In this document: one piece after another, positions 1 through 64,000 of the stretch | Layout: every line of letters starts with the position of its first letter | Numbering within the stretch: the first letter of the stretch is position 1 | DNA from: Deferribacteraceae bacterium | GTDB lineage: Bacteria; Chrysiogenota; Deferribacteres; Deferribacterales; Deferrivibrionaceae | Direction of reading: 5' to 3' | Length of the DNA stretch: 64,000 nt | NCBI GenBank assembly: GCA_020054865.1 | Contig: JAIHAR010000007.1 | Coordinates: 1-64,000, forward strand | Notes under the pieces: generated by a model | Told to the model about the DNA's origin: nothing | What the model saw: the letters and a program-made list of their open reading frames with translations, nothing else | The model's database searches: none | Position numbers and translations under genes: made by a program

Positions 1-646
1 TATCAAGGGCAAAGGCAGTTGTATAACTTCCTCTGATACCTAATTTTTCTTCATTTTTAAGAATTTCAACCCCTTCAGACTCAAGATCAACAATAAAAGC
101 TGAAATACCTTTGTGTTGCAAGCTCTTATCTTTTGTCGCAAAAACTACCCCAATCCCTTTAAATCCACCGTTTGTAATAAAAATTTTGCTGCCATTTATG
201 ATGTAGTTATCACCGTCCTCTTTGTATGTAGTAGAGATATTAGCTACATCACTACCTGCTTCGGGCTCAGTAAGAAGAATACAGCCGATTTTTTCGCCGC
301 TTGCAAGCTTAGGTAAAAATTCTTTCTTTTGCTCTTCGTTTCCAAACTGATAAATTGGGTCACATGCAAGTGAGGTGTGAGCTGAAATCATTACACCTGT
401 TGAGCCGCAAGCTTTTGATACTTCTTCCACAACTATAATATAAGAAAAGTAATCAAGTCCGGCACCACCGTATTCTTCAGGTATATATGTACCAAGGAAT
501 CCCATTTCGCCAATTTTTTTCATCAAGTCAGAAGGGATTTCGTGGTTTTTGTCAATCTCTGTCGCAATTGGTCTGATTTCATTATTTACAAAGTCCTTTA
601 CAGTGTCTCTTAATACTTTGTGGTCTTGGGTTAATTCAAAATCCAT
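1..646 (-). CDS. acyl-CoA dehydrogenase, N-terminal part (3' end outside window)
   Basis: This flavoprotein should oxidise acyl-CoA to trans-2-enoyl-CoA and pass electrons to an electron-transfer flavoprotein in the cytoplasm. I translated 215 residues from the ATG at 644-646; the gene runs off the left edge. Visible are the N-terminal helical domain and the beta-domain signature LTEPEAGSD (about residues 125-133), which contacts the flavin and substrate, followed by GSKIFITNG. A good Shine-Dalgarno (AGGAGG on the minus strand) precedes the ATG. It lies 11 bases downstream of the enoyl-CoA hydratase gene, so the two are probably one operon catalysing consecutive beta-oxidation steps. It most resembles short-chain (butyryl-CoA type) enzymes, but chain-length specificity cannot be read from this half. 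The family call is firm; the substrate is not. Confidence 0.93.
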   Translation of the reverse strand, partial: MDFELTQDHKVLRDTVKDFVNNEIRPIATEIDKNHEIPSDLMKKIGEMGFLGTYIPEEYGGAGLDYFSYIIVVEEVSKACGSTGVMISAHTSLACDPIYQFGNEEQKKEFLPKLASGEKIGCILLTEPEAGSDVANISTTYKEDGDNYIINGSKIFITNGGFKGIGVVFATKDKSLQHKGISAFIVDLESEGVEILKNEEKLGIRGSYTTAFALD

Positions 647-657
647 AATATTTCCTC

Positions 658-1443
658 CTAAATTCCTTTAAAATTTGCTTTTCTTTTTTCTATAAATGCT
701 GTCATGCCTTCTTTTTGATCCTGTGTAGAAAATAGATTGCCAAAAACTTTGCTTTCATAATGGTAGGCTTCATTGAGTGGCAGATTAATCCCATTTAAGA
801 TTGCATCTTTTGCCAATGCAACTGCAATCGGTGAGTTTGAAGATATTTTCTCTGCAGTTTTTAAAGCCATTTCAAGCAGCTGAGCTTTGCTGTCAAATAC
901 TTCATTGATTATGCTAAGGCTTTTTGCTTTTTCAGCCGGTATCATATTGCCTGTAAAGATTAATTCGTTGGCTATTTTTTCTCCAACAAGCCTTGATAGA
1001 TTTTGTGTACCACCAAAACCTGGAATAATTCCGAGGGTTACTTCAGGAAAGCCAAATTTAGCATTTTGGCTGGCATAAATAATATCACAGGCAAGGGCCA
1101 TTTCAAAACCGCCACCCAATGCATAGCCGTTTACTGCAGCAATCACTGGTTGAGGCATTTTTCTTATAAGCCTGAGGATATCGTGCCCTTTTTGTGCAAA
1201 TTTTGCTGCTTCAATGGGTGACATGTTAGCCATTTCTTTTATATCGGCGCCTGCTACAAATGCTTTTTCCCCATCTCCGGTTATAACTACTGCACAAATA
1301 TCTCTGTTTAGACTGATTTCATATAGGGAGCATTCTATCTCATTTAATACTTCCAGGTTTAGTGCATTGAGAGCTTCAGGTCTTGAGATGGTGAGTATTG
1401 ATGTTTTATTTTTGGTGTCTGTTTTGATAAATTTATTTTGCAT
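658..1443 (-). CDS. enoyl-CoA hydratase / crotonase family protein
   Basis: A 261-residue crotonase-fold enzyme, probably hydrating trans-2-enoyl-CoA to 3-hydroxyacyl-CoA. The oxyanion-hole segment FVAGADIKEM (about 62-71) and the ALGGGFE segment are present. Two glutamates near residues 114 and 134, spaced 20 apart like the catalytic pair of classical enoyl-CoA hydratase, support true hydratase activity. Length is normal. The open frame extends nine codons further upstream, but the ATG at 1441-1443 has an AAGGGGGAA ribosome site at the right distance, so I start there. It is first in an operon with the acyl-CoA dehydrogenase and faces a LiuR-like MerR regulator across a 275-base gap. It could be a short-chain crotonase or a broader enoyl-CoA hydratase. 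Confidence 0.93.
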   Translation of the reverse strand: MQNKFIKTDTKNKTSILTISRPEALNALNLEVLNEIECSLYEISLNRDICAVVITGDGEKAFVAGADIKEMANMSPIEAAKFAQKGHDILRLIRKMPQPVIAAVNGYALGGGFEMALACDIIYASQNAKFGFPEVTLGIIPGFGGTQNLSRLVGEKIANELIFTGNMIPAEKAKSLSIINEVFDSKAQLLEMALKTAEKISSNSPIAVALAKDAILNGINLPLNEAYHYESKVFGNLFSTQDQKEGMTAFIEKRKANFKGI

Positions 1444-1477
1444 AAATTCCCCCTTATTTAATATTAGCACATAAAAT

Positions 1478-1506
1478 CAGATAAATCTTTTTAACGTAAA
1501 TGTCAA
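1478..1506 (-). promoter_or_regulatory. candidate promoter of the enoyl-CoA hydratase operon
   Basis: On the minus strand a perfect TTGACA (1506-1501) is followed 17 bases later by TATCTG (1483-1478), a weak -10. The transcript would start about 30 bases before the hydratase ATG. The -35 lies inside the candidate MerR operator at 1491-1506, which would suit repression. The weak -10 keeps confidence modest. Confidence 0.4.
1491..1506. promoter_or_regulatory. candidate LiuR-like operator, site 1
   Basis: The 16-base sequence TTAACGTAAATGTCAA is an imperfect ACGT-containing palindrome. It matches a second copy at 1688-1703 at 12 of 16 positions. It covers the -35 element of the divergent hydratase/dehydrogenase operon. 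ACGT-containing palindromes are known for LiuR-type MerR regulators of acyl-CoA catabolism. The link to the adjacent regulator is inferred. Confidence 0.45.
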
Positions 1507-1643
1507 GTATAATATAACGCTATATTGAATTGATTGAACAAAAATTCAGGGACGTGCACTGTATGTTTTGCAATATTATGATATTTAAAGTATTACTGAA
1601 AATGTGTAGCGAATTACTGTGTGAAAAATATAGTTATATTTTC

Positions 1644-1670
1644 TTGACAAGTTGTAAAATTAAATATAAT
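1644..1670 (+). promoter_or_regulatory. candidate promoter of the MerR-family regulator gene
   Basis: TTGACA (1644-1649) and TATAAT (1665-1670) are both perfect hexamers, with a 15-base spacer. MerR regulators usually act at promoters with long 19-base spacers, so the short spacer here fits simple autoregulation better than DNA-twist activation. The next gene starts about 50 bases downstream. Confidence 0.5.
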
Positions 1671-1687
1671 AGTGTGATTGATTGTAA

Positions 1688-1703
1688 TTAACGTTAAGGT
1701 AAA
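1688..1703. promoter_or_regulatory. candidate LiuR-like operator, site 2
   Basis: TTAACGTTAAGGTAAA resembles site 1 (1491-1506). It sits just downstream of the -10 element of the regulator's own promoter, where a bound protein would block transcription. Autorepression is inferred. Confidence 0.45.
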
Positions 1704-1718
1704 GTATGGGTGAGGTTT

Positions 1719-2120
1719 ATGAAGATTGATAATAAGGGATATTACCAGATAGGGGAAGTTGCCACGATGTTGGGTGTTACTACCAGGACTATAAGGTATT
1801 ATGAGGAAATTGGACTGATGAGTCACCCCAAAAGGCTTGATGGTGGTATAAGAGTTTATGATAAGGATGATATAAAAAGGTTAAAATTTATTTTGAAATT
1901 AAAGGAGCTTGGGATAAGTTTGAAAGAGATGCAGGAATTGGCAGATATTTATAAAATACATCAAACGCCTGACAATATTATGCCAAAGCTTGTGGAAATT
2001 CTTGATTCTCATATTTCTAAAATTGATGCCAAAATTGCCAGGCTTGCTTCCCTTAGAAATGATATACTTGAATATAAGTCCAAAGTGATAGAAATAATGA
2101 AAAATAAATTTGGGGGTTAA
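1719..2120 (+). CDS. MerR-family transcriptional regulator, LiuR-like
   Basis: A 133-residue DNA-binding protein. The N-terminal winged helix contains YQIGEVATMLGVTTRTIRYY and EEIGLM, then the RVYDKDDIKRL wing and KELGISLKEMQEL, the standard MerR signature. The rest is a long dimerisation helix. No cysteine is present, so a metal or redox sensor of the ZntR/SoxR kind is unlikely. Sequence layout and position beside acyl-CoA dehydrogenase and enoyl-CoA hydratase genes fit LiuR, the MerR-type regulator of branched-chain amino acid and fatty acid catabolism. A GTG at 1710 is in frame, but GGTGAGG lies correctly before the ATG at 1719. The MerR family is certain; the LiuR role is inferred from similarity and context. 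Confidence 0.88.
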   Translation: MKIDNKGYYQIGEVATMLGVTTRTIRYYEEIGLMSHPKRLDGGIRVYDKDDIKRLKFILKLKELGISLKEMQELADIYKIHQTPDNIMPKLVEILDSHISKIDAKIARLASLRNDILEYKSKVIEIMKNKFGG

Positions 2121-2122
2121 TT

Positions 2123-2665
2123 ATGAAAAGAATTTTTATGCTTATGGTAGTTATGTTACTGCTTCCTTTATCTATTTTTGCGGTGGTTGTTGAGGATGTT
2201 AATATCCCTGACAATTATGTCCTGAATGGCAAAGAGCTTGTTTTGAATGGCTATGGATTAAGGAAAAAGTTTTTTATCAAAGTATACATTGGAGCCCTGT
2301 ATCTGGAGAAGAAGTCCCAAAGTCCTGCTGAGATTTATGATATGGACTCAAAAGTGATTAAAATGCATTTTTTGTATAAGAAAGTTGATTCTTCCAAGAT
2401 GAAAGAAGCTTTTGAGGATGGATTTAAAAATAATGGTGTTTCGAATATGGAGAGATTTAAACAATTTATAGATGTGTTTAATTTTGATGTCATGAAAGGG
2501 GATGAGATTGACCTCGTGTTGAGCGGTGATACTGTAATGGTAGTAAAAAATTCATCAAAGCTTGCTGAGTTTACTGATAAAGAGTTGGTGAATGCCGTTA
2601 TGAAGGTATACATAGGTGAAAAGCCTGCTGATAGTGGTCTCAAAGATGGGATGCTTTCTAAATAA
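2123..2665 (+). CDS. secreted chalcone-isomerase-like domain protein
   Basis: A 180-residue protein with a clear N-terminal signal peptide (about residues 1-20: basic start, long hydrophobic run ending in IFA). The mature part carries the chalcone-isomerase-like signature: VLNGYGLRKKFFIKVYIGALYLE, here read in two overlapping pieces, a KVIKMHFLYKKV strand, and GDTVMVV near the end. Related folds bind fatty acids. Bacterial members are exported and of unknown biochemical role. It starts 2 bases after the MerR gene stop with a GGGGG ribosome site, so they are co-transcribed, and a terminator follows. A lipid- or acyl-related role would fit the neighbourhood but is only inference. Confidence 0.8.
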   Translation: MKRIFMLMVVMLLLPLSIFAVVVEDVNIPDNYVLNGKELVLNGYGLRKKFFIKVYIGALYLEKKSQSPAEIYDMDSKVIKMHFLYKKVDSSKMKEAFEDGFKNNGVSNMERFKQFIDVFNFDVMKGDEIDLVLSGDTVMVVKNSSKLAEFTDKELVNAVMKVYIGEKPADSGLKDGMLSK

Positions 2666-2714
2666 AAGAATCTGCTTTTTGAGTTGACACTTTTATCGCA
2701 ATAATAATTTTGTC

Positions 2715-2746
2715 GGGGGGGGGCAAAATGCCCCCCCATTTTTTTA
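2715..2746 (+). terminator. intrinsic terminator after the merR-chalcone-fold operon
   Basis: GGGGGGGC (2717-2724), a 5-base loop and GCCCCCCC (2730-2737) form a strong hairpin followed by A and seven T. The G run starts at 2715. Confidence 0.85.
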
Positions 2747-2923
2747 GTAGCGTATTCTCGTTTAACAGATACATACTGATGTATCGGTGTCCATATTTTT
2801 TTCAATAATTTTTATAAATGTCAAATGTCTTGCAATGCAATCAAAATATTCTTTAATAAATTTTTTATAAACTGCAAAATATTGATGTAATGACAGAATG
2901 TAAAGAGAATAATAGTAAAATAA

Positions 2924-2936
2924 TGAGCATATGTCA
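2924..2936. promoter_or_regulatory. CATATG-type palindromic site a
   Basis: TGAGCATATGTCA, a near match to the inferred TTGAGCATATGCTCAA consensus shared by sites around the molybdopterin oxidoreductase operons. It lies about 170 bases upstream of the next site. The binding protein is inferred to be a DUF134 regulator. Confidence 0.4.
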
Positions 2937-3095
2937 ATTTAATCCAAAATGAAATTAAAAATTTTTTTAGAACTGAATTAAAACTTTATTGTTTTAGTAT
3001 ATTTTATAACTAATTGTTGTTATATGTAAAAAAAGTTATTGTCATTTGTATATAAAAACCAGAGATTTTAATCTGAACAAAAGCTAAAAAAAATA

Positions 3096-3123
3096 CTTGC
3101 ATATGCTCATAAACTTGTATATT
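3096..3123 (+). promoter_or_regulatory. promoter with CATATG palindrome (site b), WtpA-like gene
   Basis: CTTGCATATGCTCA (3096-3109) contains TTGCAT as a candidate -35. TATATT at 3118-3123 is a candidate -10, with a 15-base spacer. The block is nearly identical to the one at 4163-4191 before the first oxidoreductase operon, differing mainly by one inserted base. Overlap of the palindrome with the -35 suggests direct transcriptional control. Confidence 0.5.
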
Positions 3124-3136
3124 GTTTTCTTATAAA

Positions 3137-3149
3137 TGAGCATAAGACA
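3137..3149. promoter_or_regulatory. CATATG-type palindromic site c (degenerate)
   Basis: TGAGCATAAGACA is centred 41 bases (about four helical turns) from site b. It resembles site a with one change in the core. It would lie just downstream of the transcription start predicted for the WtpA-like gene. Confidence 0.35.
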
Positions 3150-3214
3150 GTAACATTGTATACAGCAACAAGTCCTGGCCGGGTCTTAGAGTAAATATAT
3201 GGTGGAGGTATGAT

Positions 3215-4162
3215 ATGAGAGTCGTATTGTTAGTGCTGGTATTTGCTTTAAGTGAATTTATAGTAGTAAATTCGGCAAGGTGTGAAATAAAAATCAATGT
3301 GCCAGAAGTATTTATCCAGTCTATGAAGAACATCAAAAAACAGTTTGAATCTGAAGATAAAGATAATAGTGTTATCGTTTTTGATGATGATTGCACGGTT
3401 TCTGCAAAAGATAATGTGAAAAAGATTTCCGAAACAGCAATTGATATTATACCTATGAAGTATATTGATGAGCATATGTCAAATAAATCTGCATCAGAAT
3501 ACGCATTTTTCATAACCTTTGCAACTGACAGAATGGTACTGGCTTATACCCAAAAAAGCAAGTATTCGACAGAAATTAACAGAGAAAATTGGCCTTCTTA
3601 TCTCAGAAAATCAGAGGTAAAGTTTGGGCTTGTTAGCGACTTTACCAAGATTTGCAATGTAAGACAACTGCTTGCCTTAAAACTCTCACAGAGAAGTTAC
3701 TTGCAGCCAAATTTATATGCTACTTTGTATAACAAGTCGCTTAAATATTCAAACGTCAGGGAGATTGTCGAAGCGTCACATCGAGGGGATGTTGATTATT
3801 TTATAACTTATAGGACTATCGCTATTGAAAATGGTCTTAACTACATTGAGTTACCTGATATGGCAAGCTTATCTAACGACTGTTATAAAGCTATTTACAA
3901 CAATACTTACGTAGAGATTCCTCAAGAAGATGGGAGCCTAAAAAGATTAAGCGGGGACTGCATATATTTCAGTATTGCTGTTAAGAAAGGGTATGAAAAT
4001 GACCCGGAAGTCACTGAGTTTTTAAATTATTTTCTTGGTGATGATGCAAAAGAGCTGCTTGAGTCGCATGGTTTTTACGTGGGGTTTTACCCGGAATTCA
4101 GAGGTGATCTAAAAAAATTAAGCTTTAGGCTTAGAGGGTTAGTAAATTATGCTGGATTTTGA
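3215..4162 (+). CDS. WtpA/ModA-like molybdate/tungstate-binding periplasmic protein (orphan)
   Basis: A 315-residue exported solute-binding protein (signal peptide about residues 1-24). Several stretches follow the WtpA tungstate-binding family closely: MVLAYTQKSKYSTEINRENW, then KFGL, GDVDYFITYRTIAIENGLNY with IELP, and EVTEFLNYFLGDDAKELLESHG. These place it in class II periplasmic oxyanion-binding proteins. Where WtpA proteins usually have a DPCGYR-type segment that helps ligate the oxyanion, this one reads KICNVR, so ligand binding may be altered. No ABC permease or ATPase gene is nearby. Instead it lies directly upstream of a molybdenum/tungsten oxidoreductase operon and shares its promoter cassette. 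It may deliver oxyanion to an unlinked transporter or act as a sensor. Start: the ATG after GGTGGAGG. Confidence 0.8.
   Translation: MRVVLLVLVFALSEFIVVNSARCEIKINVPEVFIQSMKNIKKQFESEDKDNSVIVFDDDCTVSAKDNVKKISETAIDIIPMKYIDEHMSNKSASEYAFFITFATDRMVLAYTQKSKYSTEINRENWPSYLRKSEVKFGLVSDFTKICNVRQLLALKLSQRSYLQPNLYATLYNKSLKYSNVREIVEASHRGDVDYFITYRTIAIENGLNYIELPDMASLSNDCYKAIYNNTYVEIPQEDGSLKRLSGDCIYFSIAVKKGYENDPEVTEFLNYFLGDDAKELLESHGFYVGFYPEFRGDLKKLSFRLRGLVNYAGF
3469..3481. promoter_or_regulatory. intragenic copy of the CATATG-type site
   Basis: TGAGCATATGTCA within the WtpA-like coding region is identical over 13 bases to site a (2924-2936). It may be chance or an additional binding site. Confidence 0.25.
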
Positions 4163-4191
4163 CTTGCATATGCTCATAAAAATTGTATATT
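4163..4191 (+). promoter_or_regulatory. promoter with CATATG palindrome (site d), oxidoreductase operon 1
   Basis: CTTGCATATGCTCA (4163-4176) begins one base after the stop codon of the WtpA-like gene. TTGCAT (4164-4169) and TATATT (4186-4191) are spaced 16 bases. It duplicates the 3096-3123 element. Transcription would start near 4198, leaving a leader of about 80 bases before the ATG at 4277. Confidence 0.5.
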
Positions 4192-4276
4192 GTATGCAAT
4201 TTAGAATATATTGATATAGCAATATTGTGTGGTTTTTAAGTGGCATAAGCTAATAAATCATAGGGAGGCTTATTTT

Positions 4277-6601
4277 ATGAGTTTTACCAGGCTAAAGTTA
4301 AGCAGAAGAAAATTTTTGGCTGCTTCTGGAGTTACCCTTGCTGCTGCCTCAATGGCAGGTGGCCTTAGTTCAATCAAGGCTGTAGCAAACGATGAGGCCA
4401 AGGGAAAATTAGGTGAGTTGGGCCGCAAATTTGTTCCATCATCATGTGCTATGTGTGTAAACAAGTGCGGGCTGATTGCTGAGGTAGTCAATGGAAAAAT
4501 CAGGAAGCTCAATCCCAATCCAAAGTTTTTTAAAAGCAGGGCGATGCTATGTGCAAGAGGAAATGCTGGTGTGGAAGAGCCTTATAATCCTGATAGGCTT
4601 AAAGCTCCTTTGTTAAGAGTTGGCAAAAGAGGTGAAGGTCAATTTAAAGAGATAAGCTGGGACGAGGCATTTAAGATTGTTGCAAAAAATCTTGATGAAA
4701 TTAAAAGAAAGTATGAAAACAGGTCTGCTGTTGCCTTTTATTCCACTGAAGGTTTTCAAGAAGAGTTTTTTCATTTTCTTGTTCAATCATATGGCTCTGC
4801 AAATACTGTAAGGCACCCGACTCTTTGCCTTTCCTCTGTTATTCAGGGTTGGTCTTCAGTGTTTGGTACTTACCCTGATGCTGATTTGACTCAAGCAGAA
4901 TTTGTCATAATGCTTGGTGCTAACAGAGGTGAAGCGTTAGTAACTCCGGATTCGATTGATTTTCAAAAGAATAGACCAAAAGGTCAGAAGATAGTTTATC
5001 TTGATCCAAGATTCACTGTAACTGCAAGCAAGGCAGACAAATGGTATCCGGTTAAGCCAGGCACAGACCTTGCATTTATACTTGCAGTTACAAATGTAAT
5101 CGTTGAAGAGGGACTATACGATAAAGAGTTTGTAGATAAATTTACTTTTGGTTTTGACAAATTAAAAGAGCATATAAAACCCTATACACCTGAATGGGCT
5201 GAAAAAGAGTGTGAAATATCTGCAAGTGAAATAAGATGGACAGCTCATGAATTTGCAAAATATGCACCAAGAAGTCTTGTCTATCCGGGAAGAAGAACTT
5301 CCTGGTATGTAAATGATGTTTATCTAAGGCGTGCATGTGCTATTTTGACAGCAATAGTTGGCAGCTTTGATGTACCTGGTGGTATAGTTCCAAAAAGTAG
5401 TATCCCCCTTGCAAAACATGATCCAATATTCCCATTTTTTGATATGTCAAAAGGGAGACTTGATGTAAGTTTTAAAGGGATAAAAGAGCTTTTGCCTGAA
5501 GATGAAAGGACTGCTGCAGGGCTTCCAACTGATTCCTGTACTTTTCTGGGGGAAAAAGATGGTAGCTGGCTTGCTTTCAGGGAAGCTGCGCTTCGCGGGG
5601 AACCTTATCCGATAAAAGCAATTATTGCATACAAGCAAAACCTTGTGGAATCTGCACCAAACAGGGAAAAAACTTTAAAACTTTTTGAGCAGATGGATTT
5701 TATCTGCACTATTGAAATACAGATGTCAGAGACAGCCTGGTATTCAGATCTTGTGCTTCCTGAGTCAACATATCTTGAAAGATGGGACCCATGTCATTCA
5801 CTTTCTGGTATCTGGCCTATTGTTACATTCAGGCAGCCTGTAATTGAGCCTCTTTTTAATACAAAGTCAATGCATGAAATAGCTGCAGGGATTGTAAATG
5901 AAATGCTTAAAATTCCATCCCTTTGGGATGATGCAGACAGTGCTGATGTGGAAGACTTCAAGGCTACGCTTGTAGAAGAAATTTTGAATAAGCCAACGGA
6001 AGAGTTTGTAAAATATCAGCTTTCTAAATACCCTGGTGCTTTTGACCAAATTAAAAAAGAGGGAGTATTCTATCTTTCAGATAAACCGGTATATGGCAAG
6101 ATGAGAAAAGAAGGGACAAGATTTAAGACAAAGTCAGGCAAAATAGAGCTTTATAATCTTAAATATGAAGAAAAGGGGCTTGATCCGTTGCCAGTTTACA
6201 GAAGACCTTCCCAGCCTGAGCCAGGGAAATACAGATTTATTCTCGGCAGACATGCATGGAATACCCACGCAGGTACACAGAACAACGAATATTTACATAT
6301 GATTCAGAAAGAAAACTCACTCTGGATAAACACTAAAGAGGCTATAAGGCTTGGTATTAAAAGTGGTGACTATGTAAAAGTGAAAAGCAAGGTTGGTGAG
6401 CAGATTGTAAAAGCTTATGTGACAGAGAAAATAAGACCTGACTGCGTATTTTATGCACATGGCTTTGGGAGAATATCAAAAGGTCTTTCACTTGTTTATA
6501 AAAAAGGTGCTTCTCAGGCAGCAATACTGGAAGATAAAATTGAACCTATCTCCGGTAATGCAGCTATGCATGAAACTTTTGTAGAGATTAAAAAGGCTTA
6601 A
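4277..6601 (+). CDS. molybdopterin oxidoreductase catalytic subunit, PsrA/PhsA-like, copy 1
   Basis: A 774-residue catalytic subunit of a periplasm-facing, quinone-linked reductase of the polysulfide/thiosulfate reductase group. Residues 9-14 (SRRKFL) plus the hydrophobic stretch after them form a twin-arginine export signal. Cys57, Cys60, Cys64 and Cys92 form the N-terminal [4Fe-4S] site. Cys184 in HPTLCLSS is the likely Mo or W ligand. The C-terminal molybdopterin dinucleotide domain ends with HETFVEI. The frame opens 16 codons earlier, but GGGAGG precedes the ATG at 4277 and gives an immediate Tat signal. It heads an A-B-C operon closed by a DUF134 gene. The real substrate (polysulfide, thiosulfate, another sulfur compound or a different oxyanion) cannot be decided from sequence alone. 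Confidence 0.9.
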   Translation: MSFTRLKLSRRKFLAASGVTLAAASMAGGLSSIKAVANDEAKGKLGELGRKFVPSSCAMCVNKCGLIAEVVNGKIRKLNPNPKFFKSRAMLCARGNAGVEEPYNPDRLKAPLLRVGKRGEGQFKEISWDEAFKIVAKNLDEIKRKYENRSAVAFYSTEGFQEEFFHFLVQSYGSANTVRHPTLCLSSVIQGWSSVFGTYPDADLTQAEFVIMLGANRGEALVTPDSIDFQKNRPKGQKIVYLDPRFTVTASKADKWYPVKPGTDLAFILAVTNVIVEEGLYDKEFVDKFTFGFDKLKEHIKPYTPEWAEKECEISASEIRWTAHEFAKYAPRSLVYPGRRTSWYVNDVYLRRACAILTAIVGSFDVPGGIVPKSSIPLAKHDPIFPFFDMSKGRLDVSFKGIKELLPEDERTAAGLPTDSCTFLGEKDGSWLAFREAALRGEPYPIKAIIAYKQNLVESAPNREKTLKLFEQMDFICTIEIQMSETAWYSDLVLPESTYLERWDPCHSLSGIWPIVTFRQPVIEPLFNTKSMHEIAAGIVNEMLKIPSLWDDADSADVEDFKATLVEEILNKPTEEFVKYQLSKYPGAFDQIKKEGVFYLSDKPVYGKMRKEGTRFKTKSGKIELYNLKYEEKGLDPLPVYRRPSQPEPGKYRFILGRHAWNTHAGTQNNEYLHMIQKENSLWINTKEAIRLGIKSGDYVKVKSKVGEQIVKAYVTEKIRPDCVFYAHGFGRISKGLSLVYKKGASQAAILEDKIEPISGNAAMHETFVEIKKA

Positions 6602-6611
6602 GGAGCAGGAA

Positions 6612-7169
6612 ATGAATGAGAAAAGATATGCAATTGTTTTAGATACAAAAAAATGCATAAATTGCAAGGCCTGTACTGTGGCCTGTAGAGCTGAGAATCA
6701 TGTGCCACATGAAGAGGGAGCTTATAGAATATGGGTAACCGCGCTTGAACTTCAGGGTAAGTTTCCTGATTTACATCAGGATTATGAGCCTTCTCAGTGC
6801 CAGCACTGTCAAAATACCCCTTGTGAAAGTGTTTGCCCTACAAGAGCAACATACAAGTCGCCTGAAGGGGTAGTTTTGGTTGATTATGACAAATGTATAT
6901 TGTGTAAAGCGTGTATGACTGCCTGTCCATATAATGCAAGATTTGTTCATGAACATCATAAGGCGATTGATAAATGTACTTTCTGTTATCACAGACTACC
7001 TGAAGGCAGAGAGCCTGCCTGTGTGGAAACATGTCCTACAAAAGTTAGGGTGTTTGGTGACTTAAATGATCCAAACAGCCAGGTAAGCAAGCTTTTGGAC
7101 ACTAATAGGTATTACCGTCTTAAAGAAGACAGAAATACCAATCCAAGACTCTATTATATAATTAAGTAA
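6612..7169 (+). CDS. 4x[4Fe-4S] electron-transfer subunit, PsrB-like, copy 1
   Basis: A 185-residue iron-sulfur protein that should shuttle electrons between the NrfD-type membrane subunit and the molybdopterin subunit. Four cysteine groups are visible: CINCKACTVAC near the N-terminus, CQHCQNTPCESVC, CILCKACMTACPYNARF, and CTFCYHRLPEG with PACVETCPT. This is the standard four-cluster DMSO-reductase-family arrangement. It has no signal peptide, as expected for a subunit exported together with its Tat-bearing partner. It lies 10 bases downstream of the catalytic subunit with a GGAGCAGG ribosome site. Copy 2 at 9926-10480 is closely related. Confidence 0.92.
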   Translation: MNEKRYAIVLDTKKCINCKACTVACRAENHVPHEEGAYRIWVTALELQGKFPDLHQDYEPSQCQHCQNTPCESVCPTRATYKSPEGVVLVDYDKCILCKACMTACPYNARFVHEHHKAIDKCTFCYHRLPEGREPACVETCPTKVRVFGDLNDPNSQVSKLLDTNRYYRLKEDRNTNPRLYYIIK

Positions 7170-7179
7170 GGAGGAAAAA

Positions 7180-8382
7180 ATGTCAACTCATGTAGAAAAA
7201 ACAGGTAATAGTTTAATACAGATAAATCCAAGCAAAGCGCCTATCCCTTTCATAATAATAGGACTAATTTTGCTTGCTATAGGTGGTTATGCTACTTTGC
7301 AAGTGCTATTTAAAGGTCATGAAGCAGTTTATGGCGTTACAAGGGAAGTTCCTTGGGGACTATTGATATCCACTTATGCATATTTTGTAATTACTTCTAC
7401 TGGATTAGCGTTTATCGGTGGTCTTGGTCATGCCTTTGGTTTTGAGAAATATTCTAAAGTAAGTAAGAGAATTGTAGTAATGGCGTTTGTAATCTTGCTT
7501 GCAGGTTTTACTCAGATTGGAATGGAAATTGGTCACCCTATAAGGCTTATGATTTATATGATATTGAGCCCTAATCTTTCAGCACCTATCGTCTGGATGG
7601 GAGTATTTTATGGTATAGAGCTTGTAATTCTTGCAATTGAGCTTTATCTTGTTTTCAAACCAAACCAGACAGCTAAAGATCATGAGACAGCAAAAGTAGT
7701 TGGCTTTTTTGCTCTTTTGGTTGGTGTATTTGCGACAAGCAACCTTGGATATGTTTTTGGTTCATTAAATGCAAGACCGTTTTATCATGGAGTATATTTT
7801 TCAACATTTCTCGTAATTTCAGGAATTACTGCCGGAGCAGCACTTTTAATGGTAATTCACAACATTATTTATGGTTGGAATATTCCCGAAAAATTAAATG
7901 GCACAATGAATGCACTTGGCAAAATTATGGGTATGGGGATTGCTTTAATGGCATTCTTATATCTTTGGAAGATTTTATCTTCAATTTATACTCAGCCAGG
8001 TGATGCATATTTGTCAGCTATGGCACTTATTAAAGGGCCACTTAGTAAAAATTTCTGGATTGGTGAGCTTGGGCTTGCAGTTGTTATTCCTTTCTTGATA
8101 ATTGCGTTTACAAAGGCAAGAAACACAAGAGCCCTTGGAGTAGCAGGAATAATCTTTATGATTGGGCTATTTTTTACCAGATATGACTTTATTGTAGCTG
8201 GACAGCTGCCTCCAATGAGGAAAGCTCTTGAAGGGTCAGGGGTTGAAGCTGTAAATGGCCTTGTTCAATATTCCCCTTCAGCAGGCGAGTGGATGATATT
8301 TGCACTTGGTTGGGGACTGTTTCTATTTCTCTACTTTATGGCCGAGAAATTTTTAAACCTGGAAACAGAAGAGCATCACTAA
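7180..8382 (+). CDS. NrfD/PsrC-family membrane anchor subunit, copy 1
   Basis: A 400-residue integral membrane protein with about ten hydrophobic segments, of the NrfD/PsrC family that exchanges electrons with the menaquinone pool. The conserved blocks around REVPWGLLISTY, GMEIGHPIRLMIY, LNARPFYHG and FFTRYDFIVAGQ recur in copy 2. The ATG has AAGGAGG in front and lies 10 bases after the iron-sulfur subunit. Together with the two preceding genes it forms a complete membrane-bound reductase. Confidence 0.9.
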   Translation: MSTHVEKTGNSLIQINPSKAPIPFIIIGLILLAIGGYATLQVLFKGHEAVYGVTREVPWGLLISTYAYFVITSTGLAFIGGLGHAFGFEKYSKVSKRIVVMAFVILLAGFTQIGMEIGHPIRLMIYMILSPNLSAPIVWMGVFYGIELVILAIELYLVFKPNQTAKDHETAKVVGFFALLVGVFATSNLGYVFGSLNARPFYHGVYFSTFLVISGITAGAALLMVIHNIIYGWNIPEKLNGTMNALGKIMGMGIALMAFLYLWKILSSIYTQPGDAYLSAMALIKGPLSKNFWIGELGLAVVIPFLIIAFTKARNTRALGVAGIIFMIGLFFTRYDFIVAGQLPPMRKALEGSGVEAVNGLVQYSPSAGEWMIFALGWGLFLFLYFMAEKFLNLETEEHH

Positions 8383-8393
8383 AAGGAGCTGCA

Positions 8394-8711
8394 ATGGCCA
8401 GAACAGATAAATTAAGGGTGGTCAGATCGTTACCATCAAAGCATGAGTTTAAGCCAAGTGGAGTGCCATCAGCAAGACTTAAGAAGATTGGGCTTACTCT
8501 GGATGAATACGAGGCAATAAGATTGGCTGACTTTGAAGGGTTCAGTCATGAAGATGCTGCAAAACTGATGAATATATCGAGACCAACCTTTTCAAGGGTA
8601 GTGGAAAAGGCCAGAAGGAAGCTGTCTGAATTTATAGTGGAAGGTAAAAAACTTGTAATTGAAGGTGGAAATGTTGAAATTGTTGAGGATAAAGAAGAGG
8701 GGAGCAGTTAG
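8394..8711 (+). CDS. DUF134 family putative DNA-binding regulator, short form
   Basis: A 105-residue DUF134 protein. It has a basic N-terminus, LTLDEYEAIRLADFEGFSHE, and a helix-turn-helix resembling sigma-70 region 4 (DAAKLMNISRPTFSRVVEKA), then a short tail. The larger open frame starting at 8289 overlaps the preceding gene. The ATG at 8394 has AAAAGGAG and is 11 bases after it, so I start there. It is the last gene of oxidoreductase operon 1. DUF134 domains are sometimes fused to domains related to Fe-Mo cofactor proteins, which loosely links the family to molybdenum. Regulation of the CATATG palindromes in this locus is my inference. Confidence 0.85.
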   Translation: MARTDKLRVVRSLPSKHEFKPSGVPSARLKKIGLTLDEYEAIRLADFEGFSHEDAAKLMNISRPTFSRVVEKARRKLSEFIVEGKKLVIEGGNVEIVEDKEEGSS

Positions 8712-8723
8712 CTCCCCTTTAAA
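8699..8723. terminator. shared bidirectional terminator between the convergent oxidoreductase operons
   Basis: GGGGAGC (8699-8705), a 5-base loop and GCTCCCC (8711-8717) form a hairpin followed by TTTAAATATT on the plus strand and TCTTCTTT on the minus strand. The left arm and loop lie inside the last codons of the DUF134 gene. The minus-strand gene ends at 8726. Confidence 0.7.
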
Positions 8724-8725
8724 TA

Positions 8726-9910
8726 TTATTCATTAAGGTTAAGAAACTTTTCTGCTGCAAGGTAAAGGAAACAGCAGAAAGATATTGCTCCTATTACTAT
8801 TGCAATTTCAGTGAAAGATGGAGTGTAAGTGACAAAACCACTTGCTGTTGCACCTTGGACGCCTGCTCCGGGTGTAGCAGCTCTCATTGGATAAAGCTGT
8901 CCGGCAATTACAAGGTCATATCTCATGAAAAAGATACCAATCACTGCTGATACAGCTGCTACAAGTGATGCTTTTATGTTGTTTCCTTTTGTGAATAGGA
9001 TAATTCCAAAAGGTATTAAGAGTCCGAATACAGTCTCAAACAGCCAGAAATTTGTAGATAACTGACCAGTTAATAACTGCATTACGGTTTCATATTTTTC
9101 AGGTGGAGCACCGTAAATTGAGCTTATTAACTTCCAAATATCAAAGAATATCAATATTCCAATAAGAAGTCCGAATATTTTTGAGATACCAAGAAGTGCC
9201 TGCTGCTCTTTTACAGGCATATTAGCTGGCCCTTTGTGAGCTACATTAAGGATAATAATAATCAGGGCGCATCCTGATATAAGTGCTGACAGGATAAAGT
9301 ATATAGGTAAATATGGGCCATGCCAGAAAGGCCTTGCCTCAAGAAGGCCGAAAACAGCACCTAAGTTAGAGTGAGCTGAAATACCTGCCAAGAATCCGCC
9401 AAGTCCTGCATAAAATGCACCTTTATGGTTGTGTTTCATCAGGAAGTAGAACTCAATAGCGATAAACACAAGGTAAACACCATAAAGCGTACCCATCCAC
9501 CAGATTGCTGAATGAAAGTTAGGTGAAATTACGTTGTAAATCAGCATTCTGAATGGGTGCCCAAGTTCCATTCCGATTACGCCAAAACCACAAAGAAGTG
9601 TGAATATCGCAAGAATAATTGCCCTTTTGCCTATTACTTCATATTTTTCAATTCCAAATACGTGTCCCATTGATGAAATCAAACAGAGACCTGTACTGGA
9701 AACAACAAAAAATACATATGTAGAAATGAGTATCCCCCATGGCACAGTTCTTGTTACTCCAAGCGTCTCCTCATGTCCGTGAAGCAAAATATTGCCTACT
9801 CCGAATGCTCCAAGAAGAGAAACAAGGAGAAAAAATCCAAGCCACACATTGGAAATCCTTTTATTTCCTTCAAAAATATTAATGCCTATAGTTTCTGTAC
9901 GGGTAGTCAT
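8726..9910 (-). CDS. NrfD/PsrC-family membrane anchor subunit, copy 2
   Basis: A 394-residue polytopic membrane protein, clearly paralogous to the 7180-8382 gene. Shared blocks include HGHEETLGVTRTVPWGILIS, GMELGHPFRMLIY, LEARPFWHG and FFMRYDLVIAGQ. It should link menaquinol oxidation or menaquinone reduction to the copy 2 molybdopterin enzyme. It is the last gene of the minus-strand A-B-C operon, 15 bases after the iron-sulfur subunit, with an AGGGAGG ribosome site. The operon runs convergently into operon 1. Confidence 0.9.
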   Translation of the reverse strand: MTTRTETIGINIFEGNKRISNVWLGFFLLVSLLGAFGVGNILLHGHEETLGVTRTVPWGILISTYVFFVVSSTGLCLISSMGHVFGIEKYEVIGKRAIILAIFTLLCGFGVIGMELGHPFRMLIYNVISPNFHSAIWWMGTLYGVYLVFIAIEFYFLMKHNHKGAFYAGLGGFLAGISAHSNLGAVFGLLEARPFWHGPYLPIYFILSALISGCALIIIILNVAHKGPANMPVKEQQALLGISKIFGLLIGILIFFDIWKLISSIYGAPPEKYETVMQLLTGQLSTNFWLFETVFGLLIPFGIILFTKGNNIKASLVAAVSAVIGIFFMRYDLVIAGQLYPMRAATPGAGVQGATASGFVTYTPSFTEIAIVIGAISFCCFLYLAAEKFLNLNE

Positions 9911-9925
9911 AATTATCCTCCCTTA

Positions 9926-10480
9926 TTATCTTATGTAGTATAACTTTGGCTTAGTGCCTTTTTCTGGCTTTAAGTTGAAGGTTTCATGTTCAACCAAAAG
10001 TTTTGACACTTCACTGTTTGGATCGTTAAGGTCACCAAATACCCTTACCTTTGGTGGGCAGGTTTCCACACAGGCAGGCTCCCTGCCTTCGGGTAGTCTG
10101 TGATAACAGAAAGTGCATTTGTCGATAGCCTTTATTTCTTCATTTACATATCTTGCGTCATATGGGCATGCAGTCATACAATACTTGCAAAGAATACATT
10201 TATTATGATCTACAAGTACTACACCATCCTCTGTCTGGTAAGAAGCTTTTGTAGGGCAGACATGCACGCATGGTGGATTATCGCACTGCTGGCACTGGGA
10301 AGGCTGAAAACTTCTTTTAATATTAGGAAAATGTCCCCTTACGGGCTTTTCAGCCACCCAGATTCTGTAGTTATAAAGCCCTGTTGGTACATGGTTTTCC
10401 ATCTTGCAAGCCAGTGTACATGCCTTACAGTCTATACATTTTGTGTCATCAAGGACAATTGCGTATTTTTTATTGCTCAT
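9926..10480 (-). CDS. 4x[4Fe-4S] electron-transfer subunit, PsrB-like, copy 2
   Basis: A 184-residue iron-sulfur protein with the same four cysteine groups as copy 1: CIDCKACTLACKMEN, CQQCDNPPCVHVCPTKA, CILCKYCMTACPYDARY and the CTFCYHRLPEG/PACVETCPP block. It should carry electrons between the NrfD-type anchor and the catalytic subunit. It begins 12 bases after the copy 2 catalytic gene with an AGAGGTG ribosome site. The C-terminus (FNLKPEKGTKPKLYYI) differs most from copy 1. Confidence 0.92.
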   Translation of the reverse strand: MSNKKYAIVLDDTKCIDCKACTLACKMENHVPTGLYNYRIWVAEKPVRGHFPNIKRSFQPSQCQQCDNPPCVHVCPTKASYQTEDGVVLVDHNKCILCKYCMTACPYDARYVNEEIKAIDKCTFCYHRLPEGREPACVETCPPKVRVFGDLNDPNSEVSKLLVEHETFNLKPEKGTKPKLYYIR

Positions 10481-10492
10481 TTTGCACCTCTA

Positions 10493-12820
10493 TTATACTT
10501 TTTGAATATCTACAAAGGTTTCGTGCATACATGCGTTTCCTGAGATTGTTTCTGCATAGTCATACAGAATAGCAGCTTCAGATGCACCCTTATTATAAAT
10601 AAGGCTTAATCCCTTTGAAATACGTCCAAATCCGTGTACATAATATACTATGTCAGGTCTGATAAATTCAGTAGGCATAACTTTTACAATTTGCTCACCA
10701 GCTTTGCTTACTACCTTTACCTTATCACCAGCTCTCAAACCTCTTTCCAGAGCAACTTTTGAATTTATCCATAATGCGTTTTCGTAATCCCCATATGCTT
10801 CCAGAAGATAGATATTGTTCTGTGTTGAAGCATGAGTAAATTGGCCATGGCGACCAACTACAAATCTGAATTGCCCAGGTTTACCTACGGATGGTTTTTT
10901 GTAGACAGGAAGTGGGTCAAGCCCTTTTTCAGCGTATTTTACATTGTAAAGTTCAATTTTGCCTGTTCTTGTTTTAAATCTTGCTCCTTCAGCAAGCATT
11001 TTTCCATATTCTGGCTCTGTGGACAGATAAAATACGCCTTTTTCCTTCAACATTTCGTATGCGCCAGGATAGCCAGATAGGGATTCCTCTATTATGTGTT
11101 CCATTGGAACATCCATAGCTTTTATATATTTGGCTAAATATGCCCTGTCCTCATCGGTGGAATCTTCCCAGAATTCTGGCATATCATAGAACTTTTTGGC
11201 CAAATCTACTGCAATCTGGTGCATTGATTTTGTATCAAAAAGGGGCTCAATTACCGGCTGTCTTGCTACTACTATAGGTACTACACCACTTAAATTTTCA
11301 GCTGGATCCCACCTTTCAAGGTAAGTTGATTCAGGTAGTACTACGTCTGAATAAAAAGCGGTATCACTCATTGCCACATCAATTGTGCATACAAAATCCA
11401 TCTGTTTTAAAAACTCAAGAGTCTTCTTTCTGTTTGGTACAGATTCAACAGGATTTTGTTTATAAATAAACATCCCTTTTAATGGATAAGGATTGCCGGC
11501 AAGGGCTGCATCTCTGTAAACTATCCAGCTTCCATCTTTTTCAGAAAGATATGCACAAGAATCTGTTGGCAAACTACCTGCTGTTTTAAACTCTTCAGGA
11601 AGTTTTTCCTCGAGAAATGGTAAAGTGCCATTATCAATTCTTTCCTTTGTAAAGTCATAAAGAGGAAATTCAAAGTCATGTTTTTTCAGCTTTATGCCTG
11701 ATTTAGGGACAAGACCGCCTTTTCTGTCAAAAGCTCCGACAATTGCGTTCAGGATTGCACATGCTCTTCTGTAATATACGTCATTGGCATAAAAAGAACT
11801 TCTTCTTCCAGGGTACCATACGGACTGAGGAGCATTTTTTGCGAATTCTCTTGCAAGCCAATAAATTTCACTTGCCGGTATCTCTGTTTCTTTTTCAGCC
11901 CACTCAGCGGTATACTGTTTTACATGTTTTGCAAGCTCATCAAAACCATATGTGTACTTTTCGACAAAATCCTTGTCATAAAGATTTTCTGAAATAATGA
12001 TATTTATCATTGCAAGCACAAGGGCAAGGTCTGTGCCGGGTTTGATAGGGTACCATTTGTCTGCTATAGCTGATGTTTTTGTAACTCTCGGATCAATGCA
12101 CACAAGGGTCTGTTTTTTATGGTTTTTGGCCATATCAATTGTATCAGGAGTTATTATTGCTTCAGCTCTGTTTGAACCTGCCAACACAACAAAGTCAGCA
12201 TTTAGTATATCTGCATCTGGGTAAGTGCCATATACTGAAGAATAACCTTGAATATTTGAAGCAAGACATAGGGTTGGGTGTCTTACAGTGTTGGTTGAAC
12301 CGACAATATTTGCAAGATGAATGAAAAACTCTTCTTGGAATCCTTCGGTAGAAGCAAAACCTATCGCTGAGCGGTTTTCATATTTTTTGATGATTTTTAA
12401 AACATTTTCAGCAATGTAATTGTAAGCTTCTTCCCAGCTTACTTCCTTAAACTGACCTGAACCTCTTTCGCCAACTCTTATAAGAGGTTTTTTCAGTCTG
12501 TCAGGGTCATAAGGGACTTTTGCGCCAGCATTTCCTCTTGCACATAGCATGGCCCTGCTTTTGAAAAAGTGTGGGTTAGGGTTGAGTTTTCTTATGACAC
12601 CATTGTTAACTTCTGCTACAAGACCACATTTGTTAACACAGATGGCACATGAGCTGTAAACAAACTTTCTCCCTTTTGTGTTTACCGGATTTTCTTTGGT
12701 GTTGCTTGAAGCAACTGCCTTGAGAGAAGATAGGCTGGAAGCAGCCGTGGCAGTAGCCAGAGCAGCACCACTTAAAGTAAGAAACTTTCTCCTACTTAGT
12801 TTGGCTTTTGATAAAGACAT
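10493..12820 (-). CDS. molybdopterin oxidoreductase catalytic subunit, PsrA/PhsA-like, copy 2
   Basis: A 775-residue paralogue of the 4277-6601 protein, colinear over its whole length. It has a Tat signal (SRRKFL, residues 9-14), [4Fe-4S] cysteines at 58, 61, 65 and 93, and Cys185 in HPTLCLAS as the likely metal ligand. The ATG follows CAGGGAGG. Divergence from copy 1 is spread along the chain rather than local, which suggests an old duplication and possibly a different substrate or expression condition. It heads its own A-B-C operon. No WtpA-like gene precedes this copy, and its nearest regulator gene is the zinc-ribbon DUF134 gene upstream. Confidence 0.9.
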   Translation of the reverse strand: MSLSKAKLSRRKFLTLSGAALATATAASSLSSLKAVASSNTKENPVNTKGRKFVYSSCAICVNKCGLVAEVNNGVIRKLNPNPHFFKSRAMLCARGNAGAKVPYDPDRLKKPLIRVGERGSGQFKEVSWEEAYNYIAENVLKIIKKYENRSAIGFASTEGFQEEFFIHLANIVGSTNTVRHPTLCLASNIQGYSSVYGTYPDADILNADFVVLAGSNRAEAIITPDTIDMAKNHKKQTLVCIDPRVTKTSAIADKWYPIKPGTDLALVLAMINIIISENLYDKDFVEKYTYGFDELAKHVKQYTAEWAEKETEIPASEIYWLAREFAKNAPQSVWYPGRRSSFYANDVYYRRACAILNAIVGAFDRKGGLVPKSGIKLKKHDFEFPLYDFTKERIDNGTLPFLEEKLPEEFKTAGSLPTDSCAYLSEKDGSWIVYRDAALAGNPYPLKGMFIYKQNPVESVPNRKKTLEFLKQMDFVCTIDVAMSDTAFYSDVVLPESTYLERWDPAENLSGVVPIVVARQPVIEPLFDTKSMHQIAVDLAKKFYDMPEFWEDSTDEDRAYLAKYIKAMDVPMEHIIEESLSGYPGAYEMLKEKGVFYLSTEPEYGKMLAEGARFKTRTGKIELYNVKYAEKGLDPLPVYKKPSVGKPGQFRFVVGRHGQFTHASTQNNIYLLEAYGDYENALWINSKVALERGLRAGDKVKVVSKAGEQIVKVMPTEFIRPDIVYYVHGFGRISKGLSLIYNKGASEAAILYDYAETISGNACMHETFVDIQKV

Positions 12821-12868
12821 TGTTGCCTCCCTGTTGTTTAGTGATAAAACTTATTTTAGCTTATGTTT

Positions 12869-12897
12869 GAAATAAAAGTTATGACAATAACTGTCAA
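12869..12897 (-). promoter_or_regulatory. candidate promoter of oxidoreductase operon 2
   Basis: On the minus strand TTGACA (12897-12892), a 17-base spacer and TATTTC (12874-12869) precede the ATG by about 50 bases. A TGACA/TGTCA inverted repeat (12882-12896) overlaps the -35 and may be an operator. Confidence 0.55.
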
Positions 12898-12929
12898 TAC
12901 TTTTTTTGTTATATATATGAAGGCTTTAT

Positions 12930-12942
12930 AGCAAATGCTCAA
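12930..12942. promoter_or_regulatory. CATATG-type palindromic site g
   Basis: AGCAAATGCTCAA upstream of operon 2 matches the shared consensus except in the core (CAAATG). It lies upstream of the candidate promoter at 12869-12897. Confidence 0.4.
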
Positions 12943-12987
12943 AATTTTGATAAAACAAGATAAATCGACTCTTAAAGTATAATTAAA

Positions 12988-12999
12988 AGCATATGACAA
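12988..12999. promoter_or_regulatory. CATATG-type palindromic site h
   Basis: AAGCATATGACA lies between operon 2 and the DUF134 gene, 58 bases from site g (centre to centre). Its right half matches the TGACATATG form seen at the DUF134 promoter. Confidence 0.4.
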
Positions 13000-13026
13000 T
13001 AATATTTTGCGCAGATGTTTATTTGG

Positions 13027-13488
13027 TTATATGAATGGAGTCTGTACCTTTAAAGGACATTCACAACCCTGTCCGCAACGCTTTCTTTTGATAATTTCCT
13101 TTGAATTACACTGTGGGCAAGAGATATTTTCAGGGATGAATCCGGAATTATCTTCCCATTCGTGACCACAATTAATACATTTTAATTCACGGCTGTGGAA
13201 TTCTATATATTCGTCGCAGGCAATTTTTATTATTTTACCATTTGTCAGTGCGTCAGTAACTAATTTTCTTGCCTGTTCAATTATTCTGCCAAACGTTTGT
13301 CTTGAAACTTTCATTGATTCAGCTGCGTCTTCCTGGGAAAGGCATTCAAGGTCTGCAAGCCTCATGGCTTCCAATTGGTCGATAGTCATCTCGATTGTCG
13401 GCACTTCAGGGCAATCATTGCATAAAGGCCCAAATCTGAAAAATCTTGGGCGGTGTCTTACAAGTCTTGGTTTAGGGGGTCTTGACAT
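13027..13488 (-). CDS. DUF134 family regulator with C-terminal zinc ribbon
   Basis: A 153-residue protein. Residues 1-100 are a full DUF134 domain: basic N-terminus RPPKPRLVRHRP, LEAMRLADLECLSQEDAA, then the helix-turn-helix VSRQTFGRIIEQAR. The C-terminal third has CINC and CPQC pairs plus a CGQGCEC tail, an apparent zinc ribbon or metal-binding extension that the 8394-8711 paralogue lacks. Start is the ATG after AAAGGAGG. It is transcribed alone, towards operon 2, and its own promoter carries a CATATG palindrome. It is my first candidate for the protein binding those sites, perhaps with metal or cluster sensing by the cysteine tail. Both ideas are inference. Confidence 0.88.
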   Translation of the reverse strand: MSRPPKPRLVRHRPRFFRFGPLCNDCPEVPTIEMTIDQLEAMRLADLECLSQEDAAESMKVSRQTFGRIIEQARKLVTDALTNGKIIKIACDEYIEFHSRELKCINCGHEWEDNSGFIPENISCPQCNSKEIIKRKRCGQGCECPLKVQTPFI

Positions 13489-13515
13489 TCATGCCTCCTT
13501 TAATGAACTTATGTT

Positions 13516-13544
13516 TGAATACCAAGTTTTCGGTCATATGTCAA
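13516..13544 (-). promoter_or_regulatory. promoter of the zinc-ribbon DUF134 gene with palindrome (site j)
   Basis: On the minus strand TTGACA (13544-13539), a 17-base spacer and TATTCA (13521-13516) make a good promoter. The palindrome GGTCATATGTCAA (13532-13544) covers the -35, which points to autoregulation. Confidence 0.6.
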
Positions 13545-13565
13545 TAAAAAAATCATACAAGATTT

Positions 13566-13582
13566 ATAGGCATATGCCCTAT
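13566..13582. promoter_or_regulatory. CATATG-type palindromic site k
   Basis: GGCATATGCC is a perfect 10-base palindrome that extends to an imperfect 17-base one (ATAGGCATATGCCCTAT). It is centred 36 bases from site j, upstream of the DUF134 promoter. Confidence 0.45.
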
Positions 13583-13622
13583 ATTTAAAAATTCAAATAT
13601 ATGAAATTTAAAAAATAAATAA

Positions 13623-13636
13623 GAGCAGATGCTCAA
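13623..13636. promoter_or_regulatory. CATATG-type palindromic site l
   Basis: GAGCAGATGCTC is a perfect inverted repeat of GAGCA/TGCTC around a 2-base centre. It lies in the intergenic space shared by the DUF134 gene and the EAL-HDOD gene. Confidence 0.4.
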
Positions 13637-13749
13637 AAATGGTAAAATTTATTTTAATTTGTTTTTAAGTTTTAAATGTGCTAATCTTTAATTGAATATG
13701 ATTTAAGGTTACGGAATCTTTTTTTGATGCGGAGTGTCATCTAAAAATT

Positions 13750-14988
13750 ATGGAAAAGATATTTATAGGCAGGCAGCCAATTGTAGATTCAAGTCAAAGT
13801 ATTTACGGGTATGAGATGCTCTTCAGGGATGATAAATACAACAATATTGCTATGATAGAAGATGCATTTCAGTCTATAGCGATGACACTTATAAATATAT
13901 TTGAGCGCTTTGGTGTAGAAAGTCTTTTGAACAATGCCACAGGATTTATCAATGTCAACAGGGATTTTTTGCTCAGTGAGTTTGTTGAGCTTATTCCGAA
14001 AGATAAATTTGTTCTTGAAATTCTGGAAAATACTGTTGTGGATGATTACCTGGTTAGCAGAGTGTGTGAGCTTAAAGCTTCAGGCTATAAGTTTGCTCTT
14101 GATGACTTTGTTTTTGATGCAGATTATCTTGATAATTTTGGCAAACTTCTTGATAAGGTAAACTATATCAAAGTTGAATATCCAAGGGTAAAACATGACA
14201 ATCTTTCGGTGAAGCTTAAAATATTAAACAAACTCCCCGCAAAGCTTCTTGCTGAAAAGGTGGAGACTTTTGAGGAGTATGAAAAGTGTAAGGCAGCGGG
14301 ATTTCACCTTTTTCAGGGTTTTTTCTTTGCAAGACCCACAATTCTTGAAACAGATACCGTTGACCCCTCCAAACTTACAGTAATAAAAGTAATAAATATG
14401 ATAAATAAAAATGAAAGTATAAAGAAGATTGTTGATATTTTTCAGACAAATCCGGTGTTAAGTTATAATTTTCTTAAATTTGTAAATTCGGCGGCATTTT
14501 TTTTCAGATCACGAATAAAATCAATAAGGCATGCAATAAGTCTTATAGGTATGAGGAAATTGCAAAGCTGGCTTATGCTTTTAAGTTTTGCCCATAAGGG
14601 TAAAAATGCAGTCAATTCACCTTTATTTCAGTCGGCCGTTGTCAGAGCAAAAATGATGGAATTTGTTGCATCAAAAGTATTTAAAAACGATGAGGAAAAA
14701 AAAGATACGGCGTTTTTGATAGGCCTTTTTTCTCTTGTGGATGTTCTTTTTAATAAACCAAAAAGTGAGCTCATAAGAATGCTTGGGCTTGATGATGAGA
14801 TTGAAATGGCACTGCTTCATTATGAAGGAATTTTTGGCAAGATTTTAAAAGCGCTGGAATATGATGAATTTGAAGTTTATGACAATTTGTTAATGGTGCT
14901 TAATGAACTTAACATCGATTATAATACATTTAGTGAGGCAAAATTTAACAGCTATTCATGGTTAAACGAGCTGATGTCTTCAATATGA
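13750..14988 (+). CDS. EAL-HDOD domain signalling protein (YuxH family)
   Basis: A 412-residue cytoplasmic protein with an N-terminal EAL-like domain (FIGRQPIVD near residue 5 to about 200) and a C-terminal HDOD domain (about 200-400, with KFVNSAAFFF and SIRHAISLIGMRKLQSW). This is the YuxH-type architecture. The EAL signature is YEML instead of YEAL, so cyclic-di-GMP hydrolysis may be absent and the protein may act as a binder. The start ATG has only a weak, distant GGAG. It is divergent from the DUF134 gene across a 261-base space with palindromes j-l, and its stop is 3 bases from the convergent DUF815 gene. The role of HDOD proteins is generally regulatory; the partner is unknown. Confidence 0.85.
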   Translation: MEKIFIGRQPIVDSSQSIYGYEMLFRDDKYNNIAMIEDAFQSIAMTLINIFERFGVESLLNNATGFINVNRDFLLSEFVELIPKDKFVLEILENTVVDDYLVSRVCELKASGYKFALDDFVFDADYLDNFGKLLDKVNYIKVEYPRVKHDNLSVKLKILNKLPAKLLAEKVETFEEYEKCKAAGFHLFQGFFFARPTILETDTVDPSKLTVIKVINMINKNESIKKIVDIFQTNPVLSYNFLKFVNSAAFFFRSRIKSIRHAISLIGMRKLQSWLMLLSFAHKGKNAVNSPLFQSAVVRAKMMEFVASKVFKNDEEKKDTAFLIGLFSLVDVLFNKPKSELIRMLGLDDEIEMALLHYEGIFGKILKALEYDEFEVYDNLLMVLNELNIDYNTFSEAKFNSYSWLNELMSSI

Positions 14989-14991
14989 ATT

Positions 14992-15738
14992 TCAAACTTC
15001 CTGGCTGGATATCATTTTATAAATAGCAAACTGCTTTGCAATTCTTCCGCTTCTGCCGCCCCTTTCGATTGCAAAATTTTCTGCTTCTTGCTCAAACTCA
15101 TTATCCGAAGGCACACCATATTTATCAAAGTAAAGTTTCACTATTTCAAGGTATTCACTTTTCTTGAGAGGGTAAAACCCGATTGTTAATCCAAATCTTG
15201 CAAAAAGAGACGATTTTTCGTTTAAATCATCTCGTGAATAAATGTCGCTGCTTTCATATGCCCTTTCAGCTATCAGGTGTCTTCTGTTTGATGTGGCAAC
15301 AAACATAACATTAGAAGGAGGTTCTTCAAGGCTACCTTCGATTACTGATTTAAATCTTCTAAAAAGTGCATCGTCATCGTCAAACGAGATATCGTCAAAG
15401 TAAACAATAAACTTGAAATGATAATTTTGTCTTATTATTTCGTATAATTTAAAAATAGAAATTATTTCTTCATCAAGAAATTCAATTATTTTAAGGCCAC
15501 TTTTCTCAAATTTTTTAACAATTGATTTTATCAGTGAAGATTTTCCACACCCTTTTTCCCCCCACAGGAGCATATTCAAGAAAGGTCCATTATTTACAAA
15601 TGATTGGATGTTTTTTACAGCAAGTATTTTTTGCCTGTCTATGCAAAGCAAATTATCAAGCTCATTTTCTACAGAAATATCAATAGGCGCAAGCTCACAC
15701 CATAGCCATCTAAAAGCGATGTTACTATTTAGACTCAT
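14992..15738 (-). CDS. DUF815 family AAA ATPase
   Basis: A 248-residue P-loop ATPase. Walker A is GEKGCGKSS. The acidic stretch [13 protein letters not shown] holds Walker B. The family signature [18 protein letters not shown] and a C-terminal [11 protein letters not shown] follow. Members are predicted AAA ATPases without an established function. Its ATG overlaps the hemB stop by 4 bases, so it is the last gene of the haem operon and is translationally coupled to hemB. That coupling is suggestive, but DUF815 genes are not known to be needed for haem synthesis. Confidence 0.85.
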
Positions 15739-16703
15739 AGAATTTTGGCAACCTCTTTTGCAAAATAAGTTAATATAAGGTCAGCTCCGGCTCTTTTTAT
15801 AGATGTTAGAGTTTCCAAAATAATTCTGTCTTTATCAAACCATCCTCTTTCAATTGCCCCCATAATCATGGAATATTCTCCACTTACGTTATATGCTGCC
15901 AAAGGTACATTGTAGGTATCTTTTGTTTCTCTGATAATATCAAGATAAGCAAGGGCAGGTTTTACCATAAGGATATCTGCACCCTCCAAAAGGTCGAGCT
16001 CTGATTCCCTTATGGCTTCCAACCTGTTTGCAGGGTCCATCTGATAGCTTCTTCTATCACCAAAATTAGGAGTACTTTCTGCCGCATCTCTGAAAGGTCC
16101 ATAATAAGCTGAAGCAAATTTTGCAGAATAGCTCATTATTGGAATATTTTCAAAACTGTTAGAGTCAAGGATATCCCTTATTGCCATAATTCTGCCATCC
16201 ATCATATCGCTTGGTGCAACCATGTCAGCACCGGCTTTTGCATGGCTAAGGGCTTCAAGGGCAAGGTATTTGAGTGTTTCGTCATTGTTGACGTCATTGT
16301 CTTTTATAATTCCGCAGTGCCCGTGACTTGTATATTCGCACATACATACATCAGTAATGATGTACAGATTTTTGGTATTTTGTTTTATTGCCCTGATGGC
16401 ATTTTGGATTATTCCATTTTCGTTGTAAGCCTCGCTTCCTAATTCATCTTTATGTTTAGGTATCCCAAAGAGGATAATCGCTTTTATGCCAAGCCTCTCA
16501 AGCTCAATGCATTCTTTAACGGTATTTTCTATATCCATTTGATATATTCCGGGCATTGAAGGTATTTCCTTTTTGACCCCATCATATTCGGTAACAAAGA
16601 GCGGATATATCAAATCGTCAAGTGTTAATTTTGTTTCCCTTACAAGGCTTCTTATAAGTTCATTTTTTCTTAGTCTTCTTGGTCTGATAACAGGAAAGCT
16701 CAT
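15735..16703 (-). CDS. hemB: porphobilinogen synthase (5-aminolevulinate dehydratase)
   Basis: A 322-residue enzyme condensing two 5-aminolevulinates to porphobilinogen. The metal site [14 protein letters not shown] carries the three cysteines typical of zinc-dependent enzymes. The two active-site lysines are visible in [15 protein letters not shown] and in [12 protein letters not shown]. Length is normal. It starts with a 4-base ATGA overlap with hemD and a strong AAGGAGG. It is the fifth gene of the haem operon. Confidence 0.97.
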
Positions 16704-17416
16704 TTTGTCCTCCTTAATTCTTGTAAAAGCAACACAACCCCATATATGGTATATTCTTCGGGGTAGTATGAGTCTATATTTAGACTGTTTTTTAAAAAAT
16801 TATAAGTTGTTTTCCCTATTGATATAAAATTTAATTTATTGATAAAACTATCCTCGTGAAAGTTCATAAAGAAACTCTCTGCTGCAGACGGAGATGCAAA
16901 AACAACCGTGTCAATTTTGTTTTCAGCAATAAAATTTTTCACATAACCACTTTCATATTTAATTTTACTGGTTTTATAGATAGCTACAGTTTCCACCAGG
17001 GCGCCATATGTGATAAGGTGATTTTTTAATTTATCTGAATGGGTCTCAGGTACCGGAATCAAAATATTTTTATCCTTTACATCTATATTTTCAAAATAAT
17101 TTATCAGTCCGTCCGCTGAAAATTCACCTTGAGGGACGATTGCGTCGATACCGTAATTTTTTAGAAATTCCGCCGTTTTGCTGCCAACTGCTATATATTT
17201 TATTGCCCTGGCATCGGATTTATCCATAAAATATTTTACGGCATTTATGCTTGAAAATATTATGAAGTCATAAACCTTTTTCCTGACATTGAAATTCAGC
17301 CCCGAAGTTTCAATCATAGGCAACAAAAATGGATAAAAAAGATTACGTGACAAAAGGTTTATAAAATCAACAGACTGCTCTGGCTGTCTTGTAATCAAAA
17401 TGTTTCTAAAAGCCAT
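16700..17416 (-). CDS. hemD: uroporphyrinogen-III synthase
   Basis: A 238-residue protein that cyclises hydroxymethylbilane to uroporphyrinogen III. The family is poorly conserved, but several motifs fit: [10 protein letters not shown] at the N-terminus, [24 protein letters not shown] and [13 protein letters not shown]. The position between hemC and hemB settles the assignment. It starts 2 bases after the hemC stop. Confidence 0.92.
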
Positions 17417-17418
17417 AT

Positions 17419-18339
17419 CTATGAGTAAACTTCCTTCAAAATTTCTTTTCCGCCATTATTCAATATCTTTTCGGCAATTTTTTCGCCTAAATTTTCTGCG
17501 TTTTCAATGGTGTCATCCCCTTCTTCAAATAAGTGTTTTTTGCCGTCAAGTGAGGATAAAAGGGCTTTCAGGTGGATTTTGTTTTCTTCAATTGTAGAAA
17601 AACCTGCTATGGGTACCTGACACCCCCCTTGCAATTTTTTTAGAAAGGCTCTTTCGCATTTTGTCCTTATCATTGTAATATCATCATTTATAAAAGAAAC
17701 TATTTCCTGTGTCGCCTTGTCATCACCTCGAAGCTCTATGCCAATTGTCCCCTGACATACAGCTGGCAAGATATCGCTTATGGAAATTGTTTCTTTTATG
17801 TATTCCGTGAGTTGGAGTCTCTTAAGACCGGCTTTTGCAAGAATTATAGCGTCAAACTCACCGTTAAGCATTTTATTTATTCTTGTGTCAACATTTCCTC
17901 TTAAGTCTTTTATCGTAAGGTCACTTCTGAGTTTTAAAAGCTGCAGCTTTCTTCTCAAACTGCTTGTTCCTACAACTGCACCTTTCGGTAATTCTCTAAT
18001 ATTGTTATACTTTACTGACAAAAAGGCGTCGTTTGGTTCTTCCCTTTTTGGGGTTGCAAACAGAGTAAGACCTTCAGGTAACTCCATAGGAACATCTTTC
18101 ATGCTGTGTACAGCAATATCTGCACTACCATCGAGCAAAGCATTTTCGATTTCTTTTACAAACAGACCTTTTCCGCCAATCTTGGCAAGAGGGGTATCCA
18201 ATATTTTATCCCCCTGAGTTTTTATGATTTTAAGCTCAACCCGTATATCTTTGTGTTTTTCTTCAATAAGGCTTTTTATGTAATTTGATTGCCACAGGGC
18301 AAGTTTACTCCCTCTTGTACCTATTATTAGCTTTCTCAT
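17419..18339 (-). CDS. hemC: hydroxymethylbilane synthase (porphobilinogen deaminase)
   Basis: A 306-residue enzyme joining four porphobilinogens. Visible are IGTRGSKLALWQ at the N-terminus, the DIAVHSMKDVP catalytic-aspartate region, GTSSLRRKLQ, and the cofactor-bearing cysteine in LQGGCQVPIAGF. Length is normal. It begins on the base after the hemA stop, with AAAGGAG inside the hemA 3' end. Confidence 0.97.
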   Translation of the reverse strand: MRKLIIGTRGSKLALWQSNYIKSLIEEKHKDIRVELKIIKTQGDKILDTPLAKIGGKGLFVKEIENALLDGSADIAVHSMKDVPMELPEGLTLFATPKREEPNDAFLSVKYNNIRELPKGAVVGTSSLRRKLQLLKLRSDLTIKDLRGNVDTRINKMLNGEFDAIILAKAGLKRLQLTEYIKETISISDILPAVCQGTIGIELRGDDKATQEIVSFINDDITMIRTKCERAFLKKLQGGCQVPIAGFSTIEENKIHLKALLSSLDGKKHLFEEGDDTIENAENLGEKIAEKILNNGGKEILKEVYS

Positions 18340-19602
18340 TTATTCTCCTTTTAAATTAAATAATATTTCCACTGCCTCAGCTAAAGTGTATTTATCACCG
18401 CTTACCCCTAAATTTTTAAGATTCGTAAGGGGGGTATGCAGGGCTTTGTTCAGGTAAGATGTCAATGCATAATTTAATAGCTGCTCATCAATGCTCCCTT
18501 TGTATTTTTCCATAAGTCTTTTGATTTCGGTCTCCCGTATTTGTTCAAAATAGCTGCGAAGCCCTTTTATCGCAGGTACTATTTTTAATGATTTTATCCA
18601 GTATAGAAAATCTTCAACAGCTGCATCCACCATTTGTAGCGCTTTTACAGCTTCTTTTTCTCTTGCTTTTTTATTGGCTTCAACAACACTTTTCAAATCA
18701 TCAATATCGTAAACATATGTATTTTCAATTTCATTGATTTTAGGGTCAATATCCCTTGGGACAGCAATATCTATAAAAAACATTGGTGAATATTTTCTTT
18801 TAATCATAATCGATTTGACATCTTCATAGCTTACGATGAAATTAGGAGCACCGGTTGAACTTATTACAATATCAGCATCCATAAGGTATTCTTTAAGATT
18901 TTCAAAAGGTTTTGCAATACCTGAAACTTCTCTGGCAAGATTTTCAGCTTTTTCAAATGTCCTGTTAGTGATTACTATTGAGTTGATATCTGTTGAAGAA
19001 AGATGTTTTGCTGCAAGCTCACACATTTCACCAGCACCTATTATGAGGGCTGATTTGTTTTTTAGACTACCGAAAATCTTTTTGGCAAGTTCAACTGCGG
19101 CATAACTTACAGAAACCGGATTTTCTGCAATACCTGTCTCGGTGCGCACCTTTTTGGCAATTTTTATGGTAGATTCTTCCAGTTTTTTTAAAAATCTGTC
19201 AACCTTTCCATAAATTTTTGCAAAATTGAATGCATCTTTTACCTGACCAAAAATTTGCGGCTCACCCAGCACCAGGGAATCAAGCCCGCAGGCGACTTTA
19301 AATAAATGTTTAATCGCATCCTTTCCGCAATAAGTGTATGTGTGATTTTTAAGCTCACCGATTTCTATGTTGCTTTCCTCAGCCACGATTTTAAGCACGC
19401 TTTCAATATTGCATAAAAAATCATCTGTTACGAGGTAGTATTCGACCCTGTTGCAGGTTGATAAAATAAGTGCTTCATAAATCCTTTCATTTGCAAGGAT
19501 ATTTGTGTAAATCTGCTCAAGTTTTTCCTGGGGTACTGCCAGACATTCCCTCAAATCAACAGACGCTGTATTGTGATTTAAACCAACTACTGCAAGTTGC
19601 AT
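18340..19602 (-). CDS. hemA: glutamyl-tRNA reductase
   Basis: A 420-residue enzyme making glutamate-1-semialdehyde from Glu-tRNA, the first step of the C5 haem route. The catalytic cysteine lies in LILSTCNRVEYYL. The GLDSLVLGEPQIFGQVKDAF block and the NADPH-binding segment (ALIIGAGEMCELAAKHL) follow, then the C-terminal dimerisation helices. It begins 3 bases after the HemX/CcsA-like gene with AAGGTGA in front. No hemL is present in this window. Confidence 0.97.
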   Translation of the reverse strand: MQLAVVGLNHNTASVDLRECLAVPQEKLEQIYTNILANERIYEALILSTCNRVEYYLVTDDFLCNIESVLKIVAEESNIEIGELKNHTYTYCGKDAIKHLFKVACGLDSLVLGEPQIFGQVKDAFNFAKIYGKVDRFLKKLEESTIKIAKKVRTETGIAENPVSVSYAAVELAKKIFGSLKNKSALIIGAGEMCELAAKHLSSTDINSIVITNRTFEKAENLAREVSGIAKPFENLKEYLMDADIVISSTGAPNFIVSYEDVKSIMIKRKYSPMFFIDIAVPRDIDPKINEIENTYVYDIDDLKSVVEANKKAREKEAVKALQMVDAAVEDFLYWIKSLKIVPAIKGLRSYFEQIRETEIKRLMEKYKGSIDEQLLNYALTSYLNKALHTPLTNLKNLGVSGDKYTLAEAVEILFNLKGE

Positions 19603-19605
19603 ATT

Positions 19606-20394
19606 TCACCTTAATAAAAAATTGGCTACACCGTGATATGTCAACAGTATCAAAATAATTCCAATAATACTTAATGATGCTGCTTGTTTTGGCGTAAGCC
19701 CTCTAATTTTTTTTATGATTATTATTATAAAAAATATTATCCAGGTGATAAATGAAAATATTAGTTTTGATGAGAGGATTAATGTGCCATTCCACTCGAT
19801 CAGCCCCCATATTATCCCTGAGATAATTCCGCCGGAAAAGAGCACAAAGCCTGTAAATATCGAGAAATTATTAAGGTTGTTTATTGTTTCAAGAGGTGGA
19901 AAATTTTTGAAAATCAGGCCAAAGTTTTTGTTTTTAAGTTGTCTTTCCTGCATAAAATAAAGAATCCCGCATAGTGCTGAAATAAGAAAAAATGCAGTAC
20001 CTCCTATTGTAAGAGGAAGATGGATGTATATCCAGAATGTAGATAAGTGTTGTTTCTTGTAGACAATATTTTCAGATAAAAAGCCTCCTACACCGGCAGC
20101 TATTATAAATGGAAGAATCAATAGCGATAAAAATGGCCTTTTATATTTTACAAATAAAATAACATATCCGGTACCGAGAAAAAACATTGTCATACTGAGA
20201 ATATCAAAAAGAGTTGATGCAGGGAATTGTTTTAGCGATACCCATCTGAGTATTATGGTTAAAAAGTTTAACATCACAGAAATAAACATTGATATTTGTG
20301 AAAAAATGTATAGTTTTCTGCTGTTATGGAAAAAATGTAAAAGGATAAGCAGGAAACTTGAAAGGTAAGCAAACAATGTCAAACTGTAAAGCAT
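19606..20394 (-). CDS. HemX/CcsA-type cytochrome c assembly family membrane protein
   Basis: A 262-residue protein with about eight hydrophobic segments. The region with FWIYIHLPLTIGGTAFFLIS, then LCGILYFMQERQLK, and a tryptophan-containing loop (IIWGLIEWNG) match the cytochrome c assembly family that includes CcsA and HemX. As the first gene of a hemACDB operon it is in the HemX position. HemX lowers HemA levels in Bacillus, while CcsA homologues handle haem for cytochrome c; sequence alone does not separate these roles. The start has AAGAGGTAAAG in front. Confidence 0.85.
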   Translation of the reverse strand: MLYSLTLFAYLSSFLLILLHFFHNSRKLYIFSQISMFISVMLNFLTIILRWVSLKQFPASTLFDILSMTMFFLGTGYVILFVKYKRPFLSLLILPFIIAAGVGGFLSENIVYKKQHLSTFWIYIHLPLTIGGTAFFLISALCGILYFMQERQLKNKNFGLIFKNFPPLETINNLNNFSIFTGFVLFSGGIISGIIWGLIEWNGTLILSSKLIFSFITWIIFFIIIIIKKIRGLTPKQAASLSIIGIILILLTYHGVANFLLR

Positions 20395-20475
20395 CTTTAC
20401 CTCTTAATAAAAATGTTTTTTATTACTTGAAAGAGTGTAATATAAAGAAGAGAATTTGTTAAGGGTTTTTTTAAG

Positions 20476-21792
20476 GTGAATGATAAAAACATACTAAATT
20501 TGTTGGTTAAAAGCTGGTCAGTAAGCTGGCCTATGATTCTTATCATGATTTTTGAGTTTTTTATAAGCCTTACCGATGTATATATTGCAGGTATTATAGG
20601 CAAAGAAGTCCAGGCCACGATAGGACTTGTTTCACAGATTTATTTTATATTTGTTGTGGTGGCAAATGCAATTACCGTGGGCAGTGTGTCTGTGGTGTCA
20701 AGACTGTATACTGCCAAAGATAGCAATGAGCTTTCCGTAGCAATATTTTCAATATTGGCAGCAACCGGGTCTTTTGGCATATTGTTAAGTTTGGCAGGGA
20801 TATTTTTGTCGGATAATATTATAAATTTTTTAAATATCCCTGATGAGATAAAAAAGTTTGCTGTCCCCCTTATCAATATATATGCTTTCGGGCTTATGTT
20901 TCATTATTTTCTGGTAAACACAAACGGGATATTGCGAGCTACTTCAAGAATAAAAATTTCACTTTTATCGATGTTATTGGCAGCAGTCTTGAATGTATCA
21001 TTAAATTTCTTTTTTGTGTTTCACACCCCTCTGGGATTTAAGGGGATTGCCCTTTCAACTGTAGTAAGTGTTGTGGTTGCTGCCATTTTAAACCTCTATC
21101 ATATCAGAATATTTTTGGTGCTAAAGAAAATTGATATAAATTTTATAAAAAGGGTTTTCAAAATTGGTTGGCCATCAGGCCTGCTTCAGGTAAGCTGGCA
21201 ACTTGGCAGTACGGTGCTATTTTTGATTATAGGTATGATTCCGGAAAAGAGTATCGATGTAATGGCGGCCTTTACAAATGGGGCAAGGATTGAGGCTGCT
21301 ATTTTTCTGCCTGCTTTTGCATTTAATATGGCAAATGCTGTGGTGGTTGGTAATTATATGGGAGAAAAAAACATGGAAGATGCTTTTAAATCAGGCTACT
21401 ATACGGCACTAATGGGGAGTGTAATTATTACTTTAATTACAGTTATTGTTATTGTTTTTGCATGGCCTATTGCAAATTTCCTATCAAACAATGAAAATGT
21501 GGTGAAAGAGAGTGTCAATTATTTATATATCAGCATGATAAGCGAGCCATTTATGGCATTTGGTGTTATACTTGGAGGAGGATTAAACGGAGTAGGGGAT
21601 ACAAAAAGTGTTATGGTAAGAGTGATAAGCAGTTTATGGCTTATAAGAATTCCTCTTGCTTTTGTTTTAGGAATTTTTCTAAATTACGGCTCATCAGGTA
21701 TATGGTGGAGTATGAATATATCTATTTTTGCTCAGTGTTATTTAATTGGAAGATATTATTTCAAAAAAAGGTGGTTATATAATGAAATCTGA
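20476..21792 (+). CDS. MATE family efflux transporter
   Basis: A 438-residue, roughly twelve-segment membrane protein. It has SWPMILIMIFEFFISLTDVY at the N-terminus, the internal repeat starting near WPSGLLQVSWQLG, and GDTKSVMVRVISSLWLIRIP, all typical of MATE cation/drug antiporters. It starts at GTG (20476), as no ATG in this frame gives a complete first helix. The substrate is unknown. It overlaps the next gene by 11 bases and is divergent from the haem operon across about 80 bases. Confidence 0.9.
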   Translation: MNDKNILNLLVKSWSVSWPMILIMIFEFFISLTDVYIAGIIGKEVQATIGLVSQIYFIFVVVANAITVGSVSVVSRLYTAKDSNELSVAIFSILAATGSFGILLSLAGIFLSDNIINFLNIPDEIKKFAVPLINIYAFGLMFHYFLVNTNGILRATSRIKISLLSMLLAAVLNVSLNFFFVFHTPLGFKGIALSTVVSVVVAAILNLYHIRIFLVLKKIDINFIKRVFKIGWPSGLLQVSWQLGSTVLFLIIGMIPEKSIDVMAAFTNGARIEAAIFLPAFAFNMANAVVVGNYMGEKNMEDAFKSGYYTALMGSVIITLITVIVIVFAWPIANFLSNNENVVKESVNYLYISMISEPFMAFGVILGGGLNGVGDTKSVMVRVISSLWLIRIPLAFVLGIFLNYGSSGIWWSMNISIFAQCYLIGRYYFKKRWLYNEI

Positions 21793-22633
21793 AGTGCTTG
21801 AATTAAGACACAAGGAAATACTTTTTGAAAAACTTAAGCAGGTTGAAACTAAAATTTCTGAGTACAGCTTTGCTAACCTTTTTCTTTTTCGCAATAATCA
21901 TAAATACAACGTTATTTATGATAAAGAGATTTTTATTGAAGGTGTTAGCTACGACAATAAAAAGTATCTTATGCCCACAGTAGAAATTTTTAAACTTGAT
22001 AGACTTTATTTAAAGGAAATTGCAAGGGGCTATGATTTTATTTTTCCGATTGATGAAAAATGGCTTGATTATTTTGATGATGATTTTGAATATCATTTCA
22101 GGGATGGGGATACTGATTATATTTATACCGTTGAAAAAATATCAACTTTTAAAGGGAGAAAGCTGCATAAGAAGAGAAATCTGTTGAAACAGTTTATTAC
22201 CAATTACAGTTATGAGTCAAAGCCACTGTTAAAAGATAATCTGGTTGATGCAATTGATATTTTGGATACCTGGCTTGAAGAAATAGGAGAAGACCCAAAT
22301 AAAACCGATTACTACCAGTGTAAGGAAGCTCTAAATTTAATGGATGAACTTGTAATTTGTGGTATAATTTATTATGCGGAAAATGAGCCTGCTGGTTTTA
22401 TTTTAGGCGAAGAGATAGATAGCGAGACTTTTGTTTTGCATTTTGCTAAAGGAAAAAGAAAGTTTAAGGGGGCGTATCAATTTATCTACAACGACTTTGC
22501 TAAAAGATTGCCTAAAAAGTATAAATATTTAAATTTTGAACAGGATTTGGGGAAAATGGCATTAAGAGTTGCCAAATCATCATATGTGCCGGATTTTATG
22601 TATAAAAAATATAGAGTAAGTTTAAAAAAATAA
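21782..22633 (+). CDS. DUF2156 domain protein
   Basis: A 283-residue soluble protein related to the acyltransferase-like domain (DUF2156, GNAT fold) found at the C-terminus of phosphatidylglycerol lysyltransferases. Indicative stretches are YSFANLFLFR, LLKQFITNY, EPAGFILGEEI and QFIYNDFAKRLPKKYKYLNFEQDLG. The lysyltransferase membrane part is absent, so its acceptor is unknown. The frame opens at 21746, but AAAGGTGG precedes the ATG at 21782. It overlaps the MATE gene and is 9 bases upstream of korA. Confidence 0.82.
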   Translation: MKSEVLELRHKEILFEKLKQVETKISEYSFANLFLFRNNHKYNVIYDKEIFIEGVSYDNKKYLMPTVEIFKLDRLYLKEIARGYDFIFPIDEKWLDYFDDDFEYHFRDGDTDYIYTVEKISTFKGRKLHKKRNLLKQFITNYSYESKPLLKDNLVDAIDILDTWLEEIGEDPNKTDYYQCKEALNLMDELVICGIIYYAENEPAGFILGEEIDSETFVLHFAKGKRKFKGAYQFIYNDFAKRLPKKYKYLNFEQDLGKMALRVAKSSYVPDFMYKKYRVSLKK

Positions 22634-22642
22634 GGAGCTTTT

Positions 22643-24325
22643 ATGACTGTATTGACCTGGAAAATTGGTGGACCTGCGGGATTTGGAATAATGAGTGCAG
22701 GACCAATGTTTGCAAAAGCCTTAAAAAGGAGCGGATATTCGGTGCAAGGGTATCCCGAATACCCATCCATTATCAGGGGCGGGTATAATTGTTATCACAT
22801 AACATTTTCAAATGAAAGTGTTTTTTCAGTCTATAAGAGGTGTGATATTCTTGTCGCCCTTGATAAAGTAGTATTTGACAATGAGGATATTACCGAAAAT
22901 ATGACTGTCATTGCGGATTTTGACAGCATAAAGTTAAGCGAAGATATTGTTTGCAAAAAGATACATATTCCTATTAAAAATATATTAAAAGAAAACGATT
23001 TTCCCGATATAGTCAAAAATTCAATAGCTCTTGGAGCATCTGCAAAGCTTTTAGGGGTAGATGAAAATATTGTTTTTAAACTGTTTGAAGAAAGTTTTCC
23101 CGCAAAAGTTGTAAATATGAATATTGAAGCTGCGAAAAAAGGGATGCAGTACTGTGAAAATGTTATTCAAAATAATTTCAAGCCTGATGACAAGGTTAAG
23201 GATTATCTTGTTATGACAGGCAATGAAGCAATAGCTACAGGTGCAATAAAGGCAGGGGTTGGATTTTATAGTACATATCCTATGACACCTGCATCTTCCA
23301 TACTTCACTATCTTGCAGGTGTTGCAGAAAAATATGGGATAATTGTAAAACACACTGAAGATGAGATTGCCGGTATTATAATGGCAATTGGTGCTTCATA
23401 CGCGGGAGTGAGGGCGATGACCGGGACTTCAGGGGGTGGCTTAAGCCTTATGACAGAAGGGGTTGGGCTTGCTGCAATGATTGAGACACCGCTTGTAATA
23501 GCCCTAAGTCAAAGACCTGGGCCTGCTACGGGGATGCCTACCTGGACAGAGCAGTCTGACCTGAAATTTGTAATGAATATTTCGCAGGACGAATTTGTAA
23601 GGATTGTGCTAACTCCGGGCGATTTAAAGGAGCTGTTTGTTATGACATTTGAGGCTTTTAACCTTGCCGATAAATATCAAGTGCCTGTTTTTGTATTGAC
23701 GGATAAATTTTTATCCGAATCCCATTTTTGCGTGGACAACCTTGAGTATGATGGTTTGGAAATTGACAGGGGCTATATTTTTGAAGGGGATGAAAGCAAA
23801 CCAATGGATTTTTTCCCAAGATATAAGGAATTTAAAAATGGAGTTGCAATGAGAGTAAATCCAGGTACGCCAGGTGGTTTGTTTAAGGCTCCGGGTAACG
23901 AACATGATGATTTTGGATTTGTTGCAACTGATTCCAAAACAAGAATAAAAAACCAGGAAAGAAGGTTTAGGAAAGAAAATTATATAAAAGATGAACTGCC
24001 ATTACCGAAACTCTATGGTAATGAAAATGCTGAAATTACTTTTGTTTGTTGGGGGTCGACCAAATTACCTTTGATGGAAGCATTGAAATTTACCGAAAAG
24101 TTTAATTTTATACATTTTTCGGCTGTCAACCCGATTAATTGGGAAGATGTGAAAAATATTTTTAAAGGTAAAAAGTTAGTTGCTATTGAGACAAATTTTA
24201 CCGGGCAGCTTGCCTCAATCATTGCTGAAAAAACAGGTATTGTTATTGAGGATAAGTTTTTAAAATACGATGGAAGGCCTTTTTTTGTTGAAGAGATTTT
24301 AGATTTTGTTGAGAGGGGGAGATAA
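22643..24325 (+). CDS. 2-oxoacid:ferredoxin oxidoreductase, fused gamma-alpha subunit
   Basis: A 560-residue protein. The N-terminal ~190 residues are the gamma domain (GGPAGFGIMSAGPMFAKAL, YPEYPSIIRGGYN). The remainder is the alpha subunit with GFYSTYPMTPASSILHYLA, MTGTSGGGLSLM and RPGPATGMPTWTEQSDL. This gamma-alpha plus beta layout is the 2-oxoglutarate:ferredoxin oxidoreductase (KorAB) type. It oxidatively decarboxylates, or in reverse carboxylates, a 2-oxoacid at the expense of ferredoxin. 2-oxoglutarate is the likeliest substrate but a related oxoacid is possible. AAGGAG precedes the ATG. Confidence 0.9.
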   Translation: MTVLTWKIGGPAGFGIMSAGPMFAKALKRSGYSVQGYPEYPSIIRGGYNCYHITFSNESVFSVYKRCDILVALDKVVFDNEDITENMTVIADFDSIKLSEDIVCKKIHIPIKNILKENDFPDIVKNSIALGASAKLLGVDENIVFKLFEESFPAKVVNMNIEAAKKGMQYCENVIQNNFKPDDKVKDYLVMTGNEAIATGAIKAGVGFYSTYPMTPASSILHYLAGVAEKYGIIVKHTEDEIAGIIMAIGASYAGVRAMTGTSGGGLSLMTEGVGLAAMIETPLVIALSQRPGPATGMPTWTEQSDLKFVMNISQDEFVRIVLTPGDLKELFVMTFEAFNLADKYQVPVFVLTDKFLSESHFCVDNLEYDGLEIDRGYIFEGDESKPMDFFPRYKEFKNGVAMRVNPGTPGGLFKAPGNEHDDFGFVATDSKTRIKNQERRFRKENYIKDELPLPKLYGNENAEITFVCWGSTKLPLMEALKFTEKFNFIHFSAVNPINWEDVKNIFKGKKLVAIETNFTGQLASIIAEKTGIVIEDKFLKYDGRPFFVEEILDFVERGR

Positions 24326-24327
24326 TT

Positions 24328-25176
24328 ATGAAAGCAATGGAATTTAATTCTGGTAAAATACCTGTCTGGTGCCCGGGTTGTGGCAATTTTGCTATATGGA
24401 ATGCAATAAAAGGTGCTCTGGCAGACCTTGAGCTGAATGGCAAGGATGTAGTAAATGTTTCCGGGATAGGTTGCTCAGGAAAGATGTTAAATCATTTACG
24501 CACTTATGGTTTTCATACTCTGCACGGCAGGACGCTACCTGTTGCAACAGGTGTAAAGCTTTCAAATCACAAATTGACTGTGATTGTAAATGGCGGGGAT
24601 GGAGACGGCTATGGAATGGGTGCCGGGCACTTTATACACGCAATAAGACGAAATCTTGATATTACTTATCTTGTTCATGATAATCATATTTATGGCCTTA
24701 CTACAGGACAGGCATCACCTACTACTGATAAAGGCTTAAAGAGTAAATCTACCCCTTCTGGTGTAATTGATGAGCCACTTAATCCGCTGGCGGTAGCTTT
24801 AAATGCAGGTGCTGCTTTTGTTGCAAGAGGGTATTCCGGTGAGGTTGAACACTTGAAGGAGCTTATAAAAGAAGGGATTAATTTCAAGGGGTTTGCATAT
24901 ATAGATATTCTGCAGCCGTGTGTTACTTTCGGGAAAAAATACAGTTATGAATATTATGATGAGAGAATTTACAAACTTGACGAATCTTATGACTGTACAA
25001 GCTTTGAGAACGCTTTAAAAAAGGTATGGGAAAAGGATAAAATTGCTCTCGGAATAATTTATAAAATACAAAAGGACGAATATACTTCTCTTCATCCACA
25101 AATTAAGGAGAAAACATTGCTTGAAACAACTGGCAAAATCAGGGATATTTCCGAGGAGTTACAGAGTTTTAAATGA
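24328..25176 (+). CDS. 2-oxoacid:ferredoxin oxidoreductase, beta subunit
   Basis: A 282-residue thiamine-diphosphate-binding subunit. WCPGCGNFAIWNAIK, GIGCSGKM, HTLHGRTLPVATGVKL and the ThDP motif GGDGDGYGMGAGHF to DNHIYGLTTGQASPT are all present. The start is 2 bases after the alpha-subunit stop with GGGGGAG. No delta (ferredoxin) subunit gene follows; a tRNA gene does. Confidence 0.93.
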   Translation: MKAMEFNSGKIPVWCPGCGNFAIWNAIKGALADLELNGKDVVNVSGIGCSGKMLNHLRTYGFHTLHGRTLPVATGVKLSNHKLTVIVNGGDGDGYGMGAGHFIHAIRRNLDITYLVHDNHIYGLTTGQASPTTDKGLKSKSTPSGVIDEPLNPLAVALNAGAAFVARGYSGEVEHLKELIKEGINFKGFAYIDILQPCVTFGKKYSYEYYDERIYKLDESYDCTSFENALKKVWEKDKIALGIIYKIQKDEYTSLHPQIKEKTLLETTGKIRDISEELQSFK

Positions 25177-25201
25177 AATTTACAGTTTTTAAAAAAAGTA
25201 G

Positions 25202-25230
25202 TTGACGAATAAGAGTTTTTGTTTTATAAA
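25202..25230 (+). promoter_or_regulatory. promoter of tRNA-Pro
   Basis: TTGACG (25202-25207), a 17-base spacer and TATAAA (25225-25230), ending 15 bases before the tRNA. Confidence 0.7.
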
Positions 25231-25245
25231 CACTCCTCGTCAATT

Positions 25246-25322
<77 letters not shown>

Positions 25323-25420
25323 TTTAAATCGCAAAAAAACAATTCAGTATCCTACTTAGATTATCATTGATAATACTCATATTTTGTTTGAAAAAATGAT
25401 TATTTTTGAAAATTTTCTCC

Positions 25421-25449
25421 TTGACAAAAATTGATAGTGTTTATATTTT
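25421..25449 (+). promoter_or_regulatory. promoter of hrcA-grpE-dnaK
   Basis: TTGACA (25421-25426), a 17-base spacer and TATTTT (25444-25449), just upstream of the CIRCE operator. Confidence 0.65.
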
Positions 25450-25453
25450 GACG

Positions 25454-25480
25454 TTAGCACTCGCTTATTGAGAGTGCTAA
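25454..25480. promoter_or_regulatory. CIRCE operator (HrcA binding site)
   Basis: TTAGCACTC and GAGTGCTAA form a perfect 9-9-9 inverted repeat, the canonical CIRCE element. It lies between the promoter and the hrcA start, so HrcA represses its own operon. Confidence 0.97.
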
Positions 25481-25497
25481 TAGATGGGGTGGCTTTG

Positions 25498-26529
25498 ATG
25501 TTAACAGACAGGGAAGCTAAAGTTTTAAAGATTATTGTTGATGAGTATATTAACAGCAGTATTCCTGTTGGCTCAAGGTTTATATCAAAAAACAGCGATC
25601 TAAATCTTAGCCCTGCATCTATAAGAAATATTATGAGCGACCTTGAAGAGAAAGGTTTTCTTGAACAGACACATGTTTCTTCTGGCAGGATACCTACCGA
25701 TAAAGGTTTCAGGTATTATGTCGACCAGTTTGTTACATTTAATAAGGAGCTTATAAATAAAATAAAAGATATTGAGAAAGTAAATCCAATTAATATGGAA
25801 TTTCTCTTTAAAGAGATAAGTCGCAAATTGGGAGAGGTTTCTCATTCCGTTGGATTTGTGGTTTCTCCTAAGATTAACAGTATGTATTTGAAGCATATAG
25901 AATTTTTAAGGTTGAACAGGGAAAGCGTACTCTGCATTGTTGTTACAAAGTCAGGTATTGTACATAACCTTATTATGAATATGGGACCGGAATATACAGA
26001 TCAAGATTTGCAAAGGGTTTCCAATTATCTGAATATGAGTTTTCATAATAAGAGTTTGATGGATATAAAAAATTCCCTTTATAGCGATATGGCGTCAAAA
26101 AAAGAAGAATTTGACGAGGTCGCAAGAAAAGCAAAGCAGATAACAAGCGACTATTTGCTAAATCATGACTTTGGCGGGGAGCTTGTAATTTATGGCACTA
26201 AAAATATACTTGGACTGCCTGAGTTTAAAGACTCTGACAGTCTAAAAAATCTGCTTGATTTTTTTGAGGAAAAAACACTTATTTACGAAATAATTGAAAA
26301 GTGTATCCAGGAGCCTACCATAAAAATTTTTATAGGCTCCGAAATAACGGATGAAAACCTTAATTTAAGCCTTGTTACAAAACCTTACAAAAGGGATGAT
26401 AAAGTGATTGGTACCCTTGGGGTTATCGGTCCAAAAAGGATGAGGTATCCTGATATTATTCCTGTGGTGGATTATACGGCGGAAATAATGTCAAAGCTTT
26501 TGAATAAAATCGGAGGAGAAGATGAGTAA
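25498..26529 (+). CDS. hrcA: heat-inducible transcription repressor HrcA
   Basis: A 343-residue repressor of class I heat-shock genes. The N-terminal winged helix includes LTDREAKVLKIIVDEYI, SRFISKNSDLNLSPASIRN and GFLEQTHVSSGRIPTDKGFR. The C-terminal part contains GTLGVIGPKRMRYPDIIPVV. The frame can be read from 25468, but that start would lie inside CIRCE. The ATG at 25498 has GGGGTGG and gives the family's usual N-terminus. It overlaps grpE by 8 bases. Confidence 0.97.
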   Translation: MLTDREAKVLKIIVDEYINSSIPVGSRFISKNSDLNLSPASIRNIMSDLEEKGFLEQTHVSSGRIPTDKGFRYYVDQFVTFNKELINKIKDIEKVNPINMEFLFKEISRKLGEVSHSVGFVVSPKINSMYLKHIEFLRLNRESVLCIVVTKSGIVHNLIMNMGPEYTDQDLQRVSNYLNMSFHNKSLMDIKNSLYSDMASKKEEFDEVARKAKQITSDYLLNHDFGGELVIYGTKNILGLPEFKDSDSLKNLLDFFEEKTLIYEIIEKCIQEPTIKIFIGSEITDENLNLSLVTKPYKRDDKVIGTLGVIGPKRMRYPDIIPVVDYTAEIMSKLLNKIGGEDE

Positions 26530-27121
26530 GAGAAAGAAGGATGAAGAGATTATGAGCGAAGAGAATAAAAATAATGAAAATATTCAGGAATCTGAAGAGG
26601 CAAAAGTCGAAGAAAGTGAAGATACTGAAAAGCTGATGCTAAAAATGGAGAATGAATCCCTGAAAAAAGAAGTTCAGGAATCAAAGGACCAAATGCTAAG
26701 GCTTGCTGCGGAGCTTGATAATTTTAGAAAAAGGCTTTCAAAGGAGACTGAAGATAAGTTGAAATATGCTAATCAGCAGATAATTTTGGATTTTTTGACG
26801 ATAATTGACAATCTTGAGATGGCGTTAGCCCATATAAAAGAGTCAGAGGAGATTAAAGCTCTCAAACAGGGGGTAGAGCTTACATTAAAGCAATTTAAGG
26901 ATACTTTGGCCAAATATGGTGCAAAGGAAATTCAGACAAATATTGGTGATGAGTTTAACCCTAATTTGCATGATGCTATGATGCTTGATAGCGACCAAAA
27001 TCATAAGAATAATGCAATAACCCTTGTGATGCAAAAAGGTTATACTCTTCATGACAGGGTCATAAGGCCCACAAAGGTTAGGGTAAATAAAGTAGAAAAT
27101 ATAGAGGAAAAGGAGGACTAA
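26522..27121 (+). CDS. grpE: nucleotide exchange factor GrpE
   Basis: A 199-residue cochaperone that exchanges nucleotide on DnaK. An acidic, disordered N-terminus is followed by a long coiled coil (about 50-100) with [16 protein letters not shown]. The C-terminal beta domain contains FNPNLHDAM and [20 protein letters not shown]. The ATG sits within the end of hrcA after GGAGGA. dnaK starts 1 base after its stop. Confidence 0.96.
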
Positions 27122-27122
27122 A

Positions 27123-29051
27123 ATGGCTAGTTCTAAAGTAATTGGTATCGACTTAGGTACTACAAACTCAGTTGTTTCTGTTATGGAAGGTGGACAACCT
27201 AAGGTAATTATAAATGCTGAAGGGATGACCACTACACCATCAGTGGTAGCTTTCACCGATAGTGGTGAAAGATTGGTAGGGATGCTTGCCAAAAGGCAGG
27301 CAATTACAAACCCTGAGAATACTATTTTTAGTATCAAAAGATTAATTGGTAGAAAGTTTGACTCTGATCAGGTGGAAAAGGCAAAAAAAATATTGCCTTA
27401 CAAAATTGTACCATCAGACAATAATGATGCATGGGTAGAAGTTAAAGGGAAAAAATATGCTCCTCAGGAAATATCTGCAATGATTTTGCAAAAGCTGAAA
27501 AAAACTGCAGAAGAATATCTTGGTGAGACAGTAACTGATGCTGTTATTACAGTGCCTGCATATTTCAATGATGCTCAGCGTCAGGCGACAAAGGATGCTG
27601 GTAAAATTGCAGGTCTTAATGTGCTCAGAATTATAAATGAGCCTACTGCTGCTGCCCTTGCTTATGGGCTTGACAAAAAGAAAGATGAAAAAATTGCTGT
27701 ATACGACCTTGGTGGTGGTACTTTTGATATTTCAATTCTTGAGCTTGGTGATGGTGTATTTGAAGTAAAGTCTACCAACGGTGATACCTATCTTGGTGGA
27801 GATGACTTCGATATAAGAATTGTAAATTGGCTCATTGATGAATTTAAAAAGGAAACAGGGATTGATTTAAGAAATGATAAAATGGCTTTGCAGCGTCTGA
27901 AAGAAGCTGCCGAAAAAGCAAAACACGAGCTTTCAACTTCACTTGAAACGGAGATAAACCTTCCTTTTATAACTGCAGACCAGACAGGGCCAAAACACCT
28001 TGTTAAAAAACTTTCAAGGGCAAAACTTGAAAGTCTTGTAATGGACCTGGTTGAAAGTACGTTGGAGCCATGTAAAAAAGCACTGAAAGATGCTGGACTT
28101 ACAGCTTCTGATATTGACGAGGTTATCCTTGTGGGTGGTATGACAAGGATGCCACTTGTACAGCAGAAGGTTAAAGAATTTTTCGGTAAAGAGCCCCATA
28201 AAGGTATCAACCCTGATGAAGTTGTTGCAATTGGTGCGGCAATACAGGGTGGGGTATTAAGAGGTGACGTTAAAGATGTACTTTTGCTTGATGTTACCCC
28301 ACTTTCACTGGGTATCGAAACTTTGGGCGGAGTAATGACCAAAATTATAAACAGAAATACAACTATTCCAACCAAGAAGAGTCAGGTATTTACCACAGCT
28401 CAGGATAATCAGACATCTGTTACCATTCACGTACTTCAGGGAGAACGTGAAATGGCTGCAGACAATAAGTCAATCGGTAGATTTGACCTTGTAGGTATTG
28501 CACCTGCGCCACGTGGCGTTCCTCAAATTGAGGTGACTTTTGATATAGATGCCAATGGTATATTAAGTGTTTATGCAAAAGACCTTGGTACCGGAAAAGA
28601 GCAATCTATCAGAATTACTCCAAGCAGCGGCCTTAGTGAAGAAGAGATCGAAAAGATGGTCAAAGATGCTGAGCTTAACGCTGAAGCTGACAAGAAGAAA
28701 AAAGAGCTTATTGAAATAAGAAACCAGGCGGATACATTGATATACTCCACTGAGAAATCACTGAAAGAGCACGGTGACAAAGTAGATGCTGCTACAAAAG
28801 AAAATATTGAAAAGGCGCTTGAAGAATTAAAGCAGGTTCAGTCAGGCGATGATGTTGAAAAAATCAAAGCAGGAATTGAAAAACTTGCAAATGCTTCACA
28901 TAAACTTGCAGAGGAGATATACAAAAATGCCGGTCAGCAGCATGCTCATGGTGGAGAGAACAACACCGATTCAGGCGCTTCACAAGAAGGGAAAAAGGAT
29001 GACAATGTAGTTGATGCTGACTATGAAGAGGTAAAAGAGGACAACAAATAA
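27123..29051 (+). CDS. dnaK: chaperone DnaK (Hsp70)
   Basis: A 642-residue Hsp70. The ATPase domain shows [31 protein letters not shown] and [16 protein letters not shown]. The substrate domain begins around [15 protein letters not shown], followed by the helical lid and an acidic tail with DADYEEVKE. It is the last gene of the CIRCE-controlled operon and is followed by a strong terminator. Length is normal. Confidence 0.98.
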
Positions 29052-29082
29052 AAAGGGGGCTTTTTGCCCCTTTTATTTTTTT
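29051..29082 (+). terminator. intrinsic terminator after dnaK
   Basis: AAAAGGGGGC, a TTTTT loop and GCCCCTTTT, followed by ATTTTTTT. Confidence 0.9.
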
Positions 29083-29146
29083 AAAAAAAGTGATATATGA
29101 GCAAACTTAACATTCTTTAAATACAATCAAAAGCCGGAGGGGTTAA

Positions 29147-30262
29147 TTGGCTAAGGATTATTACGCTATACTTGGTGTTGCAAAAAATGCAACGGATACG
29201 GAAATAAAAAAAGCTTACCGGAAGCTTGCATTACAATATCACCCTGACAGAAATCCTGACAATAAAGAAGCTGAGGGAAAATTCAGAGAGGTCAACGAGG
29301 CTTATCAGGTTTTGAGTGACCCTCAAAAAAGAGCTCAGTATGACCAGTTTGGAAGGGTTTTTGATGAAAACGGGTCTTCAGGGTTTTCAGGCCAGGATTT
29401 TGGCTCAACAATATTTGAAGAGTTTTTTGGAGATGTTTTTGGGGATTTTTTTGGCAATGCAAGAAGCTCCAGGCAGAGAAAAAGACCCCGTAAGGGTTCA
29501 AATATAGAGGTCAGTGTTGATATTGAGTTTAAGGAGGCATGTTTTGGTACATCAAAAAAGGTAAAAGTGCCAAAGACATCAAATTGTAAGCGTTGTGACG
29601 GGACAGGTGCCGAGCCAGGCGGAGTTACGACATGTAACACATGTAAAGGTACAGGGCAGATTACTCAAAGACAGGGATTTTTTACACTTTCCACTACATG
29701 TCCACAGTGTGGTGGGACAGGAGAGTTTATTAAAGAAAGGTGTAAAGAGTGTAAAGGTGAAGGTGCAATAAGGGAGTATAAAACTCTTGATGTCAAAATA
29801 CCGGCAGGTATTGAAGACAATATGACCTTAAGAATTTCCGGAGGCGGAAATGACGGAATTTATGGAGGCCCGGCCGGCGATCTGTTTGTCCATGTAAAAG
29901 TTAAAGAACACGAATATTTTAAAAGAAAAGGGAGAAATATAATTCTCGATGTTCCCATATCATTTGTAGATGCAGCTCTTGGAACTACTCTTGATATTCC
30001 AACAATTGACGGGCATGAAACAATTAAAATTAAGCCAGGGACTCAGCCGGATGAGCAGATTGTGCTTAAGGGCAAAGGTGTACAGGATGTTCAGGGGTAT
30101 GGAATAGGGAATATGATTGTAAACTTAAAAGTTGTTATCCCCACCAAGTTGAATAAAAAACAAAAGGAGCTTCTTGAGGCTTTCAAAAATGAGTCTGACG
30201 AGAGCACATATTCCTCGGAAAAGAGCTTGTGGGAAAAAATGAAGGGATTTTTTAACGGCTAA
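29147..30262 (+). CDS. dnaJ: chaperone DnaJ (Hsp40)
   Basis: A 371-residue full-length DnaJ. The J domain contains the HPD triad (YHPDRNPDN), then a Gly/Phe-rich region. Four zinc-finger repeats follow: [24 protein letters not shown] and CKECKGEG. It starts at TTG (29147), preceded by CCGGAGGGG. It is separate from the hrcA-grpE-dnaK unit because the dnaK terminator intervenes, and I saw no CIRCE before it. Its stop codon abuts the ATG of the sensor kinase gene. Confidence 0.96.
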
Positions 30263-31519
30263 ATGAAGATATTTAAAAAGGTTCGTTTATTAATAATTTC
30301 TGCAATAATTTTAAACTTGATTCTTATAGTTTCAATATTTAACACTGAAAAGAGAAATTTGGGACATTTCAAAGCTCACATGGTAAATTATGGCAAGCTG
30401 ATAATGAAAACCCTTGAGGGTGGCAACCGCATTTTTATGATGAATATGGGTTTTTCAAGACATAACCTCGAGCTTCTTGCTGAGGAGCTTGCAAAAAATG
30501 AAAGTGTTAAAAATCTTATTATTTTCGACGAGCAGGGAAAAATTATATTTAGCATCAAAGATGTTGACAACTTGCAGTTAAAAACACTTGAAAACGGTGT
30601 ACTTGAAACAGAAAATGAACTGATTCTGAGAAATAAGATAATTTTTGATCCTGCAAGAAGAAGGTTTGGCATGATGGGAAGGTTTGATGAGTTTCCCAGG
30701 GAGAAAATTGTCTTCAATGCGTTTTTAATAATGGACCTGACAAATTACAACAACATTAAGAGAGAAATTTTCTTGAATATATTTTTTATAATTGCCACTG
30801 AAGTGTTGCTTATTTTTATCGCTCTTTATCTGTTTAAAATTTTTAAAAGCTATATAAATACACAAGAAAAACTCAAGAAGATAGAAAAGGAGGCTGAGCT
30901 TGGAAAGTTTGCAAATGTCCTTGCTCATGAAATAAAAAACCCTCTAAGCTCTATGAAGGGGCTGGTTGAGTTTAGCGCAAAAAAGGTTGGGGATGATAAA
31001 ATAAAAGATTATCTTTCTAAGTCCCTGGAAGAGATTGAGCGGCTGAATAAAATTGTCAATGATTTTTTAAGCTTTGGCAGACCCGTTGTCCTTGACAAGA
31101 AAGTGGTTGATATTAAGAGTATTTTTTTAAAAGCAATGGAAATTTTAAGGTACGATATTTCAAATAAAAATATCAATGTGGAAATTGAAGGGGAAACTTT
31201 TTCTCAATCTGTTGACAGTGAAAAAATATTACAGGTGGTTATAAATCTTCTTCTGAATGCTCTTACTGCTTCACCTGCAAATGAAAAAATCAAGATAATT
31301 TTGGACAATACAAAAAAGTCTTTTAAAATCATAAATAAAATAGTTAATAAAGATTTTGATGAGAATAAGTTATTTGAGCCTTTTTATAGCACGAGGGCAA
31401 AGGGGAGCGGGCTTGGGCTTTCCATTTGTAGAAAAATAATTGAGCTTCACGATGGAGAGATTATAATTGAAAGTACAAATCCTTTCGTAGTTTCGGTAAA
31501 TTTGGGAAAGTCAGCATGA
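30263..31519 (+). CDS. membrane sensor histidine kinase, NtrB type
   Basis: A 418-residue two-component sensor. Two membrane segments (about 8-26 and 165-190) enclose a roughly 140-residue periplasmic region. The phospho-acceptor histidine is in LAHEIKNPLSSMKG. The ATPase domain shows NLLLNALTA and GSGLGLSICRKIIELHDG. It starts on the base after dnaJ and overlaps the sigma-54 response regulator by 4 bases, so the two are a cognate pair. The signal sensed is unknown. Confidence 0.92.
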   Translation: MKIFKKVRLLIISAIILNLILIVSIFNTEKRNLGHFKAHMVNYGKLIMKTLEGGNRIFMMNMGFSRHNLELLAEELAKNESVKNLIIFDEQGKIIFSIKDVDNLQLKTLENGVLETENELILRNKIIFDPARRRFGMMGRFDEFPREKIVFNAFLIMDLTNYNNIKREIFLNIFFIIATEVLLIFIALYLFKIFKSYINTQEKLKKIEKEAELGKFANVLAHEIKNPLSSMKGLVEFSAKKVGDDKIKDYLSKSLEEIERLNKIVNDFLSFGRPVVLDKKVVDIKSIFLKAMEILRYDISNKNINVEIEGETFSQSVDSEKILQVVINLLLNALTASPANEKIKIILDNTKKSFKIINKIVNKDFDENKLFEPFYSTRAKGSGLGLSICRKIIELHDGEIIIESTNPFVVSVNLGKSA

Positions 31520-32829
31520 GCAAAAAGATACTGATTATTGATGACGAAAAAAATCACAGACTTATGCTCAAGATACATCTTGAAGAGGCCGGTTATGAAG
31601 TAATCGAGGCTGAAAGCGGTCTTGACGGCATATATATGGCTGAAGAAAATGAGTTATTTGCAATTTTGCTTGATATTAAAATGAGTATTATGGATGGTAT
31701 AACAACCCTTTCAAAATTAAAAGAAAAAGGAATAAATACTCCTGTCATAATGGTAACTGCTTTCAACAATGTGAGGACAGCTGTTGAGAGCATGAAGCTT
31801 GGTGCCATTGATTTTATTACAAAACCCGTTGATATAGAATTATTGTTAAAAAGTCTTGAGAATATAGGTTTAAACCAGGTTGAATCAAGTGGTGAAGATG
31901 CATTGGTAGATTTTGAGTTTGAAGGTGTTTACAGTAAGGATGGACTCGGGAAAATCTTGAATCTTTTAAAAATGGTTTCGCCGACTGACGCATCAGTGAT
32001 TATTTACGGTGAATCGGGCACAGGAAAAGAGCTTGTAGCAAGGGCTATCCATAAAAATTCAAAAAGGGCTGACAGGCAATTTTTAGCGGTGAATTGTGCA
32101 GCACTAAATGAAAATCTCATAGAAAGCGAACTTTTCGGGCATGAAAAAGGTGCTTTTACCGGCGCTACCAACCAGAAAAAAGGTAAATTTGAGCTTGCAG
32201 ATGGTGGAACTATATTTTTGGATGAAATTGGAGAGATGCCAATTTCTACCCAGGCAAAGCTCTTGAGAGTTTTGCAGGAAAGGGAGTTTGAAAGGGTTGG
32301 TGGGGTAAAAACATTAAAAACTGATGTGAGAGTTATTGCTGCTACAAATAGAAACCTCGAAGATATGGTTAAAAAAGGGGAATTTCGTGAAGACCTGTTT
32401 TTCAGGCTCAATGTATTTCCTGTAAACTTGCCTCCTTTAAGGGAGCGCAAGTCAGAAATTCCCATGCTTGTAGATTTTTTTATAAAAAAATATTCGATGA
32501 AGTTTTCAAAAATAATTAAAGGTTATACTGCTGAGTATATTGAGAAGCTAAAAACATACAGTTTTCCAGGAAATATTAGAGAGCTCGAGAATATAGTTGA
32601 AAGAAGTATTATTTTGTGTAGCTCTGAAAAACTTACAGGGGATTTGTTGCCTGATTTTAGGGAAAAAGTTCAAAATGAATCAGTGCTTGATGTAAAAGAG
32701 AATGAAAAACAACTAATTTTCAAGGCATTGAAAGAGTCGGGCAATAACAAGTCTCAGGCTGCCAAAATCCTTGGTATTTCAAGAAAAACATTATATAATA
32801 AAATAAAGGAATATAATATTGAGGTGTAA
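31516..32829 (+). CDS. sigma-54-dependent response regulator, NtrC family
   Basis: A 437-residue activator with three domains. The receiver (about 1-120) has [10 protein letters not shown], the phospho-acceptor aspartate in LLDIKMS, and FITKPVD. The AAA+ domain (about 140-370) has [15 protein letters not shown], the sigma-54-contacting GAFTGA loop, and LREREIP-like LRERKSEIP. The C-terminus is a Fis-type helix-turn-helix ([20 protein letters not shown]). It should activate sigma-54 promoters on phosphorylation by the upstream kinase. I found no convincing -24/-12 promoter close by, so its targets are probably elsewhere. Confidence 0.94.
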
Positions 32830-32831
32830 TT

Positions 32832-34214
32832 ATGAGTGAGAAACCCTGGGCAGGTAGATTTTCGTTACCTACGGATAAATTTGTGGAAGAGTTTAATGCC
32901 TCTATACACTTTGATAAAAGGTTTGCTGAATTTGACATAAAAGGCAGTATGGCACATGTAAAAATGCTTTCGAAACAAAAAATTATTACTGATAGGGAAT
33001 CAGAGGAGATTTTAAAAGGGCTTGAAATCGTTTTGACTGAAATTAAAGAAGGGAAGTTTATTTTTAAAACAGAAGATGAAGATATTCATATGGCAGTTGA
33101 AAAAAGATTAAAAGAGATTGTGGGGCCTGTTGCAGGAAAGCTTCATACCGCAAGGAGCAGGAATGACCAGGTAGCCGTTGACTTTAGAATGTATTTGAGA
33201 AGTGAAATAGGTGAAATTAAAAATTATTTAAAACTTCTAATGAAAGTTATTCTTGAAAAAGCCAGACAGGAAATAGACGTAATTATGCCAGGATATACTC
33301 ATTTGCAGACTGCCCAGCCAATTCTCTTTTCCCATTATCTTATGGCTTATTTTGAAATGTTCAAGAGAGACTACCAGAGGTTTACAGATTTGCTAAAGAG
33401 GCTTGAATTTTGTCCTCTTGGTGCAGGTGCGCTGGCAGGTACGACATTTGACATAGACAGAGATTTTACGGCAAATGAGCTTGGTTTTTTTGCACCAACA
33501 CTAAATAGTCTTGACTCTGTAAGTGATAGGGATTTTGCTCTTGAATTTTTGTCATCGGCATCTATTTGCCAGATGCACCTTTCAAGGATTTCTGAAGAGT
33601 TTATAATATTTTCAACTTCAGAATTTGCATTTATTGAACTAAGCGATGATTATTGTACCGGAAGCAGCATTATGCCTCAAAAAAAGAATCCGGATATTCC
33701 TGAGCTTATCAGGGGGAAGACAGGAAGAGTATATGGAAATATGGTAAGCCTTTTTACCACAATGAAAGGTCTGCCTCTTGCTTACAATAAAGATATGCAG
33801 GAGGATAAGGAGCCCGTTTTTGACACAGCTGATACTTTGAAGGCATCCCTTAAAATATTTGCTCCAATGATAGAAAAAATGACTCTTAAAAAGGACAAAA
33901 TGTATAAATCTGCAAAGCTTGGTTTTTCCACTGCTACCGATTTGGCTGATTACCTTGTAAGAAAAGGTTTGCCTTTCAGAGATGCTCATCATGTGGTTGG
34001 CAAAGCAGTTGCATTTTGTCTTGATAAAAAAATTGACTTATCAGATTTGAAGATTGAGGAATTAAAAGGCTTTTGTGATTTGATAGATGATGATATATAT
34101 AACTTTATTACCGTTGAAGCTTCAGTAAACAGCAGAAAAGCTATCGGTGGAACTGCAAAGGTTTCTGTTGAATATCAGATTGAGCAGGGAGAAAAGTTTT
34201 TAAGTGAAATTTAG
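32832..34214 (+). CDS. argH: argininosuccinate lyase
   Basis: A 460-residue lyase splitting argininosuccinate into arginine and fumarate. The signatures [53 protein letters not shown] and the superfamily motif [20 protein letters not shown] are present. It starts 2 bases after the response regulator stop with GAGGTG, so it may be co-transcribed with that pair. The next gene overlaps it by 11 bases. Confidence 0.97.
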
Positions 34215-35070
34215 GCTTGTTTTTTTTGCACTACTTTTTGTTGTGTTATCAGCTTGCGGGAAAAAGACTGACCCTGTACCTCTTGATACGTTTAAAATCC
34301 CGGTACCGGTAGTTGAAAGCATTATAAGTTTAACAGAAAAAGGGGTAACATTTAACAACAATAGTAATTACAGCCTTTTAATAGAAAAAGCAGATATTGT
34401 TGATGATTGTGTTCAGGATTTTAAAAGAGTAGCTGTTGTAAAGCAGAAGTCTTTATTTGATGATACAAATGTTAAAAAAGGTGAGGGATATGTCTATAAG
34501 CTTTATAATATTGACGAAAATCTTGAAATAGCATCGAAAGAGGCTGTAAAGAAAATTGTTTACAACCAGCCGGTGAGAGTAAAAAATATAAAAGAAAGCA
34601 TAATGAGTGAAAAATATTTGCACCTTGAAATCGATTTCAGCGATGAAATAGGTTACTATGAAATTTATTTAAACTCAAAATTACTTAAAAAATCAAAACA
34701 AAATTCAGTTGATATTGTATTTGAGGACAGAGATACAAATTCAATAGAGATAGTGCCTTTTGACAAATATTTTAATAAGGGTACAATTTTCAGGAAAAAC
34801 TACATCTCCTATTCAAAATTCAGACTTGATGATATTAAAAATATCAAGGTTATCAAAAGGGAAAGTGATTACATTGTAAGCTGGGACAGCGTGACCGGAG
34901 CTTCGGGGTATATAGTATATATTATTGAAGAGAATGAAAAAAGAAAGCTTTTTGAGGTGGTGGAAAATTTTGCCATAATCCCTTCAAAGGATATTTGCAA
35001 GATTGCTGTTTCTGCGTTTAACAGTTATGTTGAAAATAATGCAGTAGAAATAACTCTTTGTGGTAAGTAA
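34204..35070 (+). CDS. lipoprotein, probable fibronectin type III-like domains
   Basis: A 288-residue lipoprotein starting at GTG inside the end of argH. The signal peptide ends in the lipobox LSACGKK, so Cys18 would be lipidated. The mature protein has two beta-rich repeats. The second, [20 protein letters not shown], is a typical fibronectin type III stretch. A lipoprotein with a CGKK start next to argH is a common arrangement, but no biochemical role can be assigned. Its stop lies 1 base from that of the convergent cyclic-nucleotide domain gene. Confidence 0.8.
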
Positions 35071-35071
35071 G

Positions 35072-35554
35072 TTAAATTATTTCCTGCGTGAGAGTTGCCT
35101 TTAGGATATTTTTAATCCTTTCTTCAATTTTATAAAGTCTTTCAGCCAGTACTTTTGATAGGATGAAGGAGAGTTTGCCGAAAAGCATCTGATTATCAGA
35201 CTTTATTTTTTTAAACGCATCTTTTGATAAATACAGGAGTGTTGTGTCAGTTTTTGCAAAAGCGTTTGCTGATCTTGGATAATCTGAGATGATTGCCATC
35301 TCACCAAAGACTTCACCTGTTTTTAGTGTTGTGATAAAAAATACCACCTGGTTGGAGATAATTTTCGAAACACCCACTTCGCCTTCAACAATTATATAGA
35401 GTTTATCCCCTTGTTCCCCTTCTCTTATAATATCTTCCCCTTTTTTATAGGTTTCTACTTCACAAAATGATAGTATCTCTGTCAGCTCTTCTCGGGAAAG
35501 TTCAACAAATTTATGATCAGTCTTTAAAATCGAGAAGTATTTTTCTGCACTCAT
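35072..35554 (-). CDS. cyclic-nucleotide-binding domain protein
   Basis: A 160-residue single-domain protein. It carries the cNMP-binding fold (YKKGEDIIREGEQGDKLYII, GEVFGEMAIISDYPRSANAFA). Only a helical tail (about 120-160) follows, with no helix-turn-helix, so it is not a CRP/FNR transcription factor. It may sense a nucleotide or serve as a small regulatory subunit. GGGGGT precedes the ATG. Confidence 0.85.
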   Translation of the reverse strand: MSAEKYFSILKTDHKFVELSREELTEILSFCEVETYKKGEDIIREGEQGDKLYIIVEGEVGVSKIISNQVVFFITTLKTGEVFGEMAIISDYPRSANAFAKTDTTLLYLSKDAFKKIKSDNQMLFGKLSFILSKVLAERLYKIEERIKNILKATLTQEII

Positions 35555-35629
35555 TTTTACCCCCGGGCTTGCTAATATCTGTTATAATATGCTATAAAAA
35601 TTTTAAAGGCAATAAGAAAGGGGGTAAAG

Positions 35630-37009
35630 ATGTCAGAATTTAGAATAGAAAAAGACAGTATGGGAGAAATGAAAGTGCCTGCAGCTGCATATTGGGGGGC
35701 ACAAACTGCAAGGGCTATGTCCAATTTCAACATAAGTGGAAAAAGATTGCCAAAAGAATTTATAAATGCTGTTGCAATAATTAAGATGGCGGCAGCCAAT
35801 GCAAATTTGAAATTAAAGCTAATAGATGAGGAGAAGGCTTACGCAATTATAAAAGCTGCTCTTGAAATTGTGGATGGCAAGCATGATGAACAATTTCCCA
35901 TTGATGTTTTTCAGACGGGTTCAGGGACATCCACCAATATGAATGTTAACGAGGTAATTGCTAACAGGGCCATTGAGATTTTAGGTGGCAAACTTGGGGA
36001 TAAAGGGCTTTGTCATCCTAATGACGATGTCAACAAGGGGCAGTCAAGCAATGATGTTATTCCCACTGCAATACATATTTCAGCGGCACTGTTGATGAAA
36101 AATCTTGTATTTGCCCTTGAAGGACTGAAAGATTCCCTTAAAGAAAAGGCTGAAGAGTTTAAAAATGTAATAAAAATAGGCAGGACCCATCTAATGGATG
36201 CAGTGCCAATGACTCTGGGGCAGGAATTTTCAGGTTATGCCTCTCAGATTGAAAAATCTGTAATTAGATTTCTTGATCAGGAGAAATGGATACTGGAATT
36301 ACCTTTGGGTGGTACTGCACTTGGTACAGGTATAAATACACATAAAGATTTTGCAAAATACGCCATTCAAGAGATATCAGAGTATACCGGAATCGATTTC
36401 AGACAGGCTGACAATCTTTTTGAAGGGATTGCAGCAAAGGATGGGGTAGTTTCCCTTGCAGGTGCAATGAATTGCCTTTCAGTCAGTCTTATGAAAATAG
36501 CAAATGATTTGAGGCTATTAAGTTCAGGGCCAAGGTGCGGAATCGCTGAAATTACTCTCCCTTCTTTGCAACCTGGCAGCTCTATTATGCCAGGCAAGGT
36601 TAATCCCGTAATCCCTGAAGCCACAATACAGGTAGCAGCTGAAGTGATGGGAAATTGCCAGACTATTACAATAGCAGGGGCAAGTAGTTTGCTCGATTTG
36701 AACGTTATGATGCCCCTTATAGCAGATAATCTTATATACTCTCTGAAACTGCTGACAAATATTTGCAGTCACTTAAGTGAGTTTTGCATAAAGGGTATAA
36801 AGGCAAATATTGAGAGATGCAATGAATTGGTAGATTGGTCGATGGCAATTGTTACCCCTCTGGCTGCTAAAGTGGGCTATGATAAGGCTGCTGAAATAGC
36901 TTATAAGGCATTCAATGAGAGAAAAACAGTAAAAGATGTGGTAAAAAGTATGAATATTCTCCCTGAGGATGAGGTTGAGAAAATTTTTGATCCGAAGTCA
37001 ATGGTGTAA
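35630..37009 (+). CDS. fumC: class II fumarate hydratase
   Basis: A 459-residue fumarase interconverting fumarate and malate. It has VFQTGSGTSTNMNVNEVI, HPNDDVNKGQSSNDVIPTA, GRTHLMDAVPMTLGQEF and the signature GSSIMPGKVNPVIPEA. Length is normal. AAAGGGGG precedes the ATG. The ferredoxin-nitroreductase gene begins 2 bases after the stop. Confidence 0.96.
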   Translation: MSEFRIEKDSMGEMKVPAAAYWGAQTARAMSNFNISGKRLPKEFINAVAIIKMAAANANLKLKLIDEEKAYAIIKAALEIVDGKHDEQFPIDVFQTGSGTSTNMNVNEVIANRAIEILGGKLGDKGLCHPNDDVNKGQSSNDVIPTAIHISAALLMKNLVFALEGLKDSLKEKAEEFKNVIKIGRTHLMDAVPMTLGQEFSGYASQIEKSVIRFLDQEKWILELPLGGTALGTGINTHKDFAKYAIQEISEYTGIDFRQADNLFEGIAAKDGVVSLAGAMNCLSVSLMKIANDLRLLSSGPRCGIAEITLPSLQPGSSIMPGKVNPVIPEATIQVAAEVMGNCQTITIAGASSLLDLNVMMPLIADNLIYSLKLLTNICSHLSEFCIKGIKANIERCNELVDWSMAIVTPLAAKVGYDKAAEIAYKAFNERKTVKDVVKSMNILPEDEVEKIFDPKSMV

Positions 37010-37011
37010 AT

Positions 37012-37830
37012 ATGGAGCTAAATTTTAAAGTTGACGAAAAACTTTGTATTGCATGTAAAAACTGCGTTGAAGATTGCCCTGTAAAAATAATTGGATTTGA
37101 TGGGTTGCCTTTTGTAAAAGATGATTCTGCCTGTCTCATGTGCCAGCACTGTCTTGCTGTTTGCCCCACAGGAGCATTGTCGATATTTGGCAAAAATCCT
37201 CTGAAGAGTATAAACTCTCAGGAGATCAATATAGATGGAAATGAGTTGGAAAAATTTATAAAATACAGAAAAACAATAAGAAAATTCAAACAGGATGAAC
37301 TTCCCCTTGAGACTATAAATAAGTTAATCGAAGTGACCAGTTATGCTCCAAGCGGTCATAACAGCAAAAAAACAATGCTTACTGTTACCGGCACAAAAAA
37401 AGAAACAGATAGTCTGATTAATTTAATGATGGACAGATTCGAAAAATATCTGGAAAACAACAGGTTGCCGGGCAAATACGGTTTTTTAAAGTATGTGCTA
37501 TATCAATACAAAAAGAAAGGGATTGATATAACCTTTAGAGGAGCTCCGCATATTATAATTACTTCTATACCTGAAGGGGACAATATATCTTATGTGGATA
37601 CAATTATCGCACTTAGTTATTTTGAAATATACGCTCACAGTCTCAATATCGGGACAGTCTGGAGCGGAATAGGGAAATATTATTTTGACTTAATGCCAGA
37701 ATTAAAAGATTTTTTACAAATACCTCCTGGTTACAAAATAGGATATTTAATGGGTTTTGGTTTTTCTGCAGTTAAATATTATCGCACTGCACAACATGAC
37801 AAGTTACAACATAAAATACTGGGGCTTTAA
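37012..37830 (+). CDS. ferredoxin-nitroreductase fusion protein
   Basis: A 272-residue flavoprotein. Residues about 8-65 form a two-cluster [4Fe-4S] ferredoxin (CIACKNCVEDCPVKII and CLMCQHCLAVCPTGAL). The remainder is a nitroreductase-fold domain: IKYRKTIRKFKQDELP, VTSYAPSGHNSKKTML and YEIGYLMGF-like YKIGYLMGFGFS. The fused ferredoxin suggests that reduced ferredoxin rather than NAD(P)H supplies electrons. The substrate is unknown. It probably belongs to the fumC transcript and ends in an intrinsic terminator. Confidence 0.9.
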   Translation: MELNFKVDEKLCIACKNCVEDCPVKIIGFDGLPFVKDDSACLMCQHCLAVCPTGALSIFGKNPLKSINSQEINIDGNELEKFIKYRKTIRKFKQDELPLETINKLIEVTSYAPSGHNSKKTMLTVTGTKKETDSLINLMMDRFEKYLENNRLPGKYGFLKYVLYQYKKKGIDITFRGAPHIIITSIPEGDNISYVDTIIALSYFEIYAHSLNIGTVWSGIGKYYFDLMPELKDFLQIPPGYKIGYLMGFGFSAVKYYRTAQHDKLQHKILGL

Positions 37831-37843
37831 GCCCCTTTTTTAT
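37820..37843 (+). terminator. intrinsic terminator after the ferredoxin-nitroreductase gene
   Basis: GGGGC, a TTTAA loop and GCCCC followed by six T. The stop codon lies in the loop. Confidence 0.85.
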
Positions 37844-38352
37844 TAGAATTTATTGTAGTGAATCCTTTCAGGTTTGAATCTGTCCACCTCAAACCCTTTT
37901 TTGTCAGAATACCCAACAATTACAAGTCCAAGTGGAATTATATTATCAGGAAGGTCGAAAAAATCTTTAAATTCTTTGACCCTTTCTTCTGTTGGGTAAA
38001 TTCCACACCACACTGTTTGTAGATTTAAGGCAGGTGCTCCTGTTAAAATGTTCATTATCGCAGCTGAGCAATCCTGTACCCAGTATCCTTTGTATTTTTC
38101 AAGTGTTGTATCGGCAAGTACTATAATTCCCAATGGTGCATCATAAAGCATTTTGGCGTAAGGATGCATATCGGCGATTTTATTTTTTATACCTGTATCA
38201 TCAACAACAATAAAGTGCCATGGCTGTTGGTTACCTGCGGACGGAGCACACATGGCAAGTTTTAAGAGCTCGTTTACCTTTTCTTTTTCAACTGGTGTCG
38301 GTTTAAAACTTCTTATACTCCTTCTTGTCTTTATTGCGGTGATTACATCCAT
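37843..38352 (-). CDS. nitroreductase family protein
   Basis: A 169-residue FMN-binding oxidoreductase of the small nitroreductase type. The family start VITAIKTRRSIRSFKPTPVE, then APSAGNQQPWHFIVV and a C-terminal IPLGLVIVGYSDKK are visible. It lacks a ferredoxin domain, unlike its convergent neighbour. The natural substrate is unknown. AGGAGGATAGT precedes the ATG. Confidence 0.9.
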   Translation of the reverse strand: MDVITAIKTRRSIRSFKPTPVEKEKVNELLKLAMCAPSAGNQQPWHFIVVDDTGIKNKIADMHPYAKMLYDAPLGIIVLADTTLEKYKGYWVQDCSAAIMNILTGAPALNLQTVWCGIYPTEERVKEFKDFFDLPDNIIPLGLVIVGYSDKKGFEVDRFKPERIHYNKF

Positions 38353-38380
38353 ACTATCCTCCTTCTATAGTTTTTGTTCT

Positions 38381-38408
38381 ATTTTAAGAGATAGGGTTGA
38401 AGTGTCAA
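38381..38408 (-). promoter_or_regulatory. promoter of the nitroreductase gene
   Basis: On the minus strand TTGACA (38408-38403), a 16-base spacer and TAAAAT (38386-38381). Confidence 0.55.
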
Positions 38409-38450
38409 GGTTTCCTTTTACTTCATAAAAGCAGGAAGTTCAAAAAAATC

Positions 38451-38479
38451 TTGACTTTATTTTTTAAGCTTGTTATTAA
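38451..38479 (+). promoter_or_regulatory. promoter of rpsT
   Basis: TTGACT (38451-38456), a 17-base spacer and TATTAA (38474-38479), about 35 bases before the rpsT ATG. Confidence 0.6.
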
Positions 38480-38513
38480 ATACAGCTCAATTTATAAAAA
38501 TAAGAGGTGTTAA

Positions 38514-38783
38514 ATGGCACATACATTGTCAGCTAAAAAAAGAATTAGACAGTCTGAGAAGAGAAGGCTCAGAAACAAAGCTTACAAATCAAAAATGAAA
38601 ACATTGACAAAAAAGTTTATAGCTGCTGTAAACAGTGGTGACCTGAGTGTCGCTGAGGAAAGTTTTAAAACTGTTTCTAAAGAAATATTAAAGATTTCTT
38701 CTAAAGGTGTTATCCATAAAAATCAGGCAGCAAGAAGGGTTTCAAGACTTGCAAAAAAATTAAATTCACTTAAGTCTGCTTAA
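38514..38783 (+). CDS. rpsT: 30S ribosomal protein S20
   Basis: An 89-residue, highly basic helical protein with the S20 pattern SAKKRIRQSEKRRLRNKAYK at the N-terminus and GVIHKNQAARRVSRLAKKLN at the C-terminus. It is a stand-alone transcription unit with its own promoter and terminator, as is common for rpsT. Confidence 0.97.
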   Translation: MAHTLSAKKRIRQSEKRRLRNKAYKSKMKTLTKKFIAAVNSGDLSVAEESFKTVSKEILKISSKGVIHKNQAARRVSRLAKKLNSLKSA

Positions 38784-38785
38784 TA

Positions 38786-38818
38786 AAAGGGGCTTTAGAG
38801 CCCCTTTACTTTTTTAAA
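38786..38818 (+). terminator. intrinsic terminator after rpsT
   Basis: AAAGGGGCT, a 4-base loop and AGCCCCTTT followed by ACTTTTTT. Confidence 0.88.
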
Positions 38819-39797
38819 TTTTCACAACAACTCTGCCGGAAATCTGACCTTTCAAAATAAGGTCTATTTTTTCTGATAACTCGTTAAGAGAAACTTCTTC
38901 ATATATATTTTTTACGAAATCTTTATTCCACCTGTTTGCAATATTGTTCCATACTTTTTCCTTAACTTCCAGCGGTTGTTCAACGGAATCTATTCCTAAC
39001 AGGTTTACACCCCTTAAAATAAAAGGAAAAACAGTCATATTTAATTCGGCAGACTTTGTGAGACCGCATGTAGTTGCTGAACACCCGTATTTCAATGACT
39101 TTATGGCTGTAGTAAGAATATTGCCTCCAACAGTATCCACCACACCTGACCATCTTGGCTTGAGCAGAGGTTTTCCACTTTCATCATCAACTTCTTTTCT
39201 GCTTAAGACTTCTGATGCGCCTAATTTTTTCAAAAAGTCGATTTTTTCCTGTTTACCTGTGGCAGCAACAACTCTGTATCCTGATTCGGCGAGCATAGAA
39301 ACTGCCATTGAGCCTACCCCTCCGGTAGCACCTGTTACCAGGACTTCACCAATGTCTGGCTTTAACCCGTATTTTTCAAGCTGAAGAATTGAAAGCGCAG
39401 CAGTAAAACCCGCTGTGCCAAAAACCATACTGTCCTTGAGAGATAAGGTTGAAGGTTTTTTGATAATCCAGGAAGAAGGCACGGAGATATATTCTCCAAA
39501 TCCGCCTGGGGTGTTCATTCCAAGGTCATAGCCGGTAACTATAACTTCATCACCTTTTTTGAATTTATCTGATTTGGAACTATAAACTATTCCGGCGGCA
39601 TCGATTCCCGGAGTGTGGGGATAATTTTTAGTAACCCCTTTATTTCCGATTGCAGATAAAGCGTCTTTGTAGTTAAGAGAAGAGTATTTTACATTGATTA
39701 ATACTTCATTATCCGGCAAATCGGAAATTTTTCTCTCTTCGATTTTTCTTTCGTATTTTCCATCATTTTCTCTGACAACCATTGCTTTGAAATTCAT
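38814..39797 (-). CDS. YhdH/AcuI-type quinone oxidoreductase (acrylyl-CoA reductase family)
   Basis: A 327-residue zinc-free medium-chain dehydrogenase. The family start MVVRENDGKYERKIEER, SSLNYKDALSAIGNKGVT, YPHTPGIDAAG, the NADPH-binding GATGGVGSMAVSMLAESGY and CGLTKS match the YhdH/AcuI group. AcuI reduces acryloyl-CoA to propionyl-CoA with NADPH. Whether this is the physiological reaction here is uncertain. AAAGGGGGAAG precedes the ATG. Confidence 0.88.
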   Translation of the reverse strand: MNFKAMVVRENDGKYERKIEERKISDLPDNEVLINVKYSSLNYKDALSAIGNKGVTKNYPHTPGIDAAGIVYSSKSDKFKKGDEVIVTGYDLGMNTPGGFGEYISVPSSWIIKKPSTLSLKDSMVFGTAGFTAALSILQLEKYGLKPDIGEVLVTGATGGVGSMAVSMLAESGYRVVAATGKQEKIDFLKKLGASEVLSRKEVDDESGKPLLKPRWSGVVDTVGGNILTTAIKSLKYGCSATTCGLTKSAELNMTVFPFILRGVNLLGIDSVEQPLEVKEKVWNNIANRWNKDFVKNIYEEVSLNELSEKIDLILKGQISGRVVVKI

Positions 39798-39882
39798 AAC
39801 TTCCCCCTTTTATTTTTTGAAAAAGATAATATAATGTTAGGGTAAAATAGTTATTATTTCAATAATTAATAAGGAGGAACCG

Positions 39883-40230
39883 ATGTTTGTAGGCCATGAA
39901 AAGGATGTAGAGAAGATTAGATTTGATGGCGAAAATATAAAGTCTGTTATAAAACAGTCTTTAGTTGGACCAAAGCAGGGCTGGGATGGATATGTGATGA
40001 GAATCTTTGAGATAGAAAATGGTGGACACACTCCGAGGCATTCACACCCCTGGCCTCATATTAATTATGTTGTAGCGGGTAAGGGGACGCTTTATCTCAG
40101 CGGTAAAGAGTATGATGTGGAGGCTGGTTCCATTGCTTATATTCCAAATAATACCGCCCATCAATTTATGGCAAATAAAAAAAGCAATCTAAAATTTATT
40201 TGTATTGTGCCAGAAGAGGGTGATAAATAA
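39883..40230 (+). CDS. small cupin-domain protein
   Basis: A 115-residue single-domain cupin. The two motifs are [20 protein letters not shown] and [10 protein letters not shown], with histidines and a glutamine/glutamate pattern able to hold one metal ion. The substrate is unknown. AAGGAGG precedes the ATG. It probably forms an operon with the ZIP transporter 2 bases downstream, which is compatible with a metal link. Confidence 0.85.
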
Positions 40231-40232
40231 TT

Positions 40233-41039
40233 ATGTTTGATTACTTTTTGAATTTGCCGCATACATTGCAAGCTCTGATTGCCACATTATTTACCTGGTT
40301 TTTAACTGCTCTTGGGGCATCAATGGTTTTTTTCTTTAAAACTATCAATAAAAGAATATTAAACTTGATGCTGGGTTTTGCTTCCGGTGTTATGATTGCT
40401 GCAAGTTTTTGGTCACTTCTTGCTCCTGCAATTGCCATGGTGGAAGAAGAGGGTGGTATAATATGGATTCCTCCGGTTATAGGATTTTTATCTGGAGGAG
40501 CATTTTTATGGCTTGTGGATAAATTATTGCCGCATTTACATATGAGTAGCCAAGAAAGTGAAGGGATATCGACCTCTTGGCAGAGAAGCGTTTTGCTTGT
40601 GCTTGCAATAACTCTTCACAATATTCCTGAAGGGCTTGCAGTAGGTGTAGCTTTTGGTGCTGTGGGAAATGGGCTTGCTTCGGCATCAATTGGTGGAGCA
40701 ATTGCACTTGCAATCGGCATCGGTATTCAGAATTTCCCTGAGGGAGCTGCTGTTTCTGTTCCTCTAAGAAGAGAGGGTTTGAGTCGCTTTAAAAGTTTTA
40801 TATACGGGCAGGCTTCAGGGATTGTGGAGCCTATTGCAGGTGTAATAGGAGCTTTGGCCGTGGTGTTTATGAAGCCTATTTTGCCTTATGCACTATCATT
40901 TGCAGCAGGTGCAATGATATATGTGGTGGTTGAAGAGTTGATTCCTGAGTCCCAATTTGGTGATGAGATAGACCTGTCTACAATAGGTGCAATGGTAGGT
41001 TTTGCAGTTATGATGACCCTTGATGTTGCTTTGGGGTAG
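40233..41039 (+). CDS. ZIP family divalent metal transporter
   Basis: A 268-residue protein with about eight membrane segments. The metal-path helices contain [14 protein letters not shown] and [16 protein letters not shown], and [10 protein letters not shown] lies near the C-terminus, as in GufA/ZIP transporters. It should import zinc, iron or another divalent ion. The ATG is 2 bases after the cupin stop. Confidence 0.92.
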
Positions 41040-41111
41040 GTGGTAAAGCCCTGTTGAAAAAAGTTTAAAAATATGTTAGAAAGTCAAAATTTTTTAGGAG
41101 GAAATTGGTTT

Positions 41112-42362
41112 ATGGCAGAGAAAAAGTTGCCTTTTACAAAGGAGCAGATTGAAAGGATAATTGAAAAATATCCAACCCCTTTTCACATATATGATGAAAA
41201 AGGTATAAGGGAAAACGCAAGAAGGTTAAAGAAGGCATTTAGCTGGAATGATGGCTTTAAGGAATATTTTGCTGTAAAAGCCACACCTAATCCATATATT
41301 CTCAAATTGTTAAAAGAAGAAGGGTTTGGTGCTGACTGCAGCTCTATGGCCGAGCTTGTGCTGTCTGAAAAAGTGGGTATCGTGGGTGAAAATATAATGT
41401 TTACATCCAACGAGACTCCTGAATGTGAGTATAAGAAGGCAAAAGAGCTTGGAGCAATTATTAATCTTGATGATATTACCCATATTGAGTTTCTTGATAA
41501 AACATGCGGTCTGCCGGAATTGATATGTTTTAGATATAATCCAGGCCCACTGAAAGGGGGGAATGCAATTATTGGTAAACCTGAAGAGGCGAAATACGGT
41601 TTTACAAAAGAGCAATTGTTTGAAGGTTACAAAATTTGTAAATCCAGAGGTGTGAAGAGATTTGGACTTCATACTATGGTTGCTTCAAATGAGCTTGACC
41701 CTGAATATTTTGTTGACACAGTAAATATGCTTCTTGATGTAGCCCATGAAATATCCAATGAAGTTGGGATAAAATTTGAATTTATAAATATGGGCGGAGG
41801 GATAGGCATTCCTTACAGGCCAGAGCAGAATGCAGTAGACCTTGAGTATGTAGGGGGCAAAATAAAAGATTTGTTTGACAAAAAAGTTAAAGGGACAAAG
41901 CTTGACCCGCTGAAGCTTTATATGGAAAATGGCAGGATGATAACCGGGCCTTATGGATATCTTGTGACCAGGGCAATCCATAAAAAAGATATTTATAAGA
42001 AGTATATAGGTGTGGATGCGTGCATGGCAAATCTTATGAGACCCGGTATGTATGGGGCATATCACCACATAACAGTAATGGGGAAAGAAGACTTGCCAAA
42101 AGATATGGTGTATGATGTAGTTGGTTCACTATGTGAGAACAACGATAAATTTGCTATAGATAGAAGTCTTCCAAAGATAGAGCCAGGAGATATAATAGTA
42201 ATTCATGATACAGGTGCTCATGGTCATGCTATGGGTTTCAACTACAACGGCAAATTAAGGTCGGCGGAGCTTTTGCTTAAAGAGGATAAAAGTGTAGAAC
42301 TTATAAGAAGGGCAGAAACTCTTGATGACCTTTTTGCAACACTTGACTTCTCAAGGCTTTAA
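41112..42362 (+). CDS. lysA: diaminopimelate decarboxylase-type PLP enzyme
   Basis: A 416-residue fold-III decarboxylase expected to convert meso-diaminopimelate to lysine. The PLP lysine is in EYFAVKATPNPYIL. GADCSSMAELVLSEKVG, the phosphate-binding NMGGGIGIPYRPEQ and the C-terminal CENNDKFAIDR (a variant of the usual CExxD block) follow. The frame opens at 41073, but AGGAGG sits before the ATG at 41112. A related decarboxylase specificity is possible because of the variant C-terminal block. Confidence 0.87.
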   Translation: MAEKKLPFTKEQIERIIEKYPTPFHIYDEKGIRENARRLKKAFSWNDGFKEYFAVKATPNPYILKLLKEEGFGADCSSMAELVLSEKVGIVGENIMFTSNETPECEYKKAKELGAIINLDDITHIEFLDKTCGLPELICFRYNPGPLKGGNAIIGKPEEAKYGFTKEQLFEGYKICKSRGVKRFGLHTMVASNELDPEYFVDTVNMLLDVAHEISNEVGIKFEFINMGGGIGIPYRPEQNAVDLEYVGGKIKDLFDKKVKGTKLDPLKLYMENGRMITGPYGYLVTRAIHKKDIYKKYIGVDACMANLMRPGMYGAYHHITVMGKEDLPKDMVYDVVGSLCENNDKFAIDRSLPKIEPGDIIVIHDTGAHGHAMGFNYNGKLRSAELLLKEDKSVELIRRAETLDDLFATLDFSRL

Positions 42363-42390
42363 AAAATAAAAGGGGTTTACTATAAGCCCC
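42363..42390 (-). terminator. intrinsic terminator of the thioesterase operon (minus strand)
   Basis: On the minus strand AGGGGCTTATAGTAAACCCCT pairs through its GGGG/CCCC arms (written here as two blocks, AGGGGCTTA and TAAACCCCT) and is followed by TTTATTTTTT. No T run is present on the plus strand, so it serves the minus-strand gene. Confidence 0.65.
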
Positions 42391-43117
42391 TGAATTTATA
42401 TTCCCCTATACAAAAGTCGGTTTCTGACTTTATTTTGAATTTTCCAGAGTCAGAGTTTTCAGAAATTATCACTTCAACATTTTTACATGTGTTTGGGATT
42501 TCTTTTATAAACTGGCAGGCTATTGTTTCAATAAACGGTAGTTTTGTTTTAAAATTAAAAAGCGCAGTTTGAAGATAATTGAAGTAGGCAGTGTTGTTGA
42601 CGTGAAGGTTTGAGTCAAAATCGGAGTATCTTAATGATATATTGTCGAGAAAATCAACATTTCCATCAAATACAAACTTTTTCTTATGAAGTAAAGGAAA
42701 ATTTGGCTCCAAATTTAAGGAATTGTATTTTTCGATGATGTGAGCAGGCACTTTTAATGGTCTTCTCTTGTTTATATCGATAAAGTACCATATCGAGGTT
42801 GCTTTTGCAAACTTTAAACCGTTATGGCACAATTCAAAATCTCTGGTGGCAACAAAACCTTTTGCTCCAAGAGACCATGTGAAGATTTCAAGTGGATCAC
42901 CAAGTCTTGGCATATGGTCCAAAATTATCTGGATTTTCCCCAGCACCCATGTGTAACCTAACTGTTTTAGAAATTCCGTTCCTGCTCCTACCATCTCAGA
43001 ATGATTTACCGCAGCAAATTGAAGATACCCAAAAAGCGAATCGAGTCTGAGGGTGAGGTTCTGGTCAACTTCGTTATAATTGACAGTATGGTTAAACTTA
43101 ATTTTTTGACTTTTCAT
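42380..43117 (-). CDS. acyl-ACP thioesterase family protein
   Basis: A 245-residue double-hotdog protein. The first domain has NHTVNYNEVDQNLTL-like sequence, FGYLQFAAVNHSEM and LGYTWVLGKIQI. The second has RYSDFDSNLHVNNTAYFNYL, the typical repeated hotdog start. It should release fatty acids from acyl carrier protein. The frame also opens at a TTG at 43132. Neither start has a strong ribosome site, so I prefer the ATG. It overlaps the upstream hemerythrin gene by 20 bases and is probably coupled to it. Confidence 0.85.
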   Translation of the reverse strand: MKSQKIKFNHTVNYNEVDQNLTLRLDSLFGYLQFAAVNHSEMVGAGTEFLKQLGYTWVLGKIQIILDHMPRLGDPLEIFTWSLGAKGFVATRDFELCHNGLKFAKATSIWYFIDINKRRPLKVPAHIIEKYNSLNLEPNFPLLHKKKFVFDGNVDFLDNISLRYSDFDSNLHVNNTAYFNYLQTALFNFKTKLPFIETIACQFIKEIPNTCKNVEVIISENSDSGKFKIKSETDFCIGEYKFRGL

Positions 43118-43868
43118 GGTAAAATGCAGCAAAACTTTTATCTGAACCCAGAATATGTTTTATGAGCCATTCATTGAGCCCTTTGAAAATTTGTTCAATT
43201 AACTCACTGTTATTGCCATTTATTTGTGATTTGATATGGGCGATAGTGTTTTTAAATTTTTTGTGTTCTGCGATATGACTTTCCGCTTCACTGTAACCTG
43301 AATTTTTCATAATAGTTTCTTCATCATGGAAATGTTTGTCTGCATATTTCTCAAGATACTGGACTACTTTTTCTACATCATCTTTTGTGGCATTTTCTAT
43401 TACTTTTGAAATAAATTTATCAATAAATACAAATAATGACCTATGCTGAGCATCGAGAAGTTTTATACCAAGGGTCAAATTCTTTAAAAAAATAGTATTG
43501 TTTAAAAATGGCAAAAATGTGTTATCTATGTTTAAAAGGCAGTTGTCCAGGTAATTTGTCAGTATATCTTTTACCTTTTGTTTTAAAGTGTCTTTAAAAT
43601 TATATATTTCTGCTTCAAAGCATATTTCTCCAAGCTCTTTCAGGTAGTTGTCTGTAAGTGTTCTATAGGTTTCTTTATCAGGAAAGTTATATGTTTCCAT
43701 AAGATTCCAGAAAAATTTATGAAAATTTTTAAGCTCATTTGCTAAGCTCTTTATTTCCAGGTAGTTTAACTTGTCAATTTCATTTTCAGAAATAGATTCC
43801 ACTTTTTTGCAAATAGTTTCATAAGTTTCAGTGAAAAGTTCAATCCTTAATAAATTTTCTTCAGACAT
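43098..43868 (-). CDS. bacteriohemerythrin-domain protein with extra N-terminal helical domain
   Basis: A 256-residue protein. Residues about 130-256 form a bacteriohemerythrin domain with the di-iron ligands in LLDAQHRSLFVFIDKF, HFHDEETIM, HIAEHKKF and HILGSDKSF. It should bind oxygen or nitric oxide reversibly. The N-terminal ~125 residues are mainly helical, and I do not recognise them. It lacks membrane segments and a methyl-accepting domain. It shares a transcript with the acyl-ACP thioesterase. The combination has no obvious logic. Confidence 0.87.
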   Translation of the reverse strand: MSEENLLRIELFTETYETICKKVESISENEIDKLNYLEIKSLANELKNFHKFFWNLMETYNFPDKETYRTLTDNYLKELGEICFEAEIYNFKDTLKQKVKDILTNYLDNCLLNIDNTFLPFLNNTIFLKNLTLGIKLLDAQHRSLFVFIDKFISKVIENATKDDVEKVVQYLEKYADKHFHDEETIMKNSGYSEAESHIAEHKKFKNTIAHIKSQINGNNSELIEQIFKGLNEWLIKHILGSDKSFAAFYHEKSKN

Positions 43869-43946
43869 GTGCAGCCTCTTATTGAATTTATTGAAAGTTT
43901 ACATTACTATTATTTGAGTAGTCAATACAAAATTTAGGGGTCAACT

Positions 43947-44372
43947 ATGAGATTGGTTGCTGCTTTTAAAAACTCAAAGATAGATGGTGTCTTTTATAAA
44001 AGCTTTTATCAGCTTAAGCTTGTGGATGAGGACGGAAATATTGAGCCATTTGTTGATAACGATTACTATACCATTTTTGATTCTGTTGCCAGAAAGTTTA
44101 ATAATGACAGCAGACTTGAGTGTAATGTGGAGAATGTTGCCGGTAGCCCCCATATAGTTGTCAAAGTAAATTTGATTAATCTTCTTGACACGGGGACATT
44201 CAACGAATCTAATTTGTCAGATAGAGATATTGATAGAAACCTTCTGTTAAAAAATGTCCAGGATATTATTTTGGAACATTTTATTCAAAACGAACTGCTT
44301 CAAAGAACAATAAGGTATAAAAAGATATTGCATAATCTGGAAGTAAACAAATTAAAGTTTGATATTTCATAG
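43947..44372 (+). CDS. hypothetical protein
   Basis: A 141-residue soluble protein I do not recognise. The N-terminal half looks beta-rich (FKNSKIDGVFYKSFYQLKLV). The C-terminal half is helical, with charged residues and no cysteine. There is no signal peptide or membrane segment. TTAGGGGT precedes the ATG. It is a single gene ahead of tRNA-Ala and divergent from the hemerythrin gene. Codon use looks like that of its neighbours, so it is likely a real native gene. Confidence 0.7.
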   Translation: MRLVAAFKNSKIDGVFYKSFYQLKLVDEDGNIEPFVDNDYYTIFDSVARKFNNDSRLECNVENVAGSPHIVVKVNLINLLDTGTFNESNLSDRDIDRNLLLKNVQDIILEHFIQNELLQRTIRYKKILHNLEVNKLKFDIS

Positions 44373-44388
44373 ATTTTTCAAAAAAAGG

Positions 44389-44417
44389 TTGATTGATTTT
44401 TTTTAATGTTATATAAA
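44389..44417 (+). promoter_or_regulatory. candidate promoter of tRNA-Ala (and possibly thrS)
   Basis: TTGATT (44389-44394), a 17-base spacer and TATAAA (44412-44417), ending 13 bases before the tRNA. Confidence 0.55.
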
Positions 44418-44430
44418 CACATTCATTTTA

Positions 44431-44503
44431 GGGGCCATAGCTCAGCTGGGAGAGCGCATGAATGGCATTCATGAGGTCAGGGGTTCGATCCCCCTTGGCT
44501 CCA
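44431..44503 (+). tRNA. tRNA-Ala (anticodon GGC)
   Basis: A 73-base cloverleaf. The acceptor stem GGGGCCA pairs with TGGCTCC (one G-T pair). The anticodon stem CATGA/TCATG flanks the loop ATGGCAT, giving GGC. The T-arm contains GGGTTCGATCCC. CCA is not encoded, unlike the tRNA-Pro in this window. The thrS ATG is 26 bases downstream. Confidence 0.96.
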
Positions 44504-44529
44504 TATCTTAAAGATAAAGCGAGGTATTT

Positions 44530-46452
44530 ATGAATATATTTTTACCTGATGGTAATTCTATTGAGCTTAGTGATAAAGCAACAGTGCTTGAACTTGCCGA
44601 AAAAATTAGTAAAAATCTTGGCAAAATTGCTGTGGCTGGTGAAGTGAACGGTAATCTGGTAGATTTAAGTTATAATCTCAAAGATGGTGAAAAAGTAAGA
44701 ATAATTACAAATAAAGATAAAGAGGCGCTTGGGATATTGAGACATTCAACGGCTCACCTTATGGCACAGGCTGTCAAAAGATTGTTTCCTCAAGCAAAGG
44801 TGACAATTGGTCCTAATATTGAAGATGGTTTTTACTACGATTTTGATATTGACAGACCATTTACCCCTGAAGATTTGGCCAGTATTGAAAAAGAGATGGA
44901 AAAGATAAGCAATGAAAACCTTGAAATAAAGAGAAAAGTATTAAGTAAAGATGATGCTGTCAAGTTGTTTGAGTCAATGGGGGAAAATTACAAAGTAGAG
45001 ATTATCAAAGAGCTGGAAGAAAATGAAGTTTCCCTTTACGAACAAGGGGATTTTGTAGATCTTTGCAGGGGGCCACACCTTTCAAGTACTGGTAAAATAA
45101 AATTTTTCAAGCTGTTGAATGTGGCAGGAGCATATTGGAGAGGCGATGAAAAAAATAAAATGCTCCAGAGGATTTACGGAACATCCTGGTTCAAAAAGGA
45201 AGATTTGGCAGACTATTTGAACCGATTGGAGGAAGCCAAAAAAAGAGACCACAGAAAGCTTGGTAAAGAGCTTGAGCTTTTTTCAACATTTGATGAAATA
45301 GGCTCAGGGCTTATATGTTGGATGCCAAAAGGTGGCAGGATGAGGGCTACCATTGAGGACTTCTGGCGCAAAAAACACTATGAAAACGGATATGAACTCC
45401 TTTATACACCACATATTGGTAAATCCAATCTATGGCAGACTTCGGGACATCTTGATTTTTATAATGAAAATATGTACTCGCCTATGGATATAGAAGGTCA
45501 GGATTACTTTATAAAGCCAATGAATTGCCCTTTTCATATAATGATTTATAAATCAAAAACAAGGTCATACAGAGATTTGCCTTTAAGATGGGCAGAGCTT
45601 GGTACCGTTTATCGATATGAGCGCTCAGGAGTGCTTCACGGACTTTTGAGAGTCAGGGGTTTTACTCAGGATGACGCCCATATTGTTTGTGCTCAGGATC
45701 AGATTGAATCGGAAATTAGGGAAGTTTTAAGATTTTCTCTTGAAATGTGGAAGGCTTTTGGGTTTGAGAATATAAAAGGATATATTGCAACCCGCCCCGA
45801 AAAAAGTGTGGGTGATGAAAGTATGTGGGAGACTGCCACTAACTCACTTACGGAGGCAATCAAAACATCCGGCATCGAATTTGAAGTGGATGAGGGTGGT
45901 GGAGCGTTTTACGGCCCAAAGATAGATTTAAAGGTAAAAGATGCAATTGGCCGTGAGTGGCAGATGACTACAATACAGTTTGATTTTAACCTTCCAGAAC
46001 GTTTTGATATGTCATATGTTGATAAGGATGGTAGCCACAAAAGACCATTTATGGTACATAGGGCACTTTTAGGCTCTCTGGAGAGGTTTTTTGGCGTCCT
46101 TATAGAGCATTATGCAGGTGCTTTTCCTTTCTGGATTGCCCCAGTGCAGATTAAAATACTAAACATAAGTGATGCGCAAAATGAGTATTGCAGACAGTTG
46201 CATGATAAGTTGAGGGCAGAAGGATTCAGGGTGGAACTTGACTTAAGAAATGAAAAAATTGGTTACAAAATAAGGGAAGCTCAGGTTGAAAAGGTGCCAC
46301 ATATGATTATTATAGGTAATGAGGAGATGGAAAAGAATCTTGTTTCTGTCAGACTTAGAAACGGAGAAAATAAAAATAATCTTGATTTTTCTGATTATAT
46401 TAGTGTATTAAGGGAGCTTGAAAATTCGAAAGCGACTGTGCTTTGGAGGTGA
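44530..46452 (+). CDS. thrS: threonyl-tRNA synthetase
   Basis: A 640-residue class II synthetase. The N-terminal TGS domain (about 1-62), the editing domain with HSTAHLMAQAVKRLFP and CRGPHL, and catalytic motifs around KPMNCPFHIMIYKSKTRSYR, GVLHGLLRVRGFTQDDAHI and HRALLGSLERFFGVLIEHYAG are all visible. The C-terminal anticodon-binding domain ends with LWR. Its stop TGA lies 3 bases before the infC start in the same frame. Confidence 0.97.
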   Translation: MNIFLPDGNSIELSDKATVLELAEKISKNLGKIAVAGEVNGNLVDLSYNLKDGEKVRIITNKDKEALGILRHSTAHLMAQAVKRLFPQAKVTIGPNIEDGFYYDFDIDRPFTPEDLASIEKEMEKISNENLEIKRKVLSKDDAVKLFESMGENYKVEIIKELEENEVSLYEQGDFVDLCRGPHLSSTGKIKFFKLLNVAGAYWRGDEKNKMLQRIYGTSWFKKEDLADYLNRLEEAKKRDHRKLGKELELFSTFDEIGSGLICWMPKGGRMRATIEDFWRKKHYENGYELLYTPHIGKSNLWQTSGHLDFYNENMYSPMDIEGQDYFIKPMNCPFHIMIYKSKTRSYRDLPLRWAELGTVYRYERSGVLHGLLRVRGFTQDDAHIVCAQDQIESEIREVLRFSLEMWKAFGFENIKGYIATRPEKSVGDESMWETATNSLTEAIKTSGIEFEVDEGGGAFYGPKIDLKVKDAIGREWQMTTIQFDFNLPERFDMSYVDKDGSHKRPFMVHRALLGSLERFFGVLIEHYAGAFPFWIAPVQIKILNISDAQNEYCRQLHDKLRAEGFRVELDLRNEKIGYKIREAQVEKVPHMIIIGNEEMEKNLVSVRLRNGENKNNLDFSDYISVLRELENSKATVLWR

Positions 46453-46455
46453 GTT

Positions 46456-46983
46456 ATAGTTAAAGATACTGATAAAGAAAGGGTAAACGAGGAAATTACT
46501 GCATCGGAGGTGAGGTTAATCCTTCCGGATGGTAGTCAAAAGGGGATTGTTTCTTTAAAAGAGGCGCTTGAAATTGCAGAAGAGGAAGGTTACGATTTGG
46601 TGGAGATAGCTCCACAGGCCAAGCCACCTGTCTGCAAAATAATGGATTACAGCAAATTCAAATTTGAAAAAAGCAAAAAAGAGAAAGAAGCCAAGAAGAA
46701 ACAGAAGCAACATCAGATTGATATAAAAGAAATTAAATTTAGACCAAAAATCGAAGAGCATGACTACGGAGTCAAATTGAAACATATTAGGAGATTTTTG
46801 GAAGAAGGGAACAAGGTCAAGATCGTGGTCAGATATAGGGGTCGGGAAATGATGTTTATGGACCAGGGTCTTGAATTGCTTGATAAATTAGTTAGTGATT
46901 TAGAAGATCTCTGTGTTGTAGAAAAAAAACCAGAGATGCAGGGTCGTCAGCAGACAATGGTCTTGGGACCAAAGGCTAATTAG
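46456..46983 (+). CDS. infC: translation initiation factor IF-3, probable AUA start
   Basis: A 175-residue IF-3. The N-terminal domain, linker rich in lysine ([17 protein letters not shown]) and C-terminal domain ([26 protein letters not shown]) are complete. The first ATG/GTG/TTG in frame is GTG at 46510, but that would remove the conserved [13 protein letters not shown] segment that aligns with RINGEIRAQEVRL of E. coli IF-3. Upstream, the only plausible start before the thrS stop is ATA at 46456, placed 6 bases after a perfect GGAGG. Rare starts (AUU in E. coli) let IF-3 repress its own synthesis, so AUA here would be functional. The product is certain; the start is strongly favoured. Confidence 0.93.
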
Positions 46984-46997
46984 TTAGGAGGTTTTAG

Positions 46998-47195
46998 ATG
47001 CCTAAAGTGAAAACCCACAGGGGTGCTGCCAAAAGATTTAAAGTGACTGGCAGTGGAAAAGTCAAGTTTAAGAGAAACGGATTGAGGCATATCCTCACCT
47101 CAAAATCCGCCAAAAGAAAGCGCGCTTTGCGCCGCCCTGACATCCTGACAGGGGCTGATGCAGCAAATGTTAAGAAGCTGCTCCCCTATGCATAA
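46998..47195 (+). CDS. rpmI: 50S ribosomal protein L35
   Basis: A 65-residue basic protein with the L35 pattern [37 protein letters not shown] and a C-terminal LLPYA. TTAGGAGG precedes the ATG. It lies between infC and rplT in the conserved infC-rpmI-rplT order. Confidence 0.97.
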
Positions 47196-47214
47196 CAGGT
47201 AAAAGGAGGAAGAC

Positions 47215-47562
47215 GTGCCAAGAGCAAAAGGTGGTTTTAAAACCAGAAGAAGAAGGAACAAATGGCTTGAGGTAAGCAAGGGGTTTGTTGGAGTTCCCAA
47301 TAATGTTTACAAGAAAAGCCGTGAGGTAGGAGAAAGGGCGTTAGCCGAATCCTACAAAGGTAGAAAACAGAGGAAAAGAGATTTCAGAAGACTCTGGATT
47401 ATCAGAATCAATGCTGCTGTTAGACAGTATGGATTGAGCTATAGTAAATTCATAGGTTTGTTGAAAGACAAAAATATTGAAATTGACCGCAAGGTACTGT
47501 CTGAAATGGCTGTGAATAATCCACAGGAATTTGAACAACTTGTAAAAAAGGTTTCTGCGTAA
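47215..47562 (+). CDS. rplT: 50S ribosomal protein L20
   Basis: A 115-residue basic protein, [20 protein letters not shown] at the N-terminus and [20 protein letters not shown] within, typical of L20. It starts at GTG after AAAGGAGGAAG. A terminator follows. L20 often represses this operon at an mRNA pseudoknot, but I could not identify one in the short spacers here. Confidence 0.97.
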
Positions 47563-47570
47563 ACCTTAGT

Positions 47571-47598
47571 GGGGTGCAAACGCACCCCTTTATTTTTA
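47571..47598 (+). terminator. intrinsic terminator after rplT
   Basis: GGGGTGC (47571-47577), a 4-base loop and GCACCCC (47582-47588), followed by TTTATTTTTA. Confidence 0.88.
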
Positions 47599-47647
47599 TC
47601 TAAATTTATACTATAAACGTTCTGTTTAAAATATTTCGGGGTGCTTT

Positions 47648-48658
47648 ATGGATTTAGGAGTGGATATTAAGAGTATTATAGCTGAGATTGATAATGCTTC
47701 AAATTTGAATGAACTTTATCAGCTGAAAGTCAAATATTTGGGAAAAAAAGGTATTATTTCACAGTTAAACAAAAACTTAAAGGATATAGAGCAGGAAAAA
47801 AGGGTTGAATTTGGCAAGAAGATTCATGAGCTCAGAGTGTTGTTTGAAGAAAAATACGAAGAGAAAGAAAATTTTCTCAAAAACGAGGGAAGAAAGCAGA
47901 AGCTTGCTTCTGAAAACATAGATATAACTTTAGCCGGTTTCCCTTTTAAGTTCGGTAGTTTACACCCTTTGACAAGAGTGTACAACGAAATAGTGGACAT
48001 TTTTACGGCTATGGGGTTTGAAGTTGCAACAGGCCCGGAGATAGAATCTGATTTTTATAATTTTGAGGCATTGAATATTCCAAAAGCTCACCCTGCAAGA
48101 GATATGCAGGATACATTTTATATAACTGATGAAATTTTATTAAGGACACATACTTCACCGGTACAGATAAGAACTATGCTTGCTCAAGAGCCTCCGGTGA
48201 AAATTATCGCTCCCGGTAAAGTGTACAGGTGCGATCACGATGTTACTCATACACCTATGTTTCATCAGGTAGAAGGTTTGCTTGTAGATGAGAAGGTTAC
48301 ATTTGGAGATTTGAAAGGGACTTTGACACTTTTTATAAAAAGGCTTTTCGGAGATGATGTCCCTGTTAGGTTCAGACCGAGCTTTTTCCCGTTTACTGAA
48401 CCATCCGCTGAAGTAGATATGGGTTGCGTAATATGTGGCTCCAAAGGCTGCAGAGTTTGTAAAAATACAGGATGGCTTGAAATCCTTGGTTGTGGAATGG
48501 TGCATCCCAATGTTTTTAAGTCTGTAAATTACGACTTCACAAAATACAGAGGTTTTGCTTTTGGTATGGGGATTGAAAGGATAACCATGCTTAAATACGG
48601 TATAAACGATTTGAGATTGTTTTTTGAAAATAACGTAAAGTTTTTGGGTCAGTTTTAG
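47648..48658 (+). CDS. pheS: phenylalanyl-tRNA synthetase alpha subunit
   Basis: A 336-residue class II synthetase subunit. The N-terminal coiled coil (about 1-85) is followed by the catalytic core with [53 protein letters not shown] and [29 protein letters not shown] precedes the ATG. pheT begins 9 bases after its stop. Confidence 0.97.
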
Positions 48659-48667
48659 GGGTGAAAT

Positions 48668-51043
48668 ATGAAAGTAAGTTTTGAATGGCTAAATGAATTT
48701 TTAGATACAAGCGGTCTTGACCCTTACAAGGTGGCAGACAAACTCACTATGTCCGGGCTTGAAGTGGAAGCTGTAGAATATTACCCTGAAATCCAACATA
48801 TTGTAGTGGCAGAAGTTATTGAAAAACAAAAACATCCTGATGCGGATAAATTATCCGTTTGCAAGGTTGCTGACGGAAAAGAAGAGTATCAGGTCGTTTG
48901 CGGTGCAAAAAATGTTGATAAAGGGCAAAAGGTTGTATTTTGCAAAATAGGCGCAGTGCTCCCCGGTGATTTCAAGATAAAAAAGGCAAAAATAAGGGGT
49001 GTGGAATCTTTTGGAATGATTGCATCTTTAAGTGAGCTTGGTCTTGAAGAAAAAAGCGATGGGATTTATGTGCTTCCTGATGAAGTCAATATAGGGGACG
49101 ATCCAAATAAGATTTTGGGGCTGGGAGATTATGTTCTTGAAATATCTATTACTCCAAACAGAGCCGATTGTTTAAGTGTAATAGGTGTTGCAAGGGAGAT
49201 AGCGGCATTGTTTAATCTCCCATTGAAAAATAGGGAATTTTATGTTGAGGAAACGGATGAAGAGGCTAACAAGTATTCATATGTCAATGTTATAAACAGC
49301 GATATTTGCCCGGTATATCTTGGAAGAATTATAAAAGGTGTTACGGTAAAAGAGTCACCCATTTTTATTCAGAATAGGTTAAGAAAGTCTGGCATCAGAC
49401 CTATCAACAATATTGTTGATTTAACAAACTATGTACTTCTTGAATATGGGCAGCCGCTGCATACGTTTGATTTGAAAGAGATTGAAGGCGGAATTATTGT
49501 AAGAAACGCACTCAAAGGGGAAAGGATTGTTACCCTTGATGGCAAGGAGAAAACACTTGATGAGTCAATGCTTGTGATAGCAGATGAGAAGAAAGCGGTA
49601 GCTGTTGCAGGTGTGATGGGTGGCGAATACTCGGGGATAAACGATAGTACGACAGATGTATTTCTTGAGTGTGCCTACTTTAAGCCTGATAGTATAAGGG
49701 TTACAGCCAGAAGACTTGGTATGCAGACCGATTCCTCTTACAGGTATGAAAGAGGAATTGATATGAAAAATACTTATAAAATGGTTGATTATGCAGCATA
49801 CCTAATAGCTAAATTCTCTGGTGGAAAAATTTTAAAAAATACTTTGTCCGATAATCCGAAAAAATATGAAGAAAGACAGCTCACTGTTAATGTGGAAAAG
49901 ATAAATTCTTATCTTGGAATAGAGATATCCAAAAATGAGATGGTTGATATATTAAATAGATTAAATTTTGTTGTAACGGACAGTGGTAATGAAATAACTG
50001 TTGTTCCGCCATCTTACAGGGTTGATATTGAAATATGGCAGGATATAGTGGAGGAAGTAGCAAGGGTGTATGGTTATAATAATATACCTGTATCAACTCC
50101 GGAAATTCTTGCCGATTCAAGGGTAAAAAAACCTATTTTGAGTGCTGTGAGAAATATAAAAGAAAATCTTGCCGCATTGGGATTTACTGAAGCAATAAAT
50201 TATTCGTTTGTACCGGAAAAATACCTTTCAATTTTTGATAACAACGGCAAATTTGTGAAAATACTAAATCCTTTGTCTGAAGATTTTGCAGTAATGCGCA
50301 CATTTGTTTTCCCATCACTTCTAATGAATGTTAAAAACAATATGAACCAGGGTTTTAAGTCTTTAAAATTCTTTGAAGTTGCAAGCACATTTGTGGAAAA
50401 AGAAAATGACTTGCCGGAGCAAAAAATTAATCTTGCAATGGCTGTTACCAGTGATTTTTTTGGGCTTCATTGGGACAAAATTAAAGTTTCAGATACTTTT
50501 TACTGTTTAAAAGGCATTCTTGAAAATATTTTTAACTATTTCAGGGCAGAAGTTAATTTTGTAAGATCAAATAAGAGCTTTTTACACCCCGGTAAATCTG
50601 CAGACATTTATTTTGGTGATAAGATGATAGGTTTTGTGGGTTGTCTTCACCCTGAAATTATGGAGCAGCTTGATATTGTCGAGAACGTATATATATCGGA
50701 AATAATGCTTGACGAGCTTGTCGATATGACCAACAATGTGGTTCCAAAATTCAGGAGTTTTTCTGTATATCCTTTTGTTTACAAAGATTTGTCATTGCTT
50801 GTGGATAAAAACATCTTCAGCGAAGATATAAGAAAGTATATCCTTTCTTACAATAGCTTAATTGATAACTGTCTTGTTTTCGATCTTTTTGAAGACGAAA
50901 AAATAGGGGCAGGCAAGGTTAGTCTTGCATTTAGAATATACTTTTCCCATAAAGAGAGAACGTTGACAGATGAAGAGACCAATAGCATTTTGGCAGAGCT
51001 TGTCAAAGATATTGAAAAGAAATTCAATGCTAAATTGAGATAA
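48668..51043 (+). CDS. pheT: phenylalanyl-tRNA synthetase beta subunit
   Basis: A 791-residue subunit. The N-terminal tRNA-binding domain (about 40-150, with VVAEVIEKQKHPDADKLSVC), the B3/B4 editing region with YVLLEYGQPLHTFDL, the B5 domain, the core-like domain and the C-terminal anticodon-recognition domain (FRSFSVYPFVYKDLSLLVD, YFSHKERTLTDEE) are present. Length is normal. A terminator follows. Confidence 0.97.
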   Translation: MKVSFEWLNEFLDTSGLDPYKVADKLTMSGLEVEAVEYYPEIQHIVVAEVIEKQKHPDADKLSVCKVADGKEEYQVVCGAKNVDKGQKVVFCKIGAVLPGDFKIKKAKIRGVESFGMIASLSELGLEEKSDGIYVLPDEVNIGDDPNKILGLGDYVLEISITPNRADCLSVIGVAREIAALFNLPLKNREFYVEETDEEANKYSYVNVINSDICPVYLGRIIKGVTVKESPIFIQNRLRKSGIRPINNIVDLTNYVLLEYGQPLHTFDLKEIEGGIIVRNALKGERIVTLDGKEKTLDESMLVIADEKKAVAVAGVMGGEYSGINDSTTDVFLECAYFKPDSIRVTARRLGMQTDSSYRYERGIDMKNTYKMVDYAAYLIAKFSGGKILKNTLSDNPKKYEERQLTVNVEKINSYLGIEISKNEMVDILNRLNFVVTDSGNEITVVPPSYRVDIEIWQDIVEEVARVYGYNNIPVSTPEILADSRVKKPILSAVRNIKENLAALGFTEAINYSFVPEKYLSIFDNNGKFVKILNPLSEDFAVMRTFVFPSLLMNVKNNMNQGFKSLKFFEVASTFVEKENDLPEQKINLAMAVTSDFFGLHWDKIKVSDTFYCLKGILENIFNYFRAEVNFVRSNKSFLHPGKSADIYFGDKMIGFVGCLHPEIMEQLDIVENVYISEIMLDELVDMTNNVVPKFRSFSVYPFVYKDLSLLVDKNIFSEDIRKYILSYNSLIDNCLVFDLFEDEKIGAGKVSLAFRIYFSHKERTLTDEETNSILAELVKDIEKKFNAKLR

Positions 51044-51044
51044 T

Positions 51045-51067
51045 AAAGGGGCTTAATGCCCCTTTTT
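51045..51067 (+). terminator. intrinsic terminator after pheT
   Basis: AAAGGGGC, a TTAAT loop and GCCCCTTTTT. Confidence 0.88.
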
Positions 51068-51089
51068 CATTTACCTAAAATTTTTATTG

Positions 51090-51118
51090 TTGACCAAATA
51101 TTCTATTTTTTTTATTCT
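51090..51118 (+). promoter_or_regulatory. candidate promoter of the HD-GYP response regulator gene
   Basis: TTGACC (51090-51095), a 17-base spacer and TATTCT (51113-51118). A 6-1-6 inverted repeat (TTGTAA/TTACAA, 51127-51139) lies in the presumed leader. Confidence 0.45.
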
Positions 51119-51190
51119 TTATCTTGTTGTAATTTACAATTGATGTTATAACTTTTTAACTTATTGGCAACTATGCTTTGGAGAGCTGAT

Positions 51191-52588
51191 ATGAATGAGA
51201 AAAATTACAAAGTCCTTGTAGTTGACGATGAAGACTACATTAGAGAGAGTATCGAAATTATTTTAAGGACAGAAGGTTTTGAAGTATTTTCGGTAAACAG
51301 TGGATTTAAGGCTCTCGAAGTCTTGCAGAAAAACAATATTGATGTGGTACTTACAGATATAAAAATGCCTGAAATGGACGGTGTGACGCTTCTTAGAAAA
51401 ATAAAAGAAAATTATCCTGTTGAAGTTATATTGATTACAGGCTTTCCAAGTCTTGATACGGCGGTGGAAAGTGTCAAGTTTGGTGCTTATGACTACATTA
51501 CCAAACCCTTCAAGGTGGATGACCTTATAAATAAGCTGTTAAAAGCTATTGAGAATAAAAAGCTTAAAAGGGAAGTCGTAGAGTTAAATCAGATAATCTC
51601 CATTTATGATTCCAGTAAATATTTCGCAAACATTCTGCATGTGGATGAAGTGTTTAACAAAATGGATGATATTATAAAAATTAATCTCAAGGATAATGGG
51701 TATTTCGTTAGAATATTTACAAGGGAATATTTTAAGAGTGTAAATCTTGATGAGACGACTAAAAGATATATTTTTGACAACTTTAATTACAAGGAATGTC
51801 TTACTATCTTTTCAAACCTTGAGTATCTGGAAAGCTGCTTAAAGTTAAATGGTAAAGATGTGAATCTTTTGCTTTTGCCCATGACAAGCAGGGAAGGTTT
51901 ATGGGGGGTAGTGGGTGTTTTTAGGGATGGCTCAAATACTTTCAGCGACATTGACTGCAAGGTTCACAGTATATATGTTGACCAGTTTTCTCTTGCCCTA
52001 TTAAACGTCTATAGTTTTGAGGACTTGTCCAAAGGTTATCTTGAAACAATTACCGCGCTTTCAAAGGCAGTTGATGCAAAAGACCACTACACCATGGGGC
52101 ATTCTGAGAATGTCAAAAAATATTCTCTGATGATTGTTGAAGAGATGGGGCTTGGCGATGAGTTCAAAGAGACTATGGTTTATGCCGGATTTTTGCATGA
52201 TATCGGGAAAATTGGTGTTCCAACCGAAATAATTATCAAGCCTGACAGGCTAAATGATAAAGAGTATGAAGAAATGAAGAAACATCCGATTTACGGAAAA
52301 GACATATTATCTCCGATAGAATTTTTGGGGGATGTGCCATATTATGTTCTCTATCATCATGAAAAACTTGATGGCAGTGGTTATCCTTATGGTTTGGTGG
52401 CTGATGAAATACCTTTGGGAGCCAAAATACTTCATGTTGCAGACTCCTATGATGCTATGACGACAGACAGAAGTTACAGACAAAGGAGGAAACCAGAGCT
52501 CGCATTTGAGGAGCTTGACAGATGTACAGGCACTCAGTTTGACAAAGATATAGTTGCGGCATTTAAGTCCGCCATGAAAAAGTTTTAA
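51191..52588 (+). CDS. response regulator with HD-GYP cyclic-di-GMP phosphodiesterase output
   Basis: A 465-residue protein. The receiver domain (about 5-120) has VLVVDDEDY, the phospho-acceptor aspartate in VVLTDIKMPEMDG and YITKPFK. A middle region (about 135-275) looks like a degenerate sensor domain. The C-terminal HD-GYP domain has GHSENVKKYS, FLHDIGKIGVP, HHEKLDGSGYPYGL and DSYDAMTTDRSYR, with metal-binding and GYP residues intact, so it is probably an active phosphodiesterase. The frame opens at 51164, but GGAGAG precedes the ATG at 51191. No partner kinase is adjacent. Confidence 0.92.
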   Translation: MNEKNYKVLVVDDEDYIRESIEIILRTEGFEVFSVNSGFKALEVLQKNNIDVVLTDIKMPEMDGVTLLRKIKENYPVEVILITGFPSLDTAVESVKFGAYDYITKPFKVDDLINKLLKAIENKKLKREVVELNQIISIYDSSKYFANILHVDEVFNKMDDIIKINLKDNGYFVRIFTREYFKSVNLDETTKRYIFDNFNYKECLTIFSNLEYLESCLKLNGKDVNLLLLPMTSREGLWGVVGVFRDGSNTFSDIDCKVHSIYVDQFSLALLNVYSFEDLSKGYLETITALSKAVDAKDHYTMGHSENVKKYSLMIVEEMGLGDEFKETMVYAGFLHDIGKIGVPTEIIIKPDRLNDKEYEEMKKHPIYGKDILSPIEFLGDVPYYVLYHHEKLDGSGYPYGLVADEIPLGAKILHVADSYDAMTTDRSYRQRRKPELAFEELDRCTGTQFDKDIVAAFKSAMKKF

Positions 52589-52608
52589 AATAGTTTCAGG
52601 GTGATAAA

Positions 52609-53616
52609 TTGAAAAAGTTACTGGATAAAAATTTGTTGGAGCTTGGCAAAGAGGCCTTTGATATAAAAAAAAGTCTTTATGGTGATGATGTTTTTTTTGT
52701 AAAAAACGTTCATCTAAACTACACAAACATTTGCGTAAATCATTGTAAATTTTGTGCATTTGCAAAAGATGAGGGTGAGGAAGGCTCATATGAAATGAGC
52801 GTGGAAGATGTTGCCAGGTATCTTTCTGATAAAGCCTCAGATTGCTCTGAGGTGCATATAGTCGGCGGATTGCACCCCTCAAAGCCTTTTGAGTTTTATG
52901 AAGATATGATAAAGTGTATAAAAGGCAGCTATCCAGAGCTGACAGTCAAGGCTTTCAGTGCTGTTGAGATTGACTATTTTTCAAAAATTTCCGGCTTAAG
53001 CGTGGATAGTGTTTTGGAAAGACTAAAGCTTGCAGGACTTGAAATGCTGCCCGGTGGTGGAGCAGAAATTCTCGATGAAAAAATAAGAAATCAGATATGC
53101 CCTGAAAAGATTGATGCAGAAAGATGGATTTATATTATGGAGGCTGCTCACAATAATGGACTAAAAACCAATGCTACCATGCTTTATGGCCATCTTGAAA
53201 CAGAAGAGGATATTTTAGGACATCTAATTAAAATAAAAAAGCTTCAGAGCAGGACAGGTGGATTTTCAGCCTTTATCCCATTGTCTTTCCATCCTGAAAA
53301 TACTTTTTTGTCTCATAGATTACCTGTTACCGGTGTGGAAGATTTGAGGGTGATTGCTTTAAGTAGAATTGTTTTGGACAATGTACCTCACATTAAGGCT
53401 TACTGGGTAATGTTAGAGGAGAAGACTGCCCAGGTTGCCTTAAACTTTGGAGCTGATGATCTTGACGGTACTATTGTAAAAGAAAAAATAACCCATGCTG
53501 CTGGAGCAAAATCAAAGGAAGGTCTGACCCTTGAAGAACTTGTATTTATGATAAAGTCTGCCGGTTTTAATCCTGTGCAAAGGGATGCTTTTTATAATGA
53601 AATTAAAAGATATTGA
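52609..53616 (+). CDS. mqnE: aminodeoxyfutalosine synthase (radical SAM)
   Basis: A 335-residue radical SAM enzyme of the futalosine menaquinone pathway. The cluster motif CX3CX2C uses Cys42, Cys46 and Cys49 (NICVNHCKFCAFA). HIVGGLHPSKPFEFY, the glycine-rich EMLPGGGAEILDEKIR and TGGFSAFIPLSFHP match MqnE rather than MqnC or CofH. The start is TTG at 52609 with CAGGGTG before it. The other mqn genes are not in this window. Menaquinone made this way would serve the membrane oxidoreductases seen at 4-13 kb. Confidence 0.9.
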   Translation: MKKLLDKNLLELGKEAFDIKKSLYGDDVFFVKNVHLNYTNICVNHCKFCAFAKDEGEEGSYEMSVEDVARYLSDKASDCSEVHIVGGLHPSKPFEFYEDMIKCIKGSYPELTVKAFSAVEIDYFSKISGLSVDSVLERLKLAGLEMLPGGGAEILDEKIRNQICPEKIDAERWIYIMEAAHNNGLKTNATMLYGHLETEEDILGHLIKIKKLQSRTGGFSAFIPLSFHPENTFLSHRLPVTGVEDLRVIALSRIVLDNVPHIKAYWVMLEEKTAQVALNFGADDLDGTIVKEKITHAAGAKSKEGLTLEELVFMIKSAGFNPVQRDAFYNEIKRY

Positions 53617-54382
53617 TAGGTTTATTTTTTTAAACCCTTCCCCCAATATGAGTATTTTGGCAAGAAAAGTAAGCCAGTTTGGCCGAAATGTATTACTTTG
53701 CTATAACAAAGAAAGAATAAATTCAGATTCTAATAAATTATCAATATGTTATGACGGCAAATATTTTTTTTATGATTTAAGTAGCAATGAAAAAGAATTT
53801 ACTGACAGGCAGGCATACAGATTCAAAAAGTGGATTTTTGAAAAGTCTTCTGATATAAGCAGTCTGCCATTTAGAGGTGGATTGAGAGAATTTTATCTTT
53901 TGGGCAAGGGGAAAATTTTAGCAGAGCAACCTGCAAATATTGCTGAATTCAATGGAAATTTGTCAGACAAAGATATTGTTATTACTTCCTATACCCCAAT
54001 TTCTGGCATAAAAAAGGCTACAAAAAAGTATATTGAGATTTATGAACTTGATGAAGATATTTTAAAGACTTTGATGCTTAGTTATTTTGTTTTTTTTATA
54101 AAAGACTTAAAGTATGAAATGTTTATAAGTGGCAACAAACTTTATGTGGTGGGGGATAAAGATTCAAATATTTTGTTTAAAAACAGGCTGCCTTTTTTGC
54201 TGAAGAATGGAAAAAAAAAGACAAATGAATATTCATTATTTTTTAATAACAACAGCTATCTTGTAAATTTTGAAAAAAAATATATATTGTTAAACGATTT
54301 TAGTTACTTTAATATTTCTGTTAAAATGCCTGATGAGTGGTACGAAAGACTGGGGCAGTATTTATGTACAGGAAAGCTGTAG
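53597..54382 (+). CDS. hypothetical protein between mqnE and a Memo-family gene
   Basis: A 261-residue protein I do not recognise. It has no signal peptide, no cysteine cluster and no obvious catalytic motif. A hydrophobic patch (LMLSYFVFFI, about residues 160-170) is too short for a clear membrane span. It is rich in Lys, Phe, Tyr and Asn. It overlaps mqnE by 20 bases and the next gene by 19 bases, so it is translated with both. The frame opens at 53585, but AAAGGG at 53579-53584 is better spaced for the ATG at 53597. It may be lineage-specific. Confidence 0.65.
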   Translation: MKLKDIDRFIFLNPSPNMSILARKVSQFGRNVLLCYNKERINSDSNKLSICYDGKYFFYDLSSNEKEFTDRQAYRFKKWIFEKSSDISSLPFRGGLREFYLLGKGKILAEQPANIAEFNGNLSDKDIVITSYTPISGIKKATKKYIEIYELDEDILKTLMLSYFVFFIKDLKYEMFISGNKLYVVGDKDSNILFKNRLPFLLKNGKKKTNEYSLFFNNNSYLVNFEKKYILLNDFSYFNISVKMPDEWYERLGQYLCTGKL

Positions 54383-55155
54383 TTAAAGGGACTTTTTATC
54401 CTGATTCTCCTGGAGCTGTGTCTGAATTTTTGGACAGTATCAGTGTCTCCGGAAAATATAATGCAAAAATAGCTATAGTGCCTCATGCCGGATATATTTA
54501 TTCAGGTGAAACAGCTATCAAGACTCTTAAAAGTATAGAAGAAATTAAAAGCACAGTTGTTTTGCTTGGTCCAAACCATACTGGGCTTGGAGAAAAAGTG
54601 GCAGTTTACCCTGGGGGAAGTTGGCAGACAGTCTTTGGAGATGTTGATATTAATCAACAAAAGGCGGACATACTGATTAATACAAGCTCTCTTTTTAAGG
54701 GGGATGTTTTGGCACATTTACAGGAACATAGCTTAGAAGTAATTTTACCTATTTTAAAAAAAATCAGACATGATATTAGCATAGTTCCAATAACAGTATC
54801 GCATCTCACCAAACACGAATGTTTCAGTGTGGCCGGGGATTTGCTTAAGATTATTGAAGAAGATGTAACAGTTGTTGTAAGTACTGATTTTAATCATTTT
54901 GAAAATGAGGATGTCACAAATTTAAAAGATAAGCTTGCTATAGATAAAGTGCTGGATATTGACCCTGAAGGGCTGTATGATACGGTTTTTGAAAATCGTA
55001 TATCCATGTGTGGTGTTTTTCCCGTGACAATAGCGCTTTATCTTGCTAAACTTATGGAACTTAAATCTGCAAAACTAATCGAACATACCACAAGTGCCAA
55101 AAGAAGCGGTGATTACAATAGAGTGGTAGGTTATGCAGGGATATTAATTGGGTAG
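54364..55155 (+). CDS. Memo family protein (AmmeMemoRadiSam system protein B)
   Basis: A 263-residue MEMO1-family protein related to class III extradiol dioxygenases. Diagnostic stretches are KAVVKGTFYPDSPGAVSEFL, AIVPHAGYIYSGETAIKTL, LLGPNHTGLG, EHSLEVILPIL, VVVSTDFNHFE and MCGVFPVTIAL, with histidines suited to metal binding. In the AmmeMemoRadiSam group it is found with an AMMECR1 and a radical SAM protein; neither is seen here except MqnE two genes upstream. Start is the ATG at 54364, inside the previous gene. Function is unknown. Confidence 0.88.
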   Translation: MYRKAVVKGTFYPDSPGAVSEFLDSISVSGKYNAKIAIVPHAGYIYSGETAIKTLKSIEEIKSTVVLLGPNHTGLGEKVAVYPGGSWQTVFGDVDINQQKADILINTSSLFKGDVLAHLQEHSLEVILPILKKIRHDISIVPITVSHLTKHECFSVAGDLLKIIEEDVTVVVSTDFNHFENEDVTNLKDKLAIDKVLDIDPEGLYDTVFENRISMCGVFPVTIALYLAKLMELKSAKLIEHTTSAKRSGDYNRVVGYAGILIG

Positions 55156-55166
55156 GAGGAATTTTT

Positions 55167-56027
55167 ATGATTAAAAAAGCTATTATACCTGCGGCGGGTT
55201 TTGGGACAAGGATGTTGCCATATACCAAAGCTGTGCCTAAAGAGATGATTACACTTGTTGACAGACCAGCGATAGATTATGCCATAGATGAGGCAGTCAG
55301 CGCAGGGATAGAAGAGATTATCCTTGTTACAAGCAAATCGAAAAACCTCATTGAAGATTACTATGACAGATATTTTGAGCTGGAAAATGCCCTTGAAAAA
55401 TCCGGGAAAAAAGATGCTCTTGAAGAAATTGTAGGTCTTGCTGGTAAATGTAGAATTGTTTCCGTGAGGCAAAAAGAGCAGCTTGGACTTGGGCATGCAG
55501 TTTATTGTGCGGCAGACTTGGTAGGAGACGAACCATTTGCAGTTATCTTGCCGGATGACCTTTTTTTGGCCACCAAACCGGTTCTTGCCCAATTAAAAGA
55601 TGCATATGAAAAAAACAATGGCCCGGTTTTGGCTATTAACGAAGTACCGATTGAGGATACATCAAAATATGGTGTTGTAGATATTGAAAGAGATTTGGGT
55701 GGTTCTCTTTTTAAGCTAAAAAGTATGGTTGAGAAGCCGAAAAAAAATCCTCCTTCGAACTTTGCAATAGTTGGAAGATATATTTTGACAAGAGATATCC
55801 TTGATGAGCTTTACAAAACTTCAAGGGGAGCATTAGGTGAGATACAGCTTACTGATGCAATAAATGCTGTTGCAAAAAGAAAAGAAGTATATGGACTTGC
55901 ATATGAAGGGAGAAGGTTTGACTGTGGCAGCAAAATAGGTTATCTTGAGGCTGTTGTTAATTTTACAATGCAGAGAGAAGACTTGAGACAGGATTTTATA
56001 AAAATAATTGAGAAGATAAAAAAGTAG
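55167..56027 (+). CDS. galU: UTP-glucose-1-phosphate uridylyltransferase
   Basis: A 286-residue nucleotidyltransferase making UDP-glucose for cell-surface polysaccharides. The N-terminal KAIIPAAGFGTRMLPYTKAV, PKEMITLVDRPAI, LGLGHAVYCA, FAVILPDDL, GMVEKP-like SMVEKPKKNPPSN and RFDCGSKIGYLEA are characteristic. GGAGGA precedes the ATG. hsp20 follows 1 base after the stop. Confidence 0.95.
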   Translation: MIKKAIIPAAGFGTRMLPYTKAVPKEMITLVDRPAIDYAIDEAVSAGIEEIILVTSKSKNLIEDYYDRYFELENALEKSGKKDALEEIVGLAGKCRIVSVRQKEQLGLGHAVYCAADLVGDEPFAVILPDDLFLATKPVLAQLKDAYEKNNGPVLAINEVPIEDTSKYGVVDIERDLGGSLFKLKSMVEKPKKNPPSNFAIVGRYILTRDILDELYKTSRGALGEIQLTDAINAVAKRKEVYGLAYEGRRFDCGSKIGYLEAVVNFTMQREDLRQDFIKIIEKIKK

Positions 56028-56028
56028 T

Positions 56029-56433
56029 ATGAAAGATTTTAAAGGTATCTACTATCTTCATGGTTCTCTGAATAAAGCGATTGAAGATATTTTACACTCG
56101 ATTTACAAGCACAGGGAGTTTGAAATTCCTGCTAGCCCAAAACTGGATGTTATTGTAAACAAGCATTTTATCGACATTTATGCTGATATGCCAGGGGTAG
56201 ACATAAACGATTTTAAGGTTTACCTTGTGGATAGAAAACTTATTATTGAAGGTGTAAAAAAGATGTACAAACATCATCAAAAGGTAAATTATATTTTGAT
56301 GGAAAGAGAGTTTTTCCCTTTCAGGAAAATTATTGAGTTGCCTTATGATGTAAATTACGAAAATGGTTTTGCCAAGCTTAAGGACGGTGTGTTGCACATT
56401 CGCCTTGAGAGACATGTCTATGAAAATTATTAG
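56029..56433 (+). CDS. Hsp20 family small heat-shock protein
   Basis: A 134-residue protein. The alpha-crystallin domain spans about 38-130, with DIYADMPGVDINDFKVYLVD, KLIIEGVKK, FFPFRKIIELPYDV and FAKLKDGVLHIRL. The usual GxL signature is weak, and the C-terminal IXI motif is not clear. It starts 1 base after galU without a good ribosome site, so it is probably translationally coupled. It lies 15 bases upstream of lon; holdase and protease together would suit protein quality control. Confidence 0.88.
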   Translation: MKDFKGIYYLHGSLNKAIEDILHSIYKHREFEIPASPKLDVIVNKHFIDIYADMPGVDINDFKVYLVDRKLIIEGVKKMYKHHQKVNYILMEREFFPFRKIIELPYDVNYENGFAKLKDGVLHIRLERHVYENY

Positions 56434-56448
56434 TAATCGGAGGAGATT

Positions 56449-58773
56449 GTGGAATTTAATGAAAACGATATAAAAATACCTGATGAACTGCCGTTACTGC
56501 CTGTAAGAGATGTAGTGGTGTTTCCATTCATGGTAATTCCCCTTTTTGTGGGGAGGGAGTCCAGCATAAAGGCTGTGGATGATTCCCTCGCTGATAAGAG
56601 GATGATTTTTCTTGCCTCACAGAAGGACCCCATGAAAGAGGAGCCCGGTAAAGATGAAGTTTATTCGGTAGGGACAATTGCGGTTATTTTAAGGATGCTC
56701 AAACTGCCTGATGGCAGAGTAAAAATATTGGTTCAGGGGCTTAAAAGAGGAAAAATCCAGGAATTTTTGCAGGAAGAGCCGTATTTTAAAGTAAAGGTTG
56801 AGCAGATTGAAGAGAAAGAAGAAACTGATGAATTAAAAACCGAAGCTTTGACAAGACATGTGAAAGATCAGCTTAATAAAGCTGTAAGCCTTGGAAAACC
56901 AATGCTTCCTGACCTTCTTGCGATAATCGATTCAATTGCTGAGCCTGGAAAACTTTCAGACCTTATAGTGTCAAATCTTGGACTTAAAATTACCGAATCC
57001 CAGGAAGTGCTGGAGACTATTGACACAATTGAAAGACTTAAAAAAGTAAGCGAATTTTTGAACAGGGAAATTTCTATACTGGAAGTTCAGCAGAAAATTC
57101 TAAGCGAAGCCAAAGGTGAAATAGATAAAAGTCAGAAAGAGTACTTTCTTAAAGAGCAATTAAAAGCCATAAGGAAGGAATTGGGTGAAGATGACGACTT
57201 CAACCGTGAAATCGAAGAGCTGAACACAAAGATTAATAAGCTCAAAATGCCAAAGGATGTTAAGGAAGAGGCTTTAAAGCAGTTGAAAAGGTTATCCAGA
57301 ATGCACTCTGATTCCGCAGAGGCTACTGTTGTAAGGTCTTATCTTGAATGGATTGTTGAGCTGCCATGGAAAAAATCTTCAAAAGATAATCTGGATATAA
57401 AGAATGCCAAAGCCATACTGGATGAGGATCATTATGGACTTGAAGAGGTAAAAGATAGAATCCTGGATTTTTTATCCGTAAGAAAGCTTAAAAATGATAT
57501 GAAAAGCCCTATTCTGTGCTTTGTAGGACCTCCAGGTGTGGGTAAAACTTCCCTGGGGAAATCTATAGCAAGAGCTATGGGAAGAAAATTTTTGAGAATC
57601 TCTCTTGGTGGAGTAAGGGACGAGGCAGAAATAAGAGGACACAGGCGAACATATATTGGTGCAATGCCCGGTAAAATTATTCAAGGGCTTAAAAGTGTTG
57701 GTACTGACAATCCTGTATTTATGCTTGATGAAATAGATAAACTTGGGAATGACTTTAGAGGTGACCCTGCATCTGCTTTGCTTGAGGTTTTAGACCCGGA
57801 GCAAAATAATAGCTTTGTAGATCACTATCTTGGTGTTCCTTTTGATCTATCAAAAGTTTTTTTTATTACCACTGCAAATTACCTCGAACCGATTCCTCCT
57901 GCTCTTAAGGATAGGATGGAGATTATTGAAATCCCGGGATATACTGAGGAGGAAAAAATCAATATAGCCGAGAGATACCTTATACCAAAGCAGTGTAAGG
58001 AAAACGGTATAGATATACTGAAATTCAAAAAGAAGGCGATTTTAAAAATTGTTTCCGGATATACAAGGGAGTCAGGACTAAGAAATCTTGAAAGGACTAT
58101 TGGAACCATATGCCGTAAGGTAGCCAGAAAAGTCGCAGAGGAAAACTATTTTAAGAAAGTGATTAATGAAAATGACGTAGTAAAATTTCTTGGGCCTGAA
58201 AAGTTTTACCCTGAGGATGAATTGAAGAATAATGAAGTTGGAGTGGTCACTGGCCTTGCCTGGACACCTTATGGTGGTGATGTTTTGTTTGTAGAGTGTA
58301 CGAAATATAAAGGGAAGGGTAATCTTATAATAACTGGTCAGCTTGGTGATGTTATGAAAGAATCTGCAAGAGCTGCTCTTACCTATGTGCGTTCAATTGC
58401 TGATAAGTTTAAAATAAATGAAGAAGATTTTGAAAAATATGATATACATATCCACGTTCCGGCAGGAGCAATACCAAAAGATGGCCCATCTGCAGGTATT
58501 ACAATGGCCACTGCAATCTTGTCGATTTTTTCAGGACGACAGGTCAATAAGGAAGTTGCTATGACTGGTGAGATTACTATCAGAGGTAAAGTTCTTCCTA
58601 TTGGGGGCTTGAAAGAAAAATTACTTGCTGCCAAGAGAATGAATGTTAAAAAGGTAATCATTCCAAAGAGAAATGAAAACGATTTGATAAAACTTCCCAA
58701 ATATATAAAAGGCTCTTTGGAGATTGTAACAGTTGAGAGCTTTGAAGAGGTAGCAGAAATAGCACTTATTTAG
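56449..58773 (+). CDS. lon: ATP-dependent protease Lon
   Basis: A 774-residue Lon protease. The N-terminal substrate domain begins LPLLPVRDVVVFPFMVIPLF. The AAA+ module has the Walker A FVGPPGVGKTSLGKS and VFMLDEIDKLG. The protease domain has the catalytic serine in PKDGPSAGITMATA and the lysine in the GGLKEKLLAAKR region. The start is GTG after CGGAGGAG. Length is normal. Confidence 0.97.
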   Translation: MEFNENDIKIPDELPLLPVRDVVVFPFMVIPLFVGRESSIKAVDDSLADKRMIFLASQKDPMKEEPGKDEVYSVGTIAVILRMLKLPDGRVKILVQGLKRGKIQEFLQEEPYFKVKVEQIEEKEETDELKTEALTRHVKDQLNKAVSLGKPMLPDLLAIIDSIAEPGKLSDLIVSNLGLKITESQEVLETIDTIERLKKVSEFLNREISILEVQQKILSEAKGEIDKSQKEYFLKEQLKAIRKELGEDDDFNREIEELNTKINKLKMPKDVKEEALKQLKRLSRMHSDSAEATVVRSYLEWIVELPWKKSSKDNLDIKNAKAILDEDHYGLEEVKDRILDFLSVRKLKNDMKSPILCFVGPPGVGKTSLGKSIARAMGRKFLRISLGGVRDEAEIRGHRRTYIGAMPGKIIQGLKSVGTDNPVFMLDEIDKLGNDFRGDPASALLEVLDPEQNNSFVDHYLGVPFDLSKVFFITTANYLEPIPPALKDRMEIIEIPGYTEEEKINIAERYLIPKQCKENGIDILKFKKKAILKIVSGYTRESGLRNLERTIGTICRKVARKVAEENYFKKVINENDVVKFLGPEKFYPEDELKNNEVGVVTGLAWTPYGGDVLFVECTKYKGKGNLIITGQLGDVMKESARAALTYVRSIADKFKINEEDFEKYDIHIHVPAGAIPKDGPSAGITMATAILSIFSGRQVNKEVAMTGEITIRGKVLPIGGLKEKLLAAKRMNVKKVIIPKRNENDLIKLPKYIKGSLEIVTVESFEEVAEIALI

Positions 58774-58802
58774 GGGGGGGATTTATAAAATTTCGTGACA
58801 GA

Positions 58803-59222
58803 TTGGCAAGGCTGCTGACTATTGACAGATCTCCCCATATTGTTGCGCTTTCCTCAGCGATAGGGATGATAATAGGGTTTTCCCCTTACATTGGATTTCA
58901 TACTGTTCTTGCTATCGGAATTTCGTATTTTTTTAATCTTCCTGTTTACCCTTTGATTCTGGGGGCATATATTACAAATCCTATTACAATTGTTTTTATT
59001 TACGCATTTTGCTATAAAGTTGGACTGATTTTGACCGATACTAATGTTGATATTGTGCTTGACTGGTCAAAACTTAACTGGGATATTATGGTGCACAGTG
59101 TGAAGCAGATTTTTTGGCCTCTTTTTGTAGGGTGTCACCTAATAGGTATTTTGGTGGCGATTGTTACATACTTTGTAGTATACTTTATTATTAAAAAATA
59201 CAAAGGGGTAGTTGTTGGCTGA
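58803..59222 (+). CDS. DUF2062 membrane protein (start uncertain, possibly ATA at 58785)
   Basis: A roughly 140-residue membrane protein with about three hydrophobic segments. SPHIVALSSAIGMIIGFSPY and GAYITNPITIVFIYAF match DUF2062. The first conventional in-frame start is TTG at 58803, but the only ribosome-site-like sequence (AGGGGGGGG, 58772-58780) lies about 20 bases earlier. It suits an ATA at 58785, which would add KFRDR, like the basic N-terminus common in this family. An error in the eight-G run is an alternative explanation. Function is unknown. It overlaps the FlhG-like gene. Confidence 0.82.
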   Translation: MARLLTIDRSPHIVALSSAIGMIIGFSPYIGFHTVLAIGISYFFNLPVYPLILGAYITNPITIVFIYAFCYKVGLILTDTNVDIVLDWSKLNWDIMVHSVKQIFWPLFVGCHLIGILVAIVTYFVVYFIIKKYKGVVVG

Positions 59223-60099
59223 AATAATTGCTATAGCAAGTGGAAAAGGTGGTGTGGGTAAAAGTTTTTTTGCTGCCAATCTTGCGATGTCAATTGCCAA
59301 GAAAGGGGTAAGTGTTTTGCTTGTTGACGGCGACCTTGGTGGAGCAAATTTACATAATTTTGTTGGACTAAAAGCTCCAGGAAAAAGTTTATATAACTTT
59401 ATCAGGGAAAAAATGCCGATTGAAGATGTTATTCTTAAAACACCTGCTAATGTTGATTTTGTGGGAGGTGCTGGTGATGTGCTTGGAATGGCTCACATAA
59501 ATAATTTTGAAAAACTTAAAATTTTAAATTACCTGAAAAGATCTCATTATAAATACGTTATTCTGGATCTTGGAGCTGGTACAAGCTACAATATGATAGA
59601 TTTCTTCAATTTTTCAGAAAAAAAGATACTTGTTATGACGAGCGAACCAACTTCCATTGAAAATTCTTACGGTTTTTTAAAAGTTTCCATTTACAGAAAA
59701 GTAGAGAAGTTTTTAAGCGGGGACAATAGATTTGAGAGTGTTTGCAAGAAGCTTAGAAGTAGAAGCATGAATTATCAGAAGGTAGAAGATATATTGTCAG
59801 ATATAGGTCAAATTAACAAAGATGTGAGAGAAAAAGTTGAGAGCCTTTTAAATGGTTACAAAGTTGGCATTGTGCTGAATATGCTGAAGTTCAAAAAAGA
59901 GCTTAATATATTTTATGGCTTTGAAAATGTATCAAAAAAATATCTTGGCATTACTATTGAAAAAATAGGATTTATACCTTATGATATTGGTGTGAGTGAG
60001 AGTTTGAAAAGGCTATTGCCCTATTACAACAATCTCGAGGATATTTCTTTAAGGGAATTTTTTGATGATGTTAGGGAGCATATATTTGAAAAACTTTAG
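59212..60099 (+). CDS. MinD/ParA-type ATPase, FlhG-like
   Basis: A 295-residue deviant Walker ATPase. The nucleotide site is IAIASGKGGVGKSFFAANLA (residues 8-27 in this numbering). VLLVDGDLGGANLHNFVG and YVILDLGAGTSYNMIDFF follow. The sequence after this resembles FlhG/YlxH more than MinD or ParA, although a flagellum-specific helix is not visible. Start is TTG (59212 or 59215) after AAGGGG. It overlaps the DUF2062 gene and is 9 bases upstream of the CheW-CheZ fusion. A role in positioning flagella or chemotaxis proteins is inferred. Confidence 0.88.
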   Translation: MLAEIIAIASGKGGVGKSFFAANLAMSIAKKGVSVLLVDGDLGGANLHNFVGLKAPGKSLYNFIREKMPIEDVILKTPANVDFVGGAGDVLGMAHINNFEKLKILNYLKRSHYKYVILDLGAGTSYNMIDFFNFSEKKILVMTSEPTSIENSYGFLKVSIYRKVEKFLSGDNRFESVCKKLRSRSMNYQKVEDILSDIGQINKDVREKVESLLNGYKVGIVLNMLKFKKELNIFYGFENVSKKYLGITIEKIGFIPYDIGVSESLKRLLPYYNNLEDISLREFFDDVREHIFEKL

Positions 60100-60108
60100 G
60101 AGCGTACT

Positions 60109-61767
60109 ATGAGTGAACAGCAAAATATCTATATTGAAGACCTAAGTGAGTTGAAGGATGAAAACAGTTTTCAGCTTGTTGGTTTTAAGTTGGGGGATGA
60201 AGAGTACGCCATTGATGTATTGAAAATTCAGGAGATAATAAGGCTCATTGAAATAACTACTGTTCCAAGGACAGACCCATATATACTTGGTGTGATAAAC
60301 TTGCGTGGGAAAGTTATTCCTGTTGTAGATTTAAGAGTGAGATTTGAGCTTGACAGGTCTGATTTTGATAAGAAGACCAGAATAATAGTTGTAAAGTTTG
60401 AGAAAGAGAATATTGGATTTGTTGTAGATGAAGTAACCGAAGTTATAAGGATAGATAAAAGTATTGTTGAGCCTACGCCACCTCTTGTTGGAGCGGTAGG
60501 ACAGGAGTACATACTTGGTATCTGTAAGTACCAGAAAAGACTTATAATTTTACTTGATATAGACAGGGTGGTTTATGATGATGATAGCTTAGCAAGTGAT
60601 CTCAGGAAAAAAATTATAAATGCTCAGGATAAACAAACAGGAGTTTTAGAGCATTCTGCAGAGGAAGAAGATTTGGAAAATGGGGGAACTGAAACTGAAA
60701 TTAAAGATGTTGAAGAGCTGATTGTGGAGGAAAAACAGCAGGACAAGTTTGAGTTAACTGAGCGGGATGATAGTGAAGCTGTTGATAATGAAGTAACAAA
60801 ACAGGAAGATCAGACTGATGAAATTGACGATATTGATAAACTTATTGCAATTGAGTTGGCAAAAAGGGAACAGGAAACAGAAGAGCTTCTAAAAAAGAAA
60901 AAAGATGGGGATAATGCTGAATCTGTAAATGATCCAGTAGAGGACATTTTAAATGATGCTTTAAATCAGGCAAACTCTAAGATTTCTCCAGAAGTAAGCC
61001 ATGTTGATCAGGATGACCTTGATAGGCTTATAGCCGAAGAACTTGCTAAAAGAGAAAAAGAGACAGAGGAGCTTTTAAGAAGGAAAAAAGAAGAGGAAAA
61101 AAAAAAGATAAATGAAGCTGAGACTGAGCAGGTAGAGGCCAAAACCGAAGAAAAAAAAGATGAAATTGTAATAGAACGGGACTCTCTTAAAGAGCTCAAA
61201 GAGCTTGCATCAAAAATAATAAATGGAGAAACCAAAGATATAGATATAAATATAAAAGGTGAAATCGGAGAACTTTTAAAGCTTCTTATAGACACAAAAG
61301 ATAAGCTGGATGTTCTTGAACCTTCCGTTGAAGACTCGAGCAAAGATGTTCCATTTATAGCTAAAACTCTTGAAAATGTTAATGATTACACTGAAAAGGC
61401 AACCTTGAATCTTATGGAGGCTGCCGATAAGATGTCAGGCTTTTTTTCTGAGCTTAACGAAAGTATGAGTAATATTGAAAAAATTATCCAGAAAGGGGAC
61501 ATGGAAAAGTTTGAACTGTCGATAAATGAAGTTGAGTCAAGGCTTGCAGAGGCTGAGAATCTTGGATTTAATATATTGCAAGCCCTCGAGTTTCAGGACA
61601 TAACAGAACAAAAAGCGAGAAAGGTGATAAAAAAGGTTGAAGAGATAGGTGTACGCCTTGGTACAATTTTGGGCTATGCAAAAATTCAATCTACCAATGC
61701 AGGTGCAGAATCACAAGCTTCTCAGGAGGACATAGATAAATTACTTGGGGAATTTGGATTGAGTTAA
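60109..61767 (+). CDS. CheW-CheZ fusion protein with repeated acidic linker segments
   Basis: A 552-residue cytoplasmic protein. Residues about 20-160 are a CheW adaptor domain (LVGFKLGDEEYAIDVLKIQE, VPRTDPYILGVINLRGKVIP). A long charged linker carries two related segments, about 236-264 and 298-327, of the form DDIDKLIAIELAKREQETEE. Residues about 415-525 resemble the CheZ phosphatase bundle, with the active-site stretch ALEFQDITEQKARK (Asp497 and Gln501 match Asp143 and Gln147 of E. coli CheZ). The C-terminus SQEDIDKLLGEFGL matches a CheZ-type CheY-binding tail. It would join kinase coupling and CheY-P dephosphorylation. GGAGCG precedes the ATG. Confidence 0.88.
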   Translation: MSEQQNIYIEDLSELKDENSFQLVGFKLGDEEYAIDVLKIQEIIRLIEITTVPRTDPYILGVINLRGKVIPVVDLRVRFELDRSDFDKKTRIIVVKFEKENIGFVVDEVTEVIRIDKSIVEPTPPLVGAVGQEYILGICKYQKRLIILLDIDRVVYDDDSLASDLRKKIINAQDKQTGVLEHSAEEEDLENGGTETEIKDVEELIVEEKQQDKFELTERDDSEAVDNEVTKQEDQTDEIDDIDKLIAIELAKREQETEELLKKKKDGDNAESVNDPVEDILNDALNQANSKISPEVSHVDQDDLDRLIAEELAKREKETEELLRRKKEEEKKKINEAETEQVEAKTEEKKDEIVIERDSLKELKELASKIINGETKDIDINIKGEIGELLKLLIDTKDKLDVLEPSVEDSSKDVPFIAKTLENVNDYTEKATLNLMEAADKMSGFFSELNESMSNIEKIIQKGDMEKFELSINEVESRLAEAENLGFNILQALEFQDITEQKARKVIKKVEEIGVRLGTILGYAKIQSTNAGAESQASQEDIDKLLGEFGLS

Positions 61768-61957
61768 AAAAACACCTTTGATAAACATAATTTTATATAA
61801 ATTTCGCATTTATTGATTATTTCCATAAATTAAAATGTTTATTATATTGTTTTGTATAGCTGCTTCTGCAAATATTCTTGAATTTATAATATATTGACGC
61901 ATAGTGGTATTTTTCAAAAATGTTGACATCAAATGTAGAATACTGTAAAGTCATTCT
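61768..61957. other. intergenic region before the ZapB-like gene
   Basis: 190 AT-rich bases without a convincing gene. A TTGACA at 61923-61928 with TAAAGT at 61946-61951 (17-base spacer) could be the promoter of the following small gene, with transcription starting at or very near its ATG. Confidence 0.5.
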
Positions 61958-62131
61958 ATGGAAGTTTTGGAAAGACTTTGCAGTTTGGAAGAAAAAATTG
62001 ATAGATTATTGATGGAAAATGAAAGGTTGCTCAAAGAGAATGATGAGCTGAAAAAGAAGGTAGAACAACTAATTAATGAAAGAGAGGAAGTTGCCGAAAA
62101 AATTGAAAAACTTTTAAACAGTTTGCCTTAG
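61958..62131 (+). CDS. small coiled-coil protein, ZapB-like
   Basis: A 57-residue protein, nearly all one coiled coil: heptads of Leu/Ile run through LCSLEEKIDRLLMENERLL and LKKKVEQLINE. Size, composition and position just upstream of zapA fit the ZapB-like cell-division proteins. ZapB joins ZapA to form a layer inside the Z ring. There is no good ribosome site before the ATG, and the predicted transcription start coincides with it, so the mRNA may be leaderless. Family call is by pattern and context only. Confidence 0.7.
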   Translation: MEVLERLCSLEEKIDRLLMENERLLKENDELKKKVEQLINEREEVAEKIEKLLNSLP

Positions 62132-62142
62132 GGAGTTGGCTT

Positions 62143-62412
62143 TTGCAAGTTTCTGATGTTTATATTTATGGTAATAAATACAGATTGAAAACGGACATGA
62201 GTGAGGAGACGGTTACATCCATTGCTAATTTCGTTGATGGAAGGATGAGAGAGATACAGAGCAATATGAATGTGTTGACGACTTCGAAAATTGCTGTGAT
62301 GGCTGCTTTTGATATTGCTGCTGAATATTTGATGCTGAAGAAGGACTTAGACAGAAGTATTGATAAAATTAGTGAGTTAGAAGAAAAAATAAATAGTGTA
62401 TTAAAAGGGTAG
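62143..62412 (+). CDS. zapA: cell division protein ZapA
   Basis: An 89-residue ZapA. SDVYIYGNKYRLKTDMSEE, VDGRMREIQ and KIAVMAAFDIAAEYLMLKKD match the family's dimerisation head and coiled-coil tail. ZapA bundles FtsZ filaments. The start is TTG (62143) with GGGAG 7 bases upstream. Its stop codon overlaps the first base pairs of the 6S RNA. Confidence 0.9.
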   Translation: MQVSDVYIYGNKYRLKTDMSEETVTSIANFVDGRMREIQSNMNVLTTSKIAVMAAFDIAAEYLMLKKDLDRSIDKISELEEKINSVLKG

Positions 62413-62596
62413 CCCCTGAATTGTTCGTGATGAAGTAGGAAATTTGGAGCCAACACCTCTAAAATATGGGATGATACGAGGTGTGGTGTGCAGGCCTGCC
62501 ATGTAGCAGGAAGCCTAAAGCACCTGTGATTCCCTAAAACCTGGTTAGCCAGGGCTGCAAATGGACTATGAACACGGCAATTCGGGGGCTTTTTTG
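62411..62596 (+). ncRNA. ssrS: 6S RNA
   Basis: About 186 bases with no coding frame. The ends form a 13-base-pair closing stem, AGCCCCTGAATTG (62411-62423) with CAATTCGGGGGCT (62578-62590), followed by a T run, so the stem doubles as terminator. Inside are several further hairpins on both arms, including ACACCTC/GAGGTGT and GCCTGC/GCAGG, around open central regions. This rod-like shape and the location directly after zapA are typical of 6S RNA, which traps sigma-70 RNA polymerase. The covariance-model check was not possible here. Confidence 0.8.
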
Positions 62597-62615
62597 TATA
62601 TAAAGTTTGAGTGAT

Positions 62616-63821
62616 ATGAGACTGTATGAGATTATTGAGCCAGAAGATATAAATGATATTGTAGGTCAGGAGCACCTGCTGGGTGACAATACCCCTTTGC
62701 GCAAAATGATTGATAAGGGGGAGTTTGAATCATTGATTTTTGTGGGCCCACCGGGGACAGGGAAGACAACCGTTGCAAAACTTATAGGCAAAAAGCTTTC
62801 TTTGCCTTTTTATCGTTTGCACGGAGCTGCTACAAGTGTTAATGAAATAAAGAATATTACAGAGTCATCTAAGCATTATGGGCGTCCATCAATTATTTTT
62901 ATCGATGAAGTTCATAGATTTAGCAAGACACAACAGGATTTGTTGCTGAAGGTAATCGATGAGAAACACTCATACATAATTGGGGCATCCACCGAAAATC
63001 CTTACTTTAGTCTAACTCCTGCAATGAGGTCGAGAAGTTTTATATTTGAATTTAAAGCTTTGAATGAGGATGCTTTGTCGAAAATATTGAATAAAGCGAC
63101 TTTTGCCATAATGGAAAAATATGGTGTAAAAAATGTTGAGTGCCAGAATAGAGAATATTTTATTCAAAATTGCGGTGGGGACGCAAGAAGAATGCTTAAG
63201 CTTTTTGAAACAGCTGCCAGCCTGGGTGAAATCAAAGATTCAAATCTGTTTATTACAGTGGATAAAATCGAAGAGCTGACCCAATATTCCGTTTACTCAA
63301 AAGATGAACACTACGATTTGCTGTCAGCAATGATAAAAAGTATAAGAGGCAGCAATCCGGATGCAGCGCTTGTCTGGTGTTTTAAGCTGATAAATTGTGG
63401 TTTTTCCCCTGAAGAGATTTTTAGAAGACTGTATATTTCAGCATCTGAGGATATAGGGAATGCATATCCTGATGCTGTTACTTTTGTAAATTCTGCGTTT
63501 AATGGTTTTTTAAACGTTGGAGTCCCGGAAGGTTACATAATACTTGCTCATGCTGTTACATTTCTGGCTTCTTGTCCTAAAAGTAACAGAAGCTATGAGG
63601 CCTATAAAAGGGTTAAAGAGTATTTGAAAAAGAATGACCCCTATCCCCCTGCAAATATTCGCCATAATCCCAAGGGGTACAAATATCCCTTTGAAACTGG
63701 CGAGTTTGTAAAGCAGACATATTTTGAAGGCAGTGAAAAATTTTATAGTCCTTCAGAATATGGATTTGAGATAAAAATCAGGGACAGGTTAAAAAGGCTT
63801 TGGGGCGAGAATGAGTTCTAA
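62616..63821 (+). CDS. rarA: replication-associated recombination protein A (MgsA/RarA)
   Basis: A 401-residue AAA+ ATPase. VGQEHLLGDNTPLRKMI, the Walker A FVGPPGTGKTTVAKLIG, IIFIDEVHRFSKTQQD and the clamp-loader-like IGASTENPYFSLTPAMRSRS are diagnostic. The C-terminal tetramerisation part has RGSNPDAALVW and RRLYISASEDIGNAYPDA. The frame can start at TTG 62607 or ATG 62616; I prefer the ATG. It lies between 6S RNA and the 5-formyltetrahydrofolate cyclo-ligase gene, which it overlaps by 11 bases. Confidence 0.93.
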   Translation: MRLYEIIEPEDINDIVGQEHLLGDNTPLRKMIDKGEFESLIFVGPPGTGKTTVAKLIGKKLSLPFYRLHGAATSVNEIKNITESSKHYGRPSIIFIDEVHRFSKTQQDLLLKVIDEKHSYIIGASTENPYFSLTPAMRSRSFIFEFKALNEDALSKILNKATFAIMEKYGVKNVECQNREYFIQNCGGDARRMLKLFETAASLGEIKDSNLFITVDKIEELTQYSVYSKDEHYDLLSAMIKSIRGSNPDAALVWCFKLINCGFSPEEIFRRLYISASEDIGNAYPDAVTFVNSAFNGFLNVGVPEGYIILAHAVTFLASCPKSNRSYEAYKRVKEYLKKNDPYPPANIRHNPKGYKYPFETGEFVKQTYFEGSEKFYSPSEYGFEIKIRDRLKRLWGENEF

Positions 63822-64000
63822 GCAAAAAGGACATTTGAGAGCGATAATGCTAAGTGAAAGAAAAAAAATGGATTTTAAGGAGGTTCACGAAAAAAGCGAG
63901 AAGATTGTGAATAAGTTTTTGAATTATTATGAGAAGTACAAATCATTTATATTATATTTTAGTTTTGACAATGAAGTGCAAACTTTACCTCTTGCAAATC
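63811..64000 (+). CDS. 5-formyltetrahydrofolate cyclo-ligase, N-terminal part (continues past window)
   Basis: The first 63 residues of a protein starting at the ATG at 63811, inside the end of rarA, with GGGGCGAG before it. KGHLRAIMLSERKKMDFKEV, SEKIVNKFL and FILYFSFDNEVQTLPLAN match the N-terminus of 5-formyltetrahydrofolate cyclo-ligase (FAU1/YgfA), which converts 5-formyl- to 5,10-methenyl-tetrahydrofolate with ATP. Its position near zapA and 6S RNA repeats the classic zapA-ssrS-ygfA order. Confidence 0.82.
   Translation, partial: MSSKQKGHLRAIMLSERKKMDFKEVHEKSEKIVNKFLNYYEKYKSFILYFSFDNEVQTLPLAN

Follow-up and report, generated by a model that had tools for sequence, protein, structure and literature searches.

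The gene at positions 60,109 to 61,767 of the window, by which we mean the whole 64,000 nucleotide stretch of Deferribacteraceae DNA that was analysed, joins a CheW-type array adaptor to a CheZ-type phosphatase, and raises the question of whether such a locus specifies one chemotaxis protein or two. An earlier note, made by a model from the letters of the sequence, described a single fusion that could hold several CheY-P molecules at the receptor array and dephosphorylate them at the source. The fusion and its conserved catalytic residues are borne out by comparison with orthologues, but the picture of a single protein missed a frame-shifting run of adenines, on account of which the gene probably has two products. 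The explanation that we favour, and hold with reasonable confidence, is programmed slippage at this conserved A10 run, through which one gene would yield two chemotaxis proteins and so set the amount of phosphatase in the array.

Domain composition of the fusion protein

60109..61767, + strand: cheW-(repeats)-cheZ fusion gene, 552 amino acids (open reading frame call and orthologues)
60172..60576, + strand: CheW domain, residues 22-156 (Pfam E 1e-39 and Foldseek)
61258..61719, + strand: CheZ domain, with the Asp497 codon at 61597-61599 and the Gln501 codon at 61609-61611 (profile match)
61720..61761, + strand: C-terminal CheY-binding-like peptide, residues 538-551, SQEDIDKLLGEFGL, with a predicted helix at 539-548 (alignment, motif and model)

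The 552 amino acid open reading frame gives Pfam matches to both CheW and CheZ, in agreement with the earlier reading of adaptor and phosphatase in one protein. The two-SH3 fold of CheW is identified by Pfam and Foldseek alike, the best Foldseek matches of the full model being the CheW structures 2qdl, 8c5v and 6s1k (TM to target 0.80-0.88 among the top hits). For CheZ, residues 384-537 score 28 bits (E 2.4e-6), slightly below the Pfam cut-off of 30.7, and a search of the protein against NCBIfam returned no CheZ match. Several orthologues score above the Pfam cut-off, and a profile of 21 orthologous CheZ regions matches the E. coli CheZ structure 1KMI (E 9e-7), aligning Asp497 and Gln501 of the fusion with the catalytic Asp143 and Gln147. 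The conservation previously claimed for these two residues is confirmed: their equivalents are invariant in an alignment of 24 orthologues, and the pair, whose loss in orthologues had been named as a ground for doubt, is kept in 43 of the 44 CheZ-bearing loci. The exception is a MAG (G029, locus L055), which keeps CheW and one repeat but has lost the A-run along with both the tail and the catalytic motif.

The AlphaFold model, of low confidence overall (mean pLDDT 65, with 83-89 in the repeat helices), comprises a CheW barrel, predicted helices at residues 240-265, 276-292 and 301-339, a CheZ-type hairpin formed by helices 385-462 and 465-530, and a tail helix at 539-548. The structure 1KMI is not among the top 50 Foldseek matches, probably because the long hairpin helices of this low-confidence monomer are uninformative.

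The likeness of the tail to the CheY-binding peptides of CheZ and FliM, also proposed in the note, is found within the same genome: its SQEDIDKLL is nearly identical to the SQEEIDALL at the N-terminus of the organism's own FliM. That FliM begins with MADILSQEEIDALLS and the organism's separate CheZ ends with NQDIVDALLKEFGS, so the fusion tail SQEDIDKLLGEFGL fits the local style of CheY-binding peptide. A tail of the LLx[DE][FY]G[LF] type, forming a putative CheY-binding helix, is kept in nearly all orthologues and lost in G029; its acidic-I-D part is missing in genera g14 and g15. The genome also has a flagellar locus, in the order fliM, cheY, cheZ, cheA, and a separate CheW, and the fusion therefore adds to a complete pathway. 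The natural inference is that its phosphatase would be placed at receptor arrays through CheW.

Downstream of the fusion gene, a 57 amino acid coiled-coil open reading frame (MEVLERLCSLEEKIDRLLMENERLLKENDELKK...; window 61958-62131), possibly ZapB-like, lies just upstream of zapA (62143-62412), and a 6S RNA (RF00013, 92.6 bits; window 62410-62592) lies between zapA and a RarA-like gene (62607-63821).

Distribution in the Deferribacterota

The survey covered 51 genomes of the Deferribacterota, all of which gave a protein match, in some cases to CheW only. The combination of CheW, repeat and CheZ, for which the note had suggested that other genomes be searched, occurs as a fused or split gene in 45. 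Three genomes in which it is absent (G014, G016 and G049) are exactly those with no detectable FliM; G014 is taken to be Flexistipes sinusarabici, which has been described as non-motile, and G049 is only 64% complete. Two genomes of family f9 (G004 and G005) encode the CheW protein without CheZ, and no CheZ was found genome-wide in either, while G031 gave a partial match only. Judged by gene content, the gene is common to flagellated Deferribacterota and co-occurs with flagella. A scan of genome contigs with the whole protein returned only one Deferribacterales MAG carrying the fusion and one unrelated CheW.

Linker repeats and the adjacent MinD-like gene

60817..60906, + strand: linker repeat 1, residues 237-266, DEIDDIDKLIAIELAKREQETEELLKKKKD, with a predicted helix at 240-265 (motif, alignment and model)
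60934..60984, + strand: conserved inter-repeat helix, residues 276-292, VEDILNDALNQAN... (alignment and predicted helix)
61003..61092, + strand: linker repeat 2, residues 299-328, VDQDDLDRLIAEELAKREKETEELLRRKKE, with a predicted helix at 301-339 (motif, alignment and model)
59212..60099, + strand: MinD/ParA-like ATPase gene directly upstream of the fusion (Pfam CbiA/ParA and adjacency)
58803..59222, + strand: DUF2062 protein gene, the upstream neighbour in most loci whose flank extends there

The linker between CheW and CheZ is acidic. The motif [DE][ILV]DxL[IL] occurs at residues 241, 303 and 541 of the fusion; shuffled sequences would lead one to expect 0.03 occurrences in the linker, where there are two (P = 0.00025). 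Aligned to each other, the linker segments score 104, against 50 +/- 8 in shuffled linkers. The pair of segments with a [DE]IDxL[IL]-type pattern is as the note had described it, but the six-residue motif is part of a larger unit of about 24-30 amino acids, with the consensus xExDDLDxLIAxELAKRExETEELxKKKK, that is conserved well past it. The strongest conservation falls on E-L-x-x-R-E-x-E, which is not part of the FliM/CheZ-type motif. In the 24-orthologue alignment, every invariant column from residue 165 to residue 415 belongs to one of the two repeats (D243 and E256; D305, I308, E311, L312, R315, E316 and E318). Orthologues have from one to three or more copies, and a search of the window's genome found none outside the fusion gene. 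In G019 (L067), G036 (L051) and G037 (L054), the stretch from the A-run to CheZ is expanded by tandem repeats (EDLEDILEETEEVVEEDVIDEP... and LLDTADSLLDTADS...).

According to the earlier note, repeats and tail could together retain several CheY-P at the array, to be dephosphorylated on the spot. The shuffles, by which the linker motif is not explained by chance, and the similarity of the tail to the organism's own FliM N-terminus both favour this; yet the conservation of the repeats is centred on ELxKRExET, which is missing from the FliM and CheZ peptides, the tails of g14 and g15 lack the acidic-I-D part, and a similar unit is present in G004, an f9 relative in which no CheZ was detected genome-wide. 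From the motif, CheY docking by the linker repeats is plausible, and the holding of several CheY-P at the array we would advance only tentatively.

A different partner is suggested by the neighbouring gene. The MinD-like gene, the stop of which overlaps the ribosome-binding site of the fusion in the window, is adjacent, upstream and co-directional at every locus whose flank extends that far, across all families that have the gene, and it is also upstream in the f9 relatives whose CheW protein lacks CheZ. Its product has a divergent second half and is a candidate array-positioning protein. That this neighbour is constant points to an ATPase with a positioning role, like that of ParC towards the CheW-like ParP, and the linker repeats might then dock or activate the ATPase, which would position arrays via its CheW-bearing partner as in the ParP/ParC pair of Vibrio. 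Within the repeats, an invariant Arg falls in the predicted helix, and short basic helices often trigger MinD/ParA ATPases. In addition, G004 keeps a repeat-like unit, GIDEMIAMELALREKAMAE, in a genome with no CheZ detected; the CheW protein of this genome (L044) also contains long TDAS-type low-complexity repeats. There is precedent in ParP, which connects arrays to the ParA-like ParC, and a genetic link to a ParA-type ATPase is likewise found at all fusion loci that reach so far. Against this, ParP has a ParC-binding N-terminus and a C-terminal CheW/CheA-P5-like AIF domain, the reverse of the fusion with its N-terminal CheW domain, and the first half of each repeat is like the CheY-binding peptides of FliM and CheZ. 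Docking of the neighbouring ATPase may be regarded, on this comparative evidence, as a serious rival to CheY docking by the repeats; we consider it a real possibility, short of one that we would assert.

A conserved adenine run at the repeat/CheZ junction

61097..61106, + strand: A10 run, GAA AAA AAA AAG, the proposed slippage site (rarity and conservation)

The run lies right behind repeat 2, between the repeats and CheZ. Only three A10 runs, the junction included, are present in the 2.11 Mb genome of the window, and genomes elsewhere in the phylum have from 0 to 34 matches each. Of the 45 genomes that have the gene, 43 carry at least ten A at the junction itself, and these represent 17 of 19 genera and all nine families. 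The run is mostly A10, in the register xAA AAA AAA AAx, though lengths of A10-A14 in a different register also occur. A conserved A/T run of at least nine at a frame transition, as looked for in slippage genes, is accordingly present in these 43 of 45 genomes. It is retained at 51-55% GC, and in the most distant family, f10 (GC 48-55%), it occurs in two of three genomes. Many bacteria avoid runs of nine or more within coding sequence. The product of the per-genome chances of an A10 is not used as evidence, as the genomes share ancestry and the value, far too small, has no literal meaning. The residues around the run vary (EKKN, EKKK, QKKK, SKKKI, NKKKK), as does the register, and the run persists; because it remains constant while its amino acid context changes, selection appears to act on the DNA or nucleic acid rather than on the protein. 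One fusion, that of G001, has no A-run at all, so that such a run cannot be a universal requirement.

A second A10 run of the window's genome is located within a recF gene (L074; G000:C63:16296-16305). In families f5 and f7 (L025, L034, L056, L070, L019 and L068), a second run of A9-A11 directly follows repeat 1, at around CDS 760-800; slippage there would give CheW with one repeat only.

Fused and split reading frames

61109..61115, + strand: post-slippage stops, TAA at 61109-61111 (one A lost, 333 amino acids) and TGA at 61113-61115 (one A gained, 335 amino acids)

Where the gene is fused, each of the two other frames meets a stop 0-5 codons from the run, except in G038, in which one of them is open for 14 codons. 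Compared with other positions in the same genes, such stops are concentrated near the run (Fisher p ~6e-7 by genera, using medians, and ~1.6e-5 by families, values from which shared ancestry has not been removed), and they are made of different bases in different lineages.

The split state is found in nine genomes from three families (genus g5 of f5, genera g10 and g11 of f6, and genus g13 of f7). In these, the frame encoding CheW and the repeats stops 1-3 codons past the run, and CheZ lies in another frame, open through the run. Adding or removing one A at the run restores a continuous fusion of 543-752 amino acids in seven of the eight split genomes tested, the exception being G018, which has further stops in CheZ. 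The CheZ frame is stop-free for 32-73 codons from the run in five lineages (joint P ~1e-7); the first starts in this frame are mostly TTG and show no obvious Shine-Dalgarno sequence, while that of G032 does not come until within the CheZ domain. With an open frame and such starts, the most natural reading is that translation of CheZ passes through the run. Defined products are consequently predicted in the other frames in both states, through near stops in fused genomes and an open CheZ frame in split ones, and the split genomes keep the catalytic pair. The G018 locus (L066) has A11 at the junction as well as an additional A9 run and stops in CheZ; slippage might occur at this extra run too, or the gene may be decaying.

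At least three changes between the fused and split states are required on the tree, and four on the best tree. The state is constant within genera represented by several genomes, all four g13 genomes and all three g5 genomes being split, and the finished genome of Denitrovibrio acetiphilus (Sanger plus 454) is split with A14. Genera g11 and g13 still have a run of exactly A10, from which it follows that their flips came from indels elsewhere and that the run persists under either genomic frame. These observations also speak against sequencing error. As a general explanation of the split state, assembly error was rejected, since the state is constant within genera and finished genomes are included.

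These patterns bear on two explanations that dispense with slippage. The gene might be an ordinary constitutive CheW-CheZ fusion, with the A-run a lysine-codon accident in an AT-rich genome and the split genes decaying or mis-assembled. It is indeed uninterrupted in most genomes, its linker is lysine-rich, and the CheZ of G018 has extra stops. This explanation seems improbable, however, given that A10 is very rare genome-wide yet present in almost every orthologue, even where GC reaches 51-55%, that the split state is common to whole genera (g13 and g5) with a finished Sanger/454 genome among them, and that split genomes keep both the catalytic pair and a CheZ frame open to the run. Alternatively, changes of run length in the DNA might switch cells between the fused and split forms by phase variation, as a homopolymer of 10-14 and the occurrence of both states among relatives could suggest. 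State and length are nevertheless constant within genera (all ten g15 orthologues have A10, and all four in g13 are split with A10), the flips in g11 and g13 did not arise from the run, and slippage into either frame would terminate the product immediately, a feature shared with dnaX. Phase variation was therefore rejected as the main explanation, and we regard any such role as very improbable.

Proposed slippage and its consequences

Programmed slippage, the preferred explanation, has itself to be distinguished from programmed ribosomal frameshifting on A_AAA_AAA/AAG as the source of two products. Ribosomes also shift on A-rich heptamers, and GGAG-like sequences occur upstream of the run in some species. 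The downstream hairpin, though, is inconsistent between species (z-scores -3.9 to +1.7), with neither a conserved stimulatory structure nor a conserved internal Shine-Dalgarno sequence found; a run of at least ten exceeds what ribosomes need; and both +1 and -1 shifts are used across genomes, as expected from heterogeneity of run length in the mRNA. Frameshifting by the ribosome appears unlikely, and RNA polymerase is the most likely agent, as a run of at least ten suffices for it and no consistent structure lies downstream.

Under programmed slippage, unslipped reading in the window's genome would give the long form, with CheW, a linker containing two helical docking repeats, CheZ and the CheY-binding tail, and slippage by +1 or -1 A would give a short form of 333-335 residues, with CheW and both repeats but no phosphatase. 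The roles would be exchanged in relatives where the genome frame specifies the short form, slippage there yielding the long one. As the CheW domain joins the receptor array, the long form would place CheZ there covalently, and the short form would compete for the same CheW positions without bringing phosphatase; since both take the same positions, the slippage rate, and with it the ratio of forms, would fix the density of phosphatase in the array. That slippage occurs, and by RNA polymerase, is probable; the entry of both proteins into the array and the ratio model are inferred from the sequences.

Several observations weigh against this account. The fusion of G001 has no run, the alternative frame of G038 is open for 14 codons, lysine-rich linkers in AT-rich genomes also produce long A-runs, several relatives have the second A-run behind repeat 1, the sequence of events and the direction of selection are deduced from about nine families that share ancestry, and the separate CheZ gene beside cheY means that the fusion is not the sole phosphatase. 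A more extensive version, in which RNA polymerase slippage throughout the phylum sets an array ratio between a ParP-like adaptor (CheW with helices docking the MinD-like protein) and its phosphatase-bearing counterpart from the same DNA, is rather unlikely as a whole; if true, the ratio could respond to conditions that alter polymerase slippage.

If programmed slippage is correct, a frame that is stable within genera yet evolutionarily flippable can encode either product, the other being obtained by slippage. It would also permit a direct test of how much in-array phosphatase is needed, as the ratio could be locked by a small number of synonymous changes. The feature is easily missed, because annotation pipelines would report a split version as a pseudogene or as two separate genes.

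Comparison with known systems

Programmed slippage has been documented in few bacterial genes outside insertion sequences. No chemotaxis gene was found in the main texts of a frame-transition survey and a slippage survey or in part of a recoding review, and the Deferribacterota genome papers examined contain no description of the gene. Likewise, a CheW-CheZ fusion was not found under that name in the main texts of openly accessible papers. The locus may thus represent a type of programmed-slippage gene not previously described for chemotaxis, on a phylum-wide CheW-CheZ fusion, although an earlier database listing is possible.

The closest parallels in form come from other processes. In dnaX of Thermus thermophilus, transcriptional slippage makes tau and gamma, and both non-zero frames stop near the A/T run; the fusion gene similarly has a homopolymer inside one open reading frame, near stops in both other frames and, as predicted here from sequence, a long and a short product. 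It differs in encoding a chemotaxis adaptor-phosphatase rather than a polymerase subunit, and in that the slipped form would be the long one in several lineages. In tssM, slippage on A11 makes two length variants that are both needed. Citrobacter rodentium tssM1 and Yersinia tssM3 share with the fusion an A-run, two length variants and a genome frame that is short or long according to species, but the arrangement is sporadic there (two species) and conserved across a phylum here.

Among chemotaxis systems, CheA-short of E. coli recruits CheZ to the receptor array, so that in both cases a CheY phosphatase would be found at the array and a short product of a chemotaxis gene is involved; in the fusion, by contrast, a covalent link to CheW takes the place of recruitment, and slippage, not a second start codon, would be the source of the short product. 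Vibrio ParP and ParC resemble the present pair in combining a CheW-like array-integrating protein with a ParA/MinD-type ATPase, while the fusion has its CheW domain at the N-terminus and a phosphatase attached, and its pairing is suggested by gene adjacency. Finally, CheV (CheW-receiver) and the CheA-CheC/CheX fusions also attach a signal-modifying domain to an array protein, but the domain fused here is CheZ, rather than a receiver or CheC/CheX.
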